DNA of 38,419 nucleotides from Acidimicrobiaceae bacterium (GTDB lineage: Bacteria > Actinomycetota > Acidimicrobiia > Acidimicrobiales > Bog-793): the NCBI GenBank assembly GCA_027335685.1, contig DAHWHN010000001.1, positions 1 through 38,419 of the forward strand, in the 5' to 3' direction. Shown piece after piece: positions 1-38,419 of the stretch (position 1 is the stretch's first letter; each line of letters opens with the position of its first letter). Position numbers and translations under genes: made by a program. A model generated the notes under the pieces. That model ran no database searches. It saw only the letters and a program-made list of their open reading frames with translations, and was not told where the DNA came from.

Positions 1-1
1 C

Positions 2-151
2 CTCGCCGACGAGGTCGTCGCGACCGACGAGCAGTCGCGCTTCCTCGCGGCGTGCGATGCCGTCGCCACGCTCGGCCCCGGCGAGCTCGGCCAGCTCGGG
101 ATCGAGGCAGTCGCCGACCTGTCCGCAGTCGCCGGTCGCGGGCTGCTGTGA
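2..151 (+). CDS. prpD: C-terminal fragment, probable 2-methylcitrate dehydratase (MmgE/PrpD family)
   Basis: Only the last 49 codons of an open frame that enters from the left edge are present, ending at the TGA at 149-151. The fragment is Ala/Leu-rich and helical, with no catalytic motif, so the sequence alone does not identify it. The assignment rests mainly on context. The stop overlaps the ATG of prpB by one base (TGATG), and prpB and prpC follow directly, which is the actinobacterial prpDBC order. PrpD dehydrates 2-methylcitrate to 2-methyl-cis-aconitate, the substrate formed by PrpC and consumed on the way to PrpB. Another propionate-cluster protein with a helical C-terminus cannot be excluded. 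Confidence 0.55.
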   Translation, partial: LADEVVATDEQSRFLAACDAVATLGPGELGQLGIEAVADLSAVAGRGLL

Positions 152-1140
152 TGCTCGGGACGTCCGTGCCGGCCGCGGAGCGACGGCGTGCGCTGCGCGC
201 CCGCCTCGGGTCCGGGGCCGTCCTGCGCTTCCCCGGGGCCTTCAACCCGCTCGCGGCGATGCTCGTCGAGCAGCTCGGCTTCGACGGGGTGTACGTCTCG
301 GGCGCAGCGGTCTCGGCAAGCCTCGGGCTGCCCGACATCGGTCTCGTGTCGTCGAGCGAGCTCGCGCTCCAGGCGCTCCAGGTCGCACGCGTCACGGCGC
401 TGCCGGTGCTCGTCGACGCGGACACGGGCTTCGGCGAGCCGATGAACGTCGCTCGCACGGTCCAAGAGCTCGAGGACGCCGGCGCGGCGGGGTGCCATAT
501 CGAGGACCAGGTGATGCCGAAGCGCTGCGGCCATCTCGACGGCAAGTCGGTGGTCGAGGTGGGAGAGATGGTCCGCCGCGTGCGGGCTGCGGTGGCGGGT
601 CGCCGCGACCCCGACTTCGTCGTGTGCGCGCGGACCGACGCTCGTGGCGTCGAGGATCTCGGCGCGGCGATCGAGCGAGCCAAGGCCTACGTCGACGCGG
701 GTGCGGACATGGTCTTTCCCGAAGCCCTTCGGGACGAGTCGGAGATCGCCACGTTCCGTGCCGAGATCGACGTCCCCCTGCTCGTGAACATGACCGAGTT
801 CGGCAAGACGCCACTTCTCGGCGTCGACGCGCTTGCCAGCCTCGGGGTCGACCTCGTGATCTACCCGGTGACCCTCCTGCGCCTCGCGATGGGGGCCGTC
901 GAGAGCGGGCTGCGGCGCCTCCTCGTCGACGGGGACCAGGCCGCGCTTGTCGGCTCGATGCAGACGCGGGCGCGGCTCTACGAGATCCTCGACTACGCGG
1001 GCTACAACGTCTTCGACGCGGAGCTGTTCGACGCCCGGGCGCTCGCGGCCAGCCAGCCAGGTGCAGGGCGAGATCGGGAGCCGGGTGCAGAGGTGGAGCA
1101 ACAGCTGCGCGGACAGGGAGGGGCAGGCGATGGGGGTTGA
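151..1140 (+). CDS. prpB: Methylisocitrate lyase PrpB
   Basis: 329 residues, isocitrate lyase/PEP mutase superfamily. It cleaves 2-methylisocitrate to pyruvate and succinate in the cytoplasmic methylcitrate cycle. The family signature KRCGHL is at residues 124-129, with the catalytic Cys at 126. The Mg-binding strand DADTGFG is at 89-95, and FPGAFNPLAA at 27-36 matches the usual N-terminal substrate loop. The ATG at 151 is chosen because it overlaps the upstream stop and begins just before the conserved domain; an upstream in-frame start would run through the preceding gene. The last ~35 residues are a low-complexity Gly/Glu/Arg tail not expected in the family. That tail holds the ribosome-binding site and start of prpC, and the genes overlap by 11 bp, so the two products are probably translationally coupled. 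Confidence 0.93.
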   Translation: MLGTSVPAAERRRALRARLGSGAVLRFPGAFNPLAAMLVEQLGFDGVYVSGAAVSASLGLPDIGLVSSSELALQALQVARVTALPVLVDADTGFGEPMNVARTVQELEDAGAAGCHIEDQVMPKRCGHLDGKSVVEVGEMVRRVRAAVAGRRDPDFVVCARTDARGVEDLGAAIERAKAYVDAGADMVFPEALRDESEIATFRAEIDVPLLVNMTEFGKTPLLGVDALASLGVDLVIYPVTLLRLAMGAVESGLRRLLVDGDQAALVGSMQTRARLYEILDYAGYNVFDAELFDARALAASQPGAGRDREPGAEVEQQLRGQGGAGDGG

Positions 1141-2260
1141 CGAGCCAGAGGTGCGGCGTGGCCTCGTCGGGGTCGTCGCGGACACGACGGCGATCTCGAT
1201 GGTCAATCCGGAGACCAACTCGCTGCTGTACCGGGGGTACCCCGTCGAGCAGCTGGCCGCGTCCTGCAGCTTCGAGGAGGTCGCCTACCTGATCTGGCAC
1301 GGCGAGCTACCCGACGACGGGCAGCTCGCCGAGTTCGTCGGGCGCGAGCGCGCCGCGCGCGCCCTCGATCCGCGCCTCGCCCGCGTGCTCGCGGACCTGC
1401 CGCTCGACTGCCACCCGATGGACGTGCTGCGGACGGCGGTGAGCCTCATGGGCGCCGACGACCCGTCCGAGGACGACCCGTCGCGCGAGGCCGACCTCGC
1501 GAAGTCCGTCGGGATGCTCGCCAAGCTCCCGACCGTCGTCGCGGCCGAGATGCGCCGGCGCCGGGGGCAGGAGCCGATCGCCCCGGATCCCGACCTCCCG
1601 TACGCGGAGAACGTCTTCCACATGTGCTTCGGATCCGTCCCCGAGCCGGAGGTCGTCCGCTGCCTGGCCGTCTCGCTCGTGCTCTACGCCGAGCACAGCT
1701 TCAACGCCTCGACCTTCACCGCCCGGGTCGTGACCTCGACGCTGTCCGACATCTACAGTGCGGTCACCGCGGCGATCGGTGCGCTCAAAGGTCCCCTGCA
1801 CGGCGGGGCGAACGAGGCGGTCATGGCGATGCTCGACGAGATCGGCGACCCGGAGCGCGTGCAGTCCTGGCTCGCAGATGCCCTGGCGGGGAAGCGGAAG
1901 ATCATGGGCTTCGGCCACCGCGTCTACAAGCACGGCGACAGCAGGGTGCCGACGATGCGGGCTGCGCTCGCCGAGCTCGCCATGTCGCGTGGCGGCGCGG
2001 TGCTCATGGACCTCTACGACCGTCTCGAGGCGGCGATGCTCGACGCGAAGGGCATCCACCCCAACCTCGACTACCCGACCGGGCCCGCCTACAAGCTGAT
2101 GGGCTTCGACATCCCGACCTTCACGCCGCTGTTCGTCATGAGCCGGATCACCGGGTGGACGGCCCACGTCATGGAGCAGCGCGCGTCGAACTCCCTGATC
2201 CGTCCCCTCTCGAGCTACGTCGGGCCTGCGGAGCGGTCCGTCCCCGTGGCGCGCGCCTGA
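1130..2260 (+). CDS. prpC: 2-methylcitrate synthase / citrate synthase
   Basis: 376 residues, type II (short) citrate synthase family, condensing propionyl-CoA (or acetyl-CoA) with oxaloacetate. The catalytic triad is visible: H224 in GPLHGGANEA (221-230), H263 in FGHRVYKHGD (261-270) and D319 in HPNLDYPTG. H189 in AEHSFNAS is the conserved oxaloacetate-side His. The start is the ATG at 1130, preceded by a purine-rich GGACAGGGAGGGG and lying inside the end of prpB. Substrate preference cannot be read reliably from sequence, since actinobacterial members are often bifunctional; its place after prpB argues for methylcitrate synthase. The 3' end overlaps the convergent ROK gene by 46 bp. Confidence 0.92.
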   Translation: MGVDEPEVRRGLVGVVADTTAISMVNPETNSLLYRGYPVEQLAASCSFEEVAYLIWHGELPDDGQLAEFVGRERAARALDPRLARVLADLPLDCHPMDVLRTAVSLMGADDPSEDDPSREADLAKSVGMLAKLPTVVAAEMRRRRGQEPIAPDPDLPYAENVFHMCFGSVPEPEVVRCLAVSLVLYAEHSFNASTFTARVVTSTLSDIYSAVTAAIGALKGPLHGGANEAVMAMLDEIGDPERVQSWLADALAGKRKIMGFGHRVYKHGDSRVPTMRAALAELAMSRGGAVLMDLYDRLEAAMLDAKGIHPNLDYPTGPAYKLMGFDIPTFTPLFVMSRITGWTAHVMEQRASNSLIRPLSSYVGPAERSVPVARA

Positions 2261-3528
2261 GGGCGTCGCGTGCGGACGCGTGAGGGTCCGGACGGCCAGC
2301 TGCCGGGGTCTTCGAGGACGGCCCGGATGGCAAGCCCTGCAGCGCCCCGGACTGCCGCGCGGGCTCCGAGCCTCGAGACGGCGACTCCGGTCGGTGCCCA
2401 CGAGTAACTGACCACACGGTCCGCGAGCTCGCGCGCGAGCGCCGGGAGGAGCCACGTGGCGACCTCCGCGTAGACGCCGCCGAGCACGACCGTCGGGAGG
2501 TCGACGACGTTGACGACGCCCGCCAGCGCGACGCCGAGTGCCGAGCCGGCCCGGTCGAGCGCAGCTTGGGTCGCTCGGTCCCCGGCGGCAGCCGACGCGA
2601 GGAGCGCGCGGACCGGATCGGTGGACGGCTGCCGTGCGGTGTCGATGCCCGCCGCCGCGAGCACCGCCTCCTGTCCTGCGACCTGCTCGAGGCAGCCGCG
2701 AGCGCCGCAGGTGCAGCGAGGACCGCCTGCGTCCACCAGGACGTGGCCGATCTCTCCGGCGAGGCCCGCGGCGCCTCCCCAGAGCGCGCCGCGGATGACG
2801 ATACCTGCCCCGACGCCGATCTCGCCCGAGACACGCACGAAGGTGTCGAGGTCGGTGCTGTCGCCGAACCAGAGCTCCGCGAGCGCGGCGAGGTTCGCCT
2901 CGTTGCCCGCGCCGACCGCTCCGAGGGGTCGGGCGCTGCGCGCGCTGATGATCTCCCCGACGCGCGCCGCGACCTCGAGCCCTTCGAGCCAGCGCAGGTT
3001 CGGCGCTCGTCGCAGGACGCCGTCGACGTCGACCAGACCAGGGAGCGCGACATGGAGCCCGGCGACGGGCCGGGACGACATCGCCGGCGACGCGAGGAGC
3101 GAGTCGGCGAGCCTGGCTGCCCGTTCGAGCACGTCGCCGGGTGCGACCGTCCTGTTGTCGCCCGGCAGGGCGGCGAAGGACCGGACCTCTCCGGCGAGGT
3201 CGACGATGCAGGCGGAGACGTAGTCGACGTTGATCTCGATCCCGAGGCCCACCGGTCCCGTCGAGGCGAGGCGCAAGGGATTGCCCGGCCGGCCGACGAG
3301 GCCGCGGTCCGGGTCGCACTCGACGACGAGACCCGTCGCGATGAGCGTGTCGGCGAGGCTCGACACCGTCGCCTTCGTCAGCCCCGTGCGCTCCGCGAGC
3401 TGCGCCCGGGCGCCGCGGCCTCCGGCGGCGATCTCGCCGAGCACGAGGGCGAGGTTGCTCCTGCGCAACAGCTCGGCTCGGGCCGGACCGCCGGTCGGGT
3501 GGCCGGGCCGGCCCCAGCCGCGGCCCAC
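2215..3528 (-). CDS. xylR: ROK-family transcriptional regulator, probable xylose repressor
   Basis: 437 residues. The N-terminal winged helix-turn-helix (about 20-75, including AQLAERTGLTKATVSSLAD) is followed by a ROK sugar-kinase-like domain. The ROK zinc site is complete: H262 and the cluster RCTCGARGCLE (271-281) give Cys272, Cys274 and Cys279. ROK repressors of this build bind operators near pentose genes and are released by the sugar. It is the last gene of the xylA-xylB-ROK operon: its GTG start (3528) directly abuts the xylB stop (3529), so the repressor would be made with the enzymes. A probable target palindrome lies in the promoter at 6212-6226. The C-terminal ~35 residues are basic and partly antisense to the end of prpC. 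The symbol reflects the likely role, not a verified orthology. Confidence 0.87.
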   Translation of the reverse strand: MGRGWGRPGHPTGGPARAELLRRSNLALVLGEIAAGGRGARAQLAERTGLTKATVSSLADTLIATGLVVECDPDRGLVGRPGNPLRLASTGPVGLGIEINVDYVSACIVDLAGEVRSFAALPGDNRTVAPGDVLERAARLADSLLASPAMSSRPVAGLHVALPGLVDVDGVLRRAPNLRWLEGLEVAARVGEIISARSARPLGAVGAGNEANLAALAELWFGDSTDLDTFVRVSGEIGVGAGIVIRGALWGGAAGLAGEIGHVLVDAGGPRCTCGARGCLEQVAGQEAVLAAAGIDTARQPSTDPVRALLASAAAGDRATQAALDRAGSALGVALAGVVNVVDLPTVVLGGVYAEVATWLLPALARELADRVVSYSWAPTGVAVSRLGARAAVRGAAGLAIRAVLEDPGSWPSGPSRVRTRRPQARATGTDRSAGPT

Positions 3529-4986
3529 CTAGACCGGCGGTGCCGCGAGGAGGCCGTTGCGCTCCCGGTCGAGGGTGTGCGCTCGCGCAGCCGCGTAGGC
3601 CTCGCGGACCTGGGGGTGAGGCTCGGCCTCGTAGGTCGCGGTCCCCGGCTGCGGCCAGCTCGGAGGCTCCTCGGACGGCGCGAGTGCCCACGCGGCCTGG
3701 CGAGCTGCCCCGTCGGCGACGTACTCGCCCGGCGGCGGTACGACCACGGCGTGGCCGAGGATGCTCGGGGCGATCCGCCGGACCGCGTCGGACCTGCTCG
3801 CACCGCCGACGAGCAGGATCCTGCGGACCGGCACCCCGAGGTCGCGCAGCGCGTCGAGCCCGTCGGCGAGGCCGCAGAGCATCCCCTCGACGGCGGCGCG
3901 TGCGAGGTGTGCCGGCGTCGTGTTCTCGAGGTCGAGCCCGTGCAGGGCCCCGGTCGCGTCGGGGCGGTTGGGCGTCCGCTCGCCTTCGAGGTAGGGCACG
4001 AGGACGAGCCCCCCGGCGCCCGGCGGGGCAGCGAGCGCGAGCGAGGAGAGCTCGTCCTGGTCGACGCGCAGGATCGCCGCGATCCGCTCGAGGACCCGCG
4101 AGGCGTTGACCGTGCAGACGAGCGGGAGGTGACGACCCGACGCGTCGGCGAAGCCGGCGACGGTCCCGGTGGCGTCGACGACGGGGAGGTCTGCGACGGC
4201 CGAGACCGTCCCCGAGGTGCCGATCGACACGACGACGTCGCCAGGTCCCGCGCCGACTCCGAGCGCCGCAGCGGCGTTGTCGCCGGTGCCGGCCGCGAGC
4301 ACGGTCCCCGAGGCGGTGCGTCCCGCCTGGCCCGACGGGTCGACGACCCTGGGCACGTGGGGCCGGCTTCCGAACGCGCGTTCGAGCAGGTCGAGGCGGT
4401 ACGCACCGGTCGCCGCCGACCAGTACCCGGTCCCGCTCGCGTCGCCGCGGTCGGTCGTGATCCCGGTGACGTCCGGGCGCCGCGCGGCACCGGCGAGCTG
4501 CCACGTGAGCCAGTCGTGGGGGAGGCAGACGGCCGCCGTCCTTGCTGCGAGGTCGGGCTCGTGCTCGGCGATCCAGCGCAGCTTGGTGACGGTGAACGAG
4601 GCCACGGGAACGAGCCCGACCGCCTCGGCCCACGCGCGCCGGCCCTTTTCGCCTCCGCCGAGCTCGGCGACGAGGTCCTCGGCCGCCCGCCCCGAGCGCA
4701 GGTCGTTCCAGAGCAGGGCCTGCCTGACGACGCCGCCGTCCTCGCCCAGGCAGACGGCTCCGTGCTGCTGGGCGGCGACGCCGCAGGCGGCGACGTCGTC
4801 GAGGCCTCCCGCCCGCTCGGACGCGAGGACGAACGCCTCGAGCCACGCCGCCGGGTCCACCTCGGTCCCCGGGGGGTGTGGCGCGCGCCCCTCGCGCACG
4901 AGACGACCGGTCGACGCCTCGCGCACGACGATCTTGCATGCCTGGGTCGAGGAGTCGACCCCGGCGACGAGCGTCGCTGGCGGCAC
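3529..4986 (-). CDS. xylB: Xylulokinase
   Basis: 485 residues, FGGY carbohydrate kinase family. It phosphorylates D-xylulose to xylulose 5-phosphate with ATP. Seen in the sequence: [10 protein letters not shown] at 9-18 (first phosphate loop, D11), the substrate segment AAQQHG at 71-76 with LWNDLRS at 92-98, the catalytic Asp236 in [10 protein letters not shown], and the ATP-binding SIGTSGT at 254-260. The length is normal for xylulokinase. The GTG start at 4986 lies 3 bp past the xylA stop, which supports an operon with xylose isomerase and makes xylulose the expected substrate. Other FGGY substrates are possible but less likely here. Confidence 0.93.
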
Positions 4987-4989
4987 CGA

Positions 4990-6177
4990 TCAGCGAGCGC
5001 CGAGGAGGTGCTCGATGGCGAGCTGGTCGAGGTGCGCGAAGCCGTAGCCGTGCGCCGCCGCGGCGGCGACGTCGAAGGACTCGAACGCGCTCGAGTCGGC
5101 GAGCAGGTCCCGGTAGGACTCGCCCGGTGCGAGCGTCGGCGTGGACAGCTCCCCGACCTGGCTCGCACGCAGCGCCTCGGCGACCTCCGGGTCGGCCCGG
5201 AACGCCGCGGCGCGCTCTTTGAGGAGCAGGTAGGTCCGCATGTTCGACGCGGCCGACGCCCAGACGCCGGACATGTCCTCCGTGCGCAGCGGCTTGTAGT
5301 CGAAGTGCCGCGGCCCGTCGTAGGCCGGGCCGCCGCCCGGTGCGCCGTTCTCCAGGAGGTCGACGAGGAAGAACGCGCTGAGAAGGTCGCCGTGGCCGAA
5401 GACGAGGTCCTGGTCGAACTTCGGTCCGTGCTGGCCGTTCAGGTCGATGTGGAACAGCTTGCCGTGCCAGAGCGCCTGGGAGATGCTGTGGACGAAGTTC
5501 ATGCCCGCCATCTGCTCGTGGCCGACCTCGGGGTTGACGCCGACCATCTCGTGGTGCTCGAGGGCCGAGATGAACGCGAGCGCGCTGCCGACCGTCGGCA
5601 AGAGGATGTCGCCCCGGGGCTCGTTGGGCTTCGGCTCGATCGCGAAGCGGATCGTGTAGCCGCGCTCGAGCACGTAGGTCGCGAGCAGGTCGATCCCTTC
5701 CCGGTAGCGGTCGAGGGCGGCGCGGACGTCCTTTGCCGAATCGGTCTCGGCTCCCTCGCGGCCGCCCCAGAAGACGTAGGTCGTCGCGCCGAGCTCCGCG
5801 GCGAGGTCGAGGTTGCGCATCACCTTGCGCAGGGCGAACCTGCGGACCCCCCGGTCGTTGCTCGTGAACGCCCCGTCCTTGAACATCGGGTGCGTGAACA
5901 GGTTCGTCGTCATCATCGGGACGACGAGACCGGTCGCGTCGAGCGCCGCGCGGAAGCGCTTGACGTGCTGCTCGCGTGTCGCCTCGTCGGAGCCGAAGGG
6001 GATGAGGTCGTCGTCGTGGAACGTCACGCCGTAGGCACCGAGCTCGGCGAGGCGGTTGACGGACTCGACGGGATCGACCGCTGCCCGGGTCGCGTCGCCG
6101 AAGGGGTCACGTGCCTGCCATCCGACGGTCCAGAGGCCGAAGGAGAACTTGTCCTCGCGTGTGGGTGATCCAGGCAT
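4990..6177 (-). CDS. xylA: Xylose isomerase, class I
   Basis: 395 residues, which fits the actinobacterial class I enzyme (~388). It interconverts D-xylose and D-xylulose (and glucose/fructose) with two divalent metals. His54 and Asp57 are in [11 protein letters not shown] (52-62). The metal and substrate residues Glu181 and Lys183 are in [11 protein letters not shown] (180-190), at the same numbers as in Streptomyces enzymes. [13 protein letters not shown] and HIDLNGQ supply further ligands. The ATG at 6177 is preceded by GAGGAGCC and then the promoter/operator described separately. It is the first gene of the xylA-xylB-ROK operon. No transporter for xylose is in the window. Confidence 0.97.
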
Positions 6178-6211
6178 GTCGGCTCCTCGTCGGGCGTCGG
6201 GTGTCGAGTTC

Positions 6212-6226
6212 GTTCAATACCTGAAC
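6212..6226. promoter_or_regulatory. Candidate operator palindrome in the xylA / FAH intergenic region
   Basis: A perfect inverted repeat, GTTCA-N5-TGAAC. It overlaps the -10 box of the minus-strand xylA promoter (6224-6229) and the -35 position of a possible plus-strand promoter for the FAH gene. An extra GTTC half-site sits just left (6208-6211). Position and symmetry suit a dimeric repressor, most simply the ROK protein encoded in the operon. The protein-site pairing is inference. Confidence 0.6.
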
Positions 6227-6252
6227 TTAAAGCGGCTAGAGTCCGGAGTCAA
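6224..6252 (-). promoter_or_regulatory. Predicted sigma-70-type promoter of xylA-xylB-ROK
   Basis: Read on the minus strand, a TTGACT -35 box (6252-6247) is followed after exactly 17 bp by a TAAGTT -10 box (6229-6224). This is an unusually good match for such a GC-rich genome. Transcription would begin near 6217, about 40 nt before the xylA ATG and inside the palindrome at 6212-6226, so a bound repressor should block initiation. Confidence 0.65.
6237..6242 (+). promoter_or_regulatory. Possible -10 box of the FAH-family gene
   Basis: TAGAGT, with a weak -35-like TTCAAT at 6213-6218 (18 bp spacer) that lies inside the palindrome. If real, the two divergent promoters overlap face to face and share one operator. 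The -35 match is poor, so this is tentative. Confidence 0.3.
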
Positions 6253-6315
6253 GCGGCCGGCGTCGCGCCTGGCCGTCGTGGTGCCCGGTTCGGGGCGCCC
6301 TGGAGAGGGGGAAGA

Positions 6316-7272
6316 GTGCATCTCGTGCGCTTCCGCCGCCGCTCGGGCGGCGACGTCGAGGTCGGGAGGGTGACGCCAGGCGGCCTGACGCCGCTCGGCG
6401 CCACGCTCGCGGAGCTGTTGCGGTCGGATCTCGCCGAGCTGCGCGCCCGGTGCGCGGCCGTGGAGCGCTCCGACGCGTCCCCGGAGGTCCTGGCGGCCGG
6501 GAGCTGGGACGAGCTCCCGCCGGTCGAGGCGCGCATGGAGGTCTGGGCGGCAGGCGTGACCTACGAGCGCTCGCGCGACGAGCGGATGAAGGAGAGCGCG
6601 ACGGCCTCGTCGGTCTACGACGACGTCTACGACGCGGACCGGCCGGAGATCTTCTTCAAGTCCGTGCCGTGGCGGGTCGTCGGGGACGCCGAACCCGTCG
6701 GCATCCGCTCGGACAGCACGGTCGACGTCCCCGAGCCCGAGCTCGCCGTCGTCGTCTCGGCCTCGGGCGAGATCGTCGGCTACACGGTGTGCGACGACGT
6801 CTCGTCCCGCAGCATCGAGGGTGAGAACCCCCTCTACCTGCCGCAGGCGAAGCTCTACACGGGCAGCTGCGCGCTGGCTCCCCGGATCCGGCCCGCGTGG
6901 GAGGTGCGGGACCCCTACGCGCTGGGCATCGCGGTGCGGATCACTCGGGGCGGTGCGGTGGTCTACGAGGCGGCCGGCTCGACGTCCCAGCTGCACCGGC
7001 GGCTCGACGACCTCGTGTCCTGGCTCGTGCGGGAGATGGAGTTCCCCGACGGCGTCGTGCTCTCGACCGGCACCTCGCTCGTGCCCGACCTGCCGTTCAG
7101 CCTGGCTCTCGGCGACGTCGTGCAGATCGACATCGAGGAGGTCGGCACCCTCGTCAATCCCGTGGCCCCGGCTCGCGCGGCCGCCGGCGGGGCGGCTGCC
7201 CGTCGGCCGGCGCGAGCCGGGCGGGGCGAAGGGCCTGCGAGCGGGAGGAGCGCGACCGCGAGCAGGACATAG
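6316..7272 (+). CDS. Fumarylacetoacetate hydrolase-family protein, possibly 2-keto-3-deoxy sugar-acid dehydratase
   Basis: 318 residues. The FAH fold is recognisable from GVTYERSRDERM (80-91), the metal-binding EPEL (140-143) and CDDVSSRSIEGEN (159-171), and the closing segment IEEVGTLVNPV (273-283). The N-terminal part MHLVRF... and the YERSRDERMKES region resemble the subgroup that includes 2-keto-3-deoxy-D-arabinonate dehydratase of oxidative pentose pathways. Its position divergent to xylAB fits pentose or pentonate catabolism, but the substrate is inferred. The GTG start at 6316 follows GGAGAGGGGG. After residue 283 comes a ~35-residue Ala/Arg-rich tail unlike the family, produced by reading into the 3' end of the opposing gene; the two overlap by 310 bp. 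Confidence 0.8.
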   Translation: MHLVRFRRRSGGDVEVGRVTPGGLTPLGATLAELLRSDLAELRARCAAVERSDASPEVLAAGSWDELPPVEARMEVWAAGVTYERSRDERMKESATASSVYDDVYDADRPEIFFKSVPWRVVGDAEPVGIRSDSTVDVPEPELAVVVSASGEIVGYTVCDDVSSRSIEGENPLYLPQAKLYTGSCALAPRIRPAWEVRDPYALGIAVRITRGGAVVYEAAGSTSQLHRRLDDLVSWLVREMEFPDGVVLSTGTSLVPDLPFSLALGDVVQIDIEEVGTLVNPVAPARAAAGGAAARRPARAGRGEGPASGRSATASRT

Positions 7273-8147
7273 AGAGGCATCGCGCCGACGTCGGACGCGG
7301 ACCCGCTCAGCAGCCCGCCGAGGTTCTCGCCGACAGCCCAGAGCAGTCCGCAGAGGACCAGGCTGGCGGCGAGGACCGGGCTGCGGAGCCGGCCGAACGG
7401 CACGACGGCCGCGGCAGCGGCGCCGAGCTCGATGGCGACCGCGACGGCCGTCACGGCATCGCCGTGACCGAGGACGAAGTCGCCGATCGCGCGGTCCGCG
7501 GACGCGACCGGGCCGGGCTCGCCGAGCGAGAGCATCTGGAAGTTCGCGAAGAGCTTGAAGCCGAGCGTGCCGACCGGCTCGAGCTGCAGGAGCGCGCCGG
7601 CCGACCAGAGCGCGACCCAAGCGCAGCGGGCGCCGGGCTCGCCGAGCGCCGTGAGCCCGGCCGGGCTGCGCCCCGCGCCGGCGCGAGGCGTGCGCCGGGG
7701 GAGCAGGACGAGCGCGAGGACCGCGTCGACAAGGGCGGCGCCCGGGGCGCCGGTCGGGAGCATCGCGAACCCCGTTGCGAGGTTGCCCGAGCCCTCGCCC
7801 ACGACCCAGACCAGCAGTGCCCAGGGGAGCGAGGCGAGGAGACCCGCCCGCCGGGAGCGTGGGTGGACGATGGCGACCCCGATCGCGAGCTGGACGGCGG
7901 CGACGACCGGGCTGAGCAGGCTCGCGTGCGGTCCCGCGAGCTGCGCGGCGCGGGCGAGGAGCTGCTGGGCCCAGCCGGGCTGGCCCATCGCGTTGTCGAC
8001 GATCACCGAGCCGAGCCCGGCGCCGAGGTTCGCGGGCTGGAGCTGGAGCAGCGCGTCCACGATCCAGAGAACGCCGAGCGCGACCTGGACCCGCGCGAGC
8101 CGCAGGCGCAGGCCGGCGTCCGACGCCGGCTCGGCGGTGGTCTGCAC
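6963..8147 (-). CDS. Integral membrane protein with two repeated four-helix modules (DoxX-like)
   Basis: 394 residues from the GTG at 8147, 8 nt after the cupredoxin stop, so probably co-transcribed with it. Hydrophobic segments occur at about 20-36, 80-95, 103-118, 137-150, 176-190, 230-250, 257-273 and 288-304. The two halves look homologous: ALLQLQP (32-38) matches ALLQLEP (185-191), and LLVWVVGEGSGNLATG (111-126) matches LLWAVGENLGGLLSG (268-282). Each such motif is followed by a Gly/Pro loop and a last Leu/Val-rich helix. This resembles DoxX-type membrane proteins, but I do not recognise a function. After the last helix (~residue 304, position ~7236) come ~90 hydrophilic residues antisense to the FAH gene, so the natural stop may have been lost. 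An alternative reading is a gene truncated by frameshift near its 3' end. Confidence 0.68.
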   Translation of the reverse strand: MQTTAEPASDAGLRLRLARVQVALGVLWIVDALLQLQPANLGAGLGSVIVDNAMGQPGWAQQLLARAAQLAGPHASLLSPVVAAVQLAIGVAIVHPRSRRAGLLASLPWALLVWVVGEGSGNLATGFAMLPTGAPGAALVDAVLALVLLPRRTPRAGAGRSPAGLTALGEPGARCAWVALWSAGALLQLEPVGTLGFKLFANFQMLSLGEPGPVASADRAIGDFVLGHGDAVTAVAVAIELGAAAAAVVPFGRLRSPVLAASLVLCGLLWAVGENLGGLLSGSASDVGAMPLYVLLAVALLPLAGPSPRPARAGRRAAAPPAAARAGATGLTRVPTSSMSICTTSPRARLNGRSGTSEVPVESTTPSGNSISRTSQDTRSSSRRCSWDVEPAAS

Positions 8148-8155
8148 GGTGCCGC

Positions 8156-9055
8156 CTACCCGACTGTCAGCGTCCCGGTCATGAACGGGTGGATCTGGCA
8201 GTAGAAGTGGTAGGTGCCGGGCTTGGTCGGGGCGACTACGGACTTCGTCGTGCCCGGCGCGATGTCGCCGGTCGTGAAGTGCCCGACCGGGGTCGTTCCC
8301 GGCATCGCGGTGAAGGTGTGCGTCACGCTGTCCTTGTTCGTCACGACGATCCGCTCGCCGGGCGAGACGTGGACATGGGCGGGGATGAAGGCGAAGTTCG
8401 AGATCGTGACCCGGACCGACGAAGCGCCGGCTCGCGACGCACGAGACGGCGCGACATGGCGCGTGGCCGCCGCCGTCGCGGTCGATCCCCCGGGTGGTCC
8501 GGCAAGCGTCACTGCCAGCACCAGGGCCAGCGTGGCGAGCGCGCCGAGCGGCGCGACCACCGTCGTGCCTGCTCGCCCGAGCCCCTCGAGCCGTCCGGGG
8601 TGCGTCGCCTGGCGCTCCCGGTCCCGCAGGACGCGCGCGGCGTAGCCTGTCAGCAGGACGAGGCCGGCGACCTCGAGCGCGCCGGCCACGACCCCGGCGG
8701 TCGTCCGGATCTCGTGGAAGCCGAACAGCCCTGTCCAGAGGCTGAGGACGTACCCGCCGAGCGTCGCCGCCGCGAAGCCACCACCAGCGAGAGCCACGGC
8801 CGGTGCTGCGGTGACGAGGCCAGCGAGGCCGAGCAGGACGGCGACGACGCACTGGAGAAGGAAGAGCCAGCCGATCGTCGGGATGTGCCGGTAGCCGGTC
8901 AGGTAGAGGTCCAGGTGGATGCCGCCTGTCGCGAGCAGCGTCGCGCTCCCGGCGAGCAGCGCCGCCCGGCGGGAGGCCGGGCCGAGGTGCTGCACCCCGC
9001 GACCCGCCGGCCCGTTGCCCGCCGGACCGGTTGCCATCCGCGCTCGCGCCGTCAC
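8156..9055 (-). CDS. Membrane-anchored cupredoxin (plastocyanin-like) protein
   Basis: 299 residues from the GTG at 9055 (an in-frame ATG at 9037 would give 293). The N-terminal half carries about five hydrophobic segments (roughly 31-50, 60-82, 86-108, 118-141 and 165-187). A low-complexity Ala/Ser/Arg linker and a C-terminal ~90-residue cupredoxin domain follow. Type 1 copper ligands are visible: His246 in SVTHTF, then Cys286, His289 and Met292 in FYCQIHPFM. The domain should face outside the membrane and bind a blue copper for electron transfer or copper handling. The duplicated membrane protein follows 8 nt after its stop. No oxidase or reductase partner is nearby, so the redox partner is unknown. 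Confidence 0.82.
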   Translation of the reverse strand: MTARARMATGPAGNGPAGRGVQHLGPASRRAALLAGSATLLATGGIHLDLYLTGYRHIPTIGWLFLLQCVVAVLLGLAGLVTAAPAVALAGGGFAAATLGGYVLSLWTGLFGFHEIRTTAGVVAGALEVAGLVLLTGYAARVLRDRERQATHPGRLEGLGRAGTTVVAPLGALATLALVLAVTLAGPPGGSTATAAATRHVAPSRASRAGASSVRVTISNFAFIPAHVHVSPGERIVVTNKDSVTHTFTAMPGTTPVGHFTTGDIAPGTTKSVVAPTKPGTYHFYCQIHPFMTGTLTVG

Positions 9056-9178
9056 GTCCGCGCCGCCGACTTGTCGTCCATGGCAGTACTACGGCGCCGC
9101 AGCCGACCTGGATGTCCGACAGCTCCGCCGCGCCCGCCCGTGGCGCGCACCCCGAGAGCCAGCTGCCCGCCGAGCAGC

Positions 9179-9233
9179 TACGATGGCAGCACCCGGCCTA
9201 CGGCCGGGCTCAGCGCCGGCACCGACGCCGGCG
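9179..9233 (+). promoter_or_regulatory. Helicase leader: TACGAT box and two tandem hairpins
   Basis: The 234-bp region between the cupredoxin and helicase genes has no convincing ORF. It contains a TANNNT-type -10 (TACGAT, 9179-9184), then two perfect 7-bp hairpins: CCCGGCC-TAC-GGCCGGG (9192-9208) and CGCCGGC-N6-GCCGGCG (9214-9233). Transcription from this box would give a ~100-nt 5' leader, as is typical of cold-shock messages. The temperature role is inference. Confidence 0.4.
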
Positions 9234-9289
9234 GGGCCTTGGGACGTTGCGATCCAGCTGGCCTGCACCTTCTGCCGACTGGAGCCAAC

Positions 9290-10816
9290 GTGCCCGTGAC
9301 CTTCGCCGATCTCGGCGTCCCTTCCGACCTCGTCGACGCGCTCGGTGCGCGAGGCATCACCGAGGCCTTTCCCGTGCAGGCGGCCACGTTGCCGGACGCG
9401 CTTGCCCGCCGCGACGTGTGCGGCCGTGCGCCGACGGGCTCGGGCAAGACGCTCGCGTTCGGCCTCCCGCTCGTCGTGCGGCTCGCGAAGTCGAGCCCGA
9501 GGAGACCCCGCGGCCTCGTGCTCGTGCCGACGCGCGAGCTCGCCGCCCAGGTCGCGAAGGAGCTGACGGCGATCGCGGGCGCGCGCCGGCTTGCGGTCGC
9601 GTGCTTCTACGGGGGGACGGGCTACGACGCCCAGATCCGCGCGCTGCGGCGTGGAGTCGACGTCGCCGTGTGCTGCCCGGGCCGCCTCGAGGACCTCGTC
9701 GAGCGCGGCGCGCTGCAGCTCGACGAGGTCGAGCTGGCGGTCGTCGACGAGGCCGACCGGATGGCGGACATGGGCTTCCTCCCGGCGGTCCAGAGGATCC
9801 TCGACCTCGCGCGAGCCGACCGGCAGACCCTGCTGTTCTCGGCCACGCTCGACGGCGACGTCGAGGTCCTGACCCGCCGGTACCAGCGCGGGGCCGTGCG
9901 CCACGACGTCGGTGGCGTCGAGCGCGAGAGCGGTCCGGTCGACCACGTGTTCTGGCGGTCCGAGCGGGACGAGCGCGTGTCGCTGACCGTCGACGCCGTC
10001 GTCCGCCACGGCTCGGCGGTGGTGTTCTGCCGGACCCGCCACGGGGCGGACCGCCTGACCAAGCAGCTCGTAGCGGCCGGCATCGGTGCGGTCCCGATCC
10101 ACGGGAGCCGTACCCAACGCCAGCGCGAGTCGGCGCTCGCGGCGTTCGCGAGCGGGCGGGCCCAGGCGCTCGTGGCGACGGACGTCGCGGCACGAGGCAT
10201 CCACGTCGACGACGTGGCCTGCGTCGTGCACTACGACCCGCCGGCGGACGAGAAGGACTACGTGCACCGCTCGGGGCGTACCGGTCGCGCCGGGGCGCAG
10301 GGCACGGTCCTCAGCCTCGTCGTCGCCGACCAGGTCTCCGCGGTGCGCTCGCTGCAGAGGGCGCTCGGGTTCCCCCAGCGGCTCGACCGTCCGGCCGACC
10401 TGCTCGCTCCGGGAGCGGTTCGTGCCGCCGCGCCAGCTCCGCCTGCGGCGCCGCGAGCCGTCCCGGCGCCGAGCGCCGCTGCGGGCCCGGGCCGCACGAC
10501 GGCGACGGTGAAGTGGTTCGACGAGCGGCGCGGCTACGGCTTCGCGGCTGCGGACACGGGCGGCCCGGACGTCTTCGTCCACAAGAGCCACCTCGTCGCC
10601 GGTGGTCGGCCCCTGCGCGAGGGCGACGTCGTCGAGCTGGGCGTCGGAGCTGGCCCGCGCGGCCTCGAGGCGAGCGAGGTCCGCCTGGTGAGCGCCGGTC
10701 GTCCGGTCGCGCCGGGCGCCGAGGGCCAGCGCTTGGCGCGCCGCCGTCCGACGGCCCGACCGGCGCGTGGCGAGGAGCGCCCACGCCGTCCGCGCCGCGC
10801 CGAGCGGGCGTCCTAG
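9290..10816 (+). CDS. DEAD-box RNA helicase with C-terminal cold-shock domain
   Basis: 508 residues. The helicase core (about 1-370) shows the Q-motif Gln30, APTGSGKT (48-55), PTRELAAQ (80-87), the DEAD box (153-156), SAT (184-186) and HRSGRTGRAG (326-335). An Ala/Pro linker (~375-402) leads to a complete cold-shock domain (~403-468): TATVKWFDERRGYGF contains RNP1-like GYGFA, and DVFVHKSHL contains RNP2-like VFVHK. A basic Arg/Pro tail (~471-508) ends it. DEAD helicases unwind short RNA duplexes with ATP, and the attached OB-fold should supply single-strand RNA binding, so the protein probably remodels structured mRNA or rRNA. The GTG at 9290 is chosen for its GGAG 5 nt upstream. No operon partner; a structured leader precedes it. 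Confidence 0.9.
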   Translation: MPVTFADLGVPSDLVDALGARGITEAFPVQAATLPDALARRDVCGRAPTGSGKTLAFGLPLVVRLAKSSPRRPRGLVLVPTRELAAQVAKELTAIAGARRLAVACFYGGTGYDAQIRALRRGVDVAVCCPGRLEDLVERGALQLDEVELAVVDEADRMADMGFLPAVQRILDLARADRQTLLFSATLDGDVEVLTRRYQRGAVRHDVGGVERESGPVDHVFWRSERDERVSLTVDAVVRHGSAVVFCRTRHGADRLTKQLVAAGIGAVPIHGSRTQRQRESALAAFASGRAQALVATDVAARGIHVDDVACVVHYDPPADEKDYVHRSGRTGRAGAQGTVLSLVVADQVSAVRSLQRALGFPQRLDRPADLLAPGAVRAAAPAPPAAPRAVPAPSAAAGPGRTTATVKWFDERRGYGFAAADTGGPDVFVHKSHLVAGGRPLREGDVVELGVGAGPRGLEASEVRLVSAGRPVAPGAEGQRLARRRPTARPARGEERPRRPRRAERAS

Positions 10817-10885
10817 CCTGTCGGCTCACGAGGCCGTCACCGCCGGCCGGGGGTCCAGCGTCGCCGAACCTGCAGGGAGGAAGCC

Positions 10886-11866
<981 letters not shown>

Positions 11867-11870
11867 GCCG

Positions 11871-13175
11871 ATGCGTCCCGCCGGCTCGGCGCCGGCTCGT
11901 CCGGCCCCTCCCTCGCGCCGGCCTCGCCCCCGGGTGGTGGTGGTCGGGGCCGGCTTCGCCGGGCTGAACGCGACCCTCGCGCTGTGCGACGAGCCGGTCG
12001 ACATCGCCCTCGTCGACCGGGACAACTACCACGGCTTCTGGCCGCTGCTCTACCAGGTGGCGACGGCCGGCCTCGGGCCGGACGACATCGCGCATCCCGT
12101 GCGGGCGATCTTCGCGGACCGGCACAACGTGAGCGTCCGGCTCGGGACGGTCGTCGGCATCGAGCTCGACGAGCGGCAGGTGCTGCTCGACCACGGCGAG
12201 GTGCTCGACTACGACTACCTCGTCGTCGCCGCCGGCAGCTCGACGAGCGACTTCGGGATCCCTGGCGTGAGCGAGCACGCCTTCCCCTTGAAGACCCTCC
12301 CGGAGGCGGTGCGCCTGCGCAACCACATCCTGACGGCATTCGAGCGCGCCGACGCCGACCGTGCGGCGGTGCCGGACGGCCTGCTGACCGTCGTCCTCGC
12401 AGGAGGCGGACCGACGGGGGTCGAGATGGCGGGCGCCATCTCCGAGCTCATCGGGACGAACCTCGCGCTCGACTTTCCCCACCTCGACGTCACCTCAGCC
12501 CGCGTCGTGCTCGTCGAGGCGACGGACCGGCTTCTCGGGGGCTTCTCGCCGCGGTCCCAGGACGAGGCGCTCGAGACGCTGCGCGCCAAGGGTGTCGAGG
12601 TGCTCCTCGGTGCTCCGCTCGCTCGGGTCACGGCGAGCGGCGTCGTCCTCGCGGACGGGTCCGAGATCGCGAGCCACACGGTGGTCTGGACCGCGGGCGT
12701 CCGGGCCAATCCGCTGGCGGACCTCCTGCCGGGCGAGAAGGCGAGGAACGGCACCGTCGTGGTGACGGCCGACCTCTCCCTTCCCGGCCACCCCGAGGTG
12801 TTCGCGGTCGGCGACGTCGCGGCTGCGGCCGGTCGATCGGGCGAGCCGCTCCCGCAGCTCGCCCAGGTGGCGATCCAGGGCGGTCGCCACGCCGCGCGTC
12901 AGGTCGCCGCGAGGCTCGCCGGCAAGCCGACGCGGCCGTTCCGCTACCACGACCACGGCATCATGGCCACGATCGGGCGGCAGTCGGCGGTCGCGGAGCT
13001 CCCGGGCGGTCTCAAGCTGCGGGGCTCGATGGGCTGGGCCGCGTGGCTCGCCGTCCACCTCGTGTTCCTCGTGGGCTTCAGGAACCGCCTCGTCGTCCTC
13101 GTCAACTGGGCGTGGAACTACCTGACCTGGGACCGGGCGAGCCGGGTGATCCTCGAGGACACCTCACGCCCGTAG
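11871..13175 (+). CDS. ndh: Type II NADH dehydrogenase (NDH-2)
   Basis: 434 residues. A single-subunit flavoprotein that passes electrons from NADH to quinone without pumping protons, attached to the inner face of the membrane. The FAD-binding GAGFAG is at 26-31 after VVVV. The NAD-binding AGGGPTGVEMAGA lies near residue 180, and AVGDVAA near the C-terminal third binds FAD. The segment FWPLLYQVATAGL is characteristic of the NDH-2 family. The C-terminus (WAAWLAVHLVFLVGFRNR and after) is hydrophobic and amphipathic, as expected for the membrane-binding helices. It follows the aldo/keto reductase by 4 bp. With the proton-pumping Complex I also encoded here, the cell has two NADH-to-quinone routes. 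Confidence 0.9.
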   Translation: MRPAGSAPARPAPPSRRPRPRVVVVGAGFAGLNATLALCDEPVDIALVDRDNYHGFWPLLYQVATAGLGPDDIAHPVRAIFADRHNVSVRLGTVVGIELDERQVLLDHGEVLDYDYLVVAAGSSTSDFGIPGVSEHAFPLKTLPEAVRLRNHILTAFERADADRAAVPDGLLTVVLAGGGPTGVEMAGAISELIGTNLALDFPHLDVTSARVVLVEATDRLLGGFSPRSQDEALETLRAKGVEVLLGAPLARVTASGVVLADGSEIASHTVVWTAGVRANPLADLLPGEKARNGTVVVTADLSLPGHPEVFAVGDVAAAAGRSGEPLPQLAQVAIQGGRHAARQVAARLAGKPTRPFRYHDHGIMATIGRQSAVAELPGGLKLRGSMGWAAWLAVHLVFLVGFRNRLVVLVNWAWNYLTWDRASRVILEDTSRP

Positions 13176-13228
13176 GGGAGTGGTGTGATCGCGCTAGCCG
13201 AGGGTGGTGCACCTTGCGGGCGCGGTTG

Positions 13229-13265
13229 GATCCGTATGGCACTGTGCCAGGCTTCACAGATCCGT
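13229..13265 (+). promoter_or_regulatory. Crp- or Rex-like palindrome with flanking direct repeats before the GNAT gene
   Basis: CTGTG-N8-CACAG (13242-13259) is a perfect inverted repeat containing TGTG-N8-CACA. That spacing is shared by Crp (TGTGA-N6-TCACA) and Rex operators. It is flanked by two copies of GATCCGT (13229-13235 and 13259-13265) exactly 30 bp apart, and it overlaps a smaller palindrome TGGCA-CTG-TGCCA (13237-13249). The whole gene-free stretch runs from 13176 to 13338. Which protein binds is unknown. Confidence 0.45.
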
Positions 13266-13338
13266 CACACTTGTCTCGGGCGGTGGCGGTCGAGGGCGAG
13301 TGCCCTGGCCGGACGGGATCGAGGCGAGGAGCGGTGCT

Positions 13339-13917
13339 GTGGTGGTTCGCGACGGCGGGGAACGAGAGCTCGGCGGGGCGCTCCGCACAGCCCGGGACCG
13401 GCCCGCGAGCTTCGGCGAGGTCGACGGCCGCGCCGTCTTTGTCCGTGAGGCGACGGACGGGGACGCAGCCGCCGTGGAGCGGCTCGTGGCGGCGCCGGCC
13501 GGAGCGCCTCAGCTGCACCTCGGTCGAGACGGGTCGGTGACCCTCGTCGCGCAGGCGGCGTCGGGGATCGTCGCCGTGGCGCAGTACCGCCCGATCGCCG
13601 GTTCGCCGCACGCGAGCGTCGTCGTCGCGGTCGCGCCGGTGAGCGAGCGCTCCGAGCTCGCCGTCTACCTGGTCGACCAGCTCGCCAACCACGCCTTCGC
13701 GCGCGGGGTCGAGCGGTTCGTCTCCGACCTGGGTGCTGCGAACGCGTCCGTTCTCGCCGTGTTCGTGCGCGCGGGGTTCGCGACGGAGATCAGCGTCGGA
13801 GACGGCGTCATGCACATGAGCTTCAGCGTCGACCCGGCCAGGCGCGACGCCGGCCACCCGACGGTGCGGGCGGTACCGGTCTGGCAGAGCCCGATCGGCG
13901 GGAGCCCGCGGGCCTGA
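13339..13917 (+). CDS. GNAT-like acetyltransferase domain protein
   Basis: 192 residues from the GTG at 13339, chosen for the purine-rich GAGGCGAGGAGCG just upstream. The frame stays open back to 13204, but that part is Arg/Gly-rich and covers the regulatory palindrome. Residues ~30-180 look like a GNAT fold: VFVREATDGDAAAVERL opens it, and the end NASVLAVFVRAGF matches the usual Asn/Phe helix before the last strand. The acetyl-CoA loop, normally R/QxxGxG/A, is replaced by a segment around SERSELAVYLVDQL. CoA binding may therefore be weak or lost. Substrate unknown. A hairpin after it (13923-13956) suggests a single-gene transcript. Confidence 0.62.
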   Translation: MVVRDGGERELGGALRTARDRPASFGEVDGRAVFVREATDGDAAAVERLVAAPAGAPQLHLGRDGSVTLVAQAASGIVAVAQYRPIAGSPHASVVVAVAPVSERSELAVYLVDQLANHAFARGVERFVSDLGAANASVLAVFVRAGFATEISVGDGVMHMSFSVDPARRDAGHPTVRAVPVWQSPIGGSPRA

Positions 13918-13922
13918 CGGCT

Positions 13923-13956
13923 CCGCGGACGCCACGGGACGGGGTCCGTGCCGCGG
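13923..13956 (+). terminator. Possible terminator hairpin after the GNAT gene
   Basis: CCGCGG (13923-13928) pairs with CCGCGG (13951-13956). Inside, CACGG (13933-13937) pairs with CCGTG (13946-13950). There is no T tract, so it could also act as a simple mRNA 3' end structure. Confidence 0.35.
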
Positions 13957-13961
13957 TCGGC

Positions 13962-13967
13962 TACTGT
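13962..13967 (+). promoter_or_regulatory. TACTGT -10 box placed for a leaderless aldehyde dehydrogenase mRNA
   Basis: TACTGT ends 6 nt before the ATG at 13974 and no Shine-Dalgarno sequence intervenes. Transcription would start at or next to the A of the start codon. No good -35 box is seen. Confidence 0.45.
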
Positions 13968-13973
13968 CCGGCG

Positions 13974-15545
13974 ATGACCAGGAAGCTGAAGCGCGGCACC
14001 GAGTGGTCGACGACCTGGGCGCGCTGCCGGCGAGCTGCGCCCGAGGCCTTCGACGCCGGCGGGATCCGCAACCTCGTCGACGGCGAGTGGCGTGCGATCG
14101 GCCACGCGCGCGACCACGTGACGCCGGTCGACGGGTCGGTCATCGAGGGTCCGCCGCTCGTCAGCCACGACGAGGCCGTCGCGGCCGTCGCGGCTGCGGT
14201 CCGCCAGCACGCGGCCTGGGCAGCCGTCGACCTCGACGAGCGCCGGTCGCGCGTCGCGGCCGCGCTCGAGGCCATGGAGGCCGAGCGTGACCTCCTCGCG
14301 TTGCTCCTCGTCTGGGAGATCGGCAAGCCGTGGCGCCTCGCCGTGGCGGACGTCGACCGCTGCATCGGCGGGGTGCGCTGGTACCTCGGGCAGATCGACC
14401 GGCAGCTCCAGCTCGGCGGGCCGCGGCGCCCGCTGCCAGGTCCCGTCAGCAACATCGCCAGCTGGAACTATCCGATGAGCGTCCAGGTCCACGCAGAGCT
14501 CGTGCAGATGCTCGCCGGCAACGCCGTTATCGCGAAGACGCCGAGCCAGGGCGGCTTCCACTGCCTGACTCTCGCCCACGCCTTCATGGCGGCGGCGGGC
14601 CTTCCGGTGAGCCTCGTCTCCGGGCAGGGTCGGGAGCTCGGCGACGCCCTGATCCGCGGCGCGGGCATCGGCGCGCTCGCCTTCGTCGGCGGTCGGGCGA
14701 ACGGACGGCTCGCGGCCACGTCGCTCGCCGACACCGGACGCCGGCACATGCTCGAGCAGGAGGGCCTGAACACCTGGGGGATCTGGGAGCTGAGCGAGTG
14801 GGACGCCCTCGCCGCCCACCTGCGCAAGGGGTTCGAGTACGGCAAGCAGCGCTGCACGGCCTACCCCCGCTACGTCGTGCAGCGCAAGCTGTTCGACCAG
14901 TTCCTCGCGGCGTACCTCCCGGTGATCGCCGACGTCCGGTTCGGGCATCCGCTCGGTGTCGAGGCCGACCACGACCCGCTCCCCGAGCTCGACTTCGGTC
15001 CCGTCATCCACGCGACGAAAGCCGCGGACCTGGCGGACCGCTACGTCGAGGCGGTCTCCGGTGGCGGGATCCCGCTCTACCGGGGACTGCGCGACCGCGA
15101 CGGACTGTTCCTCGACGGCCAGGACGGCGAGGGCTCGAGAGCCGCCTACGTGGCACCCGCGTGCGTGCTGTCGCCCGCGCCGTCGTGGTCCCTCCGGCAC
15201 TCCGAGCCGTTCGGCCCCCTCGACTCGGTCGTCGTCGTCGACACCGAGGCCGAGCTTCTCGCCGCCATGAACGCGAGCAACGGCGCCCTCGTCGCGTCGA
15301 TCGCGACGGACGACCTCGTGTTCGCCGCCCGCGTGGCCGAGGAGCTCCAGGCCTTCAAGGTCGGTGTGAACCGCCCGCGCTCGAGGGGCGACCGCGAGGA
15401 GGTCTTCGGCGGGCGAGGGGCGTCCTGGAAGGGGGCGTTCGTCGGCGGCGACCTCCTTGTCCAGGCTGTGACCCAGAGCGCCGGGGACGGCGAGGAGCAG
15501 CTGTACGGCAACTTCCCGTCGTACTCGCTGTACCCGGTCACATGA
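13974..15545 (+). CDS. NAD(P)-dependent aldehyde dehydrogenase family protein
   Basis: 523 residues. ALDH superfamily residues are in place: Asn165 in SWNYPMS (oxyanion), Lys188 in AKTP (cofactor), Glu261 in LEQEG (general base) and the nucleophile Cys294 in YGKQRC. The C-terminal SEPFGPLDSV corresponds to the usual E-x-FGP motif. It should oxidise an aldehyde to an acid, but several signature segments are atypical (LEQEGLNTWG instead of LELGGK-type) and I cannot name the substrate. The ATG at 13974 begins well upstream of the domain and is preceded by a -10-like box rather than a ribosome site. Its stop overlaps the start of the zinc-finger gene by 4 bp. Confidence 0.82.
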   Translation: MTRKLKRGTEWSTTWARCRRAAPEAFDAGGIRNLVDGEWRAIGHARDHVTPVDGSVIEGPPLVSHDEAVAAVAAAVRQHAAWAAVDLDERRSRVAAALEAMEAERDLLALLLVWEIGKPWRLAVADVDRCIGGVRWYLGQIDRQLQLGGPRRPLPGPVSNIASWNYPMSVQVHAELVQMLAGNAVIAKTPSQGGFHCLTLAHAFMAAAGLPVSLVSGQGRELGDALIRGAGIGALAFVGGRANGRLAATSLADTGRRHMLEQEGLNTWGIWELSEWDALAAHLRKGFEYGKQRCTAYPRYVVQRKLFDQFLAAYLPVIADVRFGHPLGVEADHDPLPELDFGPVIHATKAADLADRYVEAVSGGGIPLYRGLRDRDGLFLDGQDGEGSRAAYVAPACVLSPAPSWSLRHSEPFGPLDSVVVVDTEAELLAAMNASNGALVASIATDDLVFAARVAEELQAFKVGVNRPRSRGDREEVFGGRGASWKGAFVGGDLLVQAVTQSAGDGEEQLYGNFPSYSLYPVT

Positions 15546-15751
15546 CCGGTCCGTTCGCTCACGAGGCCGTCTCCGACGAGATCGAGGAGATCGGCCAGGT
15601 TCTCGGCGAGGTGGAGGAGGCCCTCGCCCGGCTCGAGCGCGGCGACTACGGCCACTGCGAGGAGTGCGGCGAGACGGTCGAGCCGGCGGCCCTCGACGCA
15701 GACCCGCTCCTGCGGCACTGCGCGACGCACCGGCGTGCGGTGCAGCCCTGA
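15542..15751 (+). CDS. Small DksA/TraR-type C4 zinc-finger protein
   Basis: 69 residues. The N-terminal 35 residues form an acidic helix (SDEIEEIGQVLGEVEEAL), followed by ARLERGDYGHCEECGE, the usual lead-in to a DksA/TraR zinc finger. Cysteines in HCEECG and a third in LLRHC are visible, with a nearby His completing or replacing the fourth position (CATH). Full DksA needs a longer coiled coil to enter the RNA polymerase secondary channel, so this is more like the short TraR-type proteins of actinobacteria. The ATG overlaps the ALDH stop (ATGA), so translation is probably coupled. Function beyond a zinc-binding regulator is unknown. Confidence 0.75.
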   Translation: MTGPFAHEAVSDEIEEIGQVLGEVEEALARLERGDYGHCEECGETVEPAALDADPLLRHCATHRRAVQP

Positions 15752-15759
15752 GGCTGCAC
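15740..15759 (+). terminator. Hairpin at the end of the ALDH/zinc-finger operon
   Basis: A perfect 8-bp stem, GTGCAGCC-CTGA-GGCTGCAC, whose loop contains the stop codon of the zinc-finger gene. A second hairpin lies just downstream (15763-15794). No T run follows. Confidence 0.4.
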
Positions 15760-15762
15760 GCT

Positions 15763-15794
15763 CGCCGGTGGCACGCGTCGCAGGCGTACCGGCG
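15763..15794. terminator. Possible bidirectional terminator between the convergent zinc-finger and sodN genes
   Basis: CGCCGGT (15763-15769) pairs with ACCGGCG (15788-15794). The 18-nt loop can form an inner ACGC/GCGT pair. It fills the 45-bp gap between the two convergent stop codons. Confidence 0.4.
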
Positions 15795-15796
15795 CG

Positions 15797-16216
15797 TCAG
15801 GCCTTCTTCGTCGCCCAGAAGATCGTGTCGATTGCCGCGATCCCGTCGAGCAGCCGGTCCGCGACGGCGACGTCGTTGGTCTTCTTGGACTCGCCGGCCG
15901 CCTTCGTGGTCGTCCAGAACAGCTCGTGCAGCTCGGGATGCTTCTCGAGGTGCTCGGGCTTGAAGTAGTCCGTCCAGAGCACCCACAGGTGGTGCTTGAC
16001 GAGCTCGGCGCGCTCCTCTTTGATCATGACGGCGCGCTGGCGGAACACGGGGTCGTCGGAGGCGTTGAACTTCTCCATGCAGGCCTTCACGGCGTCGGCC
16101 TCGATGCGAGCCTGGGCGGGGTCGTAGATGCCGCACGGCAGGTCGCAGTGCGCATGGGCCGTCTCGGGCTCACGGATCGTGTCGACGAGTGCGAACAGTC
16201 GCGAGGTGAAGGTCAT
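15797..16216 (-). CDS. sodN: Nickel superoxide dismutase precursor
   Basis: 139 residues. The nickel hook HCDLPCGIYDP begins at residue 23. After removal of the 22-residue propeptide, His23, Cys24 and Cys28 become the mature His1, Cys2 and Cys6 ligands. The mature length of 117 residues is normal for the family. The enzyme dismutates superoxide in the cytoplasm as a hexamer. The downstream sequence (YDPAQARIEADAVKAC, then HHLWVLWTDYFKPEHL) also matches the family. The ATG at 16216 has a strong AAAGGAGAG site. It is divergent from sodX, its likely processing protease, across 69 bp. No Nur-type (TTGCA-N5-TGCAA) box is visible there. Confidence 0.96.
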   Translation of the reverse strand: MTFTSRLFALVDTIREPETAHAHCDLPCGIYDPAQARIEADAVKACMEKFNASDDPVFRQRAVMIKEERAELVKHHLWVLWTDYFKPEHLEKHPELHELFWTTTKAAGESKKTNDVAVADRLLDGIAAIDTIFWATKKA

Positions 16217-16285
16217 CGGGGCTCTCCTTTGGTCGTCCTACTCGGCAGTCCCCGCCGGCCGGGTGTGCCCTTCCGGCAGCGGACG

Positions 16286-16753
16286 ATGATCGACACTATC
16301 CCGGTGGCGGCCCGGCCGGCCCGCTGGGTGCCCGCCGCGTCCCTGGTCGCCGGCGCCCTCGCCGGCGCGTCCGTGTGGTGGTGGAGCCGGTGCGCGACGC
16401 GGGTCGTCGTCGACGGTCCGAGCATGCTCCCGACGCTCGAGCCGGCGGACCGCCTGCTCGTCGCCCGGCCGGTCCTCGGCTCCCGGCGGGTGCTCGGAGC
16501 CGGGGACCTCGCCGTCGTGCGCGACCCCGAGCGGGCCGACCGCCTCCTCGTCAAGCGGGTGACGGCGACGTCGCCCTCGGGCGTCGTCGTCTGCGGCGAC
16601 AATCCCGGCGCGAGCCGTGACAGCCGGCACTTCGGGGAGGTTCCGGCCCGGCTCGTCGTCGGGAGGGCGTGGTACCGCTACGCGCCGGCCGCGTCTGCGG
16701 GCCGGCTGCGCCGAGGTCCCGCCGGTAGGCTTCGTCGCGGTGCAAGCGGGTGA
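16286..16753 (+). CDS. sodX: Nickel-SOD maturation protease (S26 signal-peptidase family)
   Basis: 155 residues. One N-terminal membrane segment (about 14-34, ending in WWW) anchors the protein. The S26 Ser/Lys dyad is visible: Ser46 in GPSMLPTL and Lys90 in DRLLVKRV. The closing box is CGDNPGASRDSRHFG, typical of type I signal peptidases. Next to sodN, the expected job is cutting the SodN propeptide before the nickel hook. The ATG at 16286 has only a weak GGAC upstream. The last residues are Arg/Gly repeats, and its end overlaps the next gene by 14 bp. A general signal peptidase is possible, but its small size and adjacency favour SodX. Confidence 0.88.
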   Translation: MIDTIPVAARPARWVPAASLVAGALAGASVWWWSRCATRVVVDGPSMLPTLEPADRLLVARPVLGSRRVLGAGDLAVVRDPERADRLLVKRVTATSPSGVVVCGDNPGASRDSRHFGEVPARLVVGRAWYRYAPAASAGRLRRGPAGRLRRGASG

Positions 16754-17207
16754 CGATCGACGTGCGTGCTCCGGCGACCGGCGTCCAGACGACAGCCCGA
16801 AAGACGGTGGTGACGCGACGCGCGGGGACGAGAGCGAGGAGCGCCTCGCTGCGCTCGGCCGCTTCATCCGCGAGCAGCGCGGCGTCACGAGCCTGTCCCT
16901 GCGCCGGCTCTCCGAGATCGCCGGCGTCTCGAACCCGTACCTGAGCCAGATCGAGCGCGGTCTGCGCAGGCCGTCGGCGCAGATCCTCCAGCAGCTCGCC
17001 CGCGGGCTGCGGATCTCGGCCGAGACGCTCTACGTCCAGGCGGGCATCCTCGACGACCGCGAACCAGACGACGACCTCGACAGGAGGATCCTCGCGGACC
17101 CGCACCTCAGCGAAGAGCAGCGGCAGGCTCTCGTCGCGGTCTACTGGTCGTTCCGGCACGGCCGTGACGGCGCCGCGCGGACCCCCGAGGGCGGCAGCGG
17201 CAGCTAG
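16740..17207 (+). CDS. XRE-family helix-turn-helix regulator
   Basis: 155 residues from the GTG at 16740. This is the only plausible start close to the domain, and it lies inside the end of sodX without a clear ribosome site. Residues 37-100 form a lambda-repressor-type HTH: LGRFIREQRG, then LSLRRLSEIAGVSNPYLSQI and GLRRPSAQILQQLARGL. ISAETLYVQAGIL then links to a C-terminal helix (~113-141) with an aromatic YWSF. The N-terminal 35 residues are charged and probably disordered. Actinobacteria have many short one-domain regulators of this kind, and the target is unknown. Its overlap with sodX suggests co-transcription, so a link to oxidative stress is possible but unproven. Confidence 0.82.
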   Translation: MQAGDDRRACSGDRRPDDSPKDGGDATRGDESEERLAALGRFIREQRGVTSLSLRRLSEIAGVSNPYLSQIERGLRRPSAQILQQLARGLRISAETLYVQAGILDDREPDDDLDRRILADPHLSEEQRQALVAVYWSFRHGRDGAARTPEGGSGS

Positions 17208-17232
17208 AGCCGGACGGTCCCGGCACGGCCGG

Positions 17233-17238
17233 TACGCT
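17233..17238 (+). promoter_or_regulatory. TACGCT -10-like box before mshA
   Basis: TACGCT ends 9 nt before the mshA ATG (17248). The intervening GTGAGGC contains GAGG, but it is too close to the ATG for a normal ribosome site. This fits a leaderless or very short leader. Confidence 0.35.
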
Positions 17239-17247
17239 CCGTGAGGC

Positions 17248-18504
17248 ATGCGCAAGCTCGCAGTCCTGTCCCTGCACACCTCGCCTCTCGCTCAGCCCGG
17301 CACGGGCGACGGGGGAGGGATGAACGTCTACGTGCGCGAGCTCTCGTCTGCGCTCGCACGAGCGGGCGTGGCCTGCGACGTGTTCACGAGGGCGGCGTCG
17401 CGCGACGTGCCCGAGTCGGTGGAGGTCGAGCCGGGTCTCGTCGTCCACCACATCGAGGCGGGGCCGCGACGGCCTGTCGAGAAGTCGCTGCTCCACCTCG
17501 TCGTCGAGGAGTTCGCGGACGGGGTCGGGCGGCGCCTCGAGAGCCTTGTGGCGAGCGGGGAACCGCCGGCCGACGCGCTCCACGCGAACTACTGGCTGTC
17601 CGGTGTCGCCGGCCACAGGCTGAAGCATCGGCTCGGCCTGCCCCTCGTGAGCACGTTCCACACCCTCGACAGGGTGAAGGCGGAGGTGTCCTCCGACGAG
17701 GTCGACCTCGCGGACCCCGACCGGCGAGCGCGCAGCGAGGCCGAGGTCATCGGCTGCTCCGACGCCGTCCTCGCGTCGTGCAGCGTCGAGGTCGACCAGC
17801 TCGTCGAGCTCTACGGCGCGGACCGCTCACGCGTCGAAGTCATCGCTCCCGGCGTCGACCACGCCTTCTTCTCTCCCGGTGACCGAGCGCAGGCGCGCCG
17901 GGCGACCGGTCTGTCCGCGGAGGGTCCGCTCCTCGTGTTCGTCGGTCGCATCCAGCCGCTGAAAGGCGTCGACGTCGCGGTCGAGGTCCTGGCCGAGCTC
18001 GACCGGCTCGGTGTCGCCGGCTCCCGGCTCGTCCTCGTCGGCGGTCCGAGCGGCCCGCTCGGGCCGGCGGAGATGGAACGGGTGATGGCGGCAGCCGAGG
18101 CGCGCGGGGTGGCCGAGCGGATCTCCCGGGTGCCCCCCCTGCCGCACGAGCTGTTGTCCGCGTACTACCGCGCCGCGGACTGCTGCCTCGTGCCGAGCCG
18201 CTCCGAGTCCTTCGGTCTCGTCGCGCTCGAGGCCGCGGCGTGTGGTACCCCGGTCGTCGCGTCCGCGGTCGGCGGGCTCACGACGCTCGTCGAGGACGGG
18301 ACGACAGGGTTCCTCGTCGACCAGGGCCGCGCCGACGCCTTCGCCGCGCGCGTCGCGCAGCTCTGGGCCGATCCCGAGGCGGCGCGTGCGATGGGGCGTG
18401 CGGCGTCGCGCCACGCCCGCGCCTACACGTGGCCGATCGCGGCGGCCCGCCTCCGCCGGCTCTACGGCCAGCTCACGGCCCGTACGCTCGTCGACTGCGG
18501 TTGA
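17248..18504 (+). CDS. mshA: MshA-like D-inositol-3-phosphate glycosyltransferase
   Basis: 418 residues, GT4 retaining glycosyltransferase with GT-B fold. It would transfer GlcNAc from UDP-GlcNAc to inositol 3-phosphate, the first step of mycothiol synthesis. The N-domain glycine loop GDGGGMNVYV (20-29) and LHANYWLSG (111-119) match the family's acceptor/donor loops. The C-domain shows FVGRIQPLKG (231-240) and the EX7E donor motif with Glu320 and Glu328 (ESFGLVALE). Related sucrose- or other GT4 transferases share these features. The assignment to MshA rests on overall similarity and on synteny with proC seen in actinobacteria. No other mycothiol gene is in the window. Confidence 0.85.
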   Translation: MRKLAVLSLHTSPLAQPGTGDGGGMNVYVRELSSALARAGVACDVFTRAASRDVPESVEVEPGLVVHHIEAGPRRPVEKSLLHLVVEEFADGVGRRLESLVASGEPPADALHANYWLSGVAGHRLKHRLGLPLVSTFHTLDRVKAEVSSDEVDLADPDRRARSEAEVIGCSDAVLASCSVEVDQLVELYGADRSRVEVIAPGVDHAFFSPGDRAQARRATGLSAEGPLLVFVGRIQPLKGVDVAVEVLAELDRLGVAGSRLVLVGGPSGPLGPAEMERVMAAAEARGVAERISRVPPLPHELLSAYYRAADCCLVPSRSESFGLVALEAAACGTPVVASAVGGLTTLVEDGTTGFLVDQGRADAFAARVAQLWADPEAARAMGRAASRHARAYTWPIAAARLRRLYGQLTARTLVDCG

Positions 18505-18545
18505 GCTGCAGGTTCGTCGGCCCAAGGTCGGGACCAGACGGGCCG

Positions 18546-18567
18546 GCAGGTGCGGAGCGGCACCTGC
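18546..18567 (+). terminator. Hairpin between mshA and proC
   Basis: A perfect 8-bp stem, GCAGGTGC-GGAGCG-GCACCTGC, in the 82-bp gap after mshA, with no T tract. The proC -10-like box starts 8 bp downstream. Confidence 0.45.
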
Positions 18568-18574
18568 GGCTCGC

Positions 18575-18580
18575 TAGCCT
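18575..18580 (+). promoter_or_regulatory. TAGCCT -10-like box before proC
   Basis: TAGCCT ends exactly 6 nt before the proC ATG (18587), which suggests a leaderless transcript. The same hexamer recurs before hemA (20481-20486) and the aldo/keto reductase (10814-10819). Confidence 0.45.
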
Positions 18581-18586
18581 GAGGCG

Positions 18587-19381
18587 ATGACACGCCTGCT
18601 CGTCATCGGTGGTGGCCGGATGGGTGCGGCGCTCCTCGGAGGGCTCGTCCGGAGCGGGTGGGCCCCGGCCGACGAGTGCGCCGTCGTCGAGCGACGTCCC
18701 GAGATCCGGGAGGTCCTGCGCACGCGCTTTCCCGGCGTCGCCGTGCACGAGGAGCCCGTCCCGTGCGACTCCGTCGTCCTCGCCGTCAAGCCGACGGACG
18801 CCGCGGCCGCGTGTGCCCAGCTCGCGCGGGCACCGAGGGCCCGTGTGCTGTCGGTGGTGGCGGGCGTCACGATCGAGCGGCTCGCCGGCTGGCTGTGGCC
18901 GGGGACGCCGATCGTCCGGGCCATGCCGAACACGCCCGCGCTGCTCGGCACGAGCGCCTCGGCGATAGCGGGGGGCCCGGCGGCGAGCGAGCAGGACCTC
19001 GTGTGGGCCGAGTCCGTGCTGTCGTCGATCGGTGTCGTCGTCCGGCTTCCCGAGCGCCTGCTCGACGCCGCGACGGGGCTCTCGGGATCCGGACCTGCGT
19101 ATGTCTTCCTCGTCGCCGAGGCGCTCGTCGAGGCAGGCGTGCTCGAGGGTCTCGACCGCGAGGTCAGCAGGGTCCTCACCGTGCAGACGATCCTCGGCGC
19201 CGCCCGGATGCTCGCCGAGAGCGGCGAGTCGGCCGAGGTCCTGCGGGCGGCCGTCACCTCGCCCGGGGGCACGACGGCCGCCGCCCTGCGAGTCCTCGAG
19301 TCGCGCGCCGTGCGGGCGGCCTTCCTCGACGCCGTGAGCGCCTCGACCGCGCGCTCCCGCACGCTCGGCGACGGCCTCTGA
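18587..19381 (+). CDS. proC: Pyrroline-5-carboxylate reductase
   Basis: 264 residues. It reduces pyrroline-5-carboxylate to proline with NAD(P)H, the last step of proline synthesis. The Rossmann loop GGGRMG is at 8-13, AMPNTPALLG at 112-121 contacts the nucleotide, and LSGSGPAYVF at 165-174 and TSPGGTTAAAL at 224-234 form the family signature around the substrate. The length is normal (about 270). The ATG at 18587 begins directly at the Rossmann strand. It is followed by a small excisionase-like HTH gene, an order shared with M. tuberculosis (Rv0500-Rv0500A). Confidence 0.96.
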   Translation: MTRLLVIGGGRMGAALLGGLVRSGWAPADECAVVERRPEIREVLRTRFPGVAVHEEPVPCDSVVLAVKPTDAAAACAQLARAPRARVLSVVAGVTIERLAGWLWPGTPIVRAMPNTPALLGTSASAIAGGPAASEQDLVWAESVLSSIGVVVRLPERLLDAATGLSGSGPAYVFLVAEALVEAGVLEGLDREVSRVLTVQTILGAARMLAESGESAEVLRAAVTSPGGTTAAALRVLESRAVRAAFLDAVSASTARSRTLGDGL

Positions 19382-19441
19382 CGTCGTCTCGGGTGGATGG
19401 GCCCCGTGCGGCCACCACTTTCCCGGGCAGCCGCTCGCGCC

Positions 19442-19447
19442 TACAGT
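19442..19447 (+). promoter_or_regulatory. TACAGT -10-like box before the small HTH gene
   Basis: TACAGT lies 17 nt before the GTG at 19465, with GGAGAGG in between. It would give a ~10-nt leader and may also drive rex. It lies in the 83-bp gap after proC, which holds nothing else recognisable. Confidence 0.35.
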
Positions 19448-19464
19448 CGTAGCGGCGGAGAGGG

Positions 19465-19668
19465 GTGATACCACTGGTCGTCCACTACACAGGATCGCAG
19501 TTCCTCACCGTGACCGAGGTCGCGAGCGCGCTGCGGATCTCCAACATGACGGTCTACCGGCTCATCAGCTCGGGTCAGCTGCCGGCGATCCGCGTCGGGC
19601 GCTCGTACCGGCTGCGGGTCGAGGATGTCGATCGCTACCTGGCGGCCCGGTTCACCGAGGCGGGCTGA
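19465..19668 (+). CDS. Small excisionase/BldC-like DNA-binding protein
   Basis: 67 residues. A MerR-like/excisionase helix-turn-helix fills the protein: FLTVTEVASALRISNMTVYR (13-32), then LISSGQLPAIRVGRSYRLRV and a last helix EDVDRYLAARF. BldC-type proteins in actinobacteria bind DNA as head-to-tail oligomers and control development or stress genes. Here it sits between proC and rex, as an equivalent gene follows proC in mycobacteria, so it is a chromosomal regulator and not a phage excisionase. The GTG start at 19465 is close to its GGAGAGG site (1-nt spacing), so a non-standard start within the first codons is possible. The rex start is 20 bp after its stop. Confidence 0.78.
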   Translation: MIPLVVHYTGSQFLTVTEVASALRISNMTVYRLISSGQLPAIRVGRSYRLRVEDVDRYLAARFTEAG

Positions 19669-19688
19669 GCGGGCGGACGGCGCGCCGG

Positions 19689-20381
19689 GTGGACAGCGAC
19701 CGTCCGTCACGGGCGACGGCGCGGCGGGCGCGCATACCCGAGCCGACCGTGGCACGACTTCCGCAGTACCGCCGGCTCCTCGAGGTCCTGGACGCCCGCA
19801 AGGTGGTCACCGTGTCGTCCGTCGAGCTGGCGGAGGCAGCGGGCGTCAACGCGGCGACGCTGCGTCGTGACCTCTCCTGCCTCGGCACGTGTGGGACGCC
19901 GGGCACCGGCTACGACGTGCCGCGACTGCGCGAGATGGTCGACAGGGCGCTCGCGCTCGGTCGCGACTGGCCCGTCGTCATCGCAGGAGCGGGGTATCTC
20001 GGGCACGCCCTCGCCCGGTCCCGCGGCTTCAACTCCGGCGGGCTGCGTGTCGCCGCGCTCGTCGACATCGACCCGCTCCAGGTCGGCACCGTGGTCGACG
20101 GCATCCCGGTGTCGCACCTCGACGACCTCGACGACCTGGTCCACCGCCACCGCACGACCCTCGGCGTCGTCGCGACGCCGGCGAACGCCGCCGGCGACGT
20201 CGTGCGGCGCTTCGCGGCGGCAGGTGTGCGCGCGGTCCTCAACTTCGCGCCCGGCTTCGTCGCCGCGCCCTCGGGGGTGACCGTCCGCAACGTCGACCTC
20301 GGTGCCGAGCTCCAGGTCCTCACGTTCTACGCGGCGCGTTCGGCCCCGTCGGTGGAGGTGGCGGGCGGCCCACCGGGCTGA
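19689..20381 (+). CDS. rex: Redox-sensing transcriptional repressor Rex
   Basis: 230 residues. An N-terminal winged helix (about 20-78) contains VNAATLRRDLSCLGTCGTPG followed by GYDV. The C-terminal Rossmann domain has IAGAGYLGHAL (98-108) with the GxGxxG loop, and ALVDIDP, where the acidic end of strand two selects NAD over NADP. Rex senses the NADH/NAD ratio and releases its operators when NADH rises. In Streptomyces it heads the rex-hemACD operon and controls respiratory genes. Here the same genes follow, separated by a hairpin. I see no Rex operator before this gene, but a TGTG-N8-CACA site lies at 13243-13258. The GTG at 19689 is weakly supported. Confidence 0.93.
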   Translation: MDSDRPSRATARRARIPEPTVARLPQYRRLLEVLDARKVVTVSSVELAEAAGVNAATLRRDLSCLGTCGTPGTGYDVPRLREMVDRALALGRDWPVVIAGAGYLGHALARSRGFNSGGLRVAALVDIDPLQVGTVVDGIPVSHLDDLDDLVHRHRTTLGVVATPANAAGDVVRRFAAAGVRAVLNFAPGFVAAPSGVTVRNVDLGAELQVLTFYAARSAPSVEVAGGPPG

Positions 20382-20405
20382 GCGAGCGTCCCGGTGCGGG
20401 CCGGA

Positions 20406-20428
20406 GGTGCCGGGGCGCTCCCGGCACC
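20406..20428 (+). terminator. Strong hairpin between rex and hemA
   Basis: GGTGCCGGG (20406-20414) pairs perfectly with CCCGGCACC (20420-20428) around a 5-nt loop: nine GC-rich pairs without a T tract. With the downstream TAGCCT box it suggests that hemA can be transcribed separately from rex. Confidence 0.5.
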
Positions 20429-20480
20429 ACGTCGTCGCGGTCCTCCCCGGCGCGCAGGCCGCCGCCCCCTCGAGCGGCGT

Positions 20481-20486
20481 TAGCCT
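20481..20486 (+). promoter_or_regulatory. TAGCCT -10-like box of the hem operon
   Basis: TAGCCT lies 25 nt before the hemA start, followed by a strong AGGAGGTGG ribosome site (20497-20505). No clear -35 is seen, and no Rex operator is recognised in this 130-bp gap. Confidence 0.4.
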
Positions 20487-20511
20487 GCAGGCGGTCAGGA
20501 GGTGGTCGTTG

Positions 20512-21786
20512 GTGTCTGTCGTGGTCGTCGGTCTCCACGAGCGCGACGCGCCCCTCGACGTGCTCGAGTGCGTCGCGGTCGCCGACCGCGACCTGCCGAA
20601 GGCGCTGTCGCGGCTTTGCGACAGTCCGCACCTGTCCGAAGCCGTCGTCCTCTCGACCTGTATGCGGACGGAGGTCTACGCCGTCCTCGAGCGGTTCCAC
20701 GACGGGCTCGCAGACATCAACGCGTTCTTCCACTCCCGGGCAGCGACGTCGCACGGAGCCGGGTCGGCCATCGAGGACGGCCTCAGCGTGGCCTACGACG
20801 ACGCCGCCGCACGGCACCTGTTCGAGGTCGCCGCGGGGGCCGACTCGGCGGTCCTCGGCGAAGGGGAGATCCTGCGGCAGGTCCGGCGAGCCGCGGAGCA
20901 GGCCCGTGCAGAGCGGGCGGCTGGTCCGGTGCTCGGCGGCCTGTTTCGCCACGCGCTCGAGGTCGGCAAGCGCGTGCGCACCGAGACGGCCATCGCGCGC
21001 GGCGTCACCTCCCTCGCGCACGTCGCCGTCGCGCTCGTGACGGAGCGCAACGGCGGGACGCTCGAGGGACTGCGGGTCGTCGTCGTCGGAGCGGGCGAGA
21101 TGGGGGAGAGCCTCGCCGCGGCCCTGTCCGACGCGCCCGGTCGGGCCGAGGTCGTCGTCCTCGCCCGCGACGGTGCGCGGGCCCAGCCCGTCGCGGAGGC
21201 GGCTGGCGGCCGTGCCGGCGACCTGCGAGCGCTCGCATCCGAGCTGGCGCATGCCGACGTCCTGCTCACGGCGACGAGTGCCGACGCGCCGCTGCTCGAC
21301 GTCGCCACGACGGCGTCCCTCCTCGGTCCACGCGGGAGCCGTCCGCTGCTCGTCGTCGACGCCGCCGTTCCCCGCGACGTCGAGCCCGGCGTGCGGGACC
21401 TGGCGGGCGTGACCCTGCTCGACCTCGACGACCTCCGCGCGCATGCCGAGTCCCAGATGCAGGCGCGCCGCGGTGAGCTCGACCGTGTGCGGGAGATCGT
21501 CGACGAGGAGCTCGAGCGCTACCGGACCGGTGTCCTCGCGCGATCCGTCGCGCCCGTCGTCGCGTCGCTGCGTGCCGCTTGCGAGCAGGTGAGGGTCGAG
21601 GAGCTCGCCCGCATCGGCTCGCGGCTCGACCGGCTCGACGCGGACGACCGCGCGGCGATCGAGGCCTTCTCGCGCCGGCTCGTCGCGAAGCTCCTCCACG
21701 AGCCGACCGTGCAGGTCAAGTCCGCAGCGGGCTCGGCTCGTGGCGAGCGCCTCGCCGAGGCGCTCCGCCAGCTGTTCGCCCTCTAG
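20512..21786 (+). CDS. hemA: Glutamyl-tRNA reductase
   Basis: 424 residues. It reduces glutamyl-tRNA(Glu) to glutamate-1-semialdehyde with NADPH, the first committed step of tetrapyrrole synthesis. The catalytic Cys50 lies in VLSTCMRTEVYA, where most family members have CNRTE, so Met replaces Asn. LGEGEILRQVRRA matches the conserved substrate segment, and VVVGAGEMGES is the NADPH loop. A helical dimerisation domain ends the protein. The GTG at 20512 has AGGAGGTGG at ideal spacing; a TTG one codon earlier is possible. It leads hemA-hemC-cobA/hemD-hemB-hemL. Confidence 0.95.
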   Translation: MSVVVVGLHERDAPLDVLECVAVADRDLPKALSRLCDSPHLSEAVVLSTCMRTEVYAVLERFHDGLADINAFFHSRAATSHGAGSAIEDGLSVAYDDAAARHLFEVAAGADSAVLGEGEILRQVRRAAEQARAERAAGPVLGGLFRHALEVGKRVRTETAIARGVTSLAHVAVALVTERNGGTLEGLRVVVVGAGEMGESLAAALSDAPGRAEVVVLARDGARAQPVAEAAGGRAGDLRALASELAHADVLLTATSADAPLLDVATTASLLGPRGSRPLLVVDAAVPRDVEPGVRDLAGVTLLDLDDLRAHAESQMQARRGELDRVREIVDEELERYRTGVLARSVAPVVASLRAACEQVRVEELARIGSRLDRLDADDRAAIEAFSRRLVAKLLHEPTVQVKSAAGSARGERLAEALRQLFAL

Positions 21787-21835
21787 GAGCCGGGATGGCA
21801 CGGGGTTCTGCACGGAGCACGCGCGATGGCCTGCC

Positions 21836-22801
21836 GTGGTGAGCTCGAGGCGGGTGCGCCTCGCGACCCGAGGGAGCGAGCTCGCTCTCGTCCAGGCGCG
21901 ACGTGTCGGCGAGCTCCTGCGCCGGCTCGACGCGGACCTCGAGGTCGAGCTCGTGGTCGTCGAGACGACCGGCGACCGGCGCGGCGACGTCCCGCTCGGC
22001 AGCTTCGCCGGTCAGGGCGTCTTCGTCGTGGAGGTCGAGCGCGCCGTGCTCGACGGCCGCGCGGATGTCGCCGTGCACTCCGCGAAGGACCTCCCCTCGA
22101 CGGATCCGGCCGCCGGTCTCGTGCTCGCGTGCGTCCCGGACCGGTCGGACCCCCGCGACGTCCTCGTCGGTCGCTCGCTCGAGGACCTCGCCCCCGGCGC
22201 GACCGTCGCGACGGGTGCACCCCGCCGCCGGGCGCAGCTCGCGCACGTCCGACCGGACCTGCACTTCTCCGAGTTGCGCGGCAACATCGCGACCCGCCTC
22301 GGCAAGGTGCCCGACGGGGGCGCCGTCGTCGTCGCCCTCGCGGCACTGCGTCGCCTCGGCCTCGAGCACCGGGCCGACGAGGTGCTGCCTGTCTCGGTCG
22401 TGCTGCCCCAGGTCGGCCAGGGAGCCCTCGCCCTGCGCTGCCGCGAGGACGACGCCGAGCTGCGGGAGCTCCTCGGCCGGATCGATCTCACCGGTCCCCA
22501 CCGGTGCGTCCTCGCCGAGCGGGCGTTCCTCGCGCGCCTCGGTGGCGGCTGCGACGCGCCCGTCGCGGCCTTGGCGACGACGTCGGGGAGCGGCGACCCG
22601 GGCGGCCCGGTCACGCTCGACGCCCTCGTCGCGAGCATCGACGGCGGCTCGGTCCGACGACGCCGTTCGGTCGGCGAGGACCCCGTCGCGCTCGGCACCG
22701 CCGTCGCCGAGGAGATCCTCGCGCTCGACGGCGGGGCGCCCGTCGTGCGGGACGGCCCCGGCGTGAGCCGGACGGCGCCACCCGACGTCGACGCGCCGTG
22801 A
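21836..22801 (+). CDS. hemC: Porphobilinogen deaminase (hydroxymethylbilane synthase)
   Basis: 321 residues. It polymerises four porphobilinogens to hydroxymethylbilane. The start LATRGSELALVQ (9-20) is diagnostic. VHSAKDLP (80-87) holds the catalytic Asp, and Cys239 in GGGCDAPVAA carries the dipyrromethane cofactor. ATGAPRRRAQL replaces the more common GTSSLRR segment while keeping the Arg pair. The GTG at 21836 (or the next codon, 21839) lies 49 bp after hemA. The stop overlaps the next start (GTGA). Its C-terminal 25 residues are a Pro/Asp-rich tail. Confidence 0.95.
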   Translation: MVSSRRVRLATRGSELALVQARRVGELLRRLDADLEVELVVVETTGDRRGDVPLGSFAGQGVFVVEVERAVLDGRADVAVHSAKDLPSTDPAAGLVLACVPDRSDPRDVLVGRSLEDLAPGATVATGAPRRRAQLAHVRPDLHFSELRGNIATRLGKVPDGGAVVVALAALRRLGLEHRADEVLPVSVVLPQVGQGALALRCREDDAELRELLGRIDLTGPHRCVLAERAFLARLGGGCDAPVAALATTSGSGDPGGPVTLDALVASIDGGSVRRRRSVGEDPVALGTAVAEEILALDGGAPVVRDGPGVSRTAPPDVDAP

Positions 22802-24276
22802 CCGTCTACCTGGTCGGTGCCGGTCCCGGCGATCCCGGTCTGCTCACGGTGCGTGGGGCCGAGCTGCTCCGCTCGGCCGAGGTCGTCGTGCACGACCGCC
22901 TGATCGGCCCGCGCATCCTCGATCTCGCGCCGCCGACGGCGCGCCTCGTCGACGTCGGCAAGTCCGCAGGCTCGGCCCCGACGAGCCAGGAGGAGACGAA
23001 CGCGCTCCTCGTCGCGCTCGGGCGCGAAGCTCGGGTGGTCGTACGCCTGAAGGGCGGCGATCCCTACGTGTTCGGCCGAGGGGGCGAGGAAGCGATCGCT
23101 CTCGCTGCGGCCGAGGTCGACTACGAGGTCGTCCCCGGCGTGTCGGCGGCGACCGCCGTCGCCGCGTGCGCCGGGGTCCCGCTCACCCACCGTGGGGTCG
23201 CGAGCGGCTTTGCGGTCGTGAGCGGCCACGACGTGTCGAGCACCGGACCGGGCGTGGACTGGGGGCGGCTCGCCGAGGCGAGGTGCACGGTCGTGGTGCT
23301 GATGGGCGCAGCGCAGCGGGCGCTCGTCGCCGGTCGCCTGCTGTCGGCGGGTCGGGCGCCCTCGACCCCGGTGCTCGTCGTCGAGCGAGGATCGTCGCCG
23401 CAGCAGCGGTCGGTCCGGACGACGCTCGGCGAGCTCGACGCGGTCGACGTCGAGAGCCCGGCCACGATCGTCGTCGGGGAGGTCGCGGCTCTGCGCCTCG
23501 CCTCCTACGAGGACCGCCCGCTTGCCGGCTGGCGCGTCGTGGTGACCCGGGCGGCGTCGAGCAGCGCCCCGCTCGTCGCGCTGCTCGAACGCGCAGGAGC
23601 GAGCGTCGTCGAGCTCCCGGTCGTCGAGATCCGCGACCCCGAGGACGGCGGGGCCGCGCTGCGCGCCGCAGCAGACCGGCTCGCCGTCTACGACTGGGTG
23701 GTCGTCACGTCTGCAAACGGTGCGGAGAGGCTGCTCGGCTTGATCCGCGATGCCCGCAGCCTCGGCCGCGCACGCGTCGCGGCAGTCGGACCGGCGACCG
23801 CCGCCGCCGTGCGCCGTGCCGGTATCGTCCCCGATCTCGTCCCCGACCGCTTCGTCGCCGAAGGGCTCGTCGACGCGTTCCGTGCACTCGACGTGCGCGC
23901 GTCCGGACGACCCGGCCGGGTCCTGCTCGCCCAGGCAGCGGCCGCCCGGCCGGTCGTCGCCGACGGCCTCGCGGCTCTCGGTTGGGACGTCGACGCCGTC
24001 GTCGCGTACCAGAGCGCGCGCGCGACGCCGGGCCGCGCGGCCCTCGACGAGGTCGCCCGGGCAGACGCCGTCGTGTTCACGTCGGCCTCGACCGTCGAAG
24101 GCTTCCTCGAGGTTGTGGACCGCAAGGGCGTGCCGCCGGTCGTCGCGTCGATCGGTCCGGTCACGACCGCTGCGGCGGAGTCGGCGGGGATCCGCGTTTG
24201 CGTCGAGGCCGGGCACCACACGGTCGCCGGCGTCGTCGATGCCCTCTCGGCGTTCGCGTCCTCGTCGGGGCGTTAG
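22798..24276 (+). CDS. cobA-hemD: Fused uroporphyrinogen-III C-methyltransferase / uroporphyrinogen-III synthase
   Basis: 492 residues in two domains. Residues 1-235 are a SUMT/CobA methyltransferase: GAGPGDPG (7-14), LKGGDPYVFGRGGEE (84-98), PGVSAATA (113-120) and LTHRG. It methylates uroporphyrinogen III to precorrin-2, toward siroheme and cobalamin. Residues ~243-488 are a HemD-type uroporphyrinogen-III synthase with GWRVVVTRA, VVVTSANGAERL, VAAVGPATAAA and VVFTSAST segments, closing the ring of hydroxymethylbilane. The fusion channels the HemC product to either branch and is common in actinobacteria. The GTG start overlaps the hemC stop by 4 bp. Confidence 0.94.
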   Translation: MTVYLVGAGPGDPGLLTVRGAELLRSAEVVVHDRLIGPRILDLAPPTARLVDVGKSAGSAPTSQEETNALLVALGREARVVVRLKGGDPYVFGRGGEEAIALAAAEVDYEVVPGVSAATAVAACAGVPLTHRGVASGFAVVSGHDVSSTGPGVDWGRLAEARCTVVVLMGAAQRALVAGRLLSAGRAPSTPVLVVERGSSPQQRSVRTTLGELDAVDVESPATIVVGEVAALRLASYEDRPLAGWRVVVTRAASSSAPLVALLERAGASVVELPVVEIRDPEDGGAALRAAADRLAVYDWVVVTSANGAERLLGLIRDARSLGRARVAAVGPATAAAVRRAGIVPDLVPDRFVAEGLVDAFRALDVRASGRPGRVLLAQAAAARPVVADGLAALGWDVDAVVAYQSARATPGRAALDEVARADAVVFTSASTVEGFLEVVDRKGVPPVVASIGPVTTAAAESAGIRVCVEAGHHTVAGVVDALSAFASSSGR

Positions 24277-24279
24277 GCT
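24274..24279 (+). promoter_or_regulatory. TAGGCT -10-like box before hemB
   Basis: TAGGCT overlaps the cobA-hemD stop codon and ends 8 nt before the hemB GTG, with no ribosome site between. It is a candidate internal promoter giving a leaderless hemB-hemL message. Confidence 0.4.
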
Positions 24280-24287
24280 CGCAAGCC

Positions 24288-25289
24288 GTGGGCTACCCTG
24301 TCCGGCGCATGCGCCGACTGCGTCGCACGTCGGCGCTGCGCCGGCTGGTCGCGGAGACGCGCCTCGACGTCGCGGACCTCGTCGCCCCGCTCTTCGTGCG
24401 CGAGGGTCTCGCCGAGCCGCGTCCGATCGCCACGCTTCCCGGCGTCGTCCAGCACAGCCGCGCGTCGCTCGTCGCGGAGGCCCGCCGGCTCGTGTCCCTC
24501 GGCATCCCGGCCCTCGTGCTGTTCGGGGTGCCTGAGCACAAGGACCCGGCCGGGTCGGGGGCGTCGGACCCCGACGGCGTCGTCGAGGTGGCGGTGCGCG
24601 ATCTTCGCGACGCCTTCGGCGACGACGTCGTGCTCGTGCCGGACCTGTGCCTCGACGAGTACACCGACCACGGACACTGCGGGCTGATCGGCCGGCGCGG
24701 CGAGGTCGACAACGACGCGACCCTCGAGCGCTACGCCGAGGTCGCGCTCGCCCAGGCCGCGGCGGGTGCCGACCTCGTCGCGCCGAGCGGCATGATGGAC
24801 GGCCAGGTCGGCGCGATCCGCGCGGCCCTGGACTCGGCGGGGCACGACGATGTCGGGATCCTCGCGTACGGCGCGAAGTACGCCTCTGCGTTGTACGGGC
24901 CGTTCCGGGACGCCGTCGACGTCGAGATCGCAGGGGGCGGGGACCGCCGCAGCTACCAGCAGGACCCCGCGAACGGACGTGAGTCCCTCGCCGAGCTGCG
25001 CCTCGACGTCGAGGAAGGCGCCGACATCGTGATGGTCAAGCCGGCGGTCACCTCGCTCGACGTGATCGCCGAGGCTCGCCGCGAGCTCGACGTCCCGGTC
25101 GCGGCCTACCAGGTGAGCGGCGAGTACGCGATGATCTGCGCGGCGGCCGAGCGAGGGATGCTGGACCGGGACGCGGTCGTCCTCGAGACCCTCGGTGCCA
25201 TCCGCCGGGCAGGAGCGGACATCATCCTCACCTACTTCGCCCGCGAGGTCGCCGAGATCCTCGGCGGCGAGCGGGCGACCGAGGCGTGA
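24288..25289 (+). CDS. hemB: Delta-aminolevulinic acid dehydratase (porphobilinogen synthase)
   Basis: 333 residues. It condenses two 5-aminolevulinates into porphobilinogen. The Schiff-base lysines are Lys197 (YGAKYASALYGPFR) and Lys251 (MVKPA). In the metal segment DLCLDEYTDHGHCG (119-132), Cys121 and Cys131 remain, but the middle zinc-site Cys is Asp123. The enzyme is thus between the classical three-Cys zinc type and the Asp-rich magnesium type, a form I believe is common in actinobacteria. The GTG at 24288 is 11 nt after the cobA-hemD stop; an ATG at 24309 is an alternative. The stop overlaps the hemL start. Confidence 0.95.
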   Translation: MGYPVRRMRRLRRTSALRRLVAETRLDVADLVAPLFVREGLAEPRPIATLPGVVQHSRASLVAEARRLVSLGIPALVLFGVPEHKDPAGSGASDPDGVVEVAVRDLRDAFGDDVVLVPDLCLDEYTDHGHCGLIGRRGEVDNDATLERYAEVALAQAAAGADLVAPSGMMDGQVGAIRAALDSAGHDDVGILAYGAKYASALYGPFRDAVDVEIAGGGDRRSYQQDPANGRESLAELRLDVEEGADIVMVKPAVTSLDVIAEARRELDVPVAAYQVSGEYAMICAAAERGMLDRDAVVLETLGAIRRAGADIILTYFAREVAEILGGERATEA

Positions 25290-26596
25290 GCGGCGCCGGG
25301 GGCGACCGGGCGCCGCTCCCGGGGCACGCCGGCGAGCGCAGCCGGGAGCTCTACGTCCGGGCGACCGCGGTGCTGCCGGGCGGCGTCGACTCCCCGGTCC
25401 GCGCGTTCGGGGCGGTCGGCGGGACGCCCTGGTTCGTCGACCGCGCGGAGGGCGCGTACGTCGTCGACGTGGACGGTCGTCGCTACCTCGACTACGTGCA
25501 GTCCTGGGGCGCGTCCATCCTCGGTCACGCGCACCCGGCGCTCGTGGCCGCGGTCCGCGACGCGGCGTCACGCGGCACGACCTTCGGAGCGCCGACGGCG
25601 GGCGAGGTCGAGCTCGCGGAGCGGGTGACCGCGGCGGTGCCGGGCTGCGAGATGGTCCGCTTCGTCTCCTCGGGGACCGAGGCGGTCATGACCGCCGTCC
25701 GCCTCGCGCGCGGTGCGACAGGTCGGGACAGGATCGTCATCTTCTCCGGCTGCTACCACGGCCACTCCGACGCCCTCCTCGCCGCCGGCGGAAGCGGCCT
25801 CGCGACCTTCGGGCTGCCGTCGTCGGCGGGCGTTCCGGCGCATGCCGTCGCCGACACCGTCGTCGTTCCGTACAACGTCGTACCCGAGCTCGACGAGAGG
25901 GTCGCCTGCGTGGTGGTCGAGCCGGTCGCGGCGAACATGGGGCTCGTCGCACCGGAGGCCGGCTTCCTCGCCGGCCTGCGCGCCGCGTGCGACGACGTGG
26001 GCGCGCTGCTCGTGTTCGACGAGGTGATCACCGGCTTCCGGCTCGGCCGGTCCGGTGCGAGCGGGTTGTACGGTGTCTCCCCGGACCTGTGGTGCTTCGG
26101 CAAGGTCGTCGGCGGCGGGCTTCCGCTCGCGGCCCTCGGCGGCGCACGAGCCCTGATGGAGAACCTCGCCCCGCTCGGTCCGGTGTACCAGGCGGGGACG
26201 CTCTCGGGCAATCCTCTCGCCACGGCCGCCGGTGCCGCCGCCCTCGACCTGCTGGTGCCCGACGTCTACCGGGAGCTCGGCGCCAAGGTCGCGACCCTCG
26301 GCGCGGGGCTGGCGGACGCCTTCGCGTCGGTCGGCATCGCAGCCCAGGTTCCCGTCGTCGGCACACTGTTCGGGATCTTCTTCTCGGCCGAGCCGGTGCG
26401 TGACCACGCGGGCGCTCGCAAGGCAGCCGCAACCGACAGCTACCGGGCGTTTTTCAACGCGATGGCTGCGCGCAACGTGGCTCTCGCCCCGAGCCCGTAC
26501 GAGGTCGCCTTCACGTCGCTCGCGCACGGCGACGAGGAGATCGCGACCACCGTGGCCGCGGCGCGAAGCGCTGCGGCCGAGATGGCGCGCGCCTGA
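25286..26596 (+). CDS. hemL: Glutamate-1-semialdehyde 2,1-aminomutase
   Basis: 436 residues, fold-type I PLP enzyme. It converts glutamate-1-semialdehyde, the HemA product, to 5-aminolevulinate. VSSGTEAVMTAVRLAR (128-143), GCYHGHSD (155-162), the cofactor Asp245 in LLVFDEVITG and Lys273 in CFGKVVGGGLP, which binds PLP, are all in place. The opening PGGVDSPVRAF is characteristic of the enzyme. The GTG overlaps the hemB stop (GTGA). With hemA it completes the C5 pathway. It ends the hem operon, and a long imperfect hairpin covers its stop. Confidence 0.96.
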   Translation: MSGAGGDRAPLPGHAGERSRELYVRATAVLPGGVDSPVRAFGAVGGTPWFVDRAEGAYVVDVDGRRYLDYVQSWGASILGHAHPALVAAVRDAASRGTTFGAPTAGEVELAERVTAAVPGCEMVRFVSSGTEAVMTAVRLARGATGRDRIVIFSGCYHGHSDALLAAGGSGLATFGLPSSAGVPAHAVADTVVVPYNVVPELDERVACVVVEPVAANMGLVAPEAGFLAGLRAACDDVGALLVFDEVITGFRLGRSGASGLYGVSPDLWCFGKVVGGGLPLAALGGARALMENLAPLGPVYQAGTLSGNPLATAAGAAALDLLVPDVYRELGAKVATLGAGLADAFASVGIAAQVPVVGTLFGIFFSAEPVRDHAGARKAAATDSYRAFFNAMAARNVALAPSPYEVAFTSLAHGDEEIATTVAAARSAAAEMARA

Positions 26597-26628
26597 GCTG
26601 CGCGGGCCGGAGCCTCAGCCGGCGCGCC
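26584..26628. terminator. Possible bidirectional terminator between hemL and the menJ-like gene
   Basis: GGCGCGC (26584-26590) pairs with GCGCGCC (26622-26628). Inside, CTGAG (26593-26597) pairs with CTCAG (26614-26618). The structure covers both convergent stop codons, which are 18 bp apart. Confidence 0.4.
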
Positions 26629-27913
26629 GCACGAGGGCGGCGACGCTCCGGTAGGCCGCCTCGGCCGGCCCGAGCTCGTCGTCGCGGACCAGGTTCGACA
26701 TGATCGTGAGCACGTGCTCCATGAGCGGCCTCGAGTACATGCCCGTCCCGACGAACAGCCGCATCAGCTCGCCGCGACCCATCAGCTTCATGAACGCGCT
26801 GCCGACCTTGTAGTAGAGCCCGTAGATCTCCGACAGGCGGTCGTCATAGCTCGACAGGTGCGCCGGGTCGGACCCGACGATGGCTTCGGCGATCGTCGCC
26901 GCGGCGAGCCGGCCGGTCTCGTAGCCGTAGGCGATGCCCTCGCCGTTGAAGGGATTGATCGACCCGCCTGCGTCGCCAGCGAGCAGGTAGTCCGGCCCGA
27001 CGTGCGGGCCGACGGACAGCCCCATCGGGAGCCGTCCTCCCGTGGGCGGTCCGAGCGACGAGGCGGGGGACAGGCACCAGGACTCGGGCGCGTAGGCGAC
27101 GAAGGACTCCATGAGCTTGGTGGTGTTGAGCTGCTTCCAGCCCGCGAAGGTCGAGAGGACGCCGATGCCGACGTTGACGCGTCCGTCCCCGAGCGGGAAG
27201 ATCCAGCCGTAGCCTGGCACGACGTTGCCGGCGTTGTCCCGGATGTCGAGGTGGGACTCGATGAAGGTCTCCGCGTGCCGGGGCGACTCGTAGTAGCCCC
27301 GTATGGCCATGCCGAGAGGGATCGACTTGTCCCGTGTGACGCCGAGCGCGCGCCCGAAGCGGGAGTTCGCACCGTCGGCGACGACCACGTAGCGGGCGGA
27401 CACCTCGCTGCGCGAGCCGCTGTCGTGGTCGAGCACGACCGCCCCGCCCGCCGGGCCGCCGGCACCGGCGCCCGCGCCGAGCGGCGCGACGGCTTCCGCA
27501 CCCTGCCAGAGCGTGGCTCCAGCGGCCTGCGCCCTCGCCGCGACGAGCGCGTCGAGGTCCGCTCGTGTCACCACGTAGCCGTGGGAGGGGAAGGCGGGAT
27601 GCGTCGGCCACGCAAGCTCGAGCTCCTTGCCGAACGCGAGCGCGCGCAGCCCGTCGTAGCGGTGGTGCCGCCGAAGGCTCTCGCCGAGGCCCATGTCCTC
27701 GAGCTGGCGGACTGAGCGCGGCGTGAGGCCGTCGCCGCAGGTCTTCACCCTCGGGAAGTGCTTCTTCTCGACGACGAGGACGTCGTAGCCTGCGTCTGCG
27801 AGCCAGTACGCCGCTGCCGAGCCGGAGGGGCCTGCGCCGACGACGAGCACGTCGCACCTGAGCGTCCGCGGCCGTGGCGGTGTGGGGCGTGCGGACGCCG
27901 AGGTGCCGGTCAC
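26615..27913 (-). CDS. menJ: Geranylgeranyl/menaquinone reductase-family flavoprotein (MenJ-like)
   Basis: 432 residues. The FAD-binding loop GAGPSGSAA is at 26-34, [10 protein letters not shown] supplies the second conserved contact, [16 protein letters not shown] is the GD-type motif, and [18 protein letters not shown] is the C-terminal FAD site typical of geranylgeranyl reductases. Family members saturate double bonds in isoprenoid chains; MenJ of mycobacteria reduces one unit of the menaquinone tail. Divergent to the nuo operon, quinone-tail modification is the more likely role, but archaeal-type lipid or carotenoid-related substrates cannot be ruled out. The start is a GTG at 27913. A basic Pro/Thr-rich stretch (1-19) precedes the domain. 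Confidence 0.85.
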
Positions 27914-27929
27914 GCCACGACACTACCGG

Positions 27930-27960
27930 TGGCGGTCGGTGGTCGGCGCCTAGACCGCCA
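27930..27960. promoter_or_regulatory. Inverted repeat in the menJ / nuoA divergent promoter
   Basis: A perfect 8-bp inverted repeat, TGGCGGTC-N15-GACCGCCA, in the 97-bp gap between the divergent starts. It could be an operator or an mRNA hairpin in the menJ leader. A TAGAAC box (27996-28001) ends 9 nt before the nuoA ATG and could be a -10 for a short or absent leader. No Rex operator is seen. Confidence 0.4.
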
Positions 27961-28010
27961 GACGGGCGGATATGCCCGCGACGGGGGAGCCGTGGTAGAA
28001 CCGTTGGCGT

Positions 28011-28466
28011 ATGGGAAGCCTCGACAGCTACCTCCCGATCTTCGTGCTGTTCGTCCTCGCCCTCGCGTTCGCGGGCATCTCGATCCTCGCGTCCAAGCTG
28101 CTGGCGCCGAAGCGGCCGACCTCGGCGAAAGAGGCGCCCTACGAGTGCGGCATCGTGCCTGCGAACGAGCCGCCGCAACGCTTTCCCGTCCGCTTCTACC
28201 TCGTCGCCATGATCTTCGTGATCTTCGACATCGAGGTGATCTTCCTGTTCCCGTGGGCAGTCGTGTTCAACCAGCTCGGACGCTTCGGCCTGGTCGAGAT
28301 CATCGTCTTCGCCGCGGCGGCGTTCTTCTCGCTGTTGTACCTCGTCGCCAACGGAGCTCTCGACTGGGGCCCGGTGCGCCGCGTGCGACCGATCGTCGCC
28401 GTCGAGGCCCGCACGACGAGCTCGACCGTCCGCCGCGTCGGGCCCGGCACCGGCGAAGCAGCGTAG
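28011..28466 (+). CDS. nuoA: NADH-quinone oxidoreductase subunit A
   Basis: 151 residues, membrane subunit of Complex I. Three membrane segments are seen at about 7-29, 62-85 and 95-113. The conserved loop YECG (44-47), with its Cys in the quinone-channel region, and [12 protein letters not shown] (72-83) identify it. The C-terminal 30 residues are polar and longer than usual. The nearest GGGGGAG is 19 nt before the ATG, too far for a normal ribosome site, so initiation may be leaderless. It is the first gene of nuoABCDEFGHIJK. Confidence 0.96.
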
Positions 28467-28474
28467 GGAGCGTC

Positions 28475-29059
28475 ATGGCATCCTGGACCGGGCTCGAGTC
28501 GCTCAACCACAACTTCCTGACGGGCAAGCTCGAGGACTTCGTCAAATGGTCACGAGAGCATTCGATGTGGCCGGCGACGTTCGGCCTCGCCTGCTGCGCG
28601 ATCGAGATGATGGCGGCGGGGGCGGCCGACTTCGACCTCGCCCGCTTCGGCATGGAGGTGTTCCAGCCGTCGCCGCGGCAGGCGGACCTCATGATCGTCG
28701 CCGGACGCGTCTCGCAGAAGATGGCACCCGTGCTCCGCCAGGTCTACGACCAGATGGTGGAGCCGAAGTGGGTCATCTCGATGGGCGTGTGCGCGTCGAC
28801 GGGGGGCATGTTCAACAACTACGCGATCGTCCAGGGCGTCGACCAGGTCGTTCCCGTGGACGTCTACGCACCGGGCTGCCCTCCGAGCCCGCAGACCCTG
28901 ATGCACGCGATCTTGACCCTGCACGAGAAGGTGCGGACGGGGGAGATCACGCGCCGGCGCGCCGTGGCCGGTGCCGGCGCGGGTGTCGACCTCGCCGCCG
29001 AGGTGCCGGGATGGACGCAACCTCTCGAGCGTCCCGTCCACCTCGGGACGCCGCGCTGA
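28475..29059 (+). CDS. nuoB: NADH-quinone oxidoreductase subunit B
   Basis: 194 residues, peripheral-arm subunit holding the terminal [4Fe-4S] cluster N2 that reduces quinone. The unusual ligand set is intact: adjacent Cys40-Cys41 (GLACCAIE), Cys106 (GVCAS) and Cys135 (PGCPPSP). A ~40-residue C-terminal extension rich in Arg/Ala/Val follows the domain. The ATG at 28475 is 8 bp after nuoA, with GTAGGGAG upstream. Its stop shares one base with the nuoC start. Confidence 0.97.
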
Positions 29060-29607
29060 TGGTCGACGAGAGCGTGCCGGGAGCCGCCGCGCCCCTCGGC
29101 GGCGCCGCGCCCCGACCGCTCGCGGCCGAGCTCGCCGAGCTCGCCGACGTGCCCACCGCGTTCTTCCGTGGCGACGAGGTCGTGTTCTGCGCGCGCGAGC
29201 GCTACGTGGCGGTGGTCTCCGCGCTGAAGGATGCAGGCTTCGTGACGTGCTCGGACCTGTGCGCCGTCGACTACCTGACGCATATGGACCGGGCGCTTCC
29301 CCCCGCCGTCGTCGGCGAGCGGTTCGAGATCGTGGTCAACCTCTTGAGCCACAGCCGCCGGCGCTACGTCCGCGTGCGCGTCCAGGTCCCTGCCGACGAC
29401 GCGGTGGTGCCGACGCTGTTCTACCTCTACCCGGGCGTCGAGAACATGGAGCGCGAGGCGTACGACCTGTTCGGCATCGTCTTCACCGACCACCCGGACA
29501 TGACGAGGATCTTGATGCCTCAGGACTGGGAAGGCCACCCGTTGCGCAAGGACTACGGAGTCGGGCGCGTCCCGGTCCAGTTCAAAGAGGCCCCGGGCCC
29601 GCGATGA
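29059..29607 (+). CDS. nuoC: NADH-quinone oxidoreductase subunit C
   Basis: 182 residues, 30-kDa peripheral-arm subunit without cofactors. The signature is ENMEREAYDLFGIVFTDHP, followed by ILMPQDWEGHPLRKDY, the standard closing segment. The start used is the ATG overlapping the nuoB stop; an in-frame ATG at 29011 would add 16 residues inside nuoB. The N-terminal ~30 residues are Ala/Pro-rich and probably disordered. The stop overlaps the nuoD start (ATGA). Confidence 0.95.
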   Translation: MVDESVPGAAAPLGGAAPRPLAAELAELADVPTAFFRGDEVVFCARERYVAVVSALKDAGFVTCSDLCAVDYLTHMDRALPPAVVGERFEIVVNLLSHSRRRYVRVRVQVPADDAVVPTLFYLYPGVENMEREAYDLFGIVFTDHPDMTRILMPQDWEGHPLRKDYGVGRVPVQFKEAPGPR

Positions 29608-31085
29608 GCGACGAGATGGACACCCGGGTCGCCGGGTCGAGCTGGATCCCGGACGCGGGCGGCGACCGAGACCCCGAGCGGCCGGGCACGAGCGACGGCG
29701 CCGGGAGCGCGGGCGAGGACGGGGACGTCGGCGAGGAGGAGCTCGAGAGGCTCTTCGAGGCCGAGACGAGCGAAGGGGACCAGGAGCTCGCCCTCGTCGG
29801 GGAGACCGACGAGATCGAGCTGCTGATCGAGCGTGGCGCGGTGCTGCGCCTGCCCGAGGACGCGGCTGTCGCGGTGGACCCCGCAGGTGCGGGAGGCGCC
29901 GCCGACGCGCACTTCGGCGACGGCGAGACGATGATCATCAACCTCGGGCCGCAGCACCCCTCGACGCACGGGGTGCTCCGGGTGATGCTCGAGCTTCAGG
30001 GCGAGACGGTGCTGCGCTCGAAGCCCGTTGTCGGCTACTTGCACACGGGCATGGAGAAGACCGCCGAGGAGCTCACCTACGTCCAGGGCGCGACGAACGT
30101 CACGCGTATGGACTACCTCTCCCCGCTCAACAACGAGCTCGCGTGGAGCCTCGCGGTCGAGAAGCTGCTCGACGTGGAGCTACCGGCCCGTGCGACCTGG
30201 ATCCGGATGCTCATGTCCGAGCTCAACCGGATCTCCTCCCACGTCATGTGGGCCGCCACGAACGGAATGGACCTGGCCTCGACGACGATGATGATCTTCG
30301 GCTTCCGCGAGCGCGAGATGATCCTGTCGTTCTTCGAGAAGACCACCGGCCTGCGGATGAACCACAACTACATCCGGCCGGGTGGGGTCGCGGCGGACCT
30401 GCCGGACGGCTGGGAGGACGACGTCTCGGTGATCGTCGACACGATCGCCGGTCGTCTGGACGAGTACGACGAGCTCTTGACGGGACAGCCGATCTTCCGC
30501 GAGCGGACCGAGGGCGTCGGGATCATCGGCCCTGACCTCGCCCTCGCGATGTCGGCGACCGGGCCGATCCTGCGCGCCGCAGGCGTGCCGTGGGACCTCC
30601 GCAAGTCGATCCCGTACCTCGCCTACGACGAGGTCGACTTCGACGTGATCGTCGGCACCGTCGGCGACACCTTCGACCGGTACGCGGTCCGGCTGAACGA
30701 GGTGCGCGAGTCCATACGGATCGTCCGCCAGGTGGTCGAGAAGATGCCGGGCGGGGACTACAAGGTCCAGGACAAGAAGATCACCCCACCGCCGCGCGCC
30801 CGCATCGACGAGTCGATGGAGGCACTCATCCACCACTTCAAGCTCTACACCCGCGGCTTCGAGCCCCCGGCCGGCGAGGTCTACGCGTCGATCGAGTCGC
30901 CCCGCGGCGAGCTCGGCTGCTACATCGTCTCGAACGGGTCGAACAAGCCGTACCGGATGCACTGGCGTGGCCCGAGCTTCGTCAACTTGCAGAGTGTCCC
31001 CGCGCTGCTGCGCGGCAGCCTGCTCGCCGACGCGATCGCCATCCTCTCCTCGGTCGACCCGGTGCTCGGCGAGGTGGACCGCTGA
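29604..31085 (+). CDS. nuoD: NADH-quinone oxidoreductase subunit D with acidic N-terminal extension
   Basis: 493 residues, 49-kDa subunit that shapes the quinone site with NuoB and NuoH. The family sequence starts only at about residue 106: MIINLGPQHPSTHGVLR (110-126), then YLHTGMEK, RMDYLSPLNNELAW and the C-terminal CYIVSNGSNKPYR. The first ~105 residues are strongly acidic (SAGEDGDVGEEELERLFEAE and more) and have no counterpart in usual NuoD (~400-440 residues). The start overlaps the nuoC stop by 4 bp, and GGCGACGGCGAGACG lies just before the next ATG (29931, residue 110), which would cut into the conserved strand. The long form is therefore more likely. Confidence 0.95.
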   Translation: MSDEMDTRVAGSSWIPDAGGDRDPERPGTSDGAGSAGEDGDVGEEELERLFEAETSEGDQELALVGETDEIELLIERGAVLRLPEDAAVAVDPAGAGGAADAHFGDGETMIINLGPQHPSTHGVLRVMLELQGETVLRSKPVVGYLHTGMEKTAEELTYVQGATNVTRMDYLSPLNNELAWSLAVEKLLDVELPARATWIRMLMSELNRISSHVMWAATNGMDLASTTMMIFGFREREMILSFFEKTTGLRMNHNYIRPGGVAADLPDGWEDDVSVIVDTIAGRLDEYDELLTGQPIFRERTEGVGIIGPDLALAMSATGPILRAAGVPWDLRKSIPYLAYDEVDFDVIVGTVGDTFDRYAVRLNEVRESIRIVRQVVEKMPGGDYKVQDKKITPPPRARIDESMEALIHHFKLYTRGFEPPAGEVYASIESPRGELGCYIVSNGSNKPYRMHWRGPSFVNLQSVPALLRGSLLADAIAILSSVDPVLGEVDR

Positions 31086-31690
31086 TGGCGCGCCTCAACG
31101 AGGAGAACCTCGAACGTGCGCGGCGCCTCGTGGCCGTCTACCCCGAGCCCCGGTCCGCGCTCATCCCGCTGTGCCATCTCGCCCAGGCCCAGGACGGCTG
31201 GCTCACGCCGGAGGCGATGGAGGACATCGCAGGGCTCGTCGGCGTCACCCCGGCCGAGGTGCACGGCACCGCCACGTTCTACGACATGCTCCACACCGAG
31301 CCCGTCGGTCGCCACGTCGTCGCCGTCTGCACGAACATCGCCTGCATGCTCGCCGGGGCCTACGAGCTGCTCGAGCACGCCGAGGACCGTCTCGGGGTGA
31401 GCGTCGGCCAGACGACGGGCGACGGCGAGTTCACCCTCGAGGAGGCCGAGTGCCTCGCCGGGTGCGACGCCGCACCGTGCGTCCAGGTCAACCACCGCTT
31501 CGTCGGGCCCCTCGACCCGGACGGTTTCGACGAGCTCGTCGAGGACCTCCGCTCGGGAGCGCGCGCCGACGAGGTGCCCCGGCACGGGATCTTGTGCCGC
31601 GTCGAGCGGACGGTCGGGCTCCTCGCCACGGATCCGACCGGCGAGGCCGAGCGGCACGGTGACCCGGCGGCAGGAGGGACAGCACCGTGA
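31085..31690 (+). CDS. nuoE: NADH-quinone oxidoreductase subunit E
   Basis: 201 residues, 24-kDa thioredoxin-fold subunit with the [2Fe-2S] cluster N1a. Ligands Cys82 and Cys87 (VCTNIAC) and Cys123 and Cys127 (ECLAGCDAAPC) are in place. The N-terminal helical region shows LCHLAQAQDGWLTPEAM. A ~40-residue C-terminal tail follows the domain. It shares one base with the nuoD stop and overlaps nuoF by 4 bp, which is consistent with equal synthesis of the NuoEF pair. Confidence 0.95.
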   Translation: MARLNEENLERARRLVAVYPEPRSALIPLCHLAQAQDGWLTPEAMEDIAGLVGVTPAEVHGTATFYDMLHTEPVGRHVVAVCTNIACMLAGAYELLEHAEDRLGVSVGQTTGDGEFTLEEAECLAGCDAAPCVQVNHRFVGPLDPDGFDELVEDLRSGARADEVPRHGILCRVERTVGLLATDPTGEAERHGDPAAGGTAP

Positions 31691-32997
31691 TCACCGAGGC
31701 CGCACCCATCGTCACGAGCCGGATGGGCTACGACGACTCCTACACTCTCGAGCGCTATCTCGCGACCGGTGGCTACGACGGCCTGCGGCGTGCGATCGCG
31801 CTCGGTCCGGACGCCGTGCGGGAGGAGGTCGACAAGGCGAGCCTTCTCGGGCGTGGCGGAGCAGGCTTCCCCGCGGGGCGCAAGTGGTCCATGCTCCGCA
31901 AGGCCGACACGTCGTACCTCGTCGTGAACGGCGACGAGAGCGAGCCCGCGACGTTCAAGGACCACCTGCTCGTCGAGCGCGATCCGCACCAGGTCATCGA
32001 AGGCGCCGTCATAGCGGCCTTCGCGTTGGGCGTCAGCCAGGCTTTCGTCTTCTGCCGTGGCGAGTTCGCCCTCGGTCTCGAGCGTCTCCAGCAGGCCTGC
32101 AACGACGCGTACGCCCACGGAGCGCTCGGGTCCCGGATCTTCGGCTCGGACTTCTCGCTCGACCTCGTGGTCCACCCGGGAGCCGGCGCCTACATCTGCG
32201 GCGAGGAGACGGCCCTGCTCGAGAGCCTCGAGGGCAAGCGGGGCTTCCCGCGCATCAAGCCGCCGTACTTCCCGGCGGCGATCGGCCTCTACGGTGCCCC
32301 GACCGTCGTCAACAACATCGAGACGGTCTCGAACCTTCCGTGGATCGTGTTGAACGGAGGCGCCGCGTTCGCTGCGCTCGGCCAAGGCTCCTCGACCGGT
32401 ACGCGGCTGTTCGCCCTGTCCGGACGCGTCGAGCGGCCGGGCTGGTACGAGCTCGAGATGTCGAAGACCACCTTCCGTGACCTGATCTACGACCCCGCGC
32501 TCGGCGGCGGCATCCGCGACGGTGGCGAGCTGAAGGCCTTCATCCCCGGTGGGGTGTCGGCTCCGTGGTTCGGCCCCGACCAGGTCGACCTCGGTCTCGA
32601 CCAGGACGCGGTCGGTCGAGCCGGGTCGATGCTCGGCTCCGGCTCGGTCGTCGTCATGGACGACACGACCTGCGCGGTGCGCGCGGCGTGGCGGATCACT
32701 CGCTTTTTCGCCCGTGAGTCCTGCGGCCAGTGCACGCCCTGCCGCGAGGGCAGCGGTTGGATCGAGAAGATCATGCGCCGCATCGAGGAGGGCAATGGCC
32801 GGGAGGCGGACCTCGACTTGTTGATGGATGCGTGTGACAACATAGCCCCCGGGGTGTCCTGGCCACCGCAGCAGACCACCATCTGCGTCCTCGGACCCTC
32901 GATCCCGTCGTCGGTCGCGTCCGGCATCCGCATGTTCCGCGACGAGTTCCTGCGCCACGTGAAAGACGGCGTGTGCCCGATGCGGGCCGCCCGATGA
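31687..32997 (+). CDS. nuoF: NADH-quinone oxidoreductase subunit F (NADH-binding)
   Basis: 436 residues. It binds NADH, FMN and the [4Fe-4S] cluster N3. The NADH loop GRGGAGFPAGRKW is at 55-67 and the FMN segment YICGEETALLESLEGKRG at 169-186. Cys346, Cys349 and Cys352 (ESCGQCTPCREG) bind N3, with Cys400 (TTICVLGPSIP) as fourth ligand; the residues after Cys400 differ from the common CALGD. The GTG start overlaps nuoE (GTGA), and the stop overlaps nuoG (ATGA). Confidence 0.97.
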   Translation: MITEAAPIVTSRMGYDDSYTLERYLATGGYDGLRRAIALGPDAVREEVDKASLLGRGGAGFPAGRKWSMLRKADTSYLVVNGDESEPATFKDHLLVERDPHQVIEGAVIAAFALGVSQAFVFCRGEFALGLERLQQACNDAYAHGALGSRIFGSDFSLDLVVHPGAGAYICGEETALLESLEGKRGFPRIKPPYFPAAIGLYGAPTVVNNIETVSNLPWIVLNGGAAFAALGQGSSTGTRLFALSGRVERPGWYELEMSKTTFRDLIYDPALGGGIRDGGELKAFIPGGVSAPWFGPDQVDLGLDQDAVGRAGSMLGSGSVVVMDDTTCAVRAAWRITRFFARESCGQCTPCREGSGWIEKIMRRIEEGNGREADLDLLMDACDNIAPGVSWPPQQTTICVLGPSIPSSVASGIRMFRDEFLRHVKDGVCPMRAAR

Positions 32998-35702
32998 GCG
33001 CCCCCGAGCCGGTGCACGTCGTCGTGGACGGGCACGCGGTCGAGGCGGAGCCCGGCGAGCTCGTCATCGAGGCCGCGGAGCGGGCCGGTGTCTACATCCC
33101 GAGGTTCTGCTACCACCCTCGGATGGAGCCCGTCGGGATGTGCCGTATGTGCCTCGTCGAGGTCTCGGGGCCTCGCGGGTTCAGCTTGCAGCCGGCCTGC
33201 TACCTGCGAGTCGCCGAAGGTCAGGAGGTGGTCACGGGCTCGCCGAAGGCGCGCAAGGCCCAGGAGGGAGTGCTCGAGTTCCTCCTCGTCAACCACCCGC
33301 TCGACTGCCCTGTGTGCGACAAGGGCGGCGAGTGCCCGCTGCAGGACCAGGCGCTGTCCCACGGCCCCGGCGAGAGCCGCTTCGTCGAGGAGAAGCGGCA
33401 CTGGGCCAAGCCGATCGCGATCGGTCCGCTCGTCTACCTCGACCGCGAGCGCTGCATCCAGTGCGCGCGCTGCACCCGCTTCGCGGACGAGATCGCCGGG
33501 GACGCGTCGATCGACTTCGCCTTCCGGGGCCCGAGCATCGAGGTGTCCCCCTTCCCGGACCGCCCCTTCAGCTCGTACTTCAGCGGCAACACCGTCCAGA
33601 TCTGCCCGGTCGGCGCCTTGACGGCCCCGGCGTACCGCTTCAAGTCGCGCCCGTGGGACCTCGAGCAGGTCGAGACGACGTGCACGACCTGCTCGGTCGG
33701 TTGCCGGATCGTCGCGCAGTCGTCCGCCGGGGCGCTCGTGCGCTACCTCGGCGTCGACGCCGACCCGGTCAACCAGAGCTGGCTGTGCGACAAGGGCCGG
33801 TACGGCTTCGAGGCCGTGAACGCGCCCGACCGCCTGCGCAACCCGCTCGTGCGCCGCGACGGCACGATGGTCCCGGCCCGCTGGCACGAGGCCCTCGGCG
33901 AGGTCGCCGCAGGCGTCCGCCACGCGCACGGCACCGGAGGCGGAGCGGCGATCGGGGTCGTCGGCGGCGCGCGCCTGAGCAACGAGGACGCGTACGCCTG
34001 GTCCAAGCTCGCACGGGTCGTCCTGCAGACCGACTCCGTCGACGCCCAGCTCGGCGACGGCCTGCCCGCCGAGCTCGTGCTCGGTCTCCCTCGCGCCACG
34101 ATCGACGAGGCGTCCTCGGCGCGTGTCCTGCTCGTGCTCTCGGGCGACCTCCGCGACGAGCTCCCCGTTCTCTACCTGCGACTTCGTGCCGCGGTCGGCC
34201 GGGGTAGCGCGCTCGTGGAGTGCTCGCCGCTGGCGGGCTCGACCAGCACGCTCGCGACGTTGCGGCTCGCGCACCGGCCTGGCGAGGTTGCGCAGCTCGT
34301 CGCCGCACTCGTCTCGCACGACGCGGCGACGGACGTCGCGGGCGTCTCGGCGGACGAGCTGCGCCGGGCTCGCGACGTTCTCGACGCGGGCGACTCCGGT
34401 CGACGGGGAAGCGGCGTCGTCGTCGTGCTCGGGCGCCCGTCGCTCGCCGAGAGCGCGGACGGAATCGCCGCGGCGGCCGCCCTCCTGCGCGCGGCACTGC
34501 CCGCCGCGCGCTTCTTGCCGGCCCTGCGCAGGTCGAACGTCTTCGGCGCGCTCGACATGGGTCTCGCACCCGGGGTCCTCCCGGGCCGGGTCGTCGCCGC
34601 GGAGGCGGCGAGCTGGTTCGCCGACGCGTGGGGCGCGCCCCTGCCCGCCGAGCGCGGGCGCGATGCGGCGGGCATCCTCGCTGCCGCTGCGGCGGGCGAC
34701 CTGAAGATGCTCGTGCTCCTCGGCGCCGACCCGTTGGCCGACTTCCCGGACCGTGAGCTCGCGAAGGCTGCCCTCGAAGGCGTGCCGTTCCTCGTCGCGC
34801 TCGGGACGCACCCCGACGCGTCGTCGGCGTACGCCGACGTCGTCCTGCCAGTGTCCGGCGACGCCGAGCGCTCCGGCACGACGACGAACCTCGAGGGTCG
34901 CGTCAGCCGACTTGCGGCCAAGGTCATCCCGCCTGGCACGGCGTGGCCGGCCTGGACCGTCGCCTCCGAGCTCGCGCGGCGCCTCGAAGCCGACCTCGGC
35001 TTCGACAACCTCGAGTCGATCTCCGAGGAGATCGAGCGAGTCGCCCCGGCCTACCGCGGTGTCTCGCCCGAGCTCCTCGCGCGCCCCGGTGGTCGCGACG
35101 GCCTCGTCGTCCCGCTCGGCGCCGTGCCGGTCGAGATCGGCAGGCGTGCCGCCGCCCGCCGGCTCGACCCGATGGCGACGCCGGGCATCACGGCGACCGA
35201 CGAGCAGGGTGCGCCGCTGCGTGTCGGTGCCGCGGTCCCGCTCGGCGGTGCAGGCGACGACGCCGTCCGGAGTGGCGACGGCGCCCCCCCGCGCCCTGGC
35301 CTGCTCGAGTGGGTCCCGACGCCGGCGGTCGCGACCGCGCCACGACTGGACGCCTACTCGTACAGGCTCGTCGTCCGGCGGTCGCTCTACGACGGCGGCA
35401 CCCTCGTCGGCGCGAGCCCGTCGCTCGCGCCGCTCGCCGTCCAGGACGTGCTCGCCGTCCACCCGGCCGAGCTCGCACGACTTGGCGTTGCTCCCGGGGA
35501 GATGCTCAAAGTGCGCGCGGGGGGTCGAGAGGCGGAGGTCGGGACCGTCGCCGACGACACGCTCGAGCGTCATGTTGTCGCCCTGCCAGCAAATCCCGGC
35601 CGCGCCCGCTCGGACGACGGGACGGCGGCACCGTCGGCCGCCTCGCTCCTCGTCGAGGCGGGCGCAAGCGTGACCGACGTGCGACTGGAGACGATCATCT
35701 GA
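32994..35702 (+). CDS. nuoG: NADH-quinone oxidoreductase subunit G
   Basis: 902 residues, the largest peripheral subunit. The N-terminal ferredoxin domain has Cys39, Cys50, Cys53 and Cys69 for a [2Fe-2S] cluster. HPLDCPVCDKGGEC (101-114) gives the His/Cys ligands of N5, and RCIQCARC (153-160) with QICPVGA binds N4. A further CxxCxxxC (TCTTCSVGC) followed 27 residues later by Cys (SWLCDKG) is the optional N7 motif, found only in some bacteria. The rest is a molybdopterin-oxidoreductase-like domain, without obvious cofactor function in Complex I. The ATG overlapping the nuoF stop is preferred over one 7 codons upstream. Confidence 0.96.
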   Translation: MSAPEPVHVVVDGHAVEAEPGELVIEAAERAGVYIPRFCYHPRMEPVGMCRMCLVEVSGPRGFSLQPACYLRVAEGQEVVTGSPKARKAQEGVLEFLLVNHPLDCPVCDKGGECPLQDQALSHGPGESRFVEEKRHWAKPIAIGPLVYLDRERCIQCARCTRFADEIAGDASIDFAFRGPSIEVSPFPDRPFSSYFSGNTVQICPVGALTAPAYRFKSRPWDLEQVETTCTTCSVGCRIVAQSSAGALVRYLGVDADPVNQSWLCDKGRYGFEAVNAPDRLRNPLVRRDGTMVPARWHEALGEVAAGVRHAHGTGGGAAIGVVGGARLSNEDAYAWSKLARVVLQTDSVDAQLGDGLPAELVLGLPRATIDEASSARVLLVLSGDLRDELPVLYLRLRAAVGRGSALVECSPLAGSTSTLATLRLAHRPGEVAQLVAALVSHDAATDVAGVSADELRRARDVLDAGDSGRRGSGVVVVLGRPSLAESADGIAAAAALLRAALPAARFLPALRRSNVFGALDMGLAPGVLPGRVVAAEAASWFADAWGAPLPAERGRDAAGILAAAAAGDLKMLVLLGADPLADFPDRELAKAALEGVPFLVALGTHPDASSAYADVVLPVSGDAERSGTTTNLEGRVSRLAAKVIPPGTAWPAWTVASELARRLEADLGFDNLESISEEIERVAPAYRGVSPELLARPGGRDGLVVPLGAVPVEIGRRAAARRLDPMATPGITATDEQGAPLRVGAAVPLGGAGDDAVRSGDGAPPRPGLLEWVPTPAVATAPRLDAYSYRLVVRRSLYDGGTLVGASPSLAPLAVQDVLAVHPAELARLGVAPGEMLKVRAGGREAEVGTVADDTLERHVVALPANPGRARSDDGTAAPSAASLLVEAGASVTDVRLETII

Positions 35703-36913
35703 TGCCAGACCCGCTCTTCGCGCACGGCGTCGGGCTCGCCGTCATCGTCATCGTCGTCGTCAAGGCCGTCGTCGCGTTCGCGGCGCTGCTCGTTGCGACG
35801 ATGCTGATGGTCTGGTTCGAGCGCAAGGTCATCTCCGACATGCAGGACCGGATCGGTCCGAACAGGGCCGGACCGTTCGGGCTGCTGCAGTCGCTCGCCG
35901 ACGGGACGAAGCTCTTCTTCAAAGAAGACCTTCTCCCGGACCGGGCCGACCGGTTCGTGTTCCGGCTCGCGCCGCTGCTCGCCGTCGTGCCCGCGTTCTT
36001 GATGTTCGCGATCGTTCCCGTCGGGGGCGTGGTCACGATCGCACACCACGTGGTGGAGCTGCAGGTCGCCGACCCGCCGATGGGTATCTTGTTCCTCCTC
36101 GCCCTGAGCTCGGTCGCGGTGTACGGGACGATGCTCGCCGGGTGGTCGTCGGGCTCGAAGTACCCGCTTCTCGGCTCGATCCGTGCGTCCGCGCAGATGA
36201 TCTCCTACGAGGCGGCGCTCGGGCTGACGGTCGTGACCGTCGTGCTCGAGTCGCACTCGCTGTCGACGCGCGCCATCGTCGAGTCCCAGGCGCACCACTT
36301 CTGGCAGTGGAACGTCCTGCGACTCGGCATCGTGCCCTTCGTGATCTTCCTCATCGCGTCGACGGCCGAGATGAACCGCCCGCCCTTCGACCTCGCAGAA
36401 GGGGAGTCTGAGCTCGGCGGTGGGTTCAACACCGAGTACTCGTCGCTGCGCTTCGCGCTCTTCTACCTCGCCGAGTTCATGAACACGATCACCATGTCGG
36501 CCGTCGCGGTGACGCTGTTCTTCGGCGGTCCGGACGGTCCCGGCTTCCACTTCCTCACGTGGCTGTGGCCGATCGCGTGGTTCGTCGGCAAGACGGTTGT
36601 CTTCTGCTACGTCCAGGTCTGGATCCGCGCCTCGTTGCCCCGGATGCGCTACGACCAGCTGATGGACCTGGGCTGGAAGCGCCTCATCCCGCTCTCGCTC
36701 GGCTGGCTGCTCGTCGTCGCAGGCGTTATCGTGTCCGTGGCCTGGGGCTTTGCCTTGCTCGGGGCGGGAGCTGTCGGTGCCGGGCTGCTCTACCAGGCCG
36801 TCCGCGTGGGCAGGCGGCGCCAGGACGGCGTCGCGGCCGTGACGGGCGGGGGTCGTGTCGCTGGCATGCCGAGACTGGTGGGAACACTCGACCCCGAGAA
36901 GTCCGGGAGCTGA
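35702..36913 (+). CDS. nuoH: NADH-quinone oxidoreductase subunit H
   Basis: 403 residues, eight-helix membrane subunit at the junction of the arms, forming the quinone entry. Diagnostic segments are WFERKVISDMQDRIGPNRAG, LLQSLADGTKLFFKED, STAEMNRPPFDLAEGESEL and GFNTEYSS, the last two lining the quinone chamber. A ~40-residue polar tail follows the final helix. It shares one base with the nuoG stop and ends 3 bp before nuoI. Confidence 0.97.
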   Translation: MPDPLFAHGVGLAVIVIVVVKAVVAFAALLVATMLMVWFERKVISDMQDRIGPNRAGPFGLLQSLADGTKLFFKEDLLPDRADRFVFRLAPLLAVVPAFLMFAIVPVGGVVTIAHHVVELQVADPPMGILFLLALSSVAVYGTMLAGWSSGSKYPLLGSIRASAQMISYEAALGLTVVTVVLESHSLSTRAIVESQAHHFWQWNVLRLGIVPFVIFLIASTAEMNRPPFDLAEGESELGGGFNTEYSSLRFALFYLAEFMNTITMSAVAVTLFFGGPDGPGFHFLTWLWPIAWFVGKTVVFCYVQVWIRASLPRMRYDQLMDLGWKRLIPLSLGWLLVVAGVIVSVAWGFALLGAGAVGAGLLYQAVRVGRRRQDGVAAVTGGGRVAGMPRLVGTLDPEKSGS

Positions 36914-36916
36914 CCG

Positions 36917-37609
36917 ATGGGCATGTTCGACGATCTCCGCTTCTTCGGCGGCTTCAAGGTGACGCTCAAGCAGGTCCTCGAGCCACGCGTGACGCGCCAG
37001 TACCCGAAGGAGAAGCAGCCGAAGCCGCCCCGCGCGCACGGTCGCCACGTCCTCAACCGGTACGAGGACGGTATGGAGAAGTGCATCGGCTGCGAGCTCT
37101 GCGCGGCCGTGTGCCCCGCCGACTGCATCTACGTCCGCGGCGCGGACAATGACCCGGACGCTCCGACCTCCCCCGGTGAGCGCTACGGCTTCGTCTACGA
37201 GATCAACTACCTCCGGTGCATCCACTGCGACCTCTGCGTCGAGGCGTGCCCGACCGAGGCGATCACGGAGTCGAAGCTCTTCGAGTTCTCCTTCACGAGC
37301 CGGGCCGACGCGATCTACACGAAGAACGAGCTCGTCGTCGACGACGACGGCATGCCGAAGCACCTGCCCTGGGAGGACTGGCGCGAGGGCGAGGACCAGC
37401 ACAGCTCGGGATGGATGCGCGCGACGGCGGCGAACGGGGCGGCGCAGTACGAGGGCGAGGTCCAGTGGTCCGGGGAGCTCGGCTACGGCGTGCGCCCGCC
37501 CGAGGCGGGCCAGAGCGGGCGGCGCGACGACGAGGCGACCGGCAACATCTCCGTGCGGACGGCGTCACGCAACAAGATCCCGATCCGGCTCGGCGGGAGG
37601 GTCCGGTGA
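36917..37609 (+). CDS. nuoI: NADH-quinone oxidoreductase subunit I
   Basis: 230 residues. Two ferredoxin-type motifs carry clusters N6a and N6b: Cys56, 59, 62 and 66 (KCIGCELCAAVCP) and Cys101, 104, 107 and 111 (RCIHCDLCVEACP). The amphipathic N-terminus lies on the membrane arm. The last ~90 residues (after ITESKLFEFSF) form a long polar C-terminal extension, longer than in most bacteria. The ATG at 36917 is 3 bp after nuoH, and the stop overlaps the nuoJ GTG. Confidence 0.97.
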   Translation: MGMFDDLRFFGGFKVTLKQVLEPRVTRQYPKEKQPKPPRAHGRHVLNRYEDGMEKCIGCELCAAVCPADCIYVRGADNDPDAPTSPGERYGFVYEINYLRCIHCDLCVEACPTEAITESKLFEFSFTSRADAIYTKNELVVDDDGMPKHLPWEDWREGEDQHSSGWMRATAANGAAQYEGEVQWSGELGYGVRPPEAGQSGRRDDEATGNISVRTASRNKIPIRLGGRVR

Positions 37610-38313
37610 CGGGCGGCGACGTCCTGGCGGCGGCGACGATCCCCGACGCCCTCACGTTCGCCATCGCCGCCGTGATCTGCGTCGTGGGCGCTCTCGGGGT
37701 CGTCTTGATGCGCAACCCCGTCCATGCGGCTCTCTCCCTCGTCATGACGCTGTTCGGCGTCGCGGTGCTCTTCGTCGAGGAGAACGCCCAGTTCCTCGCG
37801 GCCATCCAGGTGATCGTCTACACCGGCGCGATCGTCGTGCTCTTCCTCTTCGTCATCATGCTCCTCGGTGTCGATCGCCAAGAGCGCGTGCTCGCGGACG
37901 TGTTCCGCGGTCAACGTCTCGTCGCCCTGCTCCTCGGCTGCATGGTGCTGGCCGAGGTCATCCTCCTCGCGCACAGCAGGTGGACGACGGGCGCACACTC
38001 GGTGTCGGGCAAGCTCAACAGCTCGCAGTCGAACGTCGAGGTGCTCGGTCGCGCGATCTTCACCACCTACCTCGTTCCCTTCGAGGTGACCTCGGCGCTC
38101 CTTGTCGTCGCGGTCGTCGGTGCCGTCGTGCTCGCCCGGCGCCCGGACCGGCGTGCCGGCGAGCCGGCAGGTCCCGAACCCGACGGCGAGCTGGCCGGCG
38201 AGCCGGGAGGTCGGCACGACGGCGCGAGCGCCCGTGCCGACGTCGCCGGCGAGGGCGACGGCGAGGACGACGGCGTCGAGGTTGCCGTCCACGAGGAGGT
38301 CGGTTCGAGGTGA
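37606..38313 (+). CDS. nuoJ: NADH-quinone oxidoreductase subunit J
   Basis: 235 residues, membrane subunit. Five hydrophobic segments are seen up to ~residue 178; AALSLVMTLFGVAVLFV and FLAAIQVIVYTGAIVVLFLF (TM3, with the pi-bulge region) identify it. The C-terminal ~60 residues are a Glu/Asp/Gly-rich acidic tail (GEGDGEDDGVEVAVHEE). The GTG start overlaps the nuoI stop and its TGA overlaps the nuoK GTG. Confidence 0.95.
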   Translation: MTGGDVLAAATIPDALTFAIAAVICVVGALGVVLMRNPVHAALSLVMTLFGVAVLFVEENAQFLAAIQVIVYTGAIVVLFLFVIMLLGVDRQERVLADVFRGQRLVALLLGCMVLAEVILLAHSRWTTGAHSVSGKLNSSQSNVEVLGRAIFTTYLVPFEVTSALLVVAVVGAVVLARRPDRRAGEPAGPEPDGELAGEPGGRHDGASARADVAGEGDGEDDGVEVAVHEEVGSR

Positions 38314-38419
38314 GCGTCGACGCCAGCTGGTACCTGACCCTTGCCGCGGTCTTGTTCACGATCGGGGCGGTGGGCCTCCTCGTCCGTCGCAACGTGCTCG
38401 TCATGTTCATGTGCATCGA
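38310..38419 (+). CDS. nuoK: NADH-quinone oxidoreductase subunit K, 5' part
   Basis: The first 36 codons are present; the gene runs off the right edge. Residues YLTLAAVLFTIGAVGLLVRR and then NVLVMFMCIE form the first helix and the start of the second, with the conserved Glu of NuoK just at the edge. The GTG start overlaps the nuoJ stop by 4 bp. Downstream nuoL, nuoM and nuoN are expected outside the window. Confidence 0.92.
   Translation, partial: MSVDASWYLTLAAVLFTIGAVGLLVRRNVLVMFMCI

Follow-up and report, generated by a model that had tools for sequence, protein, structure and literature searches.

The XylR operator of M. smegmatis has been mapped by footprinting, with the key bases TTATGTTC-N7-GAACAAAA. 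It serves both xylR and the divergent xylA cluster, and the regulation is negative and lifted by D-xylose (PMC10138657). The XylR operators of Bacillus follow the consensus TTNGTTT-AAACNAA, with the core GTTT-N7-AAAC (PMC9104551), and for RokB of Streptomyces the site TTTGTTC-N11-GAACAAA is given (PMC4856308). Published acidimicrobial XylR sites were not found in a literature search. The window analysed here, i.e. the whole stretch of 38,419 nucleotides, is contig C90 of a 2.39-Mb assembly (2,390,366 bases; 153 contigs; 82% complete), and contains an element reading TTAAGTTC-N7-GAACGAA. As the core of this element equals the footprinted M. smegmatis site and resembles the Bacillus operators, it is assigned as a predicted XylR/ROK operator. 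The probability that 6209-6229 is the operator of an autoregulated xylAB-xylR operon, lying across the xylA -10 and start region, is estimated at roughly 0.85. The relevant features are:

2215-3528, minus strand: ROK-family regulator, proposed XylR (winged helix and ROK domain)
3529-4986, minus strand: xylB, xylulokinase-like FGGY kinase (TIGR01312, 371 bits against a cut-off of 380)
4990-6177, minus strand: xylA, xylose isomerase (TIGR02631, xylA_Arthro, 688 bits against a cut-off of 447)
6183-6188, minus strand: xylA ribosome-binding site GAGGAG, read from the sequence
6209-6229, minus strand: predicted XylR/ROK operator, TAAGTTCAGGTATTGAACGAA, core GTTC-N7-GAAC (footprint across relatives and literature match)
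6224-6229, minus strand: xylA -10 hexamer TAAGTT, which overlaps the operator's left half
6237-6242, plus strand: candidate -10 of the FAH-family gene, TAGAGT (weak; recognisable -35 absent)
6247-6252, minus strand: xylA -35 hexamer TTGACT, conserved, 17 nt from the -10
6316-7272, plus strand: FAH-family gene with a GTG start at 6316 (PF01557)

The xylA, xylB and ROK genes lie back to back on the minus strand, and an autoregulated xylAB-xylR operon is ordinary in kind. XylB narrowly misses the xylulokinase cut-off and is named xylulokinase-like because of its genomic context. The ROK protein matched PF00480 as well as MarR_2/HTH_IclR in a profile search, all above cut-off. It carries the motifs CxCGxxGCxE and ExGH, and the kinase DxGxT-like motif is absent at its expected place. 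At least one further ROK paralog is encoded in the assembly (contig C25; 37% identity). Genes for methylisocitrate lyase (prpB) and 2-methylcitrate synthase (52-2260) converge on the ROK gene in the window, and G001 and G002 likewise have relatives of both next to ROK; in G026 a prpB relative precedes xylA. Further along the window, an aldo-keto reductase gene (10886-11866) closely resembles the gene that G012 (L098) carries divergent to its xylA.

A sequence-only reading of this DNA had proposed that a single palindrome, GTTCA-N5-TGAAC at 6212-6226, controls two divergent promoters, one for xylAB-ROK and one for the FAH-family gene. Reading of the sequence confirms the palindrome, and GTTCAATACCTGAAC is the sole exact GTTCAN5TGAAC in the 2,390,366-base assembly. 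The minus-strand promoter had been called near-consensus: TTGACT-N17-TAAGTT is indeed present and its -35 matches at 5/6 positions, but the -10 agrees with TATAAT at T1, A2 and T6 only (3/6). Under a stricter sigma-70 scan this place does not come up as a promoter. On the plus strand TAGAGT is located at 6237, as had been stated; from the operator to the FAH start, that strand has no other TANNNT. A 26-bp imperfect palindrome at 6232-6257 (10/13 pairs), spanning the -35 of xylA and the candidate -10 of the FAH-family gene, was also considered and is attributed to chance; it is equalled in 3.5% of shuffles and has no counterpart at that place in the two siblings.

Phylogenetic footprinting of the xylA upstream region, which the sequence-only reading had put forward, was carried out among 197 genomes, of which 28 contain XylA relatives and 12 contain ROK relatives at E ≤ 1e-60. 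The pattern AAGTTCAN5TGAACNAA (14 fixed bases) was compared with 29 xylA upstream regions from the 28 genomes (G032 twice), two C-terminal XylA fragments (G002:C296 and G004:C102) being excluded because the upstream region is lacking. The predicted operator was found upstream of xylA, with 0-2 mismatches of 14, in 13/13 genomes with a xylA-associated ROK ortholog, window included; these genomes are related and hence not independent. Twelve of them bear a ROK relative at that threshold, and the thirteenth is G034, whose ROK gene is truncated at the contig end. The operator lies 15-91 nt from the xylA start, and a TTGNC-type -35 accompanies all 13 operators at a spacing of 17-18 nt (18 nt in G049). 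The 13 upstream regions were also shuffled at the mononucleotide level; of 3,900 shuffles none reached 2 mismatches, the best never falling below 3. Read towards xylA, the aligned consensus is TTGaC-N17-TAAGTTCA-N5-t.AAC.AA (TTGAC-N17-TAAGTTCA-N5-TnAACnAA). The bases kept across relatives are GTTC and AAC, and the palindrome's inner A and G are variable. The right half-site is degenerate in 5/13 genomes (G030, G034, G004, G031 and G049); GTTY-N7-RAAC with an NAA flank is present in strict form in 8/13, including the window, and with one free base in 12/13.

The operator overlaps the xylose-gene promoter and co-occurs with the ROK gene. xylA and ROK share a contig in 10 of the 12 ROK-bearing genomes, as well as in G034; the exceptions are G002, where xylA is split between two contigs, and G001, where ROK is on another contig. 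In G012 the ROK gene directly follows xylA, with no xylB between them. Among the other 16 xylA regions, G022 has a site at 1 mismatch, G003 and G032a are at 3, and the remaining 13 show 5-7. G022 is without adjoining ROK or xylB (genome 84% complete). In two of those 13 cases (G124 and G184) a distant ROK gene (35%) does occur on the stretch around xylA, evidently of another specificity.

Searches were extended beyond the xylA upstream regions. The exact pattern TAAGTTCAN5TNAACNAA gave 9 matches in the 197 genomes, 9/9 before xylA, with 5 matches for the reversed control; the pattern is derived from the very sites recovered, and the informative part of this result is the lack of other matches. 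No second XylR regulon site was detected in the window's own assembly, which has one match at 0 mismatches and none at 1 or 2. Matches at ≤3 mismatches numbered 8 + 12, as compared to 6 + 4 for the reversed control. A genome-wide XylR regulon is not supported by these match counts, which give no second site. The sole symmetric 3-mismatch match outside the window (G000:C124) lies ahead of a MarR-type gene rather than a sugar gene. This locus (L156:1501-1520) holds a perfect GTTCG-N5-CGAAC palindrome, located after an argS-like gene, which is perhaps the MarR-type regulator's own site. A looser class-wide pattern yielded 7 further matches in 395 genomes, with no xylA within 1.5 kb on either side.

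We infer that the operator is bound by the operon's own ROK protein, with xylose as the ligand and repression as the sign. Without pentose, a XylR dimer would occupy the xylA -10 and start region and block RNA polymerase, and xylA, xylB and xylR would consequently stay low. Xylose, the presumed inducer, would free XylR from the operator, creating an autoregulated switch.

The divergent gene encodes an FAH-family protein in which E111, E140, E142, D161 and K179 correspond to Glu114, Glu143, Glu145, the position-164 acid and Lys182 of the enzyme described in PMC9795676; position 164 is printed there as Glu, yet is Asp when counted in the aligned chain. All five residues are invariant in six relatives. 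The relatives of the gene adjoin IlvD/EDD or enolase-type sugar-acid dehydratases, an aldehyde dehydrogenase or a GntR gene. Such dehydratases and an aldehyde dehydrogenase are encoded elsewhere in the genomes of G000, G001 and G002, and an oxidative pentonate route, with putative substrates, is therefore possible in these genomes. The protein likely serves in 2-keto-3-deoxy-pentonate dehydration, in a Weimberg-type oxidative route. Loci of this enzyme were compared in named genomes; of the 80, only three have a xylA relative on the stretch covered, namely the two siblings and L047. The latter, a Chloroflexi MAG (1627-6648), carries xylBA and, divergent from it, a LacI-type gene with a relative of the same dehydratase behind it; this is an independent co-location of isomerase and oxidative genes. 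G015 (L159:6730-7540) was considered as a second genus with an intact xylA//FAH pair and rejected as a remnant: its FAH-family gene, divergent from xylA, is without the catalytic RPEIFFK segment, a GGT-repeat stretch being present instead, and the frame also shifts near the contig end. In G012, where the xylulokinase gene is absent from the xylA-ROK operon, a gene resembling xylB is found within a few kb of the FAH-family gene (G012:C133; L182:2385-3836); it is divergent from a DeoC/LacD-type aldolase and without the operator. Xylulokinase and an FAH-family gene also occur together in the pen operon of Rhodococcus (PMC11998424).

The intact divergent xylA//FAH pair with the operator is present in 3/3 genomes of the genus and was seen in this genus only. 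The sequence-only reading had staked its proposal on the palindrome being retained in relatives with the same gene pair, and all three pairs keep the site. In each of them the only FAH-strand TANNNT between operator and gene adjoins the operator. In the window this -10 is 10 nt away from the GAAC arm. In the siblings, which have TAAGAT at the corresponding place and no -35, the distance is 7 nt, the -10 being 3 nt closer to the operator. A XylR dimer bound at 6209-6229 would span about -40 to -20 of an FAH start near 6249, and the overlap of the promoters would prevent two polymerases from binding simultaneously.

Several alternatives to these assignments were weighed. A chance palindrome without function would fit the fact that, as a lone sequence, the element is unremarkable: about 0.44 perfect palindromes with 5-bp arms and a 5-nt loop are expected per 138 nt in the window, where the operator pattern at ≤2 mismatches is at background level, even if 6212-6226 is the only such palindrome there with ≥3 A/T in the arm. 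Its significance comes from the footprint across relatives, present in 13/13 genomes and placed exclusively before xylA, by which chance is effectively ruled out. That a different regulator, and not the operon's ROK protein, binds the palindrome is improbable. Binding of ROK to the site is itself a prediction, and the C25 paralog offers another candidate; however, the site tracks the xylA-associated ROK gene, its core equals a footprinted XylR site, and 13 of the 16 xylA regions without an adjoining ROK of this type have ≥5 mismatches. The proteins point the same way. Alignment of 10 xylA-associated ROK proteins (G001, G031 and G034 left out) revealed a helix GLTKATVS that is identical in 7/10 and differs by one residue in G010, G026 and G049; from its place in the winged-helix domain, this segment is the presumed recognition helix. 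The corresponding segment of the paralogs differs, reading GVTRPTLT (G000) and GLARPTLT (G005). For the operator of the xylAB-xylR operon, then, the xylAB-ROK half of the earlier proposal is strongly supported by conservation, by the position on the xylA -10 and start, and by the match to published XylR sites.

The other half, shared control of a second promoter, stands on the FAH side as plausible from geometry, since the operator covers the FAH -35 region. Within the genus, there is about an even chance that the FAH-family gene is co-repressed by XylR and weakly expressed when xylA is on. That the operator acts on xylA alone, with the FAH-family gene a mere neighbour that has a weak promoter of its own, constitutive or differently regulated, has a likelihood just short of even. 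The site is kept before xylA in genomes where other genes lie upstream, so that xylA by itself accounts for its conservation, and the candidate FAH -10 lacks a -35 and shifts by 3 nt. Furthermore, FAH relatives in 10 other contexts show no operator at ≤2 mismatches; three 3-mismatch matches (one in L180, two in L186) are not directly before the FAH gene. Conversely, in 3/3 genus genomes the only FAH-strand TANNNT sits beside the operator, where a bound dimer should impede the promoter, and xylBA and the same enzyme are co-located independently in L047. The fuller proposal, in which one XylR dimer on one operator would switch two overlapping, mutually exclusive promoters, for the xylAB isomerase route and a Weimberg-route dehydratase, is tentative and somewhat on the doubtful side. 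If true, both routes would open in response to pentose, in a ratio determined by competition between polymerases. If the FAH-family gene is co-controlled, the locus would compactly illustrate the coupling of an isomerase and an oxidative pentose route to one signal; a literature search for a single repressor governing both xylA and an FAH dehydratase found no such case.

Among the described systems, the M. smegmatis operator shares the GTTC-N7-GAAC core, the A/T-rich flanks and the location adjoining xylA. It differs in lying between xylR and the xylA cluster, whereas xylR comes last in the xylAB operon of the window, where the divergent gene instead encodes an FAH-family enzyme; the M. smegmatis XylR is not described as a ROK protein in the text compared (PMC10138657). 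The Streptomyces xylA//xylB-xylR arrangement likewise has actinobacterial xyl genes under XylR with divergent promoters in one intergenic region, but the text compared names neither an FAH-family gene nor the operator sequence (PMC6149001). The enzyme of PMC9795676 has the FAH fold, and all five equivalent residues are kept in the window protein, the gene of which adjoins an isomerase-route operon and not an oxidative cluster. In Bacillus and Paenibacillus, XylR is a ROK repressor of xylAB acting on TTNGTTT..AAACNAA with the same N7 spacing, although with GTTT/AAAC in place of the GTTC/GAAC of the window and with another operon order (PMC9104551, PMC2873477). The consensus obtained here provides a testable XylR operator for an uncultured acidimicrobial lineage, tied to both the mycobacterial and the Bacillus sites.
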